Shown here piece by piece: positions 1-55,421 of a DNA stretch of 55,421 bases (the first letter of the stretch is position 1; the number at the start of each line of letters is the position of its first letter). The translations under genes were made by a program, and so were the position numbers. The notes beneath the pieces were generated by a model. It did not search any database, was not told the origin of the DNA, and saw nothing but the letters and a program-made list of their open reading frames with translations. The stretch lies in contig QHPD01000103.1 of the NCBI GenBank assembly GCA_003218975.1, positions 1 to 55,421 on the forward strand, in the 5' to 3' direction. This DNA is from Verrucomicrobiota bacterium. Its GTDB lineage: Bacteria > Verrucomicrobiota > Verrucomicrobiia > Chthoniobacterales > UBA10450.

Positions 1-80
1 AGCAGGCCGCGCAAATCCAAAAGGTGAGCGCAGAGCTTGAAACGAGCAAACCTGCGGCGCAAGTGGTTAACAATCGGTAG
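1..80 (+). CDS. C-terminal end of an S74-type (tail-fibre chaperone domain) secreted protein, partial
   Basis: Only the last 25 codons are present, read in the frame starting at base 3 and ending with TAG at 78-80. The residues include IQKVSAELETSK and end VVNNR. From memory this is the coiled-coil tail that follows the S74-type intramolecular chaperone domain in many verrucomicrobial surface proteins. A second member of this family starts at 54326 and is cut by the other end of the window before its own tail, so the two ends fall in the same gene family. The family assignment rests on a short stretch and is inference. Confidence 0.5.
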   Translation, partial: QAAQIQKVSAELETSKPAAQVVNNR

Positions 81-81
81 A

Positions 82-108
82 GCCTGACCAAGAACAGCCG
101 CGTCAGGC
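82..108 (+). terminator. Possible stem-loop terminator after the S74-type gene
   Basis: GCCTGAC at 82-88 pairs perfectly with GTCAGGC at 102-108 around a 13-base loop, starting two bases after the stop codon. There is no T-tract, so it could also be a processing or protective hairpin. Only the pairing is seen directly. Confidence 0.35.
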
Positions 109-238
109 GAGATTGTCGATTCGACCGACTGGATTGGGGAGCGGCTCGCGTGTACGTTTCCGCGCCGCGCCGAAACACCCGTTCCATTAGCAATTGCGTT
201 ACAAGGAAAAGTTCGCGATCGCGAGGGCGCGATCGCCA

Positions 239-266
239 GCACGCGAGGGCGCATGCGCTCCCCGGA
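239..266 (+). repeat. Dispersed hairpin repeat, GCACGCG family, copy 1
   Basis: AGCACGCGAGGGCGCATGCG followed by CTCCCC. The core GCACGCG..CGCATGC is an imperfect hairpin. Related copies lie at 3340-3372 (opposite strand), 3452-3478 and 8936-8966. This copy abuts the 3' end of the methyltransferase gene. Confidence 0.7.
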
Positions 267-267
267 T

Positions 268-1011
268 TCAAATCTGCTTAAAACGCGGACATTCGTTTGG
301 GTCCGCTGCGAGTAGCGCTTTTCGACGAAAGATGCGCGCGCCTTGCGACAAGAAACACGTGCGCAGTTCTTCAGTAAAAAATGAAGAACCATCCCGCCGT
401 GGATTGAATTCCAGCAGGAGCCGGCCATTAGGCTTGAGAAATCGTGTCCGGATGTCGTTGATGAAAAATTTCCAATCGGCAGGAGCCCACTCCTTCCATA
501 TCCCTTCTTCGTCCCGTGCGATCCGGTGAAAACAGACGCGATGTCCGGAGACGAGGTCGAATTTTCTTCCCAGATCGGGCAGCGGCGTTTGCGGAGTGAT
601 TCGTGCAATCACGCGGCGAACGCCGAGGAGCTTGGTTGTGCCGCGGAAGAAAGGTTCGTCGTCCGGGTCGAGGCCGAGTCCTTCATGGCCGAAGAGCTGG
701 CAGAGGTAGAGAAAATAACCGGCGCCGCAGCCAAGATCGAGAATCTGAAGCGACGGCGCGCGATCAAGCCAAAGGTCCTGCACATGCTTGACATTGATGC
801 CGATCCAGTAGGCTGCGTCTTCGTAGGCGTTAATCCTTCGCGCGTTAGGCCGGTAAGGATAACGTTCGCGGATCTTTTCTAATTCGGCCCGATCAATCGT
901 GGCGAGAATCCGCCGCGCACTCACCGGATGCGTCCAGCGACAAGCGTGCTCCCACAAGCTCTGCGCTGCGTCGACGGAAAAAAGCTTTTGAAACTTGCGC
1001 GAAAATCGCAC
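268..1011 (-). CDS. Class I SAM-dependent methyltransferase
   Basis: A 247-residue protein with a clear SAM-binding motif I (LDLGCGAGY, residues 91-99), an acidic residue ending strand 2 (GLDPDDEPF) and a post-motif segment FLKPNGRLLLEF. The N-terminal 80 residues carry no motif I recognise. The substrate cannot be deduced; small-molecule or sugar methylation are both possible. It faces the S74-type gene on the opposite strand and has no evident operon partner. The methyltransferase fold is clear; anything beyond that is open. Confidence 0.8.
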   Translation of the reverse strand: MRFSRKFQKLFSVDAAQSLWEHACRWTHPVSARRILATIDRAELEKIRERYPYRPNARRINAYEDAAYWIGINVKHVQDLWLDRAPSLQILDLGCGAGYFLYLCQLFGHEGLGLDPDDEPFFRGTTKLLGVRRVIARITPQTPLPDLGRKFDLVSGHRVCFHRIARDEEGIWKEWAPADWKFFINDIRTRFLKPNGRLLLEFNPRRDGSSFFTEELRTCFLSQGARIFRRKALLAADPNECPRFKQI

Positions 1012-1057
1012 ACCTAAACGATGCAGCGAAGTGCGCTACAGACAAGCTGGCCTTCAG

Positions 1058-1693
1058 CTACGGGCGGATATCAAGACGAATCAGACCCGTCGAACCTTCG
1101 CGCGTCATAAATCCGCTTCCCCAGCCGTTGCGCGGATAGAAGTATTGCTCGTAACGCCAAAGCATTTCCAATGTTGCGCCGGAAGATTTTTTCCAGCGAA
1201 GCTGATAATAAATGTGCCGTTTCCATGATGGCGACTGGCCGGTCATGAAATTGAGATCGAATGGCGTCGGCCAACTAACAATACTGCGGCGCGTTACAAG
1301 GGAGGCGTCGTCCCCTGCGGGCGTCGTCGTCGCGAGATGGTCGCTGGCACTTTCTGCCGCGGAGCCCAGTCGGCCAAAAGCGAAAACCTTGCCTCCGCTC
1401 GCCAAAGCAAATTGATTGTCTTTTGTCGAACCCATGCTGGGAGACAGATTCGGTGCGGTCTCGTTGAGACTTAATCCGGCATCATTAACAATAAGGATGC
1501 CGCCAGTTCCGCTGCCTTCGTAAGCGATTGAGTTTATTTTCGCTGAATCGATTTCAACTGTTCCGAACCGATCGATGAACAATGAGAGCTGGCGACCACC
1601 AAAAATCCATGACGCCAATATCGCAGTGATGCATGCGATAAGAATTGCAAGCGTGATCAGAAGTTCGCGCACAATCCAAAGACTATGAGCCAC
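1058..1693 (-). CDS. Membrane-anchored hypothetical protein
   Basis: About 211 residues with one N-terminal hydrophobic segment (LLITLAILIACITAILASW) and a soluble C-terminal part rich in aromatic residues (YYQLRW, YEQYFYPRNGWG). I do not recognise the family. The most upstream start is a GTG lying inside the inverted repeat at 1688-1752, so the native start may be the GTG seven codons further in. The topology suggests a membrane-tethered, probably extracytoplasmic domain. No neighbour hints at its role. Confidence 0.55.
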   Translation of the reverse strand: MAHSLWIVRELLITLAILIACITAILASWIFGGRQLSLFIDRFGTVEIDSAKINSIAYEGSGTGGILIVNDAGLSLNETAPNLSPSMGSTKDNQFALASGGKVFAFGRLGSAAESASDHLATTTPAGDDASLVTRRSIVSWPTPFDLNFMTGQSPSWKRHIYYQLRWKKSSGATLEMLWRYEQYFYPRNGWGSGFMTREGSTGLIRLDIRP

Positions 1694-1752
1694 AGATGAA
1701 CACAGATCGACACAGATTTCTGTCTGTGTTTCATCCGTGTAAATTTGTGGCT
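1688..1752. repeat. Palindromic intergenic repeat of the CACAGATGAACACAG type
   Basis: AGCCACAGATGAACACAG on the left is mirrored by CTGTGTTTCATCCGTG...TGTGGCT on the right, an imperfect inverted repeat of about 65 bases. Repeats of this kind are, from memory, scattered through many environmental bacterial genomes and often give spurious short proteins reading SICVHLWL. It overlaps the start of the preceding minus-strand gene. Confidence 0.75.
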
Positions 1753-1883
1753 AGTCTTCTTGCTCGGAACATCGGTAAATTGCTCGCCTCCGAGAGGGAG
1801 AATTGAGGTGCGGGGATTTGCAATCCGGAGTGCGCGAAAGTGGAGCCTCGCATGAGCCACGGATTTTGGTTATAGCCGAGGTG

Positions 1884-2543
1884 ATGAACGCTTCGGCAGG
1901 TCGCGTCGATAAACCAGAACCGCGCTGGCAAGCGCTTCTGGCGCTAATCGCCGTCGGTTGCATTTATGCAGCGCTCCCGCCGTGGTTCACGGTCGGTCCT
2001 ACGTGGCTTCTGCCGGCGATAATCGCGGTGATGCTCGTCCCCACCATCATGACCCATCGCATGGGGCGTCATTCCCTCAACCACGCGCTCGGCATCGTAA
2101 TCAACGCAATCATCACGTTGGCGTTAATTGGGTCCGTCGCACTGCTGGTCCGGACTTTGCCCGGTCAGAAACAAGCCCCGCTTCCTCTCTTGTTCTCAGG
2201 TGCCGAACTGTGGCTCGCAAACGTGCTGGTGTTTGCCCTGTGGTACTGGCGGCTTGATGGCGGTGGCCCGACCATGCGCGACAACCGCCGCGAATTTGGC
2301 AGCCGCAGTTTTGTGTTTCCGCAGATGCAGATTGAGAAAATCGAGCGCGGACGATTCAGCGTGGAAGGCTGGCGTCCAGGTTTCGTTGATTACCTTTTTA
2401 TTGCGTTCACCACGAGTTCCACCTTCGGACCCACTGATGCGCCAGTGTTAGCTCGCTGGGCGAAAGGTCTCACGATGTGCCAAATTTTCATTTCACTGAG
2501 CATTGTTGTTTTGCTCATTTCGCGAGCTGTCGGCATCCTGTGA
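1884..2543 (+). CDS. DUF1345-like integral membrane protein
   Basis: About 219 residues from the ATG at 1884, with five or more hydrophobic segments. The C-terminal part FVDYLFIAFTTSSTFGPTD followed by a final membrane helix (ISLSIVVLLISRAVGIL) is, from memory, the conserved part of DUF1345 proteins; the TTSSTFGPTD stretch resembles a channel pore loop. The open frame extends upstream to 1803, but those codons read through non-conserved sequence and the ATG at 1884 precedes a typical soluble N-terminus. Function unknown. Confidence 0.65.
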   Translation: MNASAGRVDKPEPRWQALLALIAVGCIYAALPPWFTVGPTWLLPAIIAVMLVPTIMTHRMGRHSLNHALGIVINAIITLALIGSVALLVRTLPGQKQAPLPLLFSGAELWLANVLVFALWYWRLDGGGPTMRDNRREFGSRSFVFPQMQIEKIERGRFSVEGWRPGFVDYLFIAFTTSSTFGPTDAPVLARWAKGLTMCQIFISLSIVVLLISRAVGIL

Positions 2544-2561
2544 TGCCTCGTGGGAACGATT

Positions 2562-2643
2562 GAGGTCAACTCGCGAAAGCTTTCGGAGTCAATCGCCCCT
2601 ACCTACGCATGCAGCGGTGTAGTAGGGACGGTTCACCTGAACC
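2562..2643. repeat. Dispersed intergenic repeat with two palindromes
   Basis: TCAACTCGCGAAAGCTTTCG at 2562 onward contains the palindrome GAAAGCTTTC. A near-identical stretch lies at 5684-5713 (TCAACTCGCGGAAGCTTTCA). Further on, GGTTCACCTGAACC at 2630-2643 is a 6-bp-arm palindrome in a GTAGGGACGGTTCACC context that I remember as a common repeat in related phyla. Confidence 0.6.
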
Positions 2644-2667
2644 GGCCGAGCTTTGCGGCTACCTCGT

Positions 2668-2817
2668 TTATCGACCGATGAGAATCAAAATACCTGCCAC
2701 AAGCGCTAAAATTCCAGTCACGATTACGGGGATAGCGATGTGAACGAGCGTCATGATTCCAACAAGAATCAGATAGATCGCGAGCAAGAGCATTCCGAGA
2801 TTTTTTGTGATAGTCAT
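2668..2817 (-). CDS. Small two-helix membrane protein, 49 residues
   Basis: ATG at 2815-2817 to TAA at 2668-2670 encodes 49 residues beginning MTITKNLGMLLLAIYLIL and ending LVAGILILIGR. Two hydrophobic segments are joined by a short HIAIP turn. Small proteins of this shape, with LGMLLL near the start and ILILIGR at the end, are widespread in bacteria and uncharacterised. The purine-rich AAAAGAAG lies just upstream. Its composition makes chance unlikely, and it explains the DNA better than the longer reading frame overlapping it on the same strand. Confidence 0.7.
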   Translation of the reverse strand: MTITKNLGMLLLAIYLILVGIMTLVHIAIPVIVTGILALVAGILILIGR

Positions 2818-3031
2818 GGACTTCTTTTGAGGGAATCACGTTACTTTTGCACGTTTAAAAGTGCGCTCGATTCAAAACATTTGCCGGTCGCACCGGGTCG
2901 CGTAAATCTGCCGGTATCATGATTCCCGTTAAAGGCTACGCAGTAAAAATGCCATTTCGCCGTTGGCCCCGTTTGATTTCGAGCGGCCGGTTTGTGATTG
3001 ATCTAGCTTCGCTGAAGTGAATAATCGCGGC

Positions 3032-3295
3032 ATGGAACGCGAAAAAATCATTTTCTTCCGGAACTTCTTCTTCGCCGCGTTCATCATCGGCCTCGTATTC
3101 GCGTTGTTCTATTTTGCAGCGACGACACTGCTTTGGAACACGGCCGTCTCATGGGCGACGCACTTCTTTAAGATCGACGAAAAGGAATTTGGAAGATTGG
3201 TCTTGATGTTCTTCATCGAGCTGCGGGTCGTGCTCGTATTTTTCTTTCTTGTACCGGCGCTAGCTTTGCATTGGTGCGCGCGGAAAAAGCAATAA
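3032..3295 (+). CDS. Small membrane protein, unknown
   Basis: About 87 residues starting MEREKIIFFRNFFFAAF; a GTG five codons upstream is the alternative start. Two hydrophobic segments flank a charged loop (KIDEKEFGR), and the tail is basic (RKKQ). No recognised family. It lies alone between repeats; coding is supported by its charge pattern and helix-loop-helix layout. Confidence 0.55.
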   Translation: MEREKIIFFRNFFFAAFIIGLVFALFYFAATTLLWNTAVSWATHFFKIDEKEFGRLVLMFFIELRVVLVFFFLVPALALHWCARKKQ

Positions 3296-3339
3296 GATGT
3301 CTTGTCTAACCAAAGCGCTTTGATCGCCGCGAACTCTGG

Positions 3340-3372
3340 GGAGCGCGCGCGCCTCGCGTGCTGCGATTGGCG
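3340..3372 (-). repeat. GCACGCG-family repeat, copy 2 (reverse orientation)
   Basis: On the minus strand this reads CCAATCGCAGCACGCGAGG followed by CGCGCGCGCTCCCC, matching the copy at 8936-8966, including the flanking CCAATCGC. It lies in the gene-free stretch 3296-3560, which otherwise holds only the next copy. Confidence 0.65.
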
Positions 3373-3451
3373 CCCTCGCAAATCGCTGGGAAGGTTCAGG
3401 GCCACAGGGCAGTTACGCTGTGAGAGGCTCGCGCCGGGGGCGCCGCGAATG

Positions 3452-3478
3452 CACGCGAAGGCGCGTGCGCTCCTCAAA
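3452..3478 (+). repeat. GCACGCG-family repeat, copy 3
   Basis: GCACGCGAAGGCGCGTGCGC then TCCTC. GCACGCG and CGCGTGC form a perfect 7-bp stem with a four-base loop. About 80 bases from copy 2 in the opposite orientation, so together they form a larger imperfect inverted pair. Confidence 0.7.
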
Positions 3479-3560
3479 ATAAGCACTGGACTATTTTCAA
3501 TGCGCCACATTGACTGCGATTGATTAGATTGGCCGAAGCACATCTATTGCTTGAGATAAC

Positions 3561-5006
3561 TCAGTCTCTAAAGGTGGACTTGTCACCGCTTCGCGACGGC
3601 ACCAGAATCGCCTCGCTCATCCCGTGCAAAAATTTCTTGTCTGTCGGGGCAATTGTGGCCAGGGCGCCGCGTAATTTCACGCGATCGCCTTCGACGAAAT
3701 AATACGGACAAAGACGCACCCGGCCTTTCATTGTTCTTAGTTCGCCTGAGTTCGATTCCCAATAACGGTGCTCAAACTGCCGGCCCTTGTGAAAACGCTG
3801 CAGAATCGTTGGTGATGATTCGAATGTCGCGAGCGCGTGCTCGATTCGCTTTTCCCATTCGGCGTGCGGAAGATCGCTGCCGAGCGCAATGCCGCGGCTG
3901 CCCCAGCCGAGCGGCGAAAACCCGCTCACTTTCAAAAGAAGCTCGCGATCTTTTTGACTGAACTTCGCGGCTTCGCGCCAATTCTGGATTTCAAGACGTG
4001 GAACGACTGCATGCTGTGGCAACGGCGTCGGGTCGAGCAACCACGAATAGGGAATCGCTTCTCGCAGCTTAATGAAATACTTCTCGCCGAGCTCGCGTCG
4101 CCAGAACTCGCGAAGCGGGTGCATCCAGAAAAGTGCAAACCACATCTTTTCTTCCAAGTAGGGTTTGATTGGCGGCCTGATCGTGATCCGTCCCTCGGCG
4201 TTTGCACGCAGGGTGTTTTCGATCTTGGGAATGTTCGGCAGATCAAACAGCTCGAAAAAGCGATACACGGTGCGCCCATCCTGGGGTTCGTAATTTTCCG
4301 CCGGCACAACGCGCCATACGGATGTTTGATGTTTGATGTCCGCCAGTCGGATGGACTCGTCCTGTGGCGAGTTTGATGTTTGCTTTAATCGCGCCGCCAT
4401 CCATTCCATCTCCGGCCGATACGTTGCCGCCTCTTGCGAGATTACGATGTCGCCACCGTCTGGCAGCACGGACCTAAAGCCATCGAGCATTCCGTTCGTG
4501 CCGCCGATAATTTGAGAATCGAAACTCGAATAGGTCTGATTCAGCCACCCGGTTAATCCGATCCCGCCGGGAACCGAATCGATCTCAGCGATGACGTAGC
4601 CGCTTTCCGTCAGAATGAGGTCCGGCCGAATGACTCGTGGCAAATTGTCGCGAATTTCTTTCCGGCGCGAAAATTCAATCAGCTCCGCCGGTTTGCCTGC
4701 GTCCAAATAGCGCGCGACCCACGATGGTTGCTTGCCTTTGACGCTCAGTTGATAAAGCTGATTGCAGGCGCGTTGAAAAACTCGCAGCCGATGCCCGAGC
4801 TGTTCGAGTTCGGCCAGAAATTTCCTCTCGATCGGGAAAGCATCGGGCGAAAGCAGCCACTCCTTTTCCGCTAATAGCCCTTCCTTGGGAAATGCTGAAC
4901 GGATGGCTTCGAGCCTTTCGCTCTCGGTGACGCCTGGGAGGTTTGAAGTTTGAAGTTCGAGGTTTGATTTCAATGTGGCGCGATCCCTGAGGTACACATC
5001 GACCAT
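3561..5006 (-). CDS. Putative ATP-grasp-like protein of unknown function
   Basis: A 481-residue soluble protein downstream of ruvA with a 24-base gap. Segments such as IAEIDSVPGGIGLTGWL, SPLGWGSRGIALGS, ILQRFHKGRQFEHRYW and LRGALATIAPTDKKFLHGMS look like nucleotide-binding and metal-binding blocks of ATP-grasp ligases, but I cannot name a specific family. Two stretches are repeat-derived: residues 9-24 (LELQTSNLP) and roughly 210-229 (DIKHQTS), coded by TTTGATGTTTGATG-type DNA. These insertions probably lie in tolerant loops. The exact start is uncertain because the N-terminus itself is repeat-derived. Confidence 0.5.
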   Translation of the reverse strand: MVDVYLRDRATLKSNLELQTSNLPGVTESERLEAIRSAFPKEGLLAEKEWLLSPDAFPIERKFLAELEQLGHRLRVFQRACNQLYQLSVKGKQPSWVARYLDAGKPAELIEFSRRKEIRDNLPRVIRPDLILTESGYVIAEIDSVPGGIGLTGWLNQTYSSFDSQIIGGTNGMLDGFRSVLPDGGDIVISQEAATYRPEMEWMAARLKQTSNSPQDESIRLADIKHQTSVWRVVPAENYEPQDGRTVYRFFELFDLPNIPKIENTLRANAEGRITIRPPIKPYLEEKMWFALFWMHPLREFWRRELGEKYFIKLREAIPYSWLLDPTPLPQHAVVPRLEIQNWREAAKFSQKDRELLLKVSGFSPLGWGSRGIALGSDLPHAEWEKRIEHALATFESSPTILQRFHKGRQFEHRYWESNSGELRTMKGRVRLCPYYFVEGDRVKLRGALATIAPTDKKFLHGMSEAILVPSRSGDKSTFRD

Positions 5007-5030
5007 CGAACATCATCCATCAAACATCCA

Positions 5031-5642
5031 TCATCTTCCCGCGGCCATGCGCTTGAGTGCGAGTCTGACGAGTTCTTCCGCCGATTTGGCTTCGCCTTTC
5101 TCCTGAATCTCGCGCACGGCTTTGTGCGCTTCGACTTGTTTGTATCCGAGCGCAATCAGCGCGAGCACGGCTTCATTGGCCTGCTTCTGCTCGGGCGTCG
5201 GCGCGTGGACGGCGCTGGCTGCTTCCCAAGCCGCAGCGACGCCGAGTTTATCTTTCAATTCGAGAACGATTCGCTCAGCCGTCTTTCTCCCCAGCCCGCT
5301 GATTTTCGCAATCACCGGGACATCAGAATTTACAACAGCAGCTTTGAAATTGTTCACGCTCATTCCGCTCAAGACTGCGAGCGCGAGTTTCGGTCCGATG
5401 CCGCTGACATTGTTAACTAGCAATCGGAAAAGGTCGCGTTCGGCGGCAGTCATGAATCCGTAAAGCACATGAGCGTCTTCGCGAACGGCCAAATGAGTAA
5501 GAATACGAATAGGTTCGCCGACGGCAGGCAGTTTATCGTAGCTCGAGAGCGGAATGAAGACTTCGTAGCCGACGCCGCTGACGTCAATAATCGCCTGCGT
5601 AGGCAACGCGCCGACAAGTCTGCCATCGAGAAACGTGATCAT
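5031..5642 (-). CDS. ruvA: Holliday junction branch migration protein RuvA
   Basis: 203 residues, the usual RuvA length. The N-terminal OB-fold domain begins MITFLDGRLVG and includes DVSGVGYEV. The two helix-hairpin-helix motifs follow (VSGIGPKLALAVLSG and ISGLGRKTAERIVLELKDKL), then a flexible linker and the C-terminal RuvB-contact domain (ALIALGYKQVEAHKAV). RuvA tetramers bind the four-way junction and load the RuvB motor. ruvB and ruvC are not in the window. The gene is followed closely by the ATP-grasp candidate and may be co-transcribed with it. Confidence 0.97.
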   Translation of the reverse strand: MITFLDGRLVGALPTQAIIDVSGVGYEVFIPLSSYDKLPAVGEPIRILTHLAVREDAHVLYGFMTAAERDLFRLLVNNVSGIGPKLALAVLSGMSVNNFKAAVVNSDVPVIAKISGLGRKTAERIVLELKDKLGVAAAWEAASAVHAPTPEQKQANEAVLALIALGYKQVEAHKAVREIQEKGEAKSAEELVRLALKRMAAGR

Positions 5643-5683
5643 GGGAATTGTTGCAACGTTACATCGTTACATCACTAAATCGT

Positions 5684-5713
5684 CAACTCGCGGAAGCTTT
5701 CAGAGTCAATGCG
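5684..5713. repeat. Second copy of the TCAACTCGCG-AAGCTTTC repeat
   Basis: GTCAACTCGCGGAAGCTTTC plus AGAGTCAATG matches 2562-2592 with few differences. It fills the gap between the ends of the GT39 gene and the start of ruvA. Confidence 0.6.
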
Positions 5714-5714
5714 T

Positions 5715-7235
5715 TTACTCTGGTTTCAGCGCGAGCGTCAGATCGACAAGTTTGCCATTCGCAATGTTAAAGCCGCGTGTCGAGAAAAATTTCCAGTTTT
5801 CAGGGTGATCGGCGAACAGCATCGCGGACAATGAACTCGGCACGATTACAAACCGCGGCCCCGGTGCCGCCATGAACCCGGCTATGCTGCGTCTATTCAG
5901 TGGCGCGAGAAAACCTCGAACGCTGCCCCGAAAGTACCAGACAAGGCTCGGCTCATCGAATTGAACGGAGCCAAATTGCATATTCGGCTGCAAATACGCC
6001 CGTGATTGGTGGAACAGCTGATACGCGGGAAAAGTTCGGGCGACGAGCGGCGGAACAACGAGCGCGATGACCAGATATGCCGCAGCCGATACGGCGGCGC
6101 AGTTCCTTAAAAATGTCGTTGCGTTTCTGGCAAGCAATCCGCGAGCGAACAGCAGCGCGAGCAATGGAAATGCGGGTAACGTATAGTGCGGCAGTTTCGT
6201 CGTAACGAACGTGAAGATGGCGAAAATGATGACGACGCCTGCGAGAAGGTAATCGTCGATCTTGTCCCGGCGTTGCCACAACCTCGCCGTCAAATAGGGA
6301 ATCTTGATCGACCACGGAAAAAAAGTGACAAAGACCGTGATAAAATAAAACGGCAGGAGCAATAGATACATCCCAAATGAACTCGGGCCGTGCCCTTCCA
6401 TCGTTGCAAATGAGCGACCGACGACGTTCCGGCCAATTCCGACGAAGAAAAATTCTCCATACGTTCGAGTCAGCGCCGGAACTCCCCAGAGCGCAACGAC
6501 CGCGAGCACAAGCAAAATTCCGCGCACGAATTTGAACTGGCGAGCAAGTGGCACGCCACGCACAAAGAGAATTGTCGATCCAACTGTAAGCAGCGGTATC
6601 CAAGCGATTGGGCCTTTGGCCAGGAAACCAAGCGCGAGCGACAGATAAAAGGTCCACCACCAAAGAGATGTTTGATTCTTGATTTTTGATGTTTGATTTA
6701 TTTCCTCTGAATTGAGCCTTGAGCCCCGAGCGTTGAGCGTTGGGAATTGCATTAATTCGTATCCGCTCCGGTGCGCAAGCGTGACGAATAGAACGAGCCA
6801 CATATCAGCGACTGCGGCTTTTGCATGAACGAATGTCTGCAGCGATAGCGTGAAAATAATTGCCGCCCACCAGCCGAGTTTCTCTCCACCGATTCGGCGG
6901 CCCCACGCAAAGATCAATAACGCAGTCAGAGCTGCCGCCAGAGCCGACGGAGAACGCGCGGCGAAATCGTTTTCGCCAAAGATGCGGTAACTTGCCGTCT
7001 GCGCCCAGTAGGTGAGAGGAGGCTTGTCGAGACGGCGCTGATTGTTGAAGTAGGGAACGACGTAATCGCCGTGCTCGGTCATCTCGCGTGACGCTTCGGC
7101 GAAGCGCGGCTCGTCGCGATCGATCAACGGCAAACTCCGTGTCCCGGTGACGTGAAACAGCACGCAGCCGGCGAAGAGAAGCGCGTATTTGCGTATTGCG
7201 GATTTCAAGTGCGGACTCAAAATAGCGCCCGGCAA
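5715..7235 (-). CDS. GT39/ArnT-like membrane glycosyltransferase
   Basis: A 506-residue polytopic protein. The first periplasmic loop carries the GT39 signature DRDEPRFAEASREM (residues 39-52) with the catalytic-type acidic pair, followed by RRLDKPPLTYW, typical of ArnT/PMT enzymes that transfer a sugar from a polyprenyl-phosphate donor to lipid or protein on the outer face of the inner membrane. About ten hydrophobic segments follow. Residues about 163-191 (NARGSRLNSEEINQTSKIK) are encoded by dispersed repeat DNA inserted in a loop. The acceptor is unknown. Its start overlaps the divergent PAP2 frame, so one of the two annotated N-termini is shorter in reality. Confidence 0.85.
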   Translation of the reverse strand: MPGAILSPHLKSAIRKYALLFAGCVLFHVTGTRSLPLIDRDEPRFAEASREMTEHGDYVVPYFNNQRRLDKPPLTYWAQTASYRIFGENDFAARSPSALAAALTALLIFAWGRRIGGEKLGWWAAIIFTLSLQTFVHAKAAVADMWLVLFVTLAHRSGYELMQFPTLNARGSRLNSEEINQTSKIKNQTSLWWWTFYLSLALGFLAKGPIAWIPLLTVGSTILFVRGVPLARQFKFVRGILLVLAVVALWGVPALTRTYGEFFFVGIGRNVVGRSFATMEGHGPSSFGMYLLLLPFYFITVFVTFFPWSIKIPYLTARLWQRRDKIDDYLLAGVVIIFAIFTFVTTKLPHYTLPAFPLLALLFARGLLARNATTFLRNCAAVSAAAYLVIALVVPPLVARTFPAYQLFHQSRAYLQPNMQFGSVQFDEPSLVWYFRGSVRGFLAPLNRRSIAGFMAAPGPRFVIVPSSLSAMLFADHPENWKFFSTRGFNIANGKLVDLTLALKPE

Positions 7236-7254
7236 ATCTGGCGGGAACTCATTT

Positions 7255-7878
7255 GTGAAGCGCAGCTCAGTTTTCTATTGGTTTACCGGCGTCGCGATAG
7301 CAGCGATTGCCATCGGGGCAGCGTTCTATTTCGACGCAGCTGTGCGCGACTTCGTCGCACACCATCAGAATCGCGCGCTGCTTCATCTTATGCATAATGT
7401 GAGCCGGCTCGGCGATTGGCCGGAACATTTCGCGCTGGGTCTCGTTCTCACCGGAATTGCCTGGCGGTGCGGCAATAAAAAATGGACGCGCGTCTTTTTG
7501 TCGATGTTGATTGCTCTCGCGCTGGCCGGCCTTGTTGGACGTGGCATCAAAATCGTAACAGCCCGTGCGCGTCCGTCAGTGAAGATGGAAGAGGTTTTGT
7601 ACTGGTCGCGCTTCAGCAGCACCAAATATCACTCGTTCCCGTCCGGTCATGTTGCAGCATCCGTCGCCTTTTTTGGCGTTTTGTTTTTCGCAAGCTGGCG
7701 AATTGGTCTCGCCTGTATCCCAATTCCAATCTCGATCGGACTGTCGCGGATGTATAGCGGCGCGCACTATTTGTCCGATGTTGTGTGCGCCGCAATTCTC
7801 GGAATTCTCTGCGCGCTTCTAGTGGCGCATTTTCTTTTGCGACAAATCGCAAATCGGCAATCGAGAATCGAAAATTAG
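7255..7878 (+). CDS. PAP2-superfamily phosphatase
   Basis: About 207 residues from the GTG at 7255, preceded by GGCGGGAAC; an ATG at 7189 is in frame but overlaps the divergent GT39 gene. All three PAP2 motifs are visible: KIVTARARP, FPSGH and SRMYSGAHYLSD, in a six-helix membrane protein. Family members dephosphorylate lipid phosphates such as undecaprenyl pyrophosphate or phosphatidate. Next to a polyprenyl-dependent GT39 enzyme, recycling of a lipid carrier is a reasonable inference. The last dozen residues (RQIANRQSRIEN) are coded by a dispersed AATCG-type repeat that supplies the stop codon. Confidence 0.85.
   Translation: MKRSSVFYWFTGVAIAAIAIGAAFYFDAAVRDFVAHHQNRALLHLMHNVSRLGDWPEHFALGLVLTGIAWRCGNKKWTRVFLSMLIALALAGLVGRGIKIVTARARPSVKMEEVLYWSRFSSTKYHSFPSGHVAASVAFFGVLFFASWRIGLACIPIPISIGLSRMYSGAHYLSDVVCAAILGILCALLVAHFLLRQIANRQSRIEN
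7843..7878 (+). repeat. AATCGAAAATCG-type dispersed repeat forming the PAP2 C-terminus
   Basis: CAAATCGCAAATCGGCAATC continues GAGAATCGAAAATTAG. The same series, reverse complemented, follows the tRNA at 17205-17246. It is translated as the end of the PAP2 protein. Confidence 0.65.
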
Positions 7879-7881
7879 ATG

Positions 7882-7966
7882 CGGAGGGGGTGAGATTCGA
7901 ACTCACGAGGCCTTTCGGCCTTCCGGTTTTCAAGACCGGCGCAATTAACCGCTCTGCCACCCCTCC
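7882..7966 (-). tRNA. tRNA-Ser(TGA)
   Basis: On the minus strand GGAGGGG (acceptor) begins at 7966 and pairs with CCCCTCC ending at 7883, with discriminator G at 7882. The anticodon arm is CCGGTCTTGAAAACCGG with anticodon TGA, followed by a long variable arm (GGCCGAAAGGCC) and T-arm GTGAGTTCGAATCTCAC. The long variable arm and anticodon identify a serine tRNA. CCA is not encoded. Confidence 0.96.
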
Positions 7967-8029
7967 GTCGACAAAAATGTGCGCCGGTTATTTTGCCATC
8001 AGGTCCCCCGCGAGCAAGGGCGGCAGTGA

Positions 8030-8854
8030 TCACACTTTTTTCCAGTCGGAGCAATCCCAGCCGAGAAGTTTCTCGAGCCGCTCGACATCGCTCCTGTAAA
8101 GATCGACAAGATATTGCCTTTCGCTGCTGGTCATCTTGCGCGCATAAGGCGTCGAACCGGTTTCGACGTTGTTTAGATTCTTCAGCGGCTCGACGCCGAG
8201 AGAATTGCAGACCGAATCGAGCGCTTGGCGTGCGTTACGGCGAAAGTGTTCAAACTTTATCGCATGGACCTGCTCACGAGGAAAATATCGGAATACCCGC
8301 TCTATTTGTTCTGCGTAAAAACCGCGGTCCACATAAGAGAATTTGCGCAGTTGGAAGGGCACAGCTTGCCGGGCGCGATTTTTTTCCTCCTGCACCGCCG
8401 CTAGGAAATCGAGATTCTCCAGGCCGCGATCTCGCTGCATGTTCCAGTGGGAGAAAGCGCGATCCGCTGGATTCCGCAACAGGATCAGAAGCTTGAGCTG
8501 ATTGTTGTAGTTCCAGATTCGCTCCATGGCGGGTCTCCAATAGATGTAAATTGGAGTGCAGGAGCCGAGCAGAGTCGCTTTGCCTTTGCGCGCACAGCCC
8601 CTCTGCAGAGACGTGTAATCAATCTCCGTTCGGGCAAACCGCTCTTCGTCATCAAAAAAATGGCGAGCTGGCTGAATGGTACGGTGCAACTCGTCTTTGT
8701 GCGGCATCTTGATTTTTGGATGCCCGTCGAGAAGATCGGCCAACGCGCTGGTTCCAGCTTTTTGCGCGCCGGCGATGATGAAATCCAGTTTTGCAGCTGG
8801 TGGACGTTTGAGTTTGAAGAACACAGGAACTCGTCCGATAAAGTGGGTTAGCAC
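8030..8854 (-). CDS. Sulfotransferase family protein
   Basis: About 274 residues from a GTG at 8852-8854. The PAPS 5'-phosphosulfate loop is AGAQKAGTSAL (residues 28-38) and the 3'-phosphate-binding segment is LRNPADRAFSHWN. The family moves sulfate from PAPS to hydroxyls of carbohydrates or lipids. The open frame continues upstream to 8968, but those residues are coded by the GCACGCG repeat and are unlikely to be native. The tRNA-Ser lies downstream. Substrate unknown; the sulfotransferase fold is well supported. Confidence 0.85.
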   Translation of the reverse strand: MLTHFIGRVPVFFKLKRPPAAKLDFIIAGAQKAGTSALADLLDGHPKIKMPHKDELHRTIQPARHFFDDEERFARTEIDYTSLQRGCARKGKATLLGSCTPIYIYWRPAMERIWNYNNQLKLLILLRNPADRAFSHWNMQRDRGLENLDFLAAVQEEKNRARQAVPFQLRKFSYVDRGFYAEQIERVFRYFPREQVHAIKFEHFRRNARQALDSVCNSLGVEPLKNLNNVETGSTPYARKMTSSERQYLVDLYRSDVERLEKLLGWDCSDWKKV

Positions 8855-8935
8855 CTTCGATAAGCGCGCGCTTATGTCAAGGTGCTCGCTTGGGGCCAGT
8901 GGATCGGGTTCAGGGCGATTGGCGAGGCCACCAAT

Positions 8936-8966
8936 CGCAGCACGCGAGGGCGCGTGCGCTTCCCGC
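8936..8966 (+). repeat. GCACGCG-family repeat, copy 4
   Basis: CAGCACGCGAGGGCGCGTGC then GCTTCCCGC, with CCAATCG just upstream; perfect 7-bp stem with four-base loop AGGG. It lies between the divergent sulfotransferase and radical SAM genes and would add spurious N-terminal residues to both if the longest frames were used. Confidence 0.7.
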
Positions 8967-9010
8967 AAAATGTGCTCGACTGCCGACTATGTTCATGTGA
9001 ACTTAAAGGC

Positions 9011-10132
9011 GTGAGCAACGGGACTAAGACTGCGAAAAAGAAGTTTGTGTCAATCGTCGATGAAACGCCGCCGCCCTTGCCAGCCACCCGCGGGCGAGGC
9101 GCTTCATGGAATCCAGCAAACCGATTCGAGAAACTCCATGTCGATCTTTGCGACGCTGATCTCCTTCAGCTCGACCCTAACGAGGAACGGCCGCGCCGCC
9201 GAACGGAATACTTTCGCGACGACACAAAATCGATCATCACGCGCAATAACAGTCCTGATGTTGGTTTCGAGACGAGCGTGAATCCATATCGCGGTTGTGA
9301 GCACGGATGTATTTATTGCTACGCGCGACCGACGCACGAGTATCTGGGCTTCTCCGCCGGACTCGATTTCGAGAGTAAGATCATGGTGAAAACGAATGCG
9401 CCGCAACTGTTGCGAGCGGAGCTGGAATCGCCGCGCTGGCAGCCGCAGACGCTCGTCATGAGCGGCGTGACGGATCCATACCAGCCGGTTGAGAGAAAAT
9501 TGCGCATCACACGTGGTTGCCTCGAAGTGCTCGCAAAATTTCGTAATCCGGTCGCGGTTATTACAAAAAATCGCCTAGTTACGCGAGATGTCGATCTTTT
9601 GCGCGAGCTTGCAGATTGCAAAGCAGTTGCGGTGAATATTTCCGTTACGTCACTCGATCCGAATTTGCAACGCGTGCTGGAACCGCGAACTTCTTCACCC
9701 GAAGCGCGGCTCGACACGATCCGGCAACTTCGTGCGGCTAAGATTCCAGTTGGCGTCATGGTTGCGCCGATCATTCCCGGATTGACTGATCACGAAGGTC
9801 CAAAGATCCTGGAAGCGTGCGCGGAAGCGGGCGCGCAATTTGCCGGTTACACAATCATTCGGCTGCCGTGGGCAGTGGCGCCGTTATTCGAGCATTGGCT
9901 CGACGGACATTTTCCCGATCGAAAAGAAAAGGTCCTAGGGCGAATCCGACATATGCGTGGAGATCGTCTGAATAATTCGCAGTGGCACAAGCGCATGACA
10001 GGCGAAGGCATTTTCGCAGAGCAGATCGCATCGCTTTTCGAAGTCGGCTGTCGGCGGGCCGGAATCAGTGAGCGTCCTAAGCTTTCGACCGCGTCATTCC
10101 GGCGGACAAGCCAGCAGCTAGCACTATTTTAG
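9011..10132 (+). CDS. PA0069-family radical SAM protein
   Basis: About 373 residues from the GTG at 9011; the frame is open further upstream but reads through repeat DNA. The radical SAM CxxxCxxC motif is CEHGCIYC, preceded by TSVNPYRGC, and followed by VMSGVTDPYQPVE, a combination I associate with the PA0069/SplB-like group. The protein should bind a [4Fe-4S] cluster and cleave SAM. The later segment RHMRGDRLNNSQWHKRM is also typical. The reaction is not established; DNA repair or RNA modification are only guesses. The next gene starts four bases after the stop. Confidence 0.85.
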   Translation: MSNGTKTAKKKFVSIVDETPPPLPATRGRGASWNPANRFEKLHVDLCDADLLQLDPNEERPRRRTEYFRDDTKSIITRNNSPDVGFETSVNPYRGCEHGCIYCYARPTHEYLGFSAGLDFESKIMVKTNAPQLLRAELESPRWQPQTLVMSGVTDPYQPVERKLRITRGCLEVLAKFRNPVAVITKNRLVTRDVDLLRELADCKAVAVNISVTSLDPNLQRVLEPRTSSPEARLDTIRQLRAAKIPVGVMVAPIIPGLTDHEGPKILEACAEAGAQFAGYTIIRLPWAVAPLFEHWLDGHFPDRKEKVLGRIRHMRGDRLNNSQWHKRMTGEGIFAEQIASLFEVGCRRAGISERPKLSTASFRRTSQQLALF

Positions 10133-10136
10133 AACC

Positions 10137-10589
10137 GTGGAAGCTTACGAAGCACGCTCCTTTCGATTCATCGAGCTCTTAACAATCGATGCCTGGCGGA
10201 TGAAGCTTTACGGGATCGCCTGGCGGCGGGACTTACCGCGACCAAAACTTCTTGAAGCAGCAAAACGGATCGCAACAGAAGAATTGCGCCATGCTGCCCG
10301 GAACAATTACAAGGTTGGATTTGTTGGTGCGCACGACGGCAGAGATGCGTGCGTCGTGTTTGTGGATTACTGGGGAAACGAGAACGAGCTGTTTCATCGG
10401 GTATTCCTTTCGAGGTCTGGCGATCCGAATGCCCTTATTCCTGGAAAAAGCTGTGATTCATCGGTGTGCGTGTGGGATTTACGCCTCCAGTCATTCGAGC
10501 GTGAAGCTTGGATCAGGCATGTTCTCCGCAAGGCAAGCGCGCCTGACTTTCGAGCCTATCTTGGTGAACGACTGAATGATCAGGGCTAA
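10137..10589 (+). CDS. Conserved hypothetical protein, 150 residues
   Basis: GTG start four bases after the radical SAM stop codon, indicating co-transcription. A soluble protein with segments MKLYGIAWRRDLPR, VGFVGAHDGRDACVVFVDYW and NELFHRVFLSRSGDP. I recall similar proteins of unknown function in several phyla with the pattern VGFVGAHDGR, but cannot name the family. Balanced composition and tight coupling support it as a real gene. Confidence 0.65.
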   Translation: MEAYEARSFRFIELLTIDAWRMKLYGIAWRRDLPRPKLLEAAKRIATEELRHAARNNYKVGFVGAHDGRDACVVFVDYWGNENELFHRVFLSRSGDPNALIPGKSCDSSVCVWDLRLQSFEREAWIRHVLRKASAPDFRAYLGERLNDQG

Positions 10590-10667
10590 AGGCTAAACGC
10601 GGCTTGCCCTTGGATAAATCGCAATTTTGTGCTTTTCAGAGATTGTGGGGCGCGCTAGAAAGAAGAA

Positions 10668-11219
10668 ATGATGATCGAAGCTTTGAAACGCAATTGGTGG
10701 GTGCCGGTTGTTAGAGGCATCTGTGGAATTATCTTCGGCCTTATGGCGTTCGCGTATCCGGGTCTGACGCTCGCGACGCTGGTGATATTTTTTGGAGCGT
10801 GGGTGCTGGTGGACGGCGTATTTCGCGTTGTAGGCGCGACCGCGGGTCGCGCTTCTGATCCAGATTGGGGTTTTCATCTGGTCATCGGAATTCTTGGGAT
10901 TATCGTCGGACTTCTTACGTTCCGTGCGCCTGGAATAACCGCGCTAGCACTGATCATTTACATCGCGGCTTGGGCGCTGATGATCGGAGCGACTGAGATT
11001 GCGTTGGCAATCAAACTGCGCAAGGAGATTAAGGGCGAGTGGCTCCTTATCCTGATGGGGCTGTTATCAATTATTTTCGCCGTGCTGCTTCTCTGGAATC
11101 CGGCTCCGGGTGCGCTGGCTCTGCTTTGGCTCATCGCGTCATACGCAATCGTCTTCGGCATTCTGGCAATCTTTTTCGGCTTCCGATTGCGCAGCCTGCG
11201 CGGGCTGCTTCCTTCTTGA
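10668..11219 (+). CDS. HdeD-family (DUF308) membrane protein
   Basis: 183 residues, six hydrophobic segments arranged as three helix pairs with the recurring pattern of HdeD proteins (WVPVVRGICGIIFGLMAF, GFHLVIGILGIIVGLLTF, WLLILMGLLSIIFAVLLL). AGAAAGAAG precedes the ATG pair at 10668/10671. HdeD is linked to acid resistance in enterobacteria; here the function is unknown. The gene stands alone, with 227 bases of AT-richer intergenic sequence before the kinase gene. Confidence 0.88.
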   Translation: MMIEALKRNWWVPVVRGICGIIFGLMAFAYPGLTLATLVIFFGAWVLVDGVFRVVGATAGRASDPDWGFHLVIGILGIIVGLLTFRAPGITALALIIYIAAWALMIGATEIALAIKLRKEIKGEWLLILMGLLSIIFAVLLLWNPAPGALALLWLIASYAIVFGILAIFFGFRLRSLRGLLPS

Positions 11220-11446
11220 CAGCAGGGCGCGACCATCTAGTTCAAGGCATCCTCGCGCGGGAATTTGGCGATAGGCGGCTTTTTCGCGCAACAAAGCCGG
11301 TTGCGTGTCAGTTTGTTGGAGAAAATACAGCTTAGTGCGATTGATTAAGCGATTACATTGCGGCGCTGCTATATGATCTCTTTCGATCTCACGCGTCGGA
11401 TTCGCGACAGCGAAGAGAAGCTGATTTCTCTAACCACCCCACTTTT

Positions 11447-14400
11447 ATGAACAAAGCTCCTCTCATTAAAAAGGCGCAACGAACAAATCGACCGCGCCCG
11501 AACGGAAGCGAACTTGATACGAGGCAACTGCTCGCAGCTTTGATGGCGTTCAAACGCGGTGATTTTTCAGCGCGACTGCCGGACGACTGGACCGGCGTGG
11601 CGGGCAAGATCGCGGATACATTTAATGACGTAATCAGAACCAATCAGCGCATGGCGAAGGAATTGGAGCGGATTGTGCATGTAGTTGGAAAAGAAGGCCG
11701 GATCAGACAGCGGGCGTCGCTCGGTGACGTGTCCGACTCTTGGGCCGATGTCATCGGACGCGTCAACGTTTTGATCGGGGACCTAGTTCATCCAACGAGC
11801 GAAATGGCGCGCGTGATCGGCGCTGTCGCGAAGGGAGATTTATCCGAAACGATGGCAACTGAGATCGAAGGCCGCCCATTGAAGGGGGAGTTTTTGCACA
11901 CGGCCAAAACTGTAAATGCGATGGTCGGGCAGCTTGGCGCTTTTGCCTCCGAGGTAACCCGCGTGGCGCGCGAAGTGGGCACGGAAGGCAAGCTCGGCGG
12001 CCAGGCAAAAGTCAAGGGCGTCGCCGGAACTTGGAAAGATTTGACCGACAACGTGAACCTCATGGCGTCGAATCTCACTTCGCAGGTTCGCAACATCGCG
12101 GCAGTGACAACCGCGGTAGCGAACGGTGACCTTGCGAAGAAAATCACGGTGGACGTCCGCGGCGAACTCCTCGAATTGAAGGACACCATCAACAGGATGG
12201 TGGATCAGCTTCGTTCGTTCGCGTCGGAAGTGACACGGGTGGCGCGCGAGGTAGGCACGGAAGGTATTCTCGGCGGTCAGGCGAAAGTCGAAGGGGTTTC
12301 GGGGACGTGGAAAGATTTGACCGACTCGGTGAACTCGATGGCGTCCAACCTCACCTCGCAAGTCCGCAACATCGCGACGGTGACAACAGCTGTGGCCAAT
12401 GGTGATCTCTCGAAGAAAATCACGGTCAAGGTCAAAGGCGAAATTCTGGAACTGAAAAACACCATCAATACGATGGTTGATCAGCTTTCGTCGTTCGCGG
12501 CAGAAGTCACGCGCGTGGCGCGCGAGGTCGGCACGGAAGGGAAACTCGGCGGTCAGGCCGATGTGAGAGGCGTTGCCGGCACGTGGAAAGACTTAACGGA
12601 CAAGGTCAACCTCATGGCGTCCAATCTCACGGTGCAACTGCGCGACATGTCGAAGGTGGCGACCGCTATTGCCAGCGGTGACTTGACCCAAAAAATCACT
12701 GTGGACGTGCGTGGCGAGATTCTACAAATCAAAAACGTCATCAACACCATGGTGGACCAGCTTTCATCTTTCGCATCGGAAGTGACGCGTGTGGCACGCG
12801 AAGTCGGTACGGAAGGAAAACTCGGTGGCCAAGCTGCTGTCCAGGGTGTCGCTGGAACGTGGAAGGACCTGACTGACTCGGTGAACTCGATGGCGTCCAA
12901 TCTCACAGGACAAGTGCGCAACATTGCCGATGTGACGACGGCAGTGGCCAGTGGCGACTTGTCCAAAAAGATCACTGTCGATGTGCAGGGCGAAATTCTC
13001 CAGCTCAAGGACACGATTAATACGATGGTGGACCAGCTGCGCTCGTTTGCGTCAGAGGTAACGCGGGTGGCGCGTGAAGTCGGCACTGAGGGCAAGCTCG
13101 GCGGTCAGGCCAACGTGAAAGGTGTCGCCGGCACGTGGAAGGACCTGACTGACAACGTGAATCTGATGGCAGGCAACCTGACGAGTCAGGTGCGCAACAT
13201 CGACGCGGTGATCGCCGCTGTGGCCAAGGGCGATTTGTCCAAAAAAATCACAGTGGATGTCAGAGGCGAGATTTTGGTCCTGAAGAACACCATCAACACG
13301 ATGGTCGATCAGCTTTCGTCGTTCGCGGCGGAAGTGACGCGCGTCGCCCGCGAGGTCGGCACCGAGGGTAAACTCGGTGGCCAGGCCGATGTGAGAGGCG
13401 TTGCCGGCACGTGGAAGGACTTGACCGATTCGGTCAATTTCATGGCGTCGAATCTTACGACACAAGTGCGCAACATTGCCGCCGTGACGACGGCGGTGGC
13501 CACGGGCGATCTGTCTAAGAAGATCACCGTGGACGTTAAAGGCGAAATTCTCGAATTGAAGAATACGGTCAACACGATGGTGGACCAGCTGTCGTCGTTT
13601 GCTGATGAAGTCACGCGCGTGGCGCATGAAGTCGGCATGGAAGGCAAGCTCGGTGGCCAGGCGGTGGTGAAGGGCGTTTCGGGCACGTGGAAAGATCTAA
13701 CGGACAACGTCAACTTTATGGCGTCGAATCTGACCGATCAGGTGCGTGGCATCGCCAAAGTGGTGACGGCCGTCGCAAATGGCGATTTGAAGCGCAAACT
13801 TTTCCTTGAAGCGAAGGGCGAAATTGCCGAGCTCGCCGAGACGATCAACAACATGATCGATACGCTCGCGACGTTCGCCGATCAGGTGACCACCGTGGCG
13901 CGCGAAGTGGGCGTGGAAGGAAAACTGGGCGGGCAGGCGAACGTGCCCGGCGCCGCGGGGACATGGCGAGATTTGACCGATAACGTCAACCGGCTGGCAG
14001 CAAATCTGACTACCCAGCTTCGCGCCATCGCCGACGTTGCGACGGCGGTCACGGAAGGCGATCTGACCCGTTCAATCCAGGTGGAAGCGCAAGGCGAGGT
14101 TGCGTTCGTTAAAGACAACATCAATGAAATGATCCGCAATTTGAAAGACACCACATTGCGGAATGAGGAGCAAAACTGGCTCAAGACGAATCTGGCAAAG
14201 TTCACCCGCATGCTACAGGGACAACGAGACCTTCTGACAGTTGGTAAATTGATCTTATCAGAGCTCGCCCCGGTAGTTACCGCGCAACACGGCGTGTTTT
14301 ATATCATCGACAACTCGAATAAAGAGCCTGAACTTAAGCTCCTGGTGAGCTACGCGCACCGCGAGCGGAGAGGCGCAAAGAATCGCTTCAAATTCGGTGA

Positions 14401-15877
14401 GGGTCTGGTTGGGCAAGCGGCGCTGGAAAAACAACGCATTCTCCTGACCGATGTGCCCTACGGTTACGTAAAGGTGAGCTCCGGTCTGGGGGAGTCGCGC
14501 CCTGCGAATATCGTTGTCCTGCCGATTCTCTTCGAAGGCGAGGTCAAAGCGGTCCTGGAACTTTCGTCGCTCGAACGCTTCAACTCGACGCACCAGGCGT
14601 TTCTCGATGAGTTAGCGGAGAGCATCGGCATTGTCCTCCATACCATCGAAGCAAACACCCGGACGGAAAACCTGCTTAAGCAATCGCAATCGCTTGCGGC
14701 GGAGCTCCAGAATCGTCAGGAAGAGTTGCAGAAGACAAACGTTGAGCTGGCGGAAAAAGCGCGCTCCAATCTCGCGAAAGATCAATTTCTCGCCGCGCTC
14801 AGTCATGAGTTGCGCACCCCCCTTACCCCGGTGCTTGCGTCAACCCTCACACTCGAAAATGAGGACGCCGTGCCGGAGAATATTCGCGAATCACTGCGAA
14901 TGATCCACCGGAACGTGGAGTTGGAGGCGCGGCTCATTGATGATCTGCTCGATCTGACGCGCATTAGCAAAGGCAAGGTGCAACTCAATTTTGAAGTCGT
15001 TGATACGCATACTCTGCTGCAAAATGCGCTGGAGATCTGTCAGCCGGAAATCGATCGCAAGCATCTAACGCGCTCGCTTAACCTCGGCGCACAAAAGGTG
15101 CATATGCGAGCAGACCCCGCCCGATTGCAGCAGATCTTTTGGAATCTGATAAACAACGCGGTGAAGTTTACACCGAGCAATGGCCAAATCATTATTGCCA
15201 CCAGCAATGATTCCAGCGGACAACTGCGTGTCGAAATCGCTGATACCGGCCTGGGGATTGAGACGGAAGCACTGCCGAAAATTTTCGACGCGTTCGAACA
15301 AGGCGGCCGTTCTCGAATGGGTGGGCTGGGTCTCGGACTTGCGATTAGCAAAACCCTTGTTGAAGCGCATGAAGGAACAATCACCGCGCAAAGCGTCGGC
15401 AGGGACAAGGGCTCGACGTTCACGTTAGTTTTTCCGACCTGTGAAAAAGCGGAGGCGCGAATTGTCCCTGCGGCTTTACCCAAGCTGCCGGAACGCCAGC
15501 CGATGCGCATTCTCCTTGTCGAAGATCACGAAGATTCGAACCGATCGCTTACGAATTTACTTCGTCGGCGCGGTTATCATGTGCAATCGGCGCTAAATTT
15601 TCAATCCGCCGTCGATCTAAGCGCGACCGAGGAATTTGATGTGCTCATTAGCGATCTCGCTTTGCCCGACGGTAGCGGCATCGACCTGATGCAAACGTTG
15701 CGGTCCGAGCGACCCGTTCTCGGAATTGCCCTTACCGGTTTTGGAATGGAGAACGATATCCGTAGAAGCCAGGAGGCCGGATTCAAGCATCACCTCGTTA
15801 AGCCGATCGATCTCAATAAGCTCGATTTGCTTCTTCAGGAGGCGGCAGCGGTACAACAGTTCAACGCTGGCGCGTAA
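11447..15877 (+). CDS. Poly-HAMP hybrid histidine kinase (HAMP array-GAF-HisKA-HATPase-REC)
   Basis: A 1476-residue protein without membrane segments, so cytoplasmic. Residues about 40-160 are a divergent HAMP-like lead-in. Then come eight near-identical 92-residue units marked by [15 protein letters not shown] and [15 protein letters not shown] domain covers about 920-1070, HisKA has the H-box SHELRTPL with His1120, the ATPase has DTGLGI and [13 protein letters not shown], and a REC domain (1353-1470) has phosphoacceptor Asp1403 in [10 protein letters not shown]. The layout resembles fungal group III kinases such as Nik1, where the HAMP array transmits osmotic or fungicide signals. The ligand here is unknown. 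No cognate output gene is adjacent. Confidence 0.95.
11940..14150 (+). repeat. Eight tandem 276-bp coding repeats (HAMP units)
   Basis: The codon for Glu in REVGTEG recurs at 11972, 12248, 12524, 12800, 13076, 13352, 13628 and 13904, exactly 276 bases apart each time. Units 1 to 7 are very similar at DNA level; unit 8 and the one before it are more diverged. The exact spacing suggests expansion by unequal recombination. Confidence 0.95.
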
Positions 15878-15902
15878 CAAGCGGCCGAAAATATCCTTTC
15901 CC

Positions 15903-15925
15903 TTTTACCACACTTTATGGTAAAA
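15903..15925 (+). promoter_or_regulatory. Inverted repeat in front of the protease gene
   Basis: TTTTACCA at 15903-15910 is mirrored by TGGTAAAA at 15918-15925. It lies just after the kinase gene and 21 bases before the preferred protease start at 15947, so it may act as a terminator for one or an operator for the other. It also covers an upstream ATG at 15917, which argues against that codon as the start. Confidence 0.45.
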
Positions 15926-15946
15926 AGCCGACTGCTGGAGCTCACT

Positions 15947-17008
15947 ATGATTAACCCCAAAATCTCTTCGCTCGTATCAATTCTCACGGTCGCTTTCGTC
16001 TGCACATTCCCGCTGCTGACGCAAGCTGCGAATCTTTATCAAAGCAGAAACACGCATTTGGGTGTGTCGGGCAGCAACGTCAACGACATCAGCAGTGCAT
16101 TCTGCTGTGGCGGCACGCTCGGATCGTTGCTCACCAATGGCACCAGCAAGTACATTCTTAGCAACAATCATATTTTAGCGCGTCAAGACCAGGCAGCTCC
16201 CGGCGAAGATATTTCACAACCCGGTTTGATCGACAACGGCTGCCGGCCAGCCACGATCGTCGCAGACTTTACCGCTGCTCCAAAACTGGGGACGAATGTC
16301 GATGCTGCCATCGCGCTGCTCAGGGACAGCCTGATGGATACCACCGGTTTTATTCAAGGCATCGGGACCATCAGCAGCGTGGTTAAGGCCCCGACAGTAG
16401 GTTTGACGGTGGAAAAAAGTGGGCGCACCACAGGAACGACCACGGGAACGATCGGGTCGATCAATACCAGTGTGAATGTGCAGTATCAGATCCGTTGCGG
16501 CCAGGGTAAAAAATACGTCATCAGCTACACGAACCAGATCGTCGTTAACGGTAGCGGCTTCAGTGCGGGCGGCGATTCGGGCTCGCTCATTGTGACTAAC
16601 GGTAGCTGCCATCAGCCCGTGGGACTTCTCTTTGCGGGAAGCAGTTCGAGCACGATTGGTAATCCCATCGGCGAGGTTCTGAGCAAGGTCGGAACAGCGC
16701 TTGGACATTCTATCAGCTTTGTTGGCGGCACGTGCACGAGTACCGTCTCGCAACCATCAGGAGGACAGGGATTGGAACTTCCACAACAAGCTCTCGATCA
16801 CGCTGGCAAGGTGTTGGAGCAAAACCGTCACGAGTTGATGTCTAAACCAGGAGTGCTTGGTGTTGGCCTCGGGGCGCTTGAGGATAATTCTGGAGCGGCG
16901 GTGATTGTTTACGTGGATAAAACAAGTTCCGCCAAACCGCAATTGCCCGAACGAGTCGATAATGTCCCTGTTCGGGTCATATTCACCGATCCGTTCATTG
17001 CCTTTTGA
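15947..17008 (+). CDS. Secreted trypsin-like serine protease
   Basis: 353 residues from the ATG at 15947. A signal peptide ends near LLTQA-AN. The catalytic triad can be placed at His75 (LSNNHILAR), Asp119 (VDAAIALL) and Ser211 (GGDSGSLI), giving a chymotrypsin-like fold exported from the cytoplasm. Four or more cysteines (FCCGG, NGCRP, RCGQ) could form disulfides. The last 80 residues (GVLGVGLGALEDNSGAAVIV and VRVIFTDPF) form a separate small domain that I remember at the ends of other exported proteins. An ATG ten codons upstream lies within a hairpin and is less likely. Confidence 0.85.
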   Translation: MINPKISSLVSILTVAFVCTFPLLTQAANLYQSRNTHLGVSGSNVNDISSAFCCGGTLGSLLTNGTSKYILSNNHILARQDQAAPGEDISQPGLIDNGCRPATIVADFTAAPKLGTNVDAAIALLRDSLMDTTGFIQGIGTISSVVKAPTVGLTVEKSGRTTGTTTGTIGSINTSVNVQYQIRCGQGKKYVISYTNQIVVNGSGFSAGGDSGSLIVTNGSCHQPVGLLFAGSSSSTIGNPIGEVLSKVGTALGHSISFVGGTCTSTVSQPSGGQGLELPQQALDHAGKVLEQNRHELMSKPGVLGVGLGALEDNSGAAVIVYVDKTSSAKPQLPERVDNVPVRVIFTDPFIAF

Positions 17009-17131
17009 TCTGGGGCCAATAATAATTCCCCGGCGCAAGCGTTAACAGCGGTAATCAGACTCTGCCCGCTCCACGGCGTTGCTTTCGAATTGATCGCGGG
17101 CGCTGTCGCGTGATTAAATCAAATGGCAGAT

Positions 17132-17203
17132 GGGCCTGTAGCTCAGCGGCAGAGCAGGGGACTCATAATCCCTTGGTCCCAGGTTCGAATCCTGGCGGGC
17201 CCA
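17132..17203 (+). tRNA. tRNA with CAT anticodon, probably tRNA-Ile2 (or elongator Met)
   Basis: A complete cloverleaf: acceptor GGGCCTG/CGGGCCC, D-stem GCTC/GAGC, anticodon stem GGGGA/TCCCT with loop CTCATAA, T-arm CCAGG-TTCGAAT-CCTGG, discriminator A. The anticodon CAT fits either elongator Met or the lysidine-modified Ile2. The CTTGGTC variable-region context resembles Ile2, but this is not decisive. CCA is not encoded. Confidence 0.93.
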
Positions 17204-17204
17204 T

Positions 17205-17246
17205 TTTAATTTTCGATTTTCGATCGCCGATTTGCGATTCTCGATC
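17205..17246 (-). repeat. AATCGAAAATCG-type repeat behind the tRNA
   Basis: TTTTAATTTTCGATTTTCGA continues TCGCCGATTTGCGATTCTCG; its reverse complement matches the repeat ending the PAP2 gene (7843-7878). It lies between the tRNA and the start of the STT3-like gene. Confidence 0.65.
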
Positions 17247-17248
17247 TT

Positions 17249-18820
17249 GTGCGACGGCCTGGACGTTATGCTCTGATCGTTTTTGAAATCGCGTTGTTGA
17301 GCGCGCTGATTCTGGCTACACGGTGTGCAAATTACCTAGACGTGTTTGTCGCTGGCAACGTTTACTTCACCGATGCGGATTGTTATGCGCGGATGACCCG
17401 AGTGCGGATGTGCATGGAACATCCCGGATTAATCGTACGTCACCATAATTTTGAAAATTTTCCTCAAGGAACAACTCCGCATACGACGGCGCCACTGGAT
17501 TATCTCATCGTCGCATTAGCAGTTGCGCTGAAGCCGTTGACTGCCCATGCGATTGATTTTGCCGGCGCGGTAGTCTCATCGCTGCTGGCGCTGATTGGAG
17601 GTTGGTTTCTCTGGTGGTGGTCGCGGCAAATGAATTTCCGGTATCGCTGGGTCATGCTCATTCTCTATGCACTTTCCCCGATTCTCGTTCACGGAACCGA
17701 GCTGGGCCGGCCTGATCACCAATCATTGTTGATGCTCCTGTTGACGATCGCGATCTGCGCGGAGTGGAGTTTGCGATCTGAGCTAACTTCGCGATGGAGT
17801 GCCATGAGTGGAATCGCCTGGGCGCTGGCCGTCTGGGTCTCAGCGTACGAATCGCTCGTTTTGTTTTTCATCGTGCTGGCAGTGGGCCTCGTACGAGATC
17901 GGAAGAGAATCTTCGCGAAATATCGGCAAAGCGGCTGGATTTGGTTCGCGCTGGTTATCGCAATGGTGTTTTTGATTGAGCGACGCATTCCATCGTTCGC
18001 GATCCTTCCAGCAAGCACAGTCTTTAAAAATTGGTCGCGCACGATTGGCGAATTAGCTCACGTCCCGCCGGCAAGTCCGATTTGGTTTGTTTGGGCGGGT
18101 TACATGATCGCGGTAGCGCCTCTGCTGATTTGGCTCGGCTTTTGGAAAAAGAAGAGCAAAAGTGAAAGCGCGCCCGTTTTTGTTGTGGTTCTTTTGGTTG
18201 CGACTTACTGCCTGACGATCTGGCAGGCGCGCTGGGCATACTTCTTTTTATCGATCTTTGCGATTTCACTTCCAACCTTGCTCCCGCCGATCAGATCGCG
18301 CACGGCAGTTTGGATCGCGTTTGTATTGTCGCTCTTTCCAATTTTGCGCGATTGGGATGCACGTGTTTGGCCGAGCGAAGCGGAATATGCTCGCCGCATC
18401 GAACGGCGGAATGAATCGGTGCAGTTGCGCGATCTCGCGGTCACTCTCCAATCCGCAGAGACACGCGCATTTCTCGCGCCGTGGTGGCTTTCGCCCTCGA
18501 TCGGATATTGGTCGAGGCAACCTGCGGTTGCTGGAAGTTCCCACGAGAGTTTGCCCGGGATTGAGGAGAGCGCGCGCTTTTTCCTGAGCGAGGATTGGCA
18601 AACCGCGCGCAAGATTCTCGACGATCGTCGGGTGTCCTGGGTGATCGCGTACGATTTCGAACGTCTGGCGCGAAGTTCCGCCGCCCTTCTGGGTTCGGCG
18701 TTGCCCCAGCGGCCCATCTGCTTCGTGCTGGACAGAACGCCCGCTCAGGCGCCACAGTTCCTCATCTTTTCCGCGCAGAACGCGACCAGCAAACTTTATC
18801 GGACGATTGCTGAACGATAA
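17249..18820 (+). CDS. STT3/PglB-like polytopic membrane glycosyltransferase
   Basis: 523 residues, GTG start. About eleven membrane segments, and the layout of GT66 oligosaccharyltransferases: a first periplasmic loop with the acidic motif TDADCYARM (Asp42/Asp44) followed by RVR, then FPQGTTPHTTAPLDYL, a second acidic motif ELGRPDHQSL, and a C-terminal soluble part with WWLSPSIGYWSR. STT3/PglB enzymes transfer lipid-linked oligosaccharide to asparagine. This copy is shorter than PglB (about 710) and the usual WWDYG is altered, so it may be a related sugar transferase with another acceptor. It stands just upstream of the bactofilin pair. Confidence 0.6.
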   Translation: MRRPGRYALIVFEIALLSALILATRCANYLDVFVAGNVYFTDADCYARMTRVRMCMEHPGLIVRHHNFENFPQGTTPHTTAPLDYLIVALAVALKPLTAHAIDFAGAVVSSLLALIGGWFLWWWSRQMNFRYRWVMLILYALSPILVHGTELGRPDHQSLLMLLLTIAICAEWSLRSELTSRWSAMSGIAWALAVWVSAYESLVLFFIVLAVGLVRDRKRIFAKYRQSGWIWFALVIAMVFLIERRIPSFAILPASTVFKNWSRTIGELAHVPPASPIWFVWAGYMIAVAPLLIWLGFWKKKSKSESAPVFVVVLLVATYCLTIWQARWAYFFLSIFAISLPTLLPPIRSRTAVWIAFVLSLFPILRDWDARVWPSEAEYARRIERRNESVQLRDLAVTLQSAETRAFLAPWWLSPSIGYWSRQPAVAGSSHESLPGIEESARFFLSEDWQTARKILDDRRVSWVIAYDFERLARSSAALLGSALPQRPICFVLDRTPAQAPQFLIFSAQNATSKLYRTIAER

Positions 18821-18879
18821 AAATCATTGTCGCCGCTAGAATTCATTGACAGTTTCGGCGACCGTCACAATACTAAGCA

Positions 18880-19422
18880 ATGTTCAAAAGATTCGTTGCA
18901 CAAAAGCCGACGTCGTCGTTCGAAAAAGAATCGCCGAATTCGGATAAAGATGGCAACGATCATCTGGCGAGCCGCGAACTAAAAACATCAACAACTAACA
19001 TTCATCAAAAACCTATGGCAGAACACGGCGGCAAAGACATTCTTTCGAGCGATGTCGAAATCAAAGGCTCGATCAAGTTTCAAAAAGAACTTCACATCGA
19101 CGGGAAAGTGGAAGGCGAAATCAATTCCGAGGGAGTCTTAACCATCGGTGAGAACGCCAACATCCGGGGTGAGATCAAAGCCAAAGCGGTCACGGTCTAT
19201 GGGAAAGTGCAGGGCAATATCACCGTGTCCGAGCGCTGTGAATTAAAGTCCAAGTGTACGCTGCAGGGCGATTTGAAGGCCGCGCGGCTCACCATTGAAG
19301 ACGGGGCGACTTTTATCGGCAAATCGGAAGTCACGACCGGAGCGCTTCCGGCAAAATCAACGCGACCTGAAGTGGTGCGGCAGGAGGAGCCGGTCAAAGC
19401 GGCTTTTGGAGGACGCGGATAA
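18880..19422 (+). CDS. Bactofilin (polymer-forming cytoskeletal protein)
   Basis: 180 residues; an internal ATG at 19015 would give a 135-residue form. The core from about residue 55 has the right-handed beta-helix pattern of bactofilins (SSDVEIKGSIKF, LHIDGKVEGEI, LTIGENANIRGEI, VTVYGKVQGNI). The N-terminal 45 residues are charged and probably disordered. Bactofilins self-assemble into filaments at the membrane and scaffold cell-wall enzymes. The next gene encodes a related protein 23 bases downstream, so the two probably form an operon. Confidence 0.93.
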   Translation: MFKRFVAQKPTSSFEKESPNSDKDGNDHLASRELKTSTTNIHQKPMAEHGGKDILSSDVEIKGSIKFQKELHIDGKVEGEINSEGVLTIGENANIRGEIKAKAVTVYGKVQGNITVSERCELKSKCTLQGDLKAARLTIEDGATFIGKSEVTTGALPAKSTRPEVVRQEEPVKAAFGGRG

Positions 19423-19445
19423 ACAAAAGCTTCGCTTAGCATCCA

Positions 19446-20291
19446 GTGGCCAATTCCTCGCCTGTCAAACTCAGTGTGGAATGCCCGTACTGTGGTTTTC
19501 GGCAGATGGAATATGCAGCGGCCAAAAGCTCGCTCTGCCGTCAATGCGGCCGTTATTTTCCCCCTTTTGCGCCCAAGAGCGGCCTGAAGTTGCGAGCCAA
19601 AGAAGAGCCGCCTGTGCCGCAAAGTCCATCAATTCTCCAAAAATTTGAAGATCTTTGGAAACGGCAACGCACCTCGGTGATCGAGTGTTTTGAGTGCAAG
19701 CGAAAACAACAAGTCTGCGGCACGGCGACGTCTACCATTTGCCCGGCCTGCAGCGCTCACATCGATCTCCGTGATTACAAAATCAGCAGCGGCTTCAGCC
19801 GGACGATACGGACTTGCGGCAATGTACATCTCACGGCCAAGGGCGATTTGAGCAGCAGCAGCGTAATCTGCAGAGCGGCTTTGATCGAAGGCAAATTGCG
19901 AGGCGACCTCCACTGCGTGGGCACGGCGACAATTAATTATGCAGGGAAAATTCCCGGTCGCATCTCAGCCGCGCATATCATCGTCGAACGCAAGGCAGAT
20001 GTGCACTGTTTTCGGCGAGTCCGGGCTGGCAGCATCGAAATCAAGGGGAAGATGTCCGGCGAGATTGTGGCCCAGACAATGGTCACCATTTGCAAGAAAG
20101 GTTCACTGGAAGGCACTGTCGCCGCCAAAGCATTCAGCGTTGAAAAGGGCGGCATTTTTTCCGGCCACCTCATCATTGGCCAGGCCGATCTCACCCAAGG
20201 TGAATTATTGCCCGAACAAAAACCAGCCGGCGCCAGCAAAGCGGAGCACGCCGTGACTGTCGCCGCTTCACAGCTGCTGCCGGCGACTTAA
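19446..20291 (+). CDS. Bactofilin-like protein with two N-terminal zinc ribbons
   Basis: 281 residues from a GTG. Two CxxC-CxxC zinc ribbons are visible: Cys13/16 with Cys31/34, and Cys81/84 with Cys99/102. A bactofilin-type beta-helix follows (about 120-260; HLTAKGDLSSSSVICRAALI, IEGKLRGDLHCVG, SIEIKGKMSGEIVAQ). The zinc ribbons may mediate contacts with other proteins or nucleic acid while the helix joins the filament; that is inference. Directly downstream of a plain bactofilin and 12 bases before DUF5069. Confidence 0.85.
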   Translation: MANSSPVKLSVECPYCGFRQMEYAAAKSSLCRQCGRYFPPFAPKSGLKLRAKEEPPVPQSPSILQKFEDLWKRQRTSVIECFECKRKQQVCGTATSTICPACSAHIDLRDYKISSGFSRTIRTCGNVHLTAKGDLSSSSVICRAALIEGKLRGDLHCVGTATINYAGKIPGRISAAHIIVERKADVHCFRRVRAGSIEIKGKMSGEIVAQTMVTICKKGSLEGTVAAKAFSVEKGGIFSGHLIIGQADLTQGELLPEQKPAGASKAEHAVTVAASQLLPAT

Positions 20292-20303
20292 TTTTGGGTC
20301 TCA

Positions 20304-20723
20304 ATGCGAAGACTGCATCCGCGCAGTCCCTATCAAAAACTGGGTGGATACGTGCATCTGCCCCGTCTGATCGACAAGGCCAGACTGCATCACAAAGGAT
20401 TGCTCGACGGCTACAACTATAAAACCGTTGGCTTCGATAAGCATTTGCTGGCGTTTCTAAAGCTCGACGACGATGCCTTTGAGGAGGTCGCCAATAAACT
20501 AGAGAGCGATGCCGCGATTCTAAAATGGGTGCAGGAAAACGGCGCGAACCATTCCCCCGAAGCAATCGAACAGTGGAATCAAGCAATGATTTCCCGGTAT
20601 CCGGGCACGGCCGCGAAAAAGGCGCGTTTCCTCCATTTTCTCAAGAAGGCAGGAGGGGAGGGACGCAAAGACATTCGGACTTATTTCGACCTGATCGAAT
20701 TTGATGAAGGCCGGTTAAAATAA
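20304..20723 (+). CDS. DUF5069 protein
   Basis: 139 residues, starting MRRLHPRSPYQKLGGYVHLP and including RLIDKARLHHKGLLDGYNY, the conserved core of DUF5069 as I remember it. Soluble, no signal peptide. The function of the family is unknown. It follows the zinc-ribbon bactofilin by 12 bases and is likely co-transcribed with it. Confidence 0.85.
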   Translation: MRRLHPRSPYQKLGGYVHLPRLIDKARLHHKGLLDGYNYKTVGFDKHLLAFLKLDDDAFEEVANKLESDAAILKWVQENGANHSPEAIEQWNQAMISRYPGTAAKKARFLHFLKKAGGEGRKDIRTYFDLIEFDEGRLK

Positions 20724-20771
20724 CCAGCCTTCACGCAGCTACGGCGGGCAAGGCGAAGCACGAACGTGCGA

Positions 20772-21524
20772 TTACGTTTTGATCTTGGCAAAAATCTCGT
20801 CCGCTTTCTGGAGCGTTTCCTTGCTTCCGATATCGAGCCATTTGCCTTTGAGCTCAAACGTCTTCACTGGTTTGCGCGTGTAAAGCCACTGCACGAAGCG
20901 GCCCGGTTGATCCGGGTTGTTACCGGCCGCGAGATAGGTCGTCAAAAGCGACAGCACTTCGGCTGAGTAATAGTAAAGAGCGATCGCCGCCAGCGTGCTC
21001 CTCGGTTTCTCAGGCTTTTCTTCAAAGCGGATGATTGTTCCCTCTGCGTCGATATCGATGTTGCCATATTTTTTGATCGCCTCCGTATCGCCGACGTCAT
21101 AAACCGCGACCGTCACCTCTGTCTTTTTGGCGTACTCGACGAAATCGCGTGGCGATTCGGTAAACAAGTTGTCCCCGGCAACAATCAGCAAATTGTCACC
21201 GGTTAGATTTTCTCTGGTAACAGCAAAATTGATATCCCCGATCGCGCCCAGTTTATCTTCGTCACTCGTCGAGCCGTCGTTGATGATTTTGAATTTGCAT
21301 TTGGGATGGCGCTCTTGATAACGCTCAGCCCAGGCTTGGAAGTCAGACGCGAACTTGTCATTCGTCACGATGTAAATCGTTTCCATATCCGGAACGGCGA
21401 TGAGATTGTCTACAGTCCATTCAATAATCGGTTTGCCCCCGACTTCGAGCAGCGGCTTTGCCCTGTTGAGAGTGAGAGGATAAAGGCGTGTTGCGTAGCC
21501 TGCCGCGAGAATAATGGCGTTCAT
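20772..21524 (-). CDS. Sugar-phosphate nucleotidyltransferase
   Basis: 250 residues. The N-terminal pyrophosphorylase signature LAAGYATRLYPLTLNRAKPL is followed by VGGKPIIEWTVDNL; VAGDNLF provides the metal-binding Asp, and VRFEEKPEKP-like residues (IRFEEKPEKPRS) the sugar site. Enzymes of this type make dTDP- or UDP-glucose and similar donors. The exact sugar and base cannot be assigned. It converges with DUF5069 and lies downstream of glnD on the same strand. Confidence 0.88.
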   Translation of the reverse strand: MNAIILAAGYATRLYPLTLNRAKPLLEVGGKPIIEWTVDNLIAVPDMETIYIVTNDKFASDFQAWAERYQERHPKCKFKIINDGSTSDEDKLGAIGDINFAVTRENLTGDNLLIVAGDNLFTESPRDFVEYAKKTEVTVAVYDVGDTEAIKKYGNIDIDAEGTIIRFEEKPEKPRSTLAAIALYYYSAEVLSLLTTYLAAGNNPDQPGRFVQWLYTRKPVKTFELKGKWLDIGSKETLQKADEIFAKIKT

Positions 21525-21570
21525 AAAAATAAAAGTGCGCCCAGCGAGGCACCGGCGGTCGGCTTCCTAC

Positions 21571-24336
21571 TTACTTTGATTTGGCGCTACCGCTCAGAAT
21601 TGCCCATTGCAGCTGTTGCTGGATGGCCGCGATGCGGTGCGAATCGGTGATCTTGGCGTGGGTGGACCGATCCATGATATAGAAAGTATCGATGGCTGCA
21701 CCGTCCTGCGTATTGATCCGTGAAAGTGCGATCAACACGTTCTCGCGATCCAGACAGCTTAAGATGTCATATAGCAAGCCAAGCCGGTCGGGCGCCTGGA
21801 TTTCAATCAGCGTGTAAGTGGGGTGCGTTTTATTGTCGATGGCGATGCGTGTCGGAAATTCGATCGCTGGTGCGAAACGGCGACGGCTTTGGCGCATGGC
21901 GCGCTCGATCAGTGGAAGGAAATCGAATTTTTCGTCCTCGAGCGCGCGGCGCAAAGTTTGTTCGACCGTTTCAAAATGACCGGGCTCGGTGACAGCGCAT
22001 CCCTTAGTATCGCACACACGAAAAACGCTAAGCACAATGTAGTCTGCCCGGGAAAAAATATCTGCGCTTAGAATGTTGATCGGCACGACAGAAAACGAGC
22101 CGGCAATTTTGGCCAGCAACTGCTGGCGTTCCCAGGTCCAAAAACTGACGACACTGTGACCCTCGTCGGGGAGAGATTTCCATCGCATAGCTGGTGCCAG
22201 CGGATACTCTCCAGGGCTGGACACGTTCTGCAGAAAGCTGCGCAACAGCCTTAGATGTTCGATGATTTCGGGCACCTCGCTGGCGCGAAAATAATTGTCC
22301 GGCATTAACTCAAAATGCGCATCGATTTCATCAGCGTAATCTGGTGAGAGATTTGCTGCCACTGAGGCTCGCAGGCTCTCGCGCTCGATCGTGGTTTGTT
22401 CGTAATAAGATTGGCGGTCGGCCAGGTAACGGGAGGTTCTGTCGAACAATTGCCAAACAAGCGACTCTTTCCAATCGGACCATGCCTCTGCGCTCGTGCC
22501 TTGACCGTCGGCCAAAGTAAGCAGCATCAGTGCGTCGAGGTTCTTCTGATTTCTTACGATGTCGGCGAATTCCACCACGGTGGCGGGATCATCAAGATTT
22601 CGCTGTTGCGCCATTCGGGAGAGGGTGAGGTGGTGATCGACCAGCAAGATCAGTGATTTGCGCTGCTGAGATGACAACTGCAGGCGAGTGGCAACGCGCT
22701 GAGCGAACAGCGCGCTCGCTTCCGAATGCGGCCGTGCGCCGACGGCCTTCCCGGTGTCGTGCAAAAGCAGAGCCAGATACAAGACAAAGGGGTCTTCGAT
22801 TCGTTTAAAGATTTCGCGATAGGCGGTGAGCTTCGGATCATCGATCTGGGTCAGCGCATCGAGTTTGTCGATGCAGACCAGCGTATGTTCGTCGGCGGTA
22901 TAACGATGGAGAAACTCATGCTGCACTAGACAGGTGAGCTGGCCAAACTCCGGTATATATCGGCCCAGGAAATCGACGCGGTGCATCATTCGCAGAATGC
23001 GCCCCACTTCTCCTTTCCCCGACAGGATCATTTTAAAAATCTCGCGGGGCCCGCGTGCATATTGATACGTGCGCGTGACATAATGGAGGCTCCGGCTGAG
23101 CAGATCTGCCAGTTCCGGACTCAATTCCAGACCGTGTTCCTGCGCCAGTTGGAACGCACGAATCATTTGCTCGGGATCCCTGCGAAAAAGGTCGCGTCGA
23201 ATCGGATACAGTTGTTTCTGGCGAATGAAAAATGAATCGCCGATCGCGGTCTTATCCGATCGGATCAACGGAAGAAAACTGAAAAGCGAACGTGTCTTGT
23301 TTGTGGCATATCCGCTGACAAATTGCGCCGTGATTCGTTCGCTGACGCGAAAGATGTTTCGAGTGTGCTCGTAATAATCGCGCATGAGCGCTTCGCTGCG
23401 GAGCTGGCCATTGCCAGGAGAATAATGGAGCCGCTTCGCGATTTCCTCCTGGAGGTTGGTGTGCAGAATGTCAGTGGCGCGCCCCGTTGCATAGTGCAAA
23501 TCCGTGCGCAAGCGCAGGAGAAAATCGTAAGCTCTCTCGATCCGTCGCTGGTCGGTCTCGCTCAACCAATCTTTACCCACAAGCTGATTGGTGCTCAACG
23601 CGCCCTCTTTGAAATACGTCATCCAGAGAAGATTTTGATAATCGCGAAGCCCGCCACAGCCGCTCTTTACGTGTGGTTCCTGCAAATAGACGCTTTCGCC
23701 GAATTTCTTGTGGCGCGCGACCTGATCTTGCATGCGCATTTCCACGTATTCTCGCTCATGTCCTTCCACGCACTTGGAACGGAAGTGCTCGCGGAACTGC
23801 TCCGCCAGTTCTGCGTCGCCGGCTAGAAATCGCGACTCAAGCATGGCGGTTTTCGTGAGCATATCGCGATTGGCCTGCGCAATCGCTTCTTTGATCGAGC
23901 GAGTGGAATGTCCAACTTTGAAACCGCTATCCCAAAGCAGATAAAGCACCTGCTGCACCATCTCCTCGAGATGTGGTGAAATTTTTCTCGTGCCCTCGCC
24001 GTGCAAAAGCATGACGTCTATGTCGCTAAATGGATTGAGCTCGCCGCGCCCATATCCGCCCAGAGCAACGAGAGCGAGCGGGGTACGGGAGGCTCCCCGG
24101 CGAGTAGCAGTGGCCGCCGCCCCAAAGACGTATTGCAGCAAAACATCGATAAGCTCCGCCCGTCGCGCGCAAATCTCGCGGCCGCCTCCTCCCGCCTGGT
24201 GTTTCAAGCGTAACCGATGTTCTTCGACTTTGAGAAATTTTTTGTAAAGCGGCAGGACCTCGGTGGGACGCGTTCCTCCTGTAGCAGCGAGCCGATTCGC
24301 TGCGTGCGCCAGAACTTGCTCAAGATGCCGGGACAT
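21571..24336 (-). CDS. glnD: [Protein-PII] uridylyltransferase GlnD
   Basis: About 921 residues from the ATG at 24336 (a TTG lies one codon upstream). Domain order is canonical: nucleotidyltransferase with GGYGRGELNPFSDID (about 94-108), the GlnD linker domain, an HD hydrolase with LLLHDTGKAVGARPHSEAS, and two C-terminal ACT domains (YIVLSVFRVCD and LIEIQAPDRLGLLYDIL). GlnD senses glutamine and adds or removes UMP on PII proteins. No glnB or glnK is in the window. A repeat-derived hairpin ends five bases before the start and leaves no room for a Shine-Dalgarno site. The NtrC-type pair lies directly upstream on the same strand. Confidence 0.95.
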   Translation of the reverse strand: MSRHLEQVLAHAANRLAATGGTRPTEVLPLYKKFLKVEEHRLRLKHQAGGGGREICARRAELIDVLLQYVFGAAATATRRGASRTPLALVALGGYGRGELNPFSDIDVMLLHGEGTRKISPHLEEMVQQVLYLLWDSGFKVGHSTRSIKEAIAQANRDMLTKTAMLESRFLAGDAELAEQFREHFRSKCVEGHEREYVEMRMQDQVARHKKFGESVYLQEPHVKSGCGGLRDYQNLLWMTYFKEGALSTNQLVGKDWLSETDQRRIERAYDFLLRLRTDLHYATGRATDILHTNLQEEIAKRLHYSPGNGQLRSEALMRDYYEHTRNIFRVSERITAQFVSGYATNKTRSLFSFLPLIRSDKTAIGDSFFIRQKQLYPIRRDLFRRDPEQMIRAFQLAQEHGLELSPELADLLSRSLHYVTRTYQYARGPREIFKMILSGKGEVGRILRMMHRVDFLGRYIPEFGQLTCLVQHEFLHRYTADEHTLVCIDKLDALTQIDDPKLTAYREIFKRIEDPFVLYLALLLHDTGKAVGARPHSEASALFAQRVATRLQLSSQQRKSLILLVDHHLTLSRMAQQRNLDDPATVVEFADIVRNQKNLDALMLLTLADGQGTSAEAWSDWKESLVWQLFDRTSRYLADRQSYYEQTTIERESLRASVAANLSPDYADEIDAHFELMPDNYFRASEVPEIIEHLRLLRSFLQNVSSPGEYPLAPAMRWKSLPDEGHSVVSFWTWERQQLLAKIAGSFSVVPINILSADIFSRADYIVLSVFRVCDTKGCAVTEPGHFETVEQTLRRALEDEKFDFLPLIERAMRQSRRRFAPAIEFPTRIAIDNKTHPTYTLIEIQAPDRLGLLYDILSCLDRENVLIALSRINTQDGAAIDTFYIMDRSTHAKITDSHRIAAIQQQLQWAILSGSAKSK

Positions 24337-24340
24337 CAAA

Positions 24341-24394
24341 TTTTAGATTTTCGATTGGCGGTTTTCGATTTGGCTACCCCAATCGGAATCTAAA
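24341..24394 (-). repeat. Repeat-derived hairpin in front of glnD
   Basis: TTTTAGATTTTCGATTGG at the left is mirrored by CCAATCGGAATCTAAAA at the right, a stem of about 16 bp with one bulge; the loop also holds an AATCG-type unit. It lies between the NtrC-like gene and glnD and may act as an attenuator or mask translation of glnD. Confidence 0.6.
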
Positions 24395-24448
24395 ACTTAA
24401 CGCTGAAAGTCAAAAAAGCCCACCCGCAGCGGCAGCGCAAACAATCTA

Positions 24449-25843
24449 TCAAATCTCGATAGCGTAGCGCTTCATTTTGTTGTAGAGCGTAGGGCGCTGG
24501 ATACCGAGAAGTTCCGCCGCCTTCTTTTTGTTACCGTGGCACTCGGCCAGTGCTTGAAGGATTGTGTTCCGCTCGACGTCGTCGAGACTTTGCACACCAG
24601 TTCGCGCCGGAGCGCCACGTCCCGTCTGTTGCAGCGCTGTGGGCAACTGGATTTCGGCGGGCAATTCTTTTACCCCGATGAGGCCCTGCCGCGCCAGCAC
24701 GACCGCATATTCGATCGCGTTTTGTAGTTCTCGGACATTTCCCGGCCACGCGTAATCCAGCAGTTTCTGGAAGGCCTCTGGCGCGATGTCCGGTTCAGGC
24801 TTGCCGAGTTGCTGAGAAAACTGCCTGAGAAACAAAGCGATGAGAGGAGGAATGTCTTCCTTACGCTCGCGGAGTGGAGGCATCTCGATTTGAAATGTGT
24901 TGAGCCGGTAGTACAAATCTGACCTCAGTCGGTTCTCCGAGAGCGCCTGCGCGATTGGCCGATTCGTGGAAGCAATCACACGAAAGTCTGCTTTCAGAAT
25001 CTCTGTACTGCCAAGATGCCGATACTCATGCTCCTGCAACACACGCAAAAGACGCGTCTGTAGATCCGCTGGCATATCCGATATTTCGTCGAGGAAAAGC
25101 GTGCCGCCGTCCGCCGCCGCGATCATTCCGGCAAAATCGTTCACCGCTCCGGTGAACGCTCCCTTCACATAACCAAAAAGTTCGCCTTCGATCATTGTTT
25201 GCGGAAATGCGGCGCAATTCAGTTTTACCATTGGCTTTTTCGCGCGCCGGCTGCGAGCATGAATCATGTTCGCGATCACCTCCTTGCCGACGCCGCTTTC
25301 GCCGACAACGAGCACGTTCGCATCCGATGGCGCCATGGCATCGATCAATTCCTCGATCTCCCGCATCGGTTTGCTTTTAAAAATGGGCGTGGGCTGTGCC
25401 CGGGCGATTTCCAAGCGCTTTTCGAGTTGCTCTGTTTTCTCGCGAAGTTGTGCTGCTTCGCGCAGAAGGAACTGCTTTTCTAACGCTTTCTCGATCAAAC
25501 TAAGCAATTCTTCGGTCGCGTATGGTTTGCTGATGAAATGATAGGCGCCGCGCTTCATCGACTCGATCGCGTTGTGCAATGAATCGTGTGCGGTCAAAAT
25601 AATGACCGGCAGATCCGGGAGCTCAGTCTTGATCCGGTCGAGCGTTTCCAATCCGTCCCCGTCGGGTAACTGCAGGTCGAGCAAAACGAGCGCGTGCGAT
25701 TTGGTTTTCAGCAATTTCAATCCCTGCGAAGCGTTGGGCGCAGTATCGACCTGGTACCCATGTCGCTGCAGAAGGGCCTCGAGCGTCATAAGAATCGGCC
25801 GCTCGTCATCAATGATCAGGACGCGATGGTTCTCGGTTTTCAT
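24449..25843 (-). CDS. NtrC-family sigma-54-dependent response regulator
   Basis: 464 residues. The receiver domain has Asp56 (LLDLQLPDGDG); the AAA+ domain has Walker A GESGVGKE (181-188), the sigma-54 contact loop GAFTGA (228-233) and Walker B GGTLFLDEI; the Fis-type helix-turn-helix is at the C-terminus (NKKKAAELLGIQRPTLYNKM). It activates sigma-54 promoters when phosphorylated. Its kinase is the next gene upstream, and glnD follows, which points to nitrogen control, although several NtrC-like regulators have other roles. Confidence 0.94.
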   Translation of the reverse strand: MKTENHRVLIIDDERPILMTLEALLQRHGYQVDTAPNASQGLKLLKTKSHALVLLDLQLPDGDGLETLDRIKTELPDLPVIILTAHDSLHNAIESMKRGAYHFISKPYATEELLSLIEKALEKQFLLREAAQLREKTEQLEKRLEIARAQPTPIFKSKPMREIEELIDAMAPSDANVLVVGESGVGKEVIANMIHARSRRAKKPMVKLNCAAFPQTMIEGELFGYVKGAFTGAVNDFAGMIAAADGGTLFLDEISDMPADLQTRLLRVLQEHEYRHLGSTEILKADFRVIASTNRPIAQALSENRLRSDLYYRLNTFQIEMPPLRERKEDIPPLIALFLRQFSQQLGKPEPDIAPEAFQKLLDYAWPGNVRELQNAIEYAVVLARQGLIGVKELPAEIQLPTALQQTGRGAPARTGVQSLDDVERNTILQALAECHGNKKKAAELLGIQRPTLYNKMKRYAIEI

Positions 25844-25921
25844 TTCAGGACTTGGCGCTGTTCGTAATACGCATCACCCACCGGCTCCAGTTGCCCAAAA
25901 AGGCGAGCGTGATACCGCGTC

Positions 25922-26635
25922 TCAAGCGCTTTCATTCGACCCGTCTGAGGCCGACAGGATGAGCGTCGTGATAAGCGTCGAGGCGTTTGGATCGTATTGA
26001 GCATGTATTTCGCCACCGTTGGCTTCCACGATAACCCGGACACGATTCAGGCCAAGACCATAATGACCGCGGTTGATGTTCCGGAGCGGTTCGCGGCCCC
26101 AATTTTCGGTTGATCCTTCAAATCGCACTTTGGGTTCATGAAGCGTAAACATGAATCGTTTTTTATCTATCTTCGCCGTGAGAACAAGTGCACTTTCACC
26201 GCGCTCATGCTGAAAAGCATTCTCAAAAAGCTCGATGAAGGCCTGCTGCAAAAGTTCAGGATCGACATTCAACACCACGTTGCCCGGCTGAACATCCCAG
26301 ACGATTTGGTCGCTCTTCTGTGGATGCTCGCGGCCGATTCTTTTGCGCAGATCCTCGACAAAATCAGCCGCCCGGTACGAAATGAGATTGGCTTTTACTT
26401 TGCTCAATTCCCTCGACAGCTTTTGCAAAGTCGAGCTCAGTCCCGAAATCATTTCGCGCAGGCGTTTGATCTCGCCCTTGAGCACCGCATTCTCCGCCAA
26501 CTCACCGATGTAGGTCGACTGCAGCTCAATGGCATTTAAATTGTTACGCAGGTCGTGGCTGAGCTGCCGGATAAAACGAACAGCGTCGCTCCACGGGACG
26601 CTGATCTCCCGGCCCTTCCGAGACTCTTGTGCCAT
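25922..26635 (-). CDS. Soluble sensor histidine kinase partner of the NtrC-like regulator
   Basis: 237 residues without membrane segments. The dimerisation helix carries RQLSHDLRNNLNAIE with His27 as the phosphorylation site; ATP-binding boxes are ELFENAFQHE (N box) and GHYGLGLNRVRVIVEANGG (G box). There is no separate sensor domain, so its input must come from a protein partner, as in NtrB-PII control; that is inference. The regulator gene starts 78 bases downstream on the same strand. Confidence 0.85.
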   Translation of the reverse strand: MAQESRKGREISVPWSDAVRFIRQLSHDLRNNLNAIELQSTYIGELAENAVLKGEIKRLREMISGLSSTLQKLSRELSKVKANLISYRAADFVEDLRKRIGREHPQKSDQIVWDVQPGNVVLNVDPELLQQAFIELFENAFQHERGESALVLTAKIDKKRFMFTLHEPKVRFEGSTENWGREPLRNINRGHYGLGLNRVRVIVEANGGEIHAQYDPNASTLITTLILSASDGSNESA

Positions 26636-26683
26636 ATCAGAGGGTACTGTGACGTAACACGTAGCGCTTTACAATGCGTCCAA

Positions 26684-26742
26684 GGAGCGCCGGCTTTCCA
26701 GCCGTCACGTATTAATGCGCCCGGCTGGGAAGCCGTCGTTCC
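26684..26742. repeat. REP/BIME-like inverted repeat
   Basis: GGAGCGCCGGCTTTCCAGCC at 26684 is mirrored by CGGCTGGGAAGCCGTCGTTC at 26722, about 21 bp per arm around a 17-base spacer. GGCTGGAAAGCC-type elements are, from memory, frequent in soil Verrucomicrobia. It separates pgi from the kinase gene and can form a strong hairpin downstream of pgi. Confidence 0.7.
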
Positions 26743-26745
26743 CTG

Positions 26746-28359
26746 TTAGCCGAGCGAAAACCTGTCATCGACCGTTTCTTGGCCCGACGTGACACGGACA
26801 TGTGGATCATTGCTCGCTAGGTGTCGCAGCACATGAAAAACATCTTCGGGGTCTGCATCGATGGAACGTGCAATTTCTTCCGCGGTCTTTCCACTTCCGG
26901 CTGCGAGCTTCTCGCGCACTTGCTTTTGGAGTTGTAGCAATTTGGTCGCCGCCTTTTTTCCGGCCTCAACGCCGGGCTGATCATAGGCATTAATATCGAC
27001 CAGCGATGCATAGAAACCGACGGCGCGCTCATAAAGCGCGATTAGCACGCCGATGTTGAACGGGTCCACTCTGGGAATACTTAGAGTGACCGATTCGCGG
27101 CCGCTTTCATACAGGGCACTTCGCGTTCCACGCAAGAATCCGTGAAGATAATCGCCGCTGGTAATTCCGTCTTCGACCTCGATCGCCGGGCTGCGCCGGT
27201 CCTCGTCAACTTCGATGAAAGTTACGAAGAAATTCAACACGCCGTCGCGCAATTGCTGGACATAAGCGTGTTGATCTGTGGAGCCCTTATTGCCGTAAAC
27301 CGCAATTCCCTGATGCACCATGTTTCCACCGAGGTCCTTTTCTTTTCCCAGCGACTCCATCACCAGTTGTTGCAAATACTTGCTGAACAATGCTAGCCGA
27401 TCTTTGTACGGAAGGATCACCATGTCCTTTTTGCCTCTGCCGTTACCAGCGTAATACCACATTGACGCCAGAAGCATCGCCGCGTTTTGCGTTACGTCCG
27501 GTATGCGGGTCCGCTCATCCATCGCCGCTGCGCCCGCGAGAAAATTGTCGATGTCAAAACCTTCCAGCGCCATGGGAATAAGCCCCACCGCGCTCATCAC
27601 CGACGTGCGCCCACCAATCCAATCGTACATTGGAAACCGAGCGAGCCATTTGTTCTTCTCGGCATATTTATCTAGGTCGCTGCCAATTTCAGTCACCGCG
27701 ACCGCGTGGTTCCCAAATTGAAGTCCCTTCGTTGCGAATTTTGCTTCAGCTTCGAGCATTCCATTGCGTGTTTCCCTTGTCCCGCCGGATTTGGAAACGA
27801 CGATTACGAGCGTCTGCGAAAGGTTATTGTTCGCCGCGGCGATTCCGTCCCGCCGTACGGCGGACGGATCGATCTTGTCGAAGACGCGATCGAAACCGTC
27901 TGGGTCAGTGTTATCAAAAAAGTAGATGTCCATCAGATCGCGCGATGATCCGAGAGCGTCGGCCACGAATTGCGGTCCGAGCGCCGAGCCGCCGATGCCT
28001 ATGAGCAAAATATGTTCAAAGCGTTTTCCGTTTCCGGCCGTGATTTTTCCGGAGTGAACGTCCGCCGCGAATCTTTTGACGCGCTTGATGGTTTCTTCAA
28101 TCTCCGTGCGGATCTCCGCGGTGGGTGCAAGCGCCGGGTTCCGGAGCCAGTAATGGCCGACCATCCGCTTCTCATCCGGATTGGCGATTGCCCCCGACTC
28201 CAGCTCGCGCATCGCCGCGAATGCTTTCTCAGTAAGCGGCTGCATTTTCTCGAAGAAATCATCCGGGAATCTCATCCGGCTGATGTCGATGGAAAAAGCG
28301 AGATCGCCGTAGTACAAGAAATATTGCTGGAAACGCTGCCAGAGGGAGGAGGAAGCCAT
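26746..28359 (-). CDS. pgi: Glucose-6-phosphate isomerase
   Basis: About 537 residues from the ATG at 28357-28359; nine further codons upstream are open but poor. Family blocks include [43 protein letters not shown] and [17 protein letters not shown], the last being the GPI C-terminal signature. It interconverts glucose-6-P and fructose-6-P. After the signature there are about 60 extra residues (LQKQVREKL...[20 protein letters not shown]) with the look of a small winged-helix domain. Divergent from the dlt operon. Confidence 0.95.
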
Positions 28360-28614
28360 TGTGCTAATGATGCGAAGACCGCCCAATATTAAACGATAAA
28401 TGGACGCTCTTTTGCAATATCGGTTCTAGAATCTGTAAATCTAAACAAAACGTGAAGCCCGTTGCACAGCCCCTTTGGTTTGCGTCTCGGGTGGCGCTTC
28501 GCTTGGCGTCGGCCGATCCATTCTCTTGGAAATACGCAGTGTAGATCAACTATTCTTCCCGAGATTTGCACATTCTCTCATTGCAGGCTTTAATCGCGGC
28601 CATAACTTCGCCGT

Positions 28615-29817
28615 ATGATTATTCGCAGTCACGCGAACACAGGCATGCTGCATTTGTTTTCTGCACTCGTCGCCTGCGGCCTTGTGGCGGCCATTTTGTT
28701 CGTTGGCCGAACGATCGCCATTCATGTCGAGCAAATTACGCTTCCTTCAACAGCTCCCGAGCTATTTTCGCTAAAGAATCAGGGGCTTGCCTTCCAACGT
28801 GCCGCGGCTCGTGCACAGGACGTGTTACCGCTTTATGGTAGCTCAGAATTGGTCATTCCTCCAGTTCCAGAAAAGGCGAGTAGGTTCTTTCGCACTGCAC
28901 CAACGGGTTTCCAAGTTTCGCCCGTGGGCAAGCTAGGTGCGACCTCATTGACGATTTTGCAAAAATTCGGCGCCCTCAGTTCGGATCTACGCGGCAAAAA
29001 CGTCGTCATCTCACTTTCGCCTGAATGGTTTTTGGTTCAAGTCACTAGGTGGGACTGGTATAAAGGGAACTTTTCGCTGCTCGCAGCCAGCGAAATGACG
29101 TTTGGTAGCGCTCTGGATTTCCAGCTGAAGCGAGACATCGCTTTACGCATGCTGCAGTGTCCAAGCACGCTGGAAAAAAGCCCGTTACTCGAATTCGCGT
29201 TGAGGCGGCTCGCTTCCGGGTCATGGCTCGACCGAGTCTTTTTCTGCGCACTTTGGCCGATCGGGAAAACGCAGATTGCCTTACTGGAGTTGCAGGATCA
29301 TTTTGCCGCGCTGAGTTACATTCTGCATGATACCAAACCAACTCCGCGGCGCCACCTAGAAATGATTAACTGGTCGGAACTCGTTGCACAAACGGAACGC
29401 AAAACCGCCGATCAGAACAAAAACGAACAAAAAGCATTGGACCTCGACGAGCAAATAGCCCCTGGTCGTCGGGACGCGGGGTTTCTCAAGCGCATGGACG
29501 CGGCACCCGGATGGATAGATTTGGAATTGCTATTGCGTGTGCTGGCGAGGATTCAGGCCCGGCCGCTCCTCCTAAGCATGCCGATCGCCGGGCAGTCTTA
29601 CGATCAGAGAGGCGTTTCGCGGAAGGCCCGCGAAAGCTATTACAAAAGGATGCGTGCGGTAGCGCAGCGATACCAATCTCCGCTGGTTGAATTTGAAGAC
29701 CATGACAATGACTCGGCTTTTCTTGACAGCCAGGAAGACCACCTCACTGGAAAAGGCTGGATGTTTTACGATCGTGTTCTAGATGATTTCTTTCACGGGC
29801 GTATCCCACCAATCTAA
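28615..29817 (+). CDS. dltD: DltD-like protein (D-alanyl transfer)
   Basis: 400 residues with one N-terminal membrane anchor (LFSALVACGLVAAILFV) and an extracytoplasmic SGNH-like domain. The catalytic serine sits in LYGSSEL (Ser76/77) and the partner Asp-His in QEDHLTGKGW (Asp375, His376), as in DltD of Gram-positives. DltD helps pass D-alanine from DltC/DltB to the acceptor polymer. It is the first gene of the operon here, whereas in Firmicutes it is last. The promoter in the 255-base gap to pgi could not be identified with confidence. Confidence 0.9.
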   Translation: MIIRSHANTGMLHLFSALVACGLVAAILFVGRTIAIHVEQITLPSTAPELFSLKNQGLAFQRAAARAQDVLPLYGSSELVIPPVPEKASRFFRTAPTGFQVSPVGKLGATSLTILQKFGALSSDLRGKNVVISLSPEWFLVQVTRWDWYKGNFSLLAASEMTFGSALDFQLKRDIALRMLQCPSTLEKSPLLEFALRRLASGSWLDRVFFCALWPIGKTQIALLELQDHFAALSYILHDTKPTPRRHLEMINWSELVAQTERKTADQNKNEQKALDLDEQIAPGRRDAGFLKRMDAAPGWIDLELLLRVLARIQARPLLLSMPIAGQSYDQRGVSRKARESYYKRMRAVAQRYQSPLVEFEDHDNDSAFLDSQEDHLTGKGWMFYDRVLDDFFHGRIPPI

Positions 29818-29870
29818 CAGAATATATTTAGTCAAACGGCGTCGTTTATGATACTGCGCTACCTTATTAA

Positions 29871-30122
29871 ATGATGACTGCCAGCTTCTCTGACAAAGTA
29901 TTACAACTTCTGGCTTCCGTTGCGGAGACCGACGAGGTCTTCACCAACCTTGATCTACCTCTTTACGATCGTCAGGTGCTCGACTCAATGAGAACGGTTG
30001 AACTGATGGTAACGATCGAGAAGGAACTCGGCATCAAGGTTTCCCCAGCAGAATTCGAGCGTGAAAGCTGGAGAACGCCGCGTGACATCATCGCTGACCT
30101 CCAGCGCCGGCTGCACGCGTGA
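29871..30122 (+). CDS. dltC: D-alanyl carrier protein DltC
   Basis: 83 residues, typical carrier length. The phosphopantetheine attachment serine is Ser39 in VLDSMRTVELM, and the segment EKELGIKVSPAEFERESW matches DltC helices 2-3. It is charged with D-alanine by DltA. The start is one of two adjacent ATGs, 53 bases after dltD. The stop TGA overlaps the GTG of dltX by two bases. Confidence 0.93.
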   Translation: MMTASFSDKVLQLLASVAETDEVFTNLDLPLYDRQVLDSMRTVELMVTIEKELGIKVSPAEFERESWRTPRDIIADLQRRLHA

Positions 30123-30256
30123 CCTGGATCGAGAACCATCCGATGTTGCGGCGATTGCTGCTGATTCTGTATTACTTCGCCGTTATCGCGGGCTTGATAC
30201 TCATGTATGGCCGTGGTGACTTCTCCACACCGCCCTTTGTTTATCAAGGTTTCTGA
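30119..30256 (+). CDS. dltX: DltX, small membrane protein of the D-alanylation operon
   Basis: 45 residues from a GTG that overlaps the dltC stop. One N-terminal amphipathic start (MTWIENHPMLRRLLL), a single membrane helix, and the C-terminal motif TPPFVYQGF, which corresponds to the conserved TPTFIYNEF-type end of Firmicutes DltX as I recall it. The dltA ATG follows at the very next base after its stop. Size, topology, C-terminal motif and position between dltC and dltA make this identification strong. DltX is thought to act with DltB/DltD in the membrane. Confidence 0.88.
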   Translation: MTWIENHPMLRRLLLILYYFAVIAGLILMYGRGDFSTPPFVYQGF

Positions 30257-31714
30257 ATGAATCTGCTCGAACGAATCGATCATTGGGGCACAGTGTCCCC
30301 GGACGCGATTGCACATGTTAGCGACGACAGAAGTTTGACCTACGGCGAGCTGTGCAGGCGCTCGGATGCTCTTGCTCTTTATTTAGCAGAGCGTTTCGGC
30401 GATGATCGCGGGCCGATCGCAGCGCTCGGGCATCGCGAACCAGAAATGCTAATCGCGTTCCTTGGCTCGGTGAAATCGGGCCGACCTTACGTGCCGATCG
30501 ACACGGTATTTCCACGGCAGCGCATCGACAAGATCGTGGCAATTTCACGTGCGGCCATGGTCCTCACGCCGCAAGAGACCGCACAATTCTCCGCCACGGA
30601 GGCGCGCGCTCCCGCCAACTGCCTGCAGCGAGACGACCCGTTTTATATCCTTTTCACGAGCGGCAGCACGGGTGAGCCGAAGGGCGTCGTCATTAGCCTC
30701 GCTTGTTTGGAACATTTCATCGCTTGGATGCTAGCAGAGCAAAAATTCCTCGAGCAGGGCGAGATATTTTTGAACCAGGCACCATTCTCATTCGATCTCT
30801 CGGTGATGGACCTGTATTGTAGCCTTGCTACTGGAGGCACGCTATTCAGCATCAGCCGCGACCTTGTGGCCAACCCGAAAGCGCTTTATCGCACGCTGGG
30901 CAGCTCCAACGTGACCACATGGGTTTCCACGCCGTCCTTTGCACAGATGTGTCTGGTGGAGGAGAAATTTGGAGAGGCAATGCTTCCTCACGTCCGCCGC
31001 TTTCTCTTTTGCGGTGAAACGCTCGCGCCGCAGACCGCTGCGCTTCTACTGGAGCGTTTTCCCGGCGCCGAAGTTTGGAACAGTTATGGCCCGACAGAGG
31101 CGACCGTCGCCACGACTTCCGTGCGGATAGGTCGTACGATCCTGGAAAAATATTCACCCTTGCCCGTAGGACGCCCGATGCCTGGGACCGAAGTCTTCGT
31201 CATGAATGAAAGGGGTGAAGCTCTGCCGGCAAACAAACGAGGCGAGATCGTCATTGCGGGACCGAATGTCAGTCCCGGCTATCTTGGACGCCCCGATCTC
31301 ACCGCGGCCGTCTTTTTTCAACATGGCAGTCAGCGCGCTTATCGTACGGGCGATTTGGGACGATTTCATGACAAACTGCTTTTTTTTGAAGGGCGCATCG
31401 ATGAGCAAATCAAGCTCTATGGCTATCGTATCGAACTCGGTGATATCGAAGCGAATCTCCGGGCACTGTCGCTCGTGAGGGACGCGGTCGTAATTCCAGT
31501 AATCAAAAACGGCGCGGCCCAGTCGTTGGCCGCCTTTGTGGTGCTCAGTAAGCGGGGCGAGGAATCGGATTTCGAATTGTCGCATACGCTGCGAAAACAA
31601 CTCGGCGAGCGATTGCCCAACTACATGTTGCCACGCAAATTTGTTTTTCTGGATGCGTTTCCGATGACGGCGAATGGGAAAGCCGACCGAGCGAGGCTGG
31701 CCCAGTCGTTGTGA
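30257..31714 (+). CDS. dltA: D-alanine--D-alanyl carrier protein ligase DltA
   Basis: 485 residues, adenylate-forming family. Core motifs: LFTSGSTGEPKGVV (phosphate loop), NSYGPTEATVATTSV (A5), YRTGDLGRF (A7), GRIDEQIKLYGYRIELGDIE (A8) and the C-terminal lysine in TANGKADR. It activates D-alanine with ATP and loads DltC in the cytoplasm. The gene starts directly after the dltX stop and overlaps dltB by GTGA. Confidence 0.95.
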   Translation: MNLLERIDHWGTVSPDAIAHVSDDRSLTYGELCRRSDALALYLAERFGDDRGPIAALGHREPEMLIAFLGSVKSGRPYVPIDTVFPRQRIDKIVAISRAAMVLTPQETAQFSATEARAPANCLQRDDPFYILFTSGSTGEPKGVVISLACLEHFIAWMLAEQKFLEQGEIFLNQAPFSFDLSVMDLYCSLATGGTLFSISRDLVANPKALYRTLGSSNVTTWVSTPSFAQMCLVEEKFGEAMLPHVRRFLFCGETLAPQTAALLLERFPGAEVWNSYGPTEATVATTSVRIGRTILEKYSPLPVGRPMPGTEVFVMNERGEALPANKRGEIVIAGPNVSPGYLGRPDLTAAVFFQHGSQRAYRTGDLGRFHDKLLFFEGRIDEQIKLYGYRIELGDIEANLRALSLVRDAVVIPVIKNGAAQSLAAFVVLSKRGEESDFELSHTLRKQLGERLPNYMLPRKFVFLDAFPMTANGKADRARLAQSL

Positions 31715-33189
31715 TTCCTTACGCCGATTTCACCTATTTTGGACTGCTGCTTTACGCGGTCGTTCCCACGCTGATCCTGGGCGTTTTTGGCCGCGCCGGC
31801 TGGCGCTGGGCGCTCTTCGTGACCGCCGTGGTGCTGATCATACAGTATCAGGGGCTGTTAAACATCCGTTCCGATTTTCCGGTCCGCGAAATCTGGATCG
31901 TTATCGGGTTTGCCGCCTGGCAATGGGCAACGGTGCGTGCGTTTGCGAGCGCTGGTGCGCGAGGAGCTTGGCTGTTTTACGCCACGGTCGGGGCAAGCTT
32001 GCTTCCACTGGCAGCGACCAAATTTTTGCCGGTCATCTCGCCCGGAAGTCAGTTTGGGTTTCTCGGCATTTCCTACATCACATTTCGCGCGTTGGATATC
32101 GTGTTTTGCCTCCGGGACAAGGTCATCTCTGTGCCCGGCACGGTCGACCTCTTCATGTTTCTGTTTTTTTTCCCCACGACTTCTTCCGGACCCATCGATC
32201 GCTACCGGCGTTTTGCTAGCGATTGGAGAAAAACGCGAACCCGCGCTGAATTCCTGGTAGATCTCGACGGTGCCGTGCACCGCATTTTTCGTGGATTTTT
32301 TTACAAATTCATACTCGCCGCGCTAATCAAGCAATACTGGCTGGACCGCGCAGCAAGCAGTGGGAGCTTCGGCGCACTGCTCAGTTACATGTATGCTTAC
32401 AGCCTATATTTGTTTTTCGATTTTGCCGGTTACAGCGCTTTTGCCATTGCTCTCAGTTATGTCTTCGGCGTTCATACCCCGGAGAACTTCGATCGGCCGT
32501 TTCTGGCCAGAAACATCCGCGATTTTTGGAATCGCTGGCACATTACGCTTTCGTTTTGGTTTCGCGATCATGTTTATATGCGCTTTCTGCTTGCGGCTAC
32601 GCGCGGACAGTGGTTTGCGAACAAACACACTGCCGCCATCCTGGGATATTTTCTGGCGTTTGGATTAATGGGCTTGTGGCATGGAATCGAGCCGCACTAC
32701 ATTGTTTACGGGCTCTACCAGGGGATCCTGCTCTCAGCGTTCCACATTTTTTCTACCTGGGATAAAAAGCATCGCTATCGGCCGGATGGGCTGCTTTCGC
32801 GTGCGCTGGCTGTTTTTCTAACTTTCAACTTTGTTTGCTTCGGACTGCTCATCTTTTCCGGGCGCATTGGCGCCCCGCCGCTATCGCATCATGCGGGCGA
32901 AGTTGAACTGGTCGCCTGCTACGGAATCTCTGGCTGGGCTTGGGACAACTACCAGCCAAAGGCCAAAGTCAATGTCGATCTTTGGGATGGCGAACATTAC
33001 TTGATGACAATCCCTGCCAATCAGTTCCGGCAGGATCTCGCGGATGCAGGTTACGGAAACGGTCAGCATGGCTTTCGGATCGCAACGCCGCTGCTGGTCA
33101 AAGACGGCCACTCACACGAAATCCATTTTCGCATTGCTGGGACAAAACAAGAGCTGACCAATTCGCCTCAAGTAATTGCTTGCCCGTAA
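31711..33189 (+). CDS. dltB: DltB (MBOAT acyltransferase) with extra C-terminal domain
   Basis: 492 residues from a GTG overlapping the dltA stop. The MBOAT core has FFPTTSSGPIDRYRRF, RNIRDFWNRWHITLSFWFRD (His277) and FGLMGLWHGIEPHY with the catalytic-type His324. DltB moves D-alanine from DltC across the membrane. Canonical DltB is about 400 residues; here residues 397-492 form an additional soluble domain (GISGWAWDNYQPKAKV, QFRQDLADAGYGNGQHGF) that I have seen at the ends of glycosyltransferases. The core length and motifs are intact, so function is likely kept. Confidence 0.92.
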   Translation: MIPYADFTYFGLLLYAVVPTLILGVFGRAGWRWALFVTAVVLIIQYQGLLNIRSDFPVREIWIVIGFAAWQWATVRAFASAGARGAWLFYATVGASLLPLAATKFLPVISPGSQFGFLGISYITFRALDIVFCLRDKVISVPGTVDLFMFLFFFPTTSSGPIDRYRRFASDWRKTRTRAEFLVDLDGAVHRIFRGFFYKFILAALIKQYWLDRAASSGSFGALLSYMYAYSLYLFFDFAGYSAFAIALSYVFGVHTPENFDRPFLARNIRDFWNRWHITLSFWFRDHVYMRFLLAATRGQWFANKHTAAILGYFLAFGLMGLWHGIEPHYIVYGLYQGILLSAFHIFSTWDKKHRYRPDGLLSRALAVFLTFNFVCFGLLIFSGRIGAPPLSHHAGEVELVACYGISGWAWDNYQPKAKVNVDLWDGEHYLMTIPANQFRQDLADAGYGNGQHGFRIATPLLVKDGHSHEIHFRIAGTKQELTNSPQVIACP

Positions 33190-33308
33190 CGTAACTCTCC
33201 AAACGGAATTGAAGAGATCGTTTTCGGTGATGGTGCGGTTCGGTCCGAGCGCACTGCCAATTCGTCCGACGAGAACGATGCGCTCCCCAATCGGGTTTCG
33301 TATTTCGC

Positions 33309-34622
33309 TCACATGTGTTCGATGACGTTGTCGCCAAACTCGCTGCATTTGATTTCGGTTGCGCCGTCCATTAGCCGCGCGAAATCGTACGTGACGCGCT
33401 TGCTAGCGATCGCGCCACTGAGCCCTTTCAGAATCAAATCAGCGGCTTCCTTCCATCCCATGTAACGAAACATCATTTCACCGGAAAGAATGACCGAGCC
33501 GGGGTTCACCTTGTCCTGATTCGCATACTTCGGCGCGGTGCCGTGGGTCGCTTCGAAAACGGCGTGACCAGTGATGTAGTTAATATTTCCTCCGGGCGCG
33601 ATGCCGATCCCGCCTACCTGCGCAGCGAGCGCATCGCTAAGGTAATCGCCATTCAGATTCAGCGTCGCGATCACGTCAAAATCTTCCGGGCGCAGCAGCA
33701 CTTGTTGAAGCGCGTTGTCCGCTATTGCATCTTTGATCACGATCCCGGCTCCCGGTTTGCCCATGGGAATCTTGCACCAGGGGCCGCCATCGATCTCTTC
33801 GGCGCCGAAGTATTGTTTTGCGATTTCGTAGCCCCAATCGCGAAAGGCGCCTTCGGTAAATTTCATAATGTTGCCCTTGTGCACGAGCGTCACACTCTTG
33901 CGCTGGTTCTTGATCGCGTATGAGATCGCGCTATGGATCAAGCGCACGCTGCCGGCGCGGCTGACCGGCTTGATGCCGATTCCTACGCAAACTTCGTCAC
34001 CTTCCAGCGCGCCGACTTTTTTCCAGAAATCTGCCGCTTTTTTCCTCGTGCCGAAGCGAATTTTATCGAACTGCTCAGGAAATTCCTTTTGCATGAAATC
34101 CAGAAACTTTTGCGCCTCGGGCGTGCCGGCGGCGTACTCGATTCCAGCGTAAATGTCTTCTGTGTTTTCCCGAAAGATGACCATGTTTACTTTCTCCGGA
34201 TGCTTGAGAGGCGAGGGGACCCCTTCGAAGTACTGCACCGGCCGCAGGCACACAAAAAGATCGAGAAGCTGCCGCAGTGCGACGTTAAGCGAGCGAATGC
34301 CGCCGCCGACCGGAGTGGTCAGCGGACCTTTGATGCCGACCAGATATTCGCGGAATGCTTCCACGGTATCATCTGGCAACCAGTCATCGAATTTGTCTTT
34401 CGCCGATTGACCGGCAAAAACTTGAAACCAGGCGATCTTCTTCTTTCCGCCAAACGCTTTCTCGACTGCGGCATCGAACACGTGTTCGCTCGCCGCCCAG
34501 ATGTCCGGCCCGGTGCCATCTCCCCGAATGAAAGGAATGATAGGCTGATTCGGGATACGCAATTGTCCTTTGTCGATCGAAATCTTGTCGCCGGATGGCG
34601 GTGTGACGTTTGTGTAAGACAT
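33309..34622 (-). CDS. icd: Isocitrate dehydrogenase (NADP-type)
   Basis: 437 residues. Blocks: [12 protein letters not shown], substrate-binding [16 protein letters not shown] with the serine that is phosphorylated in E. coli, [16 protein letters not shown], and coenzyme-site [17 protein letters not shown]. It catalyses oxidative decarboxylation of isocitrate in the TCA cycle. No aceK is near. It converges with dltB across about 120 bases and is divergent from the gsp cluster. Confidence 0.96.
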
Positions 34623-34958
34623 AAGCCCTCAATTGTAGCGGCAAGCGTGACGCCCGCAATGTCGGCTGTGCTCAGTCGCAAGGGAAGAGATGATGACGCC
34701 GGAGCGGAAGTGAGACGTGAGGCCGCTTCTTTGTGGGTAGTTTTTGCGTTTGGTCGCGCGGCCTCGATTTTCATTTCCCGACTGCGCGCGTCTTGAATGT
34801 GCGTGGTTGATCTGAAAATAAGGCGAGAAATCACCACCCTTAGGGCGGCCGCTTGAGCGGAGACTAACAAAGTCTGGCATTGGTTTCTCATTCGTCGTTC
34901 GTGATTCGCCGTTTCTACGGTCTGTTGTGATTTGTGGCGCGGCGAGTAAGTTCGCCGG
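34623..34958. other. Intergenic region between icd and the gsp cluster
   Basis: 336 bases with no convincing gene. It must hold the divergent promoters of icd and gspH, but I see no well-matched promoter pair. Reading frames here lack coding character. Confidence 0.5.
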
Positions 34959-35432
34959 GTGCAACGATTCCGGGGTTTTACATTGATCGAGATCGTCCTT
35001 GCGATCTCGATACTGATGTTGCTGCTTTTGCTGGCGGTGCCGAGTCTGCACGGCGTATTCACAAATAGGCGGCTGAAAAGTTCTTTGGACGGGTTCAACA
35101 ATCTCGTCCGCGAAGCCCAGCAGCGCACTGTGAGCGAGCGGCGCCCTTATCTCATTGTCTGGCGAAAGGACGATGTCATCCTACGCCCGGAGACTTTCGC
35201 GAAAGGTGAAAGGGTCAAGCCGACAGCGCAATTTCAGCTTGTTCGCGGAGAAGTCTTGAAACTGTCATTGCCAGCAGCGTTGACAAAGAAGTATCCAGCC
35301 GAATGGATTTTCTGGCCGTCGGGAATATGCGAGCCGGCAGCGGTCCAGTTCAACGGCCCGGCTGGATCGTGGACGGTAAATTACTCGCCCTTGGCAGTGC
35401 AACCGGAACTTACAGATTATGCGGCGCGATAA
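34959..35432 (+). CDS. gspH: Type II secretion minor pseudopilin GspH-like
   Basis: 157 residues, GTG start. Short leader then the prepilin site RG-FTLIE and an 18-residue hydrophobic helix (IVLAISILMLLLLLAVPSL). The soluble part matches GspH/FimT length. First gene of a chain of six overlapping or abutting pseudopilus genes. GspH forms part of the pseudopilus shaft or tip. The 3' end overlaps gspI by 14 bases. Confidence 0.8.
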   Translation: MQRFRGFTLIEIVLAISILMLLLLLAVPSLHGVFTNRRLKSSLDGFNNLVREAQQRTVSERRPYLIVWRKDDVILRPETFAKGERVKPTAQFQLVRGEVLKLSLPAALTKKYPAEWIFWPSGICEPAAVQFNGPAGSWTVNYSPLAVQPELTDYAAR

Positions 35433-35835
35433 CGGGAGCAAAATTCGAGATTTCTGTCGCGCTTTCGCGCTTTATGAGGTGGTCCTCGGTGTGGCGATTT
35501 TCGCCGTCGGCGTGTTGGCGCTCGGGCGAGCGGTGGAAAATTGCCTGAGTGCGAGCACACTCAACGCAGAAGAAGAAGCTGTGCGTGAGATACTAGCCAA
35601 CCGTATGGCGGAAGTTCAGGCCGCGCCTGGTTTCCCCGATACGGCCAAGGAATTCAAGATCGACAGCGGTTTTGGCGTTGTAACCTTGATCCAGAAAAGC
35701 GCGCCGGCTGATTTGGTCGAACCGAATAATACGCGGCTGAACGGGATCAATCTGGTGACCTTGACTGCGCAGTGGGAACGCCGCAGGGCTCCGCAATCGA
35801 AACAGATCAACTTTTATGTCTATCGTCCCGGGTAA
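35419..35835 (+). CDS. gspI: Minor pseudopilin GspI-like
   Basis: 138 residues. The prepilin region is RAFALYEVVLGVAIFAVGVL: the conserved Glu+5 is present, while the usual Gly before the cleavage site is Ala. The rest fits GspI (LTLTAQWERR-type C-terminal strand VTLTAQWERRRA). Overlaps both neighbours, so translation is probably coupled. Confidence 0.78.
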   Translation: MRRDNGSKIRDFCRAFALYEVVLGVAIFAVGVLALGRAVENCLSASTLNAEEEAVREILANRMAEVQAAPGFPDTAKEFKIDSGFGVVTLIQKSAPADLVEPNNTRLNGINLVTLTAQWERRRAPQSKQINFYVYRPG

Positions 35836-36478
35836 TAGCAGGGTGCAAATTAGAGATTCGAGATTCGAAATCCGAAATTCCCGCGGTTTCACGCTGCTGG
35901 AGATCATACTAGCCATGGCGATTCTCGGCATGATGTCACTGGCGATTTACCGTTTTGTGCAATCGAATCTGATCGCCATGCGCGCTTCATCTCAGGCAAG
36001 CGCGGCTGAGGCGCCATACGGCGGGTTGCGCGATTTATTAACCGAGCAATGGCAAGGTCTGCCCCAAGGCCGCGGCGGTCTCAGCGGAGAACCTTTCAAG
36101 CTAAACGATCGTCAGCGCGACGAGATTAGATGGAAATGCAGCGCCGGATCGGGATTACTGACGCGGTACGCGGGGGGGGAATTCATGGTGCTGTTGCGGT
36201 TGCAGCCCCAAAGCGAGAAGAGCGACCAGCTTGATCTGGGGCTTTTGCGCAAGCCAGCGGACGATACCGGCGCCGGACCCGAGCGCGAAAGCTGGGTACC
36301 GTTGATTAAGAATGTGCGCAGCCTGCAAATTGGTTATTTCGAACCTCGACTGAACAGCTGGGTGGACCGCTGGACAGACTCGGCGCGACTGCCTCGCCTG
36401 GTGAAATTAACTATCGGACGCACTGATAGCTCTGTGCCGTGGGAAGCGATTATTCCCATAAGCCGAACGCCATTTTGA
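35816..36478 (+). CDS. gspJ: Minor pseudopilin GspJ-like
   Basis: 220 residues. The prepilin cleavage site is SRG-FTLLEI after Gly24 followed by a hydrophobic helix. Residues 11-22 of the leader (QIRDSRFEIRNS) are encoded by a dispersed GATTCGAAAT-type repeat. Because the leader is cut off by the prepilin peptidase, the mature protein would be unaffected. The C-terminal part fits GspJ (LVKLTIGRTD). Overlaps gspI by 20 bases. Confidence 0.8.
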   Translation: MSIVPGNSRVQIRDSRFEIRNSRGFTLLEIILAMAILGMMSLAIYRFVQSNLIAMRASSQASAAEAPYGGLRDLLTEQWQGLPQGRGGLSGEPFKLNDRQRDEIRWKCSAGSGLLTRYAGGEFMVLLRLQPQSEKSDQLDLGLLRKPADDTGAGPERESWVPLIKNVRSLQIGYFEPRLNSWVDRWTDSARLPRLVKLTIGRTDSSVPWEAIIPISRTPF

Positions 36479-36481
36479 ACG

Positions 36482-37414
36482 ATGAAAGCTTTTAGTCCGA
36501 AATTGGAAATTCGAAATCCGAAACTGACCTCTGGCGCAGCGCTGATGCTGGCGCTCTGGGCGCTGTTTATGCTTAGCGCAATGGTGACTTCCTGGGCAGC
36601 CGATATTCAGTCGCGCCTCACTCTTTCCAGCAATGCCAACCGCGTTTTGAGCGCAGAAGCGATGGCGTGTTCGGGCGCGGACGTTGCGCTGCATCCGGCC
36701 ATAAGCCCCAGCTCGCCAAACTTGCACCGGCAAATCGGAAGCGAAGGTTACGACACTCACATTGCCGGCGAGGGCGGCCGCTTGAATCTGAACTGGCTGA
36801 CCGCAGGGGAAGACCCGGTGCGCCTGGATATTTTGCGGAGATATCTCGAGCTCAAAGGTGTCGATCTTAATGATCGCGATACGATGATCGATGCGCTGCT
36901 GGATTGGGTGGAAGCAAATACCGGGCTACATCGGTTGAACGCCCCGCCGGAGACGGACGAGTATCGTCCGCCGCACGCGCCGCTGGGCTCCGTGGACGAA
37001 CTCAAGGAAGTCGCCGGATGGAAAGAATTCACTTCGCGGCCGGGCTGGGCCGATGATTTCACGATCAACAGCACAGGGCCGATCGATCTTGCCTGGGCAT
37101 CGCGCGATGTGTTGCGAGCGTTACCGGGCATGCGTGATGATTTGGTCGATCGTTTTCTGCAATTACGACAAGGCCCCGACGGCATCGATGGGACGGCCGA
37201 TGATTTTCTGTTCAACAATCTCACTAACGTGCAGACCGCACTCGGCTTTACAGCGGAGCAATTTCAGCAGATCGCCGCCCTGGTGATATTCAAGGACCCG
37301 GTCTTCCGGATTACGAGTGTTGGAAAATCAGGCAACGTAAAACGCTCCGTGCAAGTGTTGGTGCGCAAGGTCCTCGGCGACGTTCCTCAATTGATTAGCT
37401 GGAAGGAGATTTGA
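36482..37414 (+). CDS. gspK: Tip pseudopilin GspK-like
   Basis: 310 residues, the long-pseudopilin length expected of GspK. The leader (SPKLEIRNPKLTSG) is again repeat-derived, and is followed by ALMLALWALFMLSAMVTSW. The body has the two SAM-like helical domains of GspK (LNLNWLTAGEDPVRLDIL, INSTGPIDLAWASRDVLRAL). GspK caps the pseudopilus with GspI and GspJ. Four bases separate it from gspJ and its stop overlaps the TTG start of gspL. Confidence 0.83.
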   Translation: MKAFSPKLEIRNPKLTSGAALMLALWALFMLSAMVTSWAADIQSRLTLSSNANRVLSAEAMACSGADVALHPAISPSSPNLHRQIGSEGYDTHIAGEGGRLNLNWLTAGEDPVRLDILRRYLELKGVDLNDRDTMIDALLDWVEANTGLHRLNAPPETDEYRPPHAPLGSVDELKEVAGWKEFTSRPGWADDFTINSTGPIDLAWASRDVLRALPGMRDDLVDRFLQLRQGPDGIDGTADDFLFNNLTNVQTALGFTAEQFQQIAALVIFKDPVFRITSVGKSGNVKRSVQVLVRKVLGDVPQLISWKEI

Positions 37415-38652
37415 TTATCGAGACTGCAGCCACATCCGTTTTTATCATTCCGACCGCACACGGCTGGAATCTTCTGCGTTCGACCGAGGGAAACGGCTCG
37501 TGGAATGTGCGTAGGCTGGAGTCCCTAGAGGAGGCTGTGCCGCTGCTCACGCCCACGGACGATCTGGTGCTCGGTCTGCCTCTTACCGCCGTGCTCGCGC
37601 AACGATTCCATTTGCCGACTAGCGATGCGGCAGAGTTTCCGGAAATGATTCGAATTCAGGTTGAGAAAGCGTTGCCATTTTCGCCTGATGAAGTGACCAC
37701 CGATTTTGAAGTAATCGAGCAAAACGAAAGTGGAAGCGTTGTTTCGGCTGTTGCAGTCAGAAACGAACAGCTTGCTGAGATCGCGGCGCCACTGCTGAAA
37801 CGCGGCTACATTCCGCGCCAAGTAACCGTCTATGCGGCACAACGGGCGAGCACCCACGCGCCACAGGGAAACGCTCTGCTGATTTATCCAGAGGGCGAAA
37901 CCCTTGTTTATGCCGTGACTGAAAACGGAAAACTGAGCCTCGCTCGAACGTTGGAAAATGCCAATGGGGAACAGTTGCAATTGGAATTGCCGCAGTTCCG
38001 GTTGAGCGCCGAATTGCAAGGCATCAGCGCATCCTTCCCGAACGTATTGCTGGATGAGAAATGCTACGAACTCCGCGACGCCGTGCAGGGAATCCTGGCT
38101 AGCCCGGCTGAAATCGTGGGCATCGAACTCCCGCCCGCTCCGGTCAAATTAAACCTTCTTCCCGAAAGCTGGCGCCGCCGTCGCTTGCAATTGGCTCGGC
38201 GACTGGAATGGCGCAAACGGCTCATTTGGGCAGGGAGCACTTATGCAGGGTTGCTCGTTGTCTTGCTGGTCTATCTTGCCTTCATGCGCATGGGAATTGG
38301 AAGGATCGAGCGACAGATTGCGCGCGACGCGCCGAAAACGGAGTTTGTCCGCGCTACGGAAGCCAATTGGAAGGCGCTCGCGCCCGCTATCGATTCGCGT
38401 TACTACCCGGTCGAAATCTTGCTGCATCTTTTCGAAAGTCTGCCGTCTGCCGATGTGCGTATCACGGCGTATAATCAATCTGCACGGCAGATTTCAGTCG
38501 ATGGCGAGGCCAGCACGGCGGCGCTCGCTTATCAATTCATTGAGAACATCAAGAAAAAACCGGAGCTGGGCGTATTTCAATTCGACATGGCAGCGCCCCG
38601 CATTTTGCCGAACGACCATGCGCAGTTCCGAGTGGAGGGCAGGCCACGATGA
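37411..38652 (+). CDS. gspL: GspL/PilM-PilN-like assembly platform protein
   Basis: 413 residues from a TTG preceded by AAGGAGAT. The N-terminal actin-like domain (LVLGLPLTAVLAQRF, IRIQVEKALPFSPDEV) resembles PilM/GspL; a membrane helix at about 275-295 (AGSTYAGLLVVLLVYLAFM) is followed by a periplasmic PilN-like part. GspL couples the cytoplasmic ATPase GspE to the platform. Overlaps both gspK and gspM by four bases. Confidence 0.75.
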   Translation: MIIETAATSVFIIPTAHGWNLLRSTEGNGSWNVRRLESLEEAVPLLTPTDDLVLGLPLTAVLAQRFHLPTSDAAEFPEMIRIQVEKALPFSPDEVTTDFEVIEQNESGSVVSAVAVRNEQLAEIAAPLLKRGYIPRQVTVYAAQRASTHAPQGNALLIYPEGETLVYAVTENGKLSLARTLENANGEQLQLELPQFRLSAELQGISASFPNVLLDEKCYELRDAVQGILASPAEIVGIELPPAPVKLNLLPESWRRRRLQLARRLEWRKRLIWAGSTYAGLLVVLLVYLAFMRMGIGRIERQIARDAPKTEFVRATEANWKALAPAIDSRYYPVEILLHLFESLPSADVRITAYNQSARQISVDGEASTAALAYQFIENIKKKPELGVFQFDMAAPRILPNDHAQFRVEGRPR

Positions 38653-39203
38653 TAGTGCCCGGGTGGTACGAGCGGATGAATCAGCGCGAACGCGTACTTT
38701 CATGGCTTGTCGTGGGCACGCTGTTCCTCCTTGTGAATCTTTTCATTTTGAGCTGGCTCTTTGGCGCTTTGGGTCGCGCTCGGGCGGAGTTGGCCGCACG
38801 CAAAGCGGTTTTGGCCGAGCAGACTGTCTATATAAAGGAACGAGACCTTTGGATGAAGCGCGACCAATGGATTCGGCAACATCAACCAACGCTTAAGAAT
38901 CCAGGCGAAGCCTCTGTTCTACTCGACCAGTTGAAACAGGTGGCCGGCAAGGATAATATCTTGATTCAAAATCCTGCGATTGGCACGGGCGAAACAACTC
39001 CTTACCACCAGACGATTTTTGCCTCGATTGAAACGAAGAGCCCATGGCCGCCTCTCGTGCATTTTCTCTACGATGTGCAGCAGCCTGATGCTTTTGTCGT
39101 ATTCGAGAATGTCAATCTCGTCATCGACAGCAGTGATCCCACTATGATGCGCGGCAAGTTTAAGACCGCCCGCTGGTTTGCACCGGCGCAGCGACCCAAA
39201 TAG
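38649..39203 (+). CDS. gspM: GspM-like protein
   Basis: 184 residues: a short cytoplasmic start with WYERMNQRERVLSW, one membrane helix (LFLLVNLFILSWLFGALG), a coiled-coil stretch and a ferredoxin-like periplasmic domain. This layout, and the place directly after gspL, identify GspM/PilO. It stabilises GspL in the inner membrane. Confidence 0.7.
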   Translation: MIVPGWYERMNQRERVLSWLVVGTLFLLVNLFILSWLFGALGRARAELAARKAVLAEQTVYIKERDLWMKRDQWIRQHQPTLKNPGEASVLLDQLKQVAGKDNILIQNPAIGTGETTPYHQTIFASIETKSPWPPLVHFLYDVQQPDAFVVFENVNLVIDSSDPTMMRGKFKTARWFAPAQRPK

Positions 39204-39208
39204 CTAGT

Positions 39209-39847
39209 ATGAAACATGCTTTCGCAATTGTGTCGGTCCTTGCGCTGCTGGGCGCGGCCTTGAGTCGCGCCGACGATGTGCTTCCACCGCGCTTCAATTT
39301 CGATCGCTACTCAGCAATGCTGGAGAAGTCGCCATTTGCAATTGCCACGGCGGTCGCTTTACCTGCGGCAAAGCCCGATTTCGCCAAGGACCTTTACGTG
39401 GCGAATGCGGCGCATTCACCCGACGGTGACCTGGTGACGATCGCGTCGAGTTCGGATCATAATTTCAAAAGATATCTCACTACAAAAGAGCCGGTAGATG
39501 GCTACAGCATCGCCGGTATCGAATGGTCGGATCGTGTGGGGGAGACAAAGGTAACCATTGGCAAGCATGGACAATTTGCGACCATTACTTTCAACCAGGC
39601 GCTGATGTCGCAACCGCCACCGGCCGTCGCAAGCTCTGTGCCGAATGTAATGCCAGATGAGCCCGACGTTACTGCTCCGCCGCCGACCGTTGCCGCGCCG
39701 GCCATGCCCGTGCGTTCTCCATTTGTGCCTCCAGTTCTAAACCAGCAGGCGCCTAGCCCTCACGTGCGCGGCGTAATTCAGCGAAATCCAAGGTTGCCAT
39801 CGAGGCGTCCTAAATCAGTTCTCGGGATGCCGCGTGCGCAACAATAA
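39209..39847 (+). CDS. Exported proline-rich protein at the end of the gsp operon
   Basis: 212 residues with a signal peptide (MKHAFAIVSVLALLGAALSR) and a Pro-rich C-terminal half. Residues about 60-130 could fold as a small beta domain (DGYSIAGIEWSDRVGETKVTI), similar in layout to the homology region of GspC. No family recognised. Its position six bases after gspM suggests a pseudopilus or secretin-contact role, perhaps replacing GspC. Confidence 0.6.
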   Translation: MKHAFAIVSVLALLGAALSRADDVLPPRFNFDRYSAMLEKSPFAIATAVALPAAKPDFAKDLYVANAAHSPDGDLVTIASSSDHNFKRYLTTKEPVDGYSIAGIEWSDRVGETKVTIGKHGQFATITFNQALMSQPPPAVASSVPNVMPDEPDVTAPPPTVAAPAMPVRSPFVPPVLNQQAPSPHVRGVIQRNPRLPSRRPKSVLGMPRAQQ

Positions 39848-39900
39848 GGTGCTGGCGCGTCGTTCTTACTCCATTTCAGGGCACTCCGTGATCGGATCGG

Positions 39901-40323
39901 TCAACCGCCGCCCCAATCGTCATCCGCTGTGTCAGCCTTCCGATCCGGCCCTGCGGAATATAGATCGTAGCCGCTCGGATCTTTGAGACCAGGATTGCGA
40001 TAAATATAATCGCTGCCCCAGGGATCTTTTGGCTGCTCCTTGAACAACTGATACCAGCGGGTAGGTCGCGGATCATTCTGCGGTTGGGTCACCAGTGCCT
40101 GCAAACCCTGTTCCGTCGTCGGATAGAACCCGTTCATGCTCTCGTAGAGTTGCAGCTGCGTTTTGATCGCCTGAACGTCGGCTTGAACGCGCATGCTTTT
40201 CGCGACCCCGGTGGTATTGCCAAGTTTTGAAATCGCGACACCCAAAATGATCACGATGATGCTAACCACGAGCATGATCTCCAGCAGCGTAAAACCGTGT
40301 TGTTTCGTTTTCTTTCTCATCAC
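39901..40323 (-). CDS. gspG: Major pseudopilin GspG
   Basis: 140 residues. Leader then QHG-FTLLEIMLVVSIIVIIL, followed by QLYESMNGFYPTTEQGLQAL, PKDPWGSDYIYRNPG and YDLYSAGPD, the hallmark order of GspG, including the acidic calcium-site tail (ADTADDDW). The main shaft protein of the type II pseudopilus. On the strand opposite to gspH-M. Confidence 0.95.
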   Translation of the reverse strand: MMRKKTKQHGFTLLEIMLVVSIIVIILGVAISKLGNTTGVAKSMRVQADVQAIKTQLQLYESMNGFYPTTEQGLQALVTQPQNDPRPTRWYQLFKEQPKDPWGSDYIYRNPGLKDPSGYDLYSAGPDRKADTADDDWGGG

Positions 40324-40380
40324 AAATAAGCAGCAACCTCTTCTGGTTAGCGGTTACGCTACTTTAAACTTGGGGAATTG

Positions 40381-41442
40381 CTAGTGACCGGTCTGCAGAA
40401 GATAATCCGACTTGTCCCACAAATACTTTAATTGGATCTGCGTAGCGCGGATTGCGGAAGTGCCGCTGGCAGGCCCGTTCACAACAAGCAGATCATTCGT
40501 TCCTACTTTCAGGCTAGTGACCGGCACAATTTTCTGCGCACGCAGCCAGCCAGTGTATTGGAAATGCATTTGCCTGACGAGCCGTTCGCCTTCGCCACGG
40601 TAGCCCGGGTCAGCCAGATCCGGCAGGGCAAGCGAAGCCGGCCCGATGTCCTGGCCATTGAGATAAATCTCAGGCGCAGCATCAATGCGCGGGCTCACGA
40701 TTTCGAACGTGAGCAGGGCAGCAAGCGGTTGGGCTTCAATCGAAAACTGAAATGCGGCACCCTGCTGAATCTGCGATCCGATTCGGATTGTTTCTGCCGC
40801 AAGTGTTGCAGTGACAGTCCCGAATTGCTCTACGTCTTCAGCCGGCGCACGCAGTTGGGGCATCGATGAGAACGGTTCGGGAATCATTTCACGGTGCTCA
40901 GCGTTCACAGGATGAACCACCGCGCTGCTCGTCATCCAGTCGAGATACGCCGCCCGCACTGTTTTGCCATCTCCGGGCACTTCGATATCGATCGATGAGG
41001 CGGCGGTCATGGGGATGATCACCGAATCCGAGCTGGGCAAATCAACTCCCGAACCCAGCAGGCCCGACCGCAGCACGTGGGTGCCGGATTCGTCCCAGGC
41101 AATCAGTTCCGGCCGTTGATCGGGCTTATCGTCGAAGAACAAGCGAAAAAGAAGTACTTGATGGGCCGGGCTCGGCCTGGTCACGCGAATGCGAAAGACG
41201 CTTTTCGACAACGTGTTGACTGCTGCTTGCGCCGGTAACAAGGTCACTGCCTCCACCCATGGCGGCGCGCTTTGTGTTCTCGAATTCTCAGGTACGTTTT
41301 GGCGGAGATCAATCCAGGCGCTTTCCGGAACTGGCTGCGCCGACGTATCGAGGGGCGACAGTAAGGCATCGCTCAGGGCCTCCTGCGCAGAAGCGCGACA
41401 GATCGCGCTGAAAAGTAACGCGAAGGCGACCCAGCGAAACAT
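40381..41442 (-). CDS. Exported protein of unknown function in the gsp cluster
   Basis: 353 residues with a signal peptide ending CRASAQ. The mature part is rich in beta-type sequence and lacks cysteines. No family recognised. It lies between gspG and gspF, 58 bases from the former, so it is likely expressed with them and may be a secreted substrate or accessory of the system. Confidence 0.65.
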   Translation of the reverse strand: MFRWVAFALLFSAICRASAQEALSDALLSPLDTSAQPVPESAWIDLRQNVPENSRTQSAPPWVEAVTLLPAQAAVNTLSKSVFRIRVTRPSPAHQVLLFRLFFDDKPDQRPELIAWDESGTHVLRSGLLGSGVDLPSSDSVIIPMTAASSIDIEVPGDGKTVRAAYLDWMTSSAVVHPVNAEHREMIPEPFSSMPQLRAPAEDVEQFGTVTATLAAETIRIGSQIQQGAAFQFSIEAQPLAALLTFEIVSPRIDAAPEIYLNGQDIGPASLALPDLADPGYRGEGERLVRQMHFQYTGWLRAQKIVPVTSLKVGTNDLLVVNGPASGTSAIRATQIQLKYLWDKSDYLLQTGH

Positions 41443-41490
41443 CGGTAGGCGGCGAGGCTATTGAAGCGCCATCTGCATTGCAAGCAATTT

Positions 41491-42735
41491 TTAGTGTGGA
41501 CGAAATTGCAAGCTATGTGTCATCTCGAAGACCGCCGAGAGAATGCTGAAAACGACGAGACCAACCAACACTGCAATTACCACGATAATTACCGGCGGAA
41601 TCAGTTGTGAGATCACTGCGACGCTTCGATCCAGTTCACGTTCATATACGTCAGCGATTGCCTGCATCGTTTCGGCGAAATGCCCAGTTTGTTCTCCGAC
41701 CGACATCATGTCCGTCAACAAATCCGGAAAGAATTTTTGCGCCTGCAAAGCGGCGGAGAGCGTCGCACCGTCGATGACTGCCCTGCGTACTTCGCGCAAT
41801 TTTAGTTCGAGAAATTTGTTCCCGGCAATTTCAGTCACTAGATCAAGCGAGCGGAGCAGGGGAATTCCATTTTCCATCAATGTTCCCAATGTACGCGAGA
41901 ACTGCGCATAATACCGATGCCGGATTACCCGCCCATAGCCAGGAATCAGCAATCGGAAACGATCCCACGCAACCCGTCCTTCGTTTGTGCGGACAAACGC
42001 GCGAAAACCAATGACGGCGCCCACCGCCAGAAGCACGCCGATCCACCAGTAACCCGTGATGGCGTGGTGAACGTGCAGCAGGATTCGGGTAGGGAAGGGA
42101 AGCGCGCCGCCAGTTTGCGCCATGAACCCGGTCAGCTGCGGCACCATGAACGTGATGAAAATTGTAACTAGGATGGCACCCGCCAGCGTGAGAAACGTCG
42201 GGTAGATCATCGCTTGCTGCACGCGATCTCGCAAGTCTTTCGCCTGTGTCAGATGTTTAACAAGCCGAAGCAGAATTTGTGGCAGCGCGCCGCTTGCCTC
42301 ACCAGCAGCTACCAGATTTACATAGAGCGGCGGGAAGATTCGCGGTAGCTCGCTGAGTGCCTGCGAAAAACTCCGTCCATCGATCAGCGCCTGGTGCAGC
42401 GTGTGCGTCATCTGCTGGACCCGCGGCTGCTTCAAACGTTTTTCCAGGATCGACAATCCTTCGTCCAGCGTCATCCCTGCCTGCAGCAAATGGGCGAGTT
42501 GCTCTGTAAAAACCAGCAACTGCCCGTGCGGAATTTTCAGCTTTTGTGTGGGCGCTGCCGCTACTGCGCCTTCTCGTCTAACTGCTGTAGGCGCTGCACC
42601 TACCATCTCGATCCGGATCGGTATGCACTGCTGTGCTTCAATCTGGTGAATGGCAACCCCGCGATCCTGGCAGTCCAAAACTCCCTCGACGAGACCGCCC
42701 TGCGCGTTACGCGCGCGATAAGCAAACTGTGGCAT
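41491..42735 (-). CDS. gspF: Type II secretion inner-membrane platform protein GspF
   Basis: 414 residues. Two GspF domains: LLVFTEQLAHLLQAGMTLDE and YYAQFSRTLGTLMENGIPLL, each followed by membrane helices (MIYPTFLTLAGAILVTIFIT; LIPPVIIVVIAVLVGLVVFS). The N-terminal linker, residues about 46-65 (VGAAPTAVRREGAVAAAPTQ), is encoded by a GTAGGCGCTGCACC-type repetitive stretch. GspF is the platform partner of the GspE ATPase, which is not in the window. Confidence 0.94.
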   Translation of the reverse strand: MPQFAYRARNAQGGLVEGVLDCQDRGVAIHQIEAQQCIPIRIEMVGAAPTAVRREGAVAAAPTQKLKIPHGQLLVFTEQLAHLLQAGMTLDEGLSILEKRLKQPRVQQMTHTLHQALIDGRSFSQALSELPRIFPPLYVNLVAAGEASGALPQILLRLVKHLTQAKDLRDRVQQAMIYPTFLTLAGAILVTIFITFMVPQLTGFMAQTGGALPFPTRILLHVHHAITGYWWIGVLLAVGAVIGFRAFVRTNEGRVAWDRFRLLIPGYGRVIRHRYYAQFSRTLGTLMENGIPLLRSLDLVTEIAGNKFLELKLREVRRAVIDGATLSAALQAQKFFPDLLTDMMSVGEQTGHFAETMQAIADVYERELDRSVAVISQLIPPVIIVVIAVLVGLVVFSILSAVFEMTHSLQFRPH

Positions 42736-43076
42736 CCCGTTTGGACATTAGTGCAAAATGGAAAATGCAAAACGCGAAATTCTTACAGAGAACCTAGTCT
42801 TCCGCTGGAGTTTACATCAAATAATCTCGAACAGACTTTTCGATAAGCTGTTCGGCCGAAGTTACCGTTCGGAAAACCTGCTGGATCACGGGCGACTTTG
42901 TAGAGCCACGCGGAATCCTCGCTTTTTCTTGCGCGATTTAAGCGAATCACAAATCAGTTCGTTCTCGCTTTTTGTCATATGTAGTGGAGCCTGGGCGGGT
43001 CTGCCACAACAGATAGGAAAAATTACCGCGAAAATTTACTTGCCATGTCGAAATCGTTCATGTACACGCGACCAAC
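42736..43076. other. Gene-free stretch upstream of gspF
   Basis: 341 bases. A plus-strand open frame crosses it (42758-43210), but its composition (runs of Ser/Cys/Arg, no domain) is unlike a protein. The gspF promoter is expected here; no clear consensus was seen. Confidence 0.5.
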
Positions 43077-43259
43077 ATGAAATGTGCAGCAGTGTTTGTT
43101 TTCATTTCCGTGATGCTCGCATCATCGGATGTGTTCGGCGTTTTGCGTCCCCTCTTCCCAACCAAGGCGCCGCCGCCATTCCGTGGCGATATCTTCGCAG
43201 TAGAAGATGAAATGATTCAACACTCCTCCAGAACCCCGCCCGCGAAAGCGCCGAGGTAA
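43077..43259 (+). CDS. Possible small exported protein, 60 residues
   Basis: MKCAAVFVFISVMLASSDVF forms a plausible signal peptide, followed by a short Pro/Arg-rich tail. No recognised family and no good Shine-Dalgarno site. The signal-peptide pattern is the only support. Confidence 0.4.
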   Translation: MKCAAVFVFISVMLASSDVFGVLRPLFPTKAPPPFRGDIFAVEDEMIQHSSRTPPAKAPR

Positions 43260-43573
43260 CCGCGATGTATTGCGGTGTGAACACAGGTCGTGTTGCCTGT
43301 GGCGCAAAGCCTGCCTCCATCTCAAGAGCGCTCGCAGTCGCCAAATTTGGCGGAATGCGACTTCGGGGTACGTTGCGTTGTCGTTCTCGTTCGCAGCTCG
43401 CTGTAAGACGCTGGAGGCGGGGGCGGGCATCGGCGATGGACGGAAAAGAGTCAAAAGTCGCAATGCTGGTAGCCGTCCAGAGCAAGGCACTCGAAGTGCG
43501 TTTCAGGGCAGAAACCCACTACCGTGAAGAGCTGGAACGCCGTCGAAGCGGTTGACGGTTACGGTTGCGCATC

Positions 43574-43741
43574 CACGCATCAGTTCCACCGCACGTCGTC
43601 GCGAACGGAAAGACAGAGTTGCTCGTCGAAAAGCACTGGCCGGAAATTCACTCGCTCGCTTTTGCCTAACTCGAACACGGAACGCTCGATGGCGAAGGGG
43701 CGACGTTGATTCTTGACCGTTCAGCCGATGTTGGCTGTTAA
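43574..43741 (+). pseudogene. Remnant of a small M41-like (peptidase C-terminal type) protein
   Basis: The frame reads ASVPPHVVANGKTELLVEKH, then WPEIHSLAFA, an in-frame TAA at 43667, then LEHGTLDGEGATLIL. The pattern H-W-x-E/x-I...A..LL..GTL.G resembles the C-terminus of FtsH/M41-like small proteins that I remember. The premature stop and lack of an N-terminus mark it as a relic. The surrounding stretch 43260-43849 has no intact gene. Confidence 0.4.
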
Positions 43742-43775
43742 ACGTGCGGTAGAACGGTCACTACGCCTGCCCCTT

Positions 43776-43818
43776 GGGACGTACGACTAAGGTCGCATAG
43801 GCTTCCGGACTATTGTTC
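43776..43818 (+). promoter_or_regulatory. Conserved GTACG-CTAAGGTC element upstream of the Gly/Tyr-rich gene
   Basis: GTACGACTAAGGTCGCATAG then GCTTCCGG, about 40-70 bases before the ATG at 43850. A close match (GTACGGCTAAGGTCCAATA...GGCTGTCCGG) lies at 54131, upstream of the S74-type gene at 54326. Shared placement before two exported surface-type proteins suggests a promoter or leader element. Confidence 0.4.
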
Positions 43819-43849
43819 ATATCTTCTGAGTTAAAAGAAGGGCATTAAA

Positions 43850-44587
43850 ATGAAAAGATCACTTATTCCAATGGCCGTTGTTCTCTCGGTTGTCTCGCTT
43901 TCCTTAAACGGACCTTCCGCCTATGGCGGTGGCCGTGGAGGTGGCGGAGGCGGAGGCCACGGCGGCGGCTGGGCCGGTGGCGGTCATGGCTGGAGCGGTG
44001 GCGGTGGTGGACGCGGCTGGGGCGGCGGCGGAGGCAGCCATTTTGGTTCGATGCCTGCTCGAGGCGGGCAAACGTTCACTCGCAGCGGAATGGGCACATG
44101 GAGTGGCCAGCGCTGGGGTGGCCGCAACTGGAACGGCAACAATTGGAGTGGCCAGCGTTGGGGTGGCGGCCATTGGAACAATTGGAACCGCAATGGGAAT
44201 CATCATAATAATAATAATGTAATCTTCATCGGCGACTTCGGCTTTCCCTTGTGGTGGGGTTGGGGGTATCCATATTACGGAGATGGCTACGGCTACCCAT
44301 ACGGATATGGATACGGGAACGGCTATGGCTATCCGTATGGGGGGTACTACGACAGCTATTACGGCGGCACTGACTACGGCTATGGCTACCCGTCTGGAGG
44401 GTACGAGGGCAGCTATTACGGCGGCACGGGCTACGAAAATGGCTATCCCACCCATTCAAGAGTGGCGGAGTTGCAACGCCGACTTGTGCGAGCCGGGTAT
44501 TACTCTGGCGCAATCGATGGAATGATGGGGCCTGCGACGCGGCGAGCAATTAACGCTTACGAGCGCGAACATGGATTTGCAGGCTAA
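43850..44587 (+). CDS. Exported Gly/Tyr-rich protein with peptidoglycan-binding domain
   Basis: 245 residues. A signal peptide is followed by a Gly-rich block (about 25-75), an Asn/Trp-rich block, and a Gly-Tyr-rich block (YGYPYGYGYGNGYGYPYGG), then at the C-terminus a PG_binding_1 domain (RVAELQRRLVRAGYYSGAID, followed by GMMGPATRRAI). Likely a low-complexity envelope protein anchored to the cell wall. AAAAGAAGGGC precedes the ATG. Confidence 0.82.
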   Translation: MKRSLIPMAVVLSVVSLSLNGPSAYGGGRGGGGGGGHGGGWAGGGHGWSGGGGGRGWGGGGGSHFGSMPARGGQTFTRSGMGTWSGQRWGGRNWNGNNWSGQRWGGGHWNNWNRNGNHHNNNNVIFIGDFGFPLWWGWGYPYYGDGYGYPYGYGYGNGYGYPYGGYYDSYYGGTDYGYGYPSGGYEGSYYGGTGYENGYPTHSRVAELQRRLVRAGYYSGAIDGMMGPATRRAINAYEREHGFAG

Positions 44588-44654
44588 TCGAGGCATAACC
44601 GAGTGCGACGCAATAGACCCTCCGATTTTTCAATTCTCGGACGAAGGAGTTCAT
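44588..44654 (-). pseudogene. N-terminal remnant of a TPR/cyclase-type protein
   Basis: An ATG at 44654 overlaps the preceding stop (ATGA) and reads MNSFVRELKNRRVYCVALGY, the start typical of large verrucomicrobial TPR or adenylate-cyclase-like proteins (pattern F..ELK.RRVY.VA..YA). It then runs into the 3' end of the Gly/Tyr-rich gene. Only about 22 codons remain. Confidence 0.4.
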
Positions 44655-44821
44655 TTTGGCCCTGTCGCCTCCAGAGTGTCGCTAATTGAAGTCGTTGCGT
44701 TGCCGATTGCGTTTGGCTCGGCGTACCACCGCGCACCGAATGGGAGCATATCGGAAATTAGATCAACGCCGCGTTTATCCCGGCGCGCGCGAATCTCGTA
44801 AAAGTCCTTTCTTCCTGACAT
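44651..44821 (-). CDS. Small protein, N-terminal half of the 'DFYEIR..IETHEH' family
   Basis: 56 residues from ATG at 44821: starts MSGRKDFYEIRARRDKRGVD and continues LISDMLPFGARWYAEPNAI. From memory, full-length members continue with the IRVYDEAGNVIETHEHxGDFKEW module seen as separate fragments at 48927, 49322, 50851 and 52525. Here the second half is replaced by TTSISDTLEATGPK. Probably a truncated, possibly still translated copy. Role unknown. Confidence 0.5.
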   Translation of the reverse strand: MSGRKDFYEIRARRDKRGVDLISDMLPFGARWYAEPNAIGNATTSISDTLEATGPK

Positions 44822-44910
44822 CGGCGGACATTACCAAACAAACGTAGAAATCCGTGGATTTGTTGTGATTTCTGTTGTGAGTAGGCAACTTTTTTAGCTT
44901 ATTTCCGGCG

Positions 44911-44999
44911 TTTTTACCTATGAAAAGAGGCGGGGGGCGGGAATCGAACCCGCGAATAGATTTCCCCTAGAGAATCTATCCAATTCCATAGGTGAAAAA
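44911..44999 (-). other. tRNA/tmRNA-3'-end-like structured element inside an inverted repeat
   Basis: On the minus strand the T-arm GCGGG-TTCGATT-CCCGC is perfect (44937-44953) and is followed by CCCCCGCCTC, as at the 3' end of a tRNA or tmRNA. Just upstream, TAGATT and AATCTA form a second hairpin. The whole is bracketed by TTTTTACCTATG (44911-44922) and CATAGGTGAAAAA (44987-44999), a near-perfect 12-bp inverted repeat. No 5' tRNA half is present. It is either an attachment-site remnant or a compact three-way RNA. Confidence 0.5.
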
Positions 45000-45013
45000 G
45001 ACAAGTCAGAACG

Positions 45014-45394
45014 TCATTGACGCCATGCGGCCCAATTTAGCATGCCTTGAGCGGCGCCGCGCTTTCCACTTGCTCGGAGACGATCAATACGGACCACGTC
45101 CGCACAATCTAGTAAACCGGCCGAGATCCCATTGATTTTAGGAGCAGAGGGACAGGCCAGAACTTCCCCGAGCACCGCCCCTCCACAGATCATCATGTCG
45201 CGCGCTTCCACCTGATGGACCAACGCCTGCTGCAACCAATACTCAGTTGTCTCCTGTCGCCATACAGTCCCCGCCGAACGCGGCACTCCGACTGCGTCAA
45301 AGTCATAGAGTATGACTTGCGGCAGTAACCGACGTAGATGCGGCATACACGCGGTTTTCCCTGATCCACCTGCCCCGGTTAGGAAAAAGACCAT
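45014..45394 (-). pseudogene. P-loop nucleotide kinase-like protein, truncated at its C-terminus
   Basis: About 126 residues from the ATG at 45394: MVFFLTGAGGSGKTACMPHL has a Walker A (GAGGSGKT), then LYDFDAVGVP, WLQQALVHQ and GMLNWAAWRQ. I recall homologues of about 180 residues that continue past WAAW. The stop falls 15 bases from the tRNA-like element, so the 3' end was probably lost at that junction. Confidence 0.6.
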
Positions 45395-45460
45395 AGCCGC
45401 GAACCAAAGTATAGTTACGTGGGAGTGAAAATCCCAGATAGAAGGCTGGTTCCGCCACAT

Positions 45461-45785
45461 GCCTCACCTACGCGCGCGCGTGTGAGAGACGAGAGAGAAA
45501 CTATTGGGCGTAACCCATCAACATGTAACGCTCGACCGGGCGAACCGCATCATCGAAAAGTCTCACGGCGTGGTCGGTAAAATTCCGCTCCGTTGACGGA
45601 GGCTAAAGGCCGCGCGGCTCACGTTTAACTTTTTTCTTGACACGCTGGGGAGATTTTTCCCAAGATTCTTGTTACCCATATTCTGTGCTTAGTGTCGACA
45701 GAGCTTCAGAAACGTCTATATGAAATTGTGCTGGTGAATCAATTCAGGTCGACCCTGCAAGGTAATCGTATTCTAGGTCTACCGA
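45461..45785. other. Gene-free stretch with GCGCGC-rich repeat
   Basis: Holds an ATGCCTCACCTACGCGCGCG stretch followed by GAGAGACGAGAGAG; similar stretches lie near 47690 and 49951. TTGACA occurs at 45638-45643 without a well-placed -10 partner. No gene seen. Confidence 0.45.
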
Positions 45786-47632
45786 GTGAGACTCTTGAGC
45801 CCAGACCGCCTTTTGGGCGTCATTCTGATCGCGGTTCTAACAATCCTTCTTCTGGTCGTTATTTGGAGCCTTGACCGTGGATTGGATATCACGGATGAAT
45901 CCCTCACTCTGTTATCATACCTGTATCCTGGTGAATACCCGGCGAACTTCAGCATGTCCTACACCATCGTCGATCGCATCACCGGGTGGATGCACCCGAG
46001 CGTCGTTGGCTACAGGTGGATCACATTGGCGCTCATATTACTTACCGCGACAGCATTTTTCTGCGGATTCTGGCAATGGCTGCGCAGGTTCGTCGCAGCC
46101 GAACCGCGTAGGGCAGTCAGTCTAGCGGTCGTGTTCCCGTATCTCCTTATCGGATGGCTGTCGGTATACGGAATCGGTCTGGTTACGCTCAATTACAACA
46201 CCCTCAACAGCGCCTGCCTTGCCTCCGTCGCGGGTCTGCTTTTCTACATCCTCGCTCACGTGCCAAGGCGGGGCGTCCAGCCGGGCAGGATTGTGGCCGG
46301 CCTGTTCATGGTGGGCTTCTTCTCAGCACTGGATTTATTCGTGAAGTTTCCGACGGCGATCATCATGTTCGGTGGCGCTGTGCTCCTGATCGTCTTACAC
46401 ATGAGACGCCTCGGGCGACGCACGATTGCATTCGCCATCGGTATTCAGATCCTTGGCGCGATGGCCGGGCTGGCAGCCTATTTTGCTGACGTGCGGTCCA
46501 TAACTGCATGGCTTTCTAACTATCCTGGCCAACTCCGGGTCGTGTCACAAGTTTCGCACAACCAGGCACTTTGCTGCTTTCCTATGTGCGTGCTGCCGAA
46601 TCACTCGGCCTGTTTCTGCTACGTCACTTTTCGCTTGTTTTCCTGATGAGCTTTATAATCGCGCGCTGTTACGCACGTGGCTGGTACCGCAACACATTGC
46701 GGAATCAACACGTGCTGCTCGCTATGCTAACGCTCACGCTTCTCTACACGGCATACAAGATATACGCCTTGGATCTGTTGAACTCCCCATACTTCAATAA
46801 CTGGGCATCGTTCTATATGTATGTGCTTATCATCTGTTTCCAAGTCGTTGTTCTTCTTGCTACCTATCGCACCGGGGTGTGGGCGCCGAAACCGAACCAA
46901 GAGGCAGTGCAACGTCTTGATCTGTTGCTTGGAATCGGGCTTCTAGTGGCGTTTCCTTTTGTCGGAGCAATCGGGACCACGAACAACATCTTTCTAAACA
47001 CCCTCATTGATATAGGAGGATGGTTTGCGCTCATACTGATTCTTGGCCTCCTAATCGAAGAACGCACGCGGAGCAGATTCGTTCTGTCACTTTGCATACT
47101 GTTGCCAGCTTGCTTAGGCGCAACGCAGCTAATTCACGGCCGCGTTTGGAAGCCATACCTTCTCGCCGCATCCCTTCCCGCGCAAACCATCACTCTCGAG
47201 CAGCCCGCCAGTGTAGCTGGGCTGAAGGTTGACTCGGCAACCGCCAAGTTCATCGCCGACCTTAGATCGATCTTGCGCCGGGGATCCTTCCATAAGCATG
47301 ATTACATACTCGCTTTTTACAACGCCCCGGAATTGGTTTTGTTGATGGACGGAGTTTCGCTCGGCACGCCGTATTACATGAAGGGAGAAAATCCCATTAA
47401 CTGCCGCGCCCTCGAGAGCGCCGAGATAAAGAAACGACCCGTATTTATCTTAGCCACGCGAAAGATCGACTTCGAGACCGTGGCATGTCTGCAAAAAGTG
47501 GGACTGCGCTTTCCCGTCGAGTTTGTCGAACTTGGGCGAATATATAATCCCTACAGCGCGAGTTCGTATGGATGGCGAAGGAATGAGCCATGGGTCAGCG
47601 TGTTCCGCCAGAAGGGCATTGACCCCTTTTAA
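45786..47632 (+). pseudogene. Polytopic membrane glycosyltransferase-like protein, split by a frameshift
   Basis: Two frames cover one protein of about 615 residues. The first (45786-46646) begins MRLLSPDRLLGVILIAVLTI and has the acidic first-loop motif LDITDESLTLLSYLYPGEY; the second (to 47632) resumes in LLLSYVRAAESLGLFLLRHF. Adding one C in the CC at 46562-46563 joins them as SHNPGTLLLSYVR. About ten membrane segments and a C-terminal soluble domain fit a GT39-like or related transferase. It is a frameshifted pseudogene unless the base is a sequence error. Confidence 0.7.
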
Positions 47633-48143
47633 AGTCTTCCTGGAACTCGCCAGACCGCCGTTCAGTGTGTCTCGCTGGTTCCGCGACATGCCTCGCGCGT
47701 ACGAGAGAGAGAGATTGACGTGACGATCATGATAGCGATCGCCCCATTTACCAACCGCTCCCGACTGTTCGGTCACCGGGCACCCAGTCGCCGCCATTTC
47801 TGATATTTGGCTGGACGATCCCCGTCGTCGCCGGTCGATATGATTGCAACTCCAACGCTCGCGCTATCCGCTCTTGATTCGCCAAGGCCTGCTCCTGTTG
47901 CGCCGCCTGCAAGCCCGCGGCTGGCGCCGAGTGCCGCCATGCGCCAGTTTTAGGAAACAGATCGAAAACTTTAACGCGGGAGCACCGGTGGCTTCGATGG
48001 AGTTGACAACTTGCCTAGATTTCGGTAACTACTCGTCGAACGACATCTGAACGGGGTGCTGGAGGTTCCTCCCCGACAGCTTCTTCCTACTCTGTTAAAC
48101 AAGGTGCAGGTCAACCGCCGGGGAAAAGAAAGGCGATCCGTCT
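47633..48143. other. Gene-free stretch before the integrase remnant
   Basis: 511 bases without an intact gene. On the minus strand around 47750-47990 a frame reads AAGLQAAQQEQALANQERIA and has coding-like composition, perhaps the end of a lost mobile-element gene. A CTCGCGCGTACGAGAGAGAG stretch near 47693 resembles the repeat at 45461. Confidence 0.4.
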
Positions 48144-48782
48144 ATGCATCCGGCCACCCCGCACACGACCGCAATTTCGTCCACAACGGGGAAAAGAAAA
48201 ATTCCAGGTAGTAAAGCGAACGAGCCGTGCCTGAAATTCGTCGTGACCTACCGCGAGGCTGCAAAGCGCAGGCAAAGGGTTTTTGAGACGGAAGAAGGGG
48301 CGATCGAATTCGCCCGGACTAAAAACCCTAATTTTCGATGTGATCCCATTCAAGAGACAGAGGCTCAAGCATCAGCGCGTACTTTGTTGGAATGCACGAA
48401 CAAGCTCGAGGTGTATGGCAAAACAATAAGAGATGCGACAGACTTTTTTGTTCAACATCTAATTGCCAACGAGAAGTCATGTACCGTCGCAAAGTTGGTT
48501 GATGAATTTGTTTCGGCAAAGCAAAAGGAGGCCGCTTCACACTTTGATTTAGACGATCTTCAAGCTCGCTTGAAGATTTTCAGCGAAAGATTCGATGGCG
48601 AGTCGATCGGAACCATCACAAGCGCCCAGATCGACGATTGGTTACGCTCGCTCAATGTCTCGATAATTACACGGAACCATTACCGGCGATTGATTATGCT
48701 GGCGTTCAACTTTGCCGTGCAACGCGGATACGCTAGTTCTAATCCAGTCTTTGGTCGGTTCGTTTTTAGCCGAGCTGGTTAG
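48144..48782 (+). pseudogene. Tyrosine-recombinase (integrase) N-terminal part, catalytic domain missing
   Basis: 212 residues. Positions about 110-205 form the SAM-like core-binding domain of phage integrases (TVAKLVDEFVSAKQ, LKIFSERFDGESIGTITSAQ, IDDWLRSLNVS, LAFNFAVQRGYASSNP). In complete enzymes the R...HxxR...Y catalytic domain follows; here the frame ends instead and family-A repeat fragments begin. It marks past integration of a mobile element near the tRNA-like site at 44911. Confidence 0.7.
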
Positions 48783-48926
48783 CAGCGCAATCGTTGGTTG
48801 AACCGCCCCCAGCCACGTGGCCCTATGCCGACTGTCGAAAAGCTGCCATATTACGAATTAGGCAGCCTAATCTCACAATCAGCCGTCACACTTCACTGCG
48901 TGGCGGCCTTTTGTTTCGGTCGCGGC

Positions 48927-49046
48927 TCACCACTCTTTGAAATCGCCAATGTGTTCGTGCGTCTCGATCACGTTGCTGGCATCATCGTAAACCAGAATAA
49001 GCACCGTATCCGTATGGGTAATTCCCGTACGAAGGTAACGTCGTTG
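48927..49046 (-). pseudogene. Family A fragment 1 (IETHEH module)
   Basis: Reads DTVLILVYDDASNVIETHEH then IGDFKEW and a stop, with no start codon in frame. It matches fragments at 49322, 50851 and 52525. Only the C-terminal module is left. Confidence 0.6.
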
Positions 49047-49136
49047 TTACTTTTGCGGGCACGTTTTCATGCGTTACGGGCGTTGACACGACAACCATCT
49101 CTGCTGAGAATCGTGAACTTCCACTAGCCAAAATCT

Positions 49137-49286
49137 ATGAAAACTCCTCGCTCGATTATTCTTTCTTCTGCACTTTTGATCCTCGCTCTAATGCTGGTCT
49201 CTTGCGCGAGCGAATACGACACGACCACGACCAGAACTCCACTTCCTCCGCCGGAACCCACTATGGGGGGCTTCTCCCCCTATTGA
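49137..49286 (+). CDS. Small lipoprotein, 49 residues
   Basis: MKTPRSIILSSALLILALML leads to the lipobox LVSC (Cys23), then a Thr-rich and Pro-rich tail (LPPPEPTMGGFSPY). The signal peptide II layout is textbook, and the gene would be overlooked by a 60-codon cutoff. It would be lipidated and anchored in a membrane. Function unknown; possibly an entericidin-like small lipoprotein. Confidence 0.6.
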   Translation: MKTPRSIILSSALLILALMLVSCASEYDTTTTRTPLPPPEPTMGGFSPY

Positions 49287-49321
49287 TAGCAGCCGCGCCG
49301 TTTTCGGGCGCAAAAATGAAC

Positions 49322-49420
49322 TTACCACTCTTTGAACTCGCCCGCCTGCTCGTGCGTCTCGATCACGTTGCCGGATTTGCGGTACGAGAAGGGGCGGCCA
49401 GAGATCGACGCCAAAATTGA
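49322..49420 (-). pseudogene. Family A fragment 2 (IETHEH module), degenerate
   Basis: Reads RPFSYRKSGNVIETHEQAGE then FKEW and TAA. The N-terminal portion is only recognisable in another frame, so at least one frameshift separates it. Same strand and orientation as the other fragments. Confidence 0.5.
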
Positions 49421-49628
49421 AGATCCGCAAAGCGACCTGCACAACGACGGACGAGCAACTTAACGCTTTCGATTCGTGAAGATTCCGTTACCTGAGTAAA
49501 CAGGTGTTCCTCGTTCCGAACGCCTGGGACGAATCGCTCGGAACCGGGACTGATTCAGTTCGACTTAAACTGAAACAAAGATACGATCTCCACAGCTGGA
49601 CGGCAATACAGTCACAAGGAGTCGCGAC

Positions 49629-49931
49629 ATGACCACGAAAGCATTATTTGTTAGACTGGAGGCAAAACCGGGCAAAGAAAACGAAGTCGCCAAATTCCTG
49701 CGCGATGGGCAGGGCTTGGTGCAACAAGAGCCCGCGACGACCGCCTGGTTCGGCACTCGACTTGGCCCAACGACTTTCGTCATCTTCGACGCATTTCCAG
49801 ATGACGCCGGACGGGACGCGCACCTGTCGGGAAAAGTTGCCGAGGCGCTGATGGAGAAAGCGCCTGAGCTACTGTCGGAGCCACCGAAGATTGAGAAGGC
49901 AGACGTATTGGCAGACAGGTTACTGGTTTAA
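49629..49931 (+). CDS. Antibiotic biosynthesis monooxygenase (ABM) domain protein
   Basis: 100 residues, the size of a single dimeric alpha-beta barrel. Segments KALFVRLEAKPGKENEVAKF, EPATTAWFGTRLGPTTFVIF and DAFPDDAGRDAHLSGKVAEA follow the ABM pattern. CAAGGAG lies seven bases before the ATG. Members act as cofactor-free monooxygenases or heme-degrading enzymes; no substrate can be assigned. One of the few intact genes in the decaying region. Confidence 0.85.
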   Translation: MTTKALFVRLEAKPGKENEVAKFLRDGQGLVQQEPATTAWFGTRLGPTTFVIFDAFPDDAGRDAHLSGKVAEALMEKAPELLSEPPKIEKADVLADRLLV

Positions 49932-49950
49932 TCGGCCTAACTCCGTCTAA

Positions 49951-50120
49951 TGCCTCGCGTACGCGCGCGCGCGGGAGGGCAAACGATCTTCGTTGCTGAC
50001 GCACATCGCGACGACGGAAAGCGTTTCGTTGCGCGTGCGGATGAAAAGCTGACCGCGTTTGTGGAGCTCGAATTAGCATGCAGGCGTCTAGGTTTTGCCC
50101 CTGGCGTACTGCAAAAATGA
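49951..50120 (+). pseudogene. Family B fragment (DAHRDDGKRF module), frameshifted
   Basis: From ATG at 49951 the frame reads TIFVADAHRDDGKRFVARA, then a one-base loss near 50038-50041 shifts it; the other frame continues DEKLTAFVELE. The intact version of the junction is seen in the copy at 53977-54099. The first ten codons come from the GCGCGC-rich repeat. Confidence 0.55.
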
Positions 50121-50147
50121 ACTTGGCCACGGTAACGGCGGCACGGT

Positions 50148-50675
50148 TCAATAAAGGTTCAAATCTTGATGGAGTTCATTCGGCCGTTCTCTCCAACTTG
50201 CCGTAGCGGTACTAGCAATATTCGTCGACGACGAGCTCGGATTTTTTGGGGCTACGAGCTTGGTACCCTGCTTGGGGCCGGGCGTTAGAATTCGCACCGT
50301 CATGAAATGTGGATGCGCTTTTGCCCAGGCGAGCGCCTCTTGTTTGGTATCGAAAAAGCGATCGACGACGATGGCGCTGCGCTCAGCGTCATTTCACCCG
50401 CACAAGCGCGCGGCTTTGCGATTGATAACATCGGGTCCGCTATCTACGACCACACATGCCACGTCACCAAAGAAAACTTTGCTGCCATAGGGAATTTTCT
50501 TTGGATCGACAGCGCAATGTTTTTCGCCCAGCGGTACGCCGTTCCAAGATGCATGCTCGCCTGAACCTTCGCGATGCCAGTAAACCGTGACGCGCGCTAG
50601 GACAGAATGCTCGCCGGCGAACGCTTGACACGCAAAAAGCAACACAAACCCCACCGCTACAGTTGAGCGCTTCAT
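50148..50675 (-). pseudogene. Exported 3D-domain protein interrupted by an in-frame TGA
   Basis: Starts MKRSTVAVGFVLLFACQAFA (signal peptide), then VTVYWHREGSGEHASWNG, HCAVDPKKIPYGSKVFFGD and VVVDSGPDV, the 3D-domain (RlpA-like barrel) pattern with its catalytic-type Asp. TGA at 50394-50396 ends the frame after AARLCG, but the same frame continues 80 more codons with AERSAIVVDRFFDTKQEALA and AHPHFMTVR, which I remember as the normal end of this family. So it is one gene with a nonsense mutation. Confidence 0.7.
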
Positions 50676-50830
50676 ACTTTCTCGGGTTTTTCCCGGCGGT
50701 CGAAATCCGGTCAGATCCAAATGGATTAGGGAGAAAGTGTGAGACAGTTGTCTCTATATAGAATTCGCAACTGCGTCGCCGTTTGGTCCCCTATTGCCGT
50801 TTGTCGAGCAAAGAGACACCATTTACCACC

Positions 50831-50977
50831 TGAAGTATTGGGAAATCATCGCCAGTGTGCTCGTGCGTTTCAATCACATTGCCCGCCTGATCATAAACGC
50901 GGATCACAGCATCATGTGAGCGGCTGTAGAATTTCGCGTGCAACCGCTGCAACCATAAATAGTTTTACACGCGCCAT
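50831..50977 (-). pseudogene. Family A fragment 3 joined to a family B start
   Basis: From ATG at 50977 the minus strand reads MARVKLFMVAAVAREI; another frame continues KFYSRSHDAVIRVYDQAGNV then IETHEHTGD. Instead of FKEW and stop, the sequence at 50831-50850 is the reverse of AAGTATTGGGAAATCATCGC, which on the plus strand encodes KYWEIIA, the start of family B. The join is a recombination scar. Confidence 0.5.
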
Positions 50978-51085
50978 TGGGTCCCTTTTATCAAAAACGA
51001 TGGCTGTGTGAAACGCCTTTTGAATTTTTAGAGTCCTTTCGCAAACAAGACGCGCACAAGAAACGGCTGACACGAAACAGTCCTA

Positions 51086-51526
51086 GTGAAACGGTCGCTC
51101 CACGCAATCGTGGTCTGGTTATGGATCGGCACGCTGATGGCTGCGACTGATGTGGCGAAAGCGGGGCCCTTTCGGGATTTTTTTAGGGCGTTACGTAGCG
51201 CAATTGCTCACCCGAATGAGAAGCCGCGACCGCACCGGAGCAGTCATAAGCATAATGAGACTCCGCCGAGCGATGTTTCGAATAGTCAGACTTCGGGCAG
51301 CCCAGTCCCCGCGCCTTCGGGGCAGCGCGATGTCCGGTGGGCGAAGGCAGCCTCGGGCGCGAACCAGCAAAAAACTGACCTGCCGCATGGAACTCCCGTG
51401 CCCGGTAAACCAGGCTTAGTTACCAGTCCGTTCGCGCCAGATAGCGGTTACGTCGACGTCACCGGTTCTCCGCCGGGAACCGCAGTAGAAGATCCTTACA
51501 CAGGCAAAATTTTCCTTACGCCGTAG
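51086..51526 (+). CDS. Exported protein with conserved C-terminal PGLVTSPFAPD motif
   Basis: 146 residues from a GTG (MKRSLHAIVVWLWIGTLMAA; signal peptide), a His/Arg/Ser-rich disordered middle, and a C-terminal block GKPGLVTSPFAPDSGYVDVT then GSPPGTAVEDPYTGKIF. I remember this block as conserved among small secreted proteins of related bacteria, without a function. Intact. Confidence 0.65.
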   Translation: MKRSLHAIVVWLWIGTLMAATDVAKAGPFRDFFRALRSAIAHPNEKPRPHRSSHKHNETPPSDVSNSQTSGSPVPAPSGQRDVRWAKAASGANQQKTDLPHGTPVPGKPGLVTSPFAPDSGYVDVTGSPPGTAVEDPYTGKIFLTP

Positions 51527-51553
51527 GATCTCAGTGGTTAGACTCCGCTGCGC

Positions 51554-51612
51554 GTGAAGTACTGGGAAATCGTCGCTGACAATCTCAGCAAAGCCGGTTG
51601 GGACATGGGGCT
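51554..51612 (+). pseudogene. Family B N-terminal fragment (KYWEI..NLSKAGW)
   Basis: GTG then KYWEIVADNLSKAGW; the frame then departs from the expected WGCV, which is found one base over (TGGGGCTGCGTC). The C-terminal module of the family is absent here. The following bases up to 51834 hold only a broken signal-peptide-like frame starting at 51709 (MKRDLFFSVAVALCL). Confidence 0.5.
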
Positions 51613-51834
51613 GCGTCTTATAAGCGAAAGCGTGCCGACGCAAAATCTGAATACATTCTCGCAGATTATGGTGAGCTTCCTGCTGGCGAGAGAGCAATAA
51701 TCGGGATCATGAAAAGAGATTTATTCTTCTCCGTAGCTGTCGCGTTATGCCTACGAAGACGAGGATTCACGACGATGATACATGGAACCGGCCCGTGCAG
51801 GCTGGGTCCGCTTGAACGAGGGTTAGGGCGAAGA

Positions 51835-52357
51835 TCAATGGGGTGCTTTCTTTCGTGACTGTTTGAGAAGCCGCAGAGTGGCCAACAAATTTGACCCATC
51901 TGTGCGATGAAAGTTAACGAAGAGCCAGCGACCGTTCTCCTGTTTGACCTCGGCAATCACGCTGGGCTTCTTGAATCTCGCTCCGGATCGAACCCCGTGA
52001 ATATCAACGCGGAAGGACCCATTCTTCTCGGTGATACTTCCCAATTCATAGTGATCTTCGGGGGTCCTGGCTAATGAGAAAGGGATCCCAGTCAATGCCG
52101 ACAATATCTTCAGGAGATTTTGCTTGCGCGGCAGAATCTTCTTTGAGTGCATTTAGGAGCTTCGGGCTAAAGACATCTGGTTTCTGCTTTATGGCAATCT
52201 CAAAGGCCGGTCCGTCATTCTCTTTCATCGCAATCGGGACATACCAGCTATAAAATTCCTGAACGAATTTTCGAACCGATTCTTCGACTTTGGGTGCCTG
52301 GGCGAAAACTGGAAGAACTGCGATCGCCAAGATGAGAAGGATTGTTTTTCGAAGCAT
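51835..52357 (-). pseudogene. DUF3828-like exported protein, frameshifted in a G5 run
   Basis: The first frame, from ATG at 52357, is MLRKTILLILAIAVLPVFAQ (signal peptide), FVQEFYSWYVPIA and GIDWDPFLISQDP. The second frame continues PEDHYELGSITEKNGSFRVD then WLFVNFHRTDG. Removing one base from the five-G run at 52060-52064 (plus strand) joins them exactly (QDPEDHY). The FYxWY start and xxWDPF motif fit DUF3828. Homopolymer frameshift: decay, phase switch or sequencing error. Confidence 0.7.
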
Positions 52358-52524
52358 TGCGGGAGCCCTAACGAGAATTCGACCCCAAAAATCTGCAACT
52401 AATTACAGATAAAATCTGTATAATCCGGTTGCCTTTAGCGGGGCCGGTGGTGGCTAAAAGCCCTTGCATGTTGAGGGCATCTTGTAGAGGTAGCCGTTTC
52501 GCCGGGCAAGCCGAAAGAGTGAAC

Positions 52525-52640
52525 TCACCACTCTTTGAAATCGCCAATGTGCTCGTGCGTTTCAAGCATATTGCCAGCTTCATCGTAAACGCGGATCACG
52601 TCATCATTTTTTGCCTTAATTTCGCGCGCTCGAGACGGGC
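52525..52640 (-). pseudogene. Family A fragment 4 (best preserved IETHEH module)
   Basis: Reads RAREIKAKNDDVIRVYDEAG then NMLETHEHIGDFKEW and TGA. No start codon is found before it merges into the end of the arsM pseudogene. It gives the clearest form of the module. Confidence 0.6.
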
Positions 52641-52654
52641 CTCCCCACAATGCG

Positions 52655-53449
52655 CTACGGCTTCACCGCGTGGATGAAGGCGCGGAGGAACTTGCCGTCG
52701 ATATGCGGGGCGAGCGCGTCCACGTCGATACCTTTGGACGTGAGAAACTCGCGCGCATCTTCGGTGCGGTAGATGCGCGTCGGCTGAACTTCGATCTGCT
52801 CGAAGCCGACGGCGGTGAGCTTGCCGCGATAGTCGTTTTCTTCGAGTGCGCCGGCCACGCAGCCGACCCACAAGAGGACGCTCTTGCGGATCTCTGGCGG
52901 GATTTCGCCTCTGGTCACCACGTCTCCGACACCGCAAAGCGGCCGCCGGGCTTGAGCACGCGAAAGGCTTCCCGCAGCACGCGGTCCTTAGCGGCCGAGA
53001 GATTGATCACGCAGTTCGAGATGATGACGTCTACGGTATTGTCTGGAAGCGGGATGTTTTCGATCTGGCCCTTCAAGAACTCCACGTTCTCCACCCCAGC
53101 CTTGCGTTTATTTTCGTTGGCGAGGGCCAGCATCCCGTCGGTAAATATCGAGACCGTAGGCCTTGCCTGTGGGTCCGACGCGTCGGGCCGAGAGCAGGAC
53201 GTCGATCCCGCCGCCCGAGCCGAGGTCGAGGACGGTCTCGCCCGCGTGGAGCTGGGCAAGGGCCGTCGGATTGCCGCAGCCGAGCGACGCCTTCACCGCA
53301 TCCTCGGGCAGCAGCTCGGTCTCAGAGGTGTCGTACAGGTTGTTCGTGATCGGATCGCAGCAGGCCGTCGACGAGGGCGTCGAGCCACCGCAGGCGTTGC
53401 CCCGAGCCTGCTGAACGAGCAGTGCCGCCGCTCCGTATTTTTCCTTCAC
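52655..53449 (-). pseudogene. arsM: Arsenite methyltransferase ArsM with two frameshifts
   Basis: Three frames reconstruct one ArsM. Part 1 begins [18 protein letters not shown] and has [11 protein letters not shown] and SAM motif [16 protein letters not shown]. Part 2 has [40 protein letters not shown] and [12 protein letters not shown]. Part 3 is TRGEIPPEIRKSVLLWVGCV and AGALEENDYRG. The first break is an extra T near 53141-53147, the second an extra GA near 52922-52927. The protein would have methylated As(III) using SAM. Divergent from the Mth938-like gene. Confidence 0.85.
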
Positions 53450-53571
53450 GACTTGTGTGATGTTTTCGGTGCTTCATTTGGTCTTCTCCAGCTTGATGTC
53501 TCGATTGCGGGGCTGCATGCTCTTAGAACCCGTCTCTTGCCTTGGAGCTTGAGGCAGGGAAACATTGAGAT

Positions 53572-53925
53572 ATGAAAGCACGACTGGTCAAATTTGGTGA
53601 GATCGAGGTGGAGGGAAAGCGCTACACGCATGATGTGGTGATCGACTGTGGCAAAGTGCGGAAGCGAAAGAAAGGACCTTCCAAGGAATTCCGCGAAAAG
53701 TTCGGCCACACGCCCCTTTCGGCCGAGGAAGAAATTCCCTGGGGAGGCAAGCGGCTCATTGTCGGGACCGGCGCCCATGGCGCGCTTCCCGTAATGGACG
53801 AAGTCCTGGCGGAGGCGAAACGGCGCGGTATCGAGGTCATTGCGGCGCCCACGTTGGAAGTCTGTCAGCTGCTGGAGGAAGTGAAGAAGGGCCAGGCGTA
53901 CGCCATCCTGCATTGCACGTGCTGA
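53572..53925 (+). CDS. Mth938-like domain protein (DUF498)
   Basis: 117 residues. Blocks FGEIEVEGKRYTHDVVIDC, SAEEEIPWGGKRLIVGTGAH and GIEVIAAPTLEVCQLLEEV are typical of the Mth938/NDUFAF3-like fold. Function in bacteria is unknown. Intact; GTGAGATCG-rich start region and ATG at 53572, divergent from arsM. Confidence 0.88.
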   Translation: MKARLVKFGEIEVEGKRYTHDVVIDCGKVRKRKKGPSKEFREKFGHTPLSAEEEIPWGGKRLIVGTGAHGALPVMDEVLAEAKRRGIEVIAAPTLEVCQLLEEVKKGQAYAILHCTC

Positions 53926-53976
53926 AAAACGCGGTTGGAGCTTGCGTTACGTCTCGACCGTTGATTCTCGCGGCCC

Positions 53977-54099
53977 GAACAATATGGATTGCCTGACGCA
54001 CACCGCGACGGGAAGCGTTTCGTTGTGCGAGCCGATGAAAGGCTGACTGCTTTTGTGGAACTGGAATCGCAACTAGCGGTCAAAGGGATGGCTTTCTAA
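53977..54099 (+). pseudogene. Family B C-terminal fragment
   Basis: Reads RPEQYGLPDAHRDGKRFVVR then ADERLTAFVELESQLAVK and stop TAA at 54097. It lacks the KYWEI start. The match to 49981-50085 is close at DNA level, and shows where the other copy lost its base. Confidence 0.55.
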
Positions 54100-54130
54100 G
54101 AAAAGGCGTGTTTCGCGTCTGTGGCCGGAT

Positions 54131-54163
54131 GTACGGCTAAGGTCCAATATACGGCTGTCCGGA
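54131..54163 (+). promoter_or_regulatory. Second GTACG-CTAAGGTC element, upstream of the S74-type gene
   Basis: GTACGGCTAAGGTCCAATAT then ACGGCTGTCCGG. Shares GTACG(A/G)CTAAGGTC, ATA and TCCGG with 43781. It lies about 165 bases before the ATG at 54326. Confidence 0.35.
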
Positions 54164-54325
54164 GTGCTGATAAATTCGTCTCCGATTACGTTACCCGACA
54201 GTTTCAACGCATCTTCGGCAGAGAAAAAATGGGTTCGGACCTACGCTGGGACCGCCGCTTTACGCGATCACCAGAATCCACTAAGAAAAACAACAATACA
54301 TCCAAAGAAAGAAAAGGACCAAGCC

Positions 54326-55421
54326 ATGAAATCATTAATAAAACTCAAAACAACAACCCTGCTCGTCATTCCGCTGGTGTTGGCCTGTTTCGCGCTCTTG
54401 CCAAGGGCACAAGCAGCAGAGCAGCCCGCACTGCTGCCCGCACCGCCGCCGGATGGAGGTTACGCGGGCTTCAACACAGCTGAGGGATTTCAGGCCCTCT
54501 TAAACGTAAACACTGCCACTGGCGTGTTCAACTCAGCTTTCGGCGCTAAAGCGCTCCAGGCGGACACCACTGGCGCTCACAACACAGCCCTGGGTGGACA
54601 AGCACTGTTGCACAATAACGGCAGCTACAACACGGCGGTAGGTGAAAATGCCCTTGTCTTCAACACCTCGGGCAGCTTCAACATGGCGCTGGGACAAGGA
54701 GCACTTGCGAACAACCTCGGAGGCAGTAGCAGCACGGCCATGGGTTTCCAAGCGCTCAATAAAAACATAGACGGCTTCGAGAACGAGGCGGTCGGTTTTC
54801 AAGCGCTCTTTAGCAACACACACGGCACCCACAACACGGCGATTGGTACTACTGCGATGCTGCAAAACACCACTGGCTCCGGTAACGTGGCCGTTGGAGA
54901 CGAAGCCCTCAGGGACAACCAAACGTTCTTCGACAACACGGCTGTCGGACAAGACGCGCTCGTTAACTGCACCAGCAACGCCAACATCGCATTGGGCTTT
55001 GGTGCCGGTGCCAACATTACGACCGGGGGTCTCAATATCGATATCGGCAACGAAGGTAACCCCGGTGAACACAACACAATTCGCATTGGCAGGGACATTC
55101 ATCACACCACATTCATCGCTGGCATCAGTGGGGCTACCGTTCCGGGAGGTGTAGCAGTTATCGTAGACGCGAACGGTCATCTCGGCACGATGACATCGTC
55201 GGCACGTTTCAAGGATGAAATTAAGCCGATGGATAAAGCAAGCGAAGCGATTCTGGCGCTAAAACCGGTTACTTTCCACTACAAGAAGGAACTCGATCCC
55301 GACGGCATTCCACAGTTTGGCCTCGTAGCCGAAGAAGTGGAAAAGGTAGACCCCGATCTGGTAGCCCGGGACGCCAAGGGCAAAGTCTATACCGTGCGCT
55401 ACGAAGCGGTGAACGCGATGT
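54326..55421 (+). CDS. Exported fibre-like protein with NTA-G-AL repeats and S74-type chaperone domain, cut by window end
   Basis: 365 codons from ATG at 54326 (AAGGA eight bases upstream) without a stop before the window ends. A signal peptide (LLVIPLVLACFALLPRAQA) is followed by about ten repeats of 20-25 residues with the core NTAxGxxAL (YNTAVGENALVFN, FDNTAVGQDALVN), as in trimeric fibre or head domains. The C-terminal S74-type intramolecular chaperone begins SARFKDEIKPMDKASEAILA and includes FGLVAEEVEKVDPDLV. The coiled-coil tail is missing. Probably a trimeric surface fibre. Confidence 0.85.
   Translation, partial: MKSLIKLKTTTLLVIPLVLACFALLPRAQAAEQPALLPAPPPDGGYAGFNTAEGFQALLNVNTATGVFNSAFGAKALQADTTGAHNTALGGQALLHNNGSYNTAVGENALVFNTSGSFNMALGQGALANNLGGSSSTAMGFQALNKNIDGFENEAVGFQALFSNTHGTHNTAIGTTAMLQNTTGSGNVAVGDEALRDNQTFFDNTAVGQDALVNCTSNANIALGFGAGANITTGGLNIDIGNEGNPGEHNTIRIGRDIHHTTFIAGISGATVPGGVAVIVDANGHLGTMTSSARFKDEIKPMDKASEAILALKPVTFHYKKELDPDGIPQFGLVAEEVEKVDPDLVARDAKGKVYTVRYEAVNAM

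Follow-up and report, generated by a model that had tools for sequence, protein, structure and literature searches.

Introduction

The Dlt pathway is known from textbooks as the way in which Gram-positive bacteria come to tolerate cationic peptides. A dlt operon complete with DltX, fixed at one chromosomal site in very common soil bacteria, raises the question of what the pathway modifies when there is no teichoic acid. In the present study, this question is put to a locus on a 55 kb contig of a 3.06 Mb MAG that is 97% complete; the whole contig, 55,421 nucleotides in length, was analysed and is called the window here. In an earlier note, made from the letters of the window, a complete D-alanylation operon including dltX had been read in a probable Gram-negative member of the Verrucomicrobiota. 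An earlier description of DltX assigns this small protein to Firmicutes (PMC3783018).

Results

The operon was found exactly where the earlier note had placed it, at positions 28615-33189, and all five products were recognised by family profiles. The genes lie on one strand in the order D-C-X-A-B. Three of the products, DltA, DltB and DltC, are identified as Dlt proteins by NCBIfam profiles; Pfam identifies DltD and DltX and places these three in their general families. The first gene, dltD (28615-29817, forward strand, as for the other four), encodes a membrane-anchored SGNH-type D-alanyl transferase of 400 aa, which scores 140 bits with PF04914, far above the Pfam cut-off, and has a phmmer match to the solved DltD 6pfx. 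It is followed after 53 bp by dltC (29871-30122), encoding the D-alanyl carrier protein of 83 aa, with matches to solved DltC proteins, a score of 83.6 bits with NF003464 (cut-off 68) and a score over the cut-off of TIGR01688. The next gene, dltX (30119-30256), has a GTG start and encodes a single-span microprotein of 45 aa. The D-alanine--DltC ligase of 485 aa encoded by dltA (30257-31714) reaches 560.5 bits with TIGR01734 against a cut-off of 559.85 and matches B. cereus DltA (3fcc) with an E-value of 6e-146. The last gene, dltB (31711-33189), encodes an MBOAT D-alanyl transferase of 492 aa with 425.7 bits for TIGR04091 (cut-off 375), and its model matches solved DltB (8jem and 6bug) over the MBOAT core with a TM of 0.83-0.84 by target length. 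The junctions are also as previously described, since by their coordinates dltC/dltX and dltA/dltB overlap by GTGA and dltX abuts dltA. A promoter scan of the operon did not find a sigma-70-type match.

The operon is flanked on the reverse strand by two genes outside the system, namely pgi for glucose-6-phosphate isomerase (26746-28386) and icd for isocitrate dehydrogenase (33309-34622), which form the left and right borders of the conserved dlt site. Beside icd, type II secretion/pseudopilin-like genes follow one another on both strands at 34959-42747, with prepilin N-termini such as FTLLEIMLVVSI.

The key residues, which had been called intact, are conserved among about 100 aligned relatives. 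These include the GSSE motif (28837-28848) and His376 (29740-29742) of DltD, Cys252 of DltA (31010-31012) within FLFCGE, the phosphopantetheine Ser39 of DltC (29985-29987), kept in 95 of 95 rows, and the histidines 277 (32539-32541) and 324 (32680-32682) of DltB, kept in 101 of 102 rows. Four of the five proteins match solved Dlt proteins by sequence, and no match of DltX was found among PDB sequences. With the NCBIfam LTA-specific equivalog TIGR04092, DltD scored 133.3 bits and stayed under the cut-off of 150; this score is consistent with a non-LTA acceptor and also with simple divergence. On the strength of these profiles and residues, the operon very probably encodes a functional D-alanyl transfer system.

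The 45-residue DltX product, MTWIENHPMLRRLLLILYYFAVIAGLILMYGRGDFSTPPFVYQGF, closes with the hexapeptide FVYQGF (30236-30253). This agrees with the acyl-shuttle motif FxYxxF, whose tyrosine takes D-Ala from DltB and gives it to DltD (PMC12148441). Conserved orthologues of DltX stand at the corresponding place in relatives. The PF12459 score of 25.3 bits is borderline against the cut-off of 25, and was 23.7 bits in the whole-genome search. Chance as the source of such borderline scores is excluded by conservation across the order, because in 46 of the 53 order members with a DltB match DltX was matched as well; contig ends or sub-threshold scores explain at least some of the seven misses. In nearly all relatives DltX is encoded directly upstream of dltA, and every DltX found ends in an FxYxxF-type hexapeptide, one Chloroflexi row reading AIYQGF. 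In a Gemmatimonadaceae MAG, a DltX missed by the profile was recovered by the motif (VFIYQGF). The DltX homologue outside Gram-positives, suspected from the window, is thus real and extends beyond it.

A profile search across Verrucomicrobiota genomes had been proposed as a check, and it bore out the operon in relatives. In the order survey at E 1e-60, a DltB match was obtained in 53 of 213 genomes, and in 51 of the 213 (10 of 45 genera) DltB was over the curated cut-off; in the genus, 17 of 35 genomes had a DltB match. In a draw of 388 genomes of the phylum, DltB was above the cut-off in one, the window's own. This near-uniqueness was dismissed as a sampling effect, the order-wide search having found the 51. 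Within Verrucomicrobiota, the Dlt system seems to belong chiefly to Chthoniobacterales.

Since Dlt is typical of Gram-positives, and only that one genome of the phylum draw was positive, it had to be weighed whether a Gram-positive contig had contaminated the MAG, or whether the operon had recently been acquired from Firmicutes. Several lines of evidence speak against both. The system is carried by about half of the genus and by the order genomes counted above, and many independent MAGs hold it at one site between verrucomicrobial pgi and icd. This holds for all genus loci of sufficient length, an S9 peptidase gene preceding icd in some of them. Furthermore, nine congeners without dlt keep the adjacency of pgi and icd. 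In six of them the gap does not exceed about 230 bases, in the other three the S9 peptidase alone intervenes, and no dlt remnant was found at this site in the nine. In the genus, dlt is a presence/absence character at one fixed site. At 53.9%, the GC content of the operon matches that of the window (54.4%), and its codon usage is ordinary for the window.

The trees point the same way. In the DltA tree, Chthoniobacterales form one clade with 96% SH-aLRT, and in both this tree and the DltB tree, which was rooted on other MBOATs, the sampled Bacilli and Desulfosporosinus stand apart from them. The neighbours are Chloroflexota, Isosphaeraceae, Eiseniibacteriota, Gemmatimonadota and unclassified Bacillota MAGs. 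The earlier note had named, as findings that would speak against a native operon, a tree with these genes nested inside Firmicutes together with contamination signatures, or loss of the operon in all close relatives. The DltB tree placed Chthoniobacterales outside the sampled Firmicutes, the DltA tree agreed, and relatives keep dlt at the pgi-icd site. Contamination and recent transfer from Firmicutes are extremely improbable in our estimate, and were rejected on the grounds of synteny, the empty sites, the trees and the local composition. The deep order of the trees is weakly supported and the sampling of Firmicutes was limited, so an ancient transfer is possible in either direction.

Some variation among the related loci was also observed. 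In Chthoniobacteraceae (L077, L082, L114), dlt lies downstream of sucA-sucB and not at the pgi/icd site of Udaeobacter. In L076 and L082 the operon reads D-C-X-B with dltA absent from the gap; dltA is therefore elsewhere or missing. The dlt sequences of L076 and L114 (titled Akkermansia muciniphila) and L083 (titled Opitutus sp.) group with Chthoniobacteraceae, against the titles of these MAGs, which to judge by this grouping are probably mislabelled. A tandem pair of dltD genes upstream of dltC is present in three MAGs of the Udaeobacter genus (L062, L066, L067) and one Anaerolineae MAG (L093), and may possibly serve two acceptors.

The DltB of the window carries an extra C-terminal domain of about 105 aa (residues about 387-492; 32869-33186, forward strand), which is supported by alignment, AF2 model, tail comparison and relatives in other proteins and had escaped the earlier note. 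In ordinary DltBs only a few residues follow the IFSG that belongs to the last helix, and the window DltB runs on for the length of this domain. The same extension is present in most Udaeobacter and Chthoniobacteraceae relatives, and among the DltBs compared it was not found outside Chthoniobacterales. It is missing in some dlt-bearing relatives (L074, L075 and L096, which form one DltA clade, L088 and L091); the domain is therefore non-essential and modifies rather than makes the activity. In the Chthoniobacteraceae DltBs (L078-L084, L114), the Ig-like domain is followed by a charged helix-like stretch (NEEEIQREEEKLRKAREAAE) and then a proline-rich tail.

The alignment of the domain shows invariant residues including GxGxGxHxF, and its AlphaFold (AF2) model, with a pLDDT of 93, is an Ig/FN3-like beta-sandwich. 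Structure searches gave a best Foldseek E-value of 0.014 and a best Z of 7.1, with FN3-like chains at 6-6.7, a common arrangement, and no clear structural homologue was found in them. The domain alone found no match in Pfam or among PDB sequences, and it occurs a single time in the genome, in which further copies were not found. Relatives of the domain are present in alphaproteobacterial glycosyltransferases and their neighbours; the relatives borne by glycosyltransferases are probably cytoplasmic, so a common glycan-binding role is a guess. In the full-length DltB model the domain keeps its fold behind the MBOAT core. Strong positive charge marks the loop that precedes the last helix (STWDKKHRYRP), and by the positive-inside rule the C-terminus is therefore predicted to be periplasmic, on the side of the DltX motif and DltD.

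Discussion

The earlier note's reading of the host as a Gram-negative verrucomicrobium agrees with both neighbours and gene content. The closest named loci are from soil Verrucomicrobia MAGs and Candidatus Udaeobacter (order Chthoniobacterales), and the genome has the LPS-related genes for LpxC and the Kdo-transferase family. It also encodes alanine racemase as a source of D-Ala, and a Wzy_C-family protein (O-antigen ligase/polymerase), a family that occurs in Gram-positives too. A search for the CDP-glycerol-type teichoic polymerase family PF04464 was negative in this 97% complete genome and positive in both controls, B. subtilis and L. lactis. The host therefore lacks the combination by which a teichoic-bearing Gram-positive was defined, that is, PF04464 present and LPS absent. 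From the lack of visible teichoic acid genes it had been concluded that the acceptor must be another envelope polymer. The first part now holds genome-wide for the CDP-glycerol type, and the "must" is to be softened: with LPS genes present and this polymerase absent, we infer that LPS or another glycan is a likelier acceptor than teichoic acid.

By homology to the Gram-positive mechanism, DltA would adenylate D-alanine and load it onto the phosphopantetheine arm of DltC, and the MBOAT protein DltB would move it across the inner membrane onto Tyr43 of DltX in FVYQGF. DltX would then pass the D-Ala to the serine of DltD, and DltD would esterify a periplasmic acceptor. The expected outcome is a less negative surface, on which cationic antimicrobials may be tolerated. 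The Ig-like domain of DltB, predicted to be periplasmic, would most likely aid acceptor binding or DltD docking; that it recognises the acceptor itself is a tentative proposal, which we hold at less than even probability. Taken as a whole and by analogy with known systems, the locus is probably a complete, native Dlt system in an LPS-bearing verrucomicrobium, most likely esterifying LPS or another surface glycan with D-alanine. For the acceptor by itself, we give LPS or a surface glycan about an even chance.

The whole pathway including DltX is as in Firmicutes and DltD comes from an LTA-modifying family, which would suit an organism that makes an LTA-like glycerol-phosphate polymer and modifies it by Dlt in the Firmicutes manner. 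This is unlikely in view of the missing PF04464, the LPS genes and the DltD score below the LTA-specific equivalog cut-off (133 vs 150 bits). Gene context does not help in this choice. The neighbours of dlt are metabolic genes, namely pgi, icd and the S9 peptidase in the genus and, in Chthoniobacteraceae, sucAB with a PHP protein; in other phyla they are unrelated genes. In none of the loci examined was an envelope-polymer gene present beside dlt, so the acceptor is unreadable from the surroundings.

Other polymers have also been considered. MBOAT-SGNH pairs modify peptidoglycan and exopolysaccharides by the same acyl-Tyr chemistry (PMC12148441), and non-Dlt MBOATs are widespread in the phylum, with matches, nearly all of them distant, in 212 of the 388 genomes. 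DltB, DltX and DltD may accordingly act like PatA/PatB or AlgI/AlgJ with D-Ala as the acyl group, on peptidoglycan or on an exopolysaccharide such as a capsule or a cellulose- or alginate-like polymer. We regard this as a rather doubtful possibility, as the literature covered ties carrier-protein-dependent aminoacyl transfer to teichoic acids and LPS only, and a polysaccharide cluster is absent beside dlt. PatA/PatB peptidoglycan O-acetylation likewise runs from an MBOAT protein through a C-terminal Tyr motif to an SGNH enzyme (PMC12148441), but there the donor is acetyl-CoA and the motif is on PatA itself, whereas the window has a carrier protein and a separate DltX.

A substrate other than D-alanine was also considered. 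To our knowledge, the last step of the Vibrio cholerae Alm system is not an MBOAT-DltX-DltD relay. The Alm system, as outlined in PMC3783018, uses a similar logic of amino-acid activation and carrier for a change of LPS charge, but with glycine instead of D-Ala. Dlt-like genes that add glycine to Gram-negative LPS (Hankins 2012, as cited in PMC3783018) lend something to the idea that the pathway here was re-tuned to glycine or L-Ala in the same manner. The DltA of the window, however, is above the D-Ala ligase equivalog cut-off and retains the Cys in FLFCGE, a motif found in D-Ala ligases, and such re-tuning is very improbable.

Among known systems, the dltXABCD operon of Bacilli (e.g. B. thuringiensis, S. 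aureus, Listeria) has in common with the window the five proteins, the catalytic residues, the DltX gene directly upstream of dltA and FxYxxF (PMC5541007, PMC12148441). The order is X-A-B-C-D in Bacilli and D-C-X-A-B in the window, and the DltX loop signature here is YGRGDFSTPPFVYQ[GE]F against ...FIYNEF in Bacilli. Unlike these operons, that of the window belongs to an LPS-bearing host without the CDP-glycerol-type teichoic polymerase and has the extra DltB domain. Gene order, DltX signature and DltB domain set the Chthoniobacterales system apart. The nearest relatives outside Verrucomicrobiota in the DltA and DltB trees, together with some unclassified Bacillota MAGs, are eight loci of Chloroflexota, Gemmatimonadota, Eiseniibacteriota and Isosphaeraceae MAGs (L085, L086, L090, L092, L093, L095, L097, L098). 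Their DltB has no C-terminal domain and several are ordered C-D-X-A-B; DltX was found in seven of the eight, and L086 ends at a contig edge upstream of dltA.

Gram-negative dlt genes are already known, so that novelty here is limited to the lineage, the clear presence of DltX and the DltB domain. The Bordetella dra locus is a similar Gram-negative case. In the Gram-negative Dickeya and Pectobacterium, dlt genes are thought to modify LPS and resistance to antimicrobial peptides has been proposed (Pandin 2016, as cited in PMC5541007); these resemble the window in host type and proposed LPS acceptor, belong to another phylum and were compared by description only. A report of dlt in Verrucomicrobiota was not found in the literature searched, which takes in few subscription journals and is weak evidence on this point.

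Conclusion

Candidatus Udaeobacter has been reported to thrive upon antibiotic release in soil, in a study where dlt is unmentioned (PMC7343977). Surface D-alanylation would be a candidate contributor to this success under soil antibiotic release. It is possible, although we hold it as less likely than not, that soil Chthoniobacterales including the abundant Udaeobacter have a full DltX-dependent D-alanylation of LPS or another surface glycan with an added periplasmic acceptor-recognition domain on DltB, the fusion of this domain having redirected Dlt from teichoic acid towards a new polymer. The fused DltB domain may offer a handle on how the Dlt pathway chooses its acceptor.
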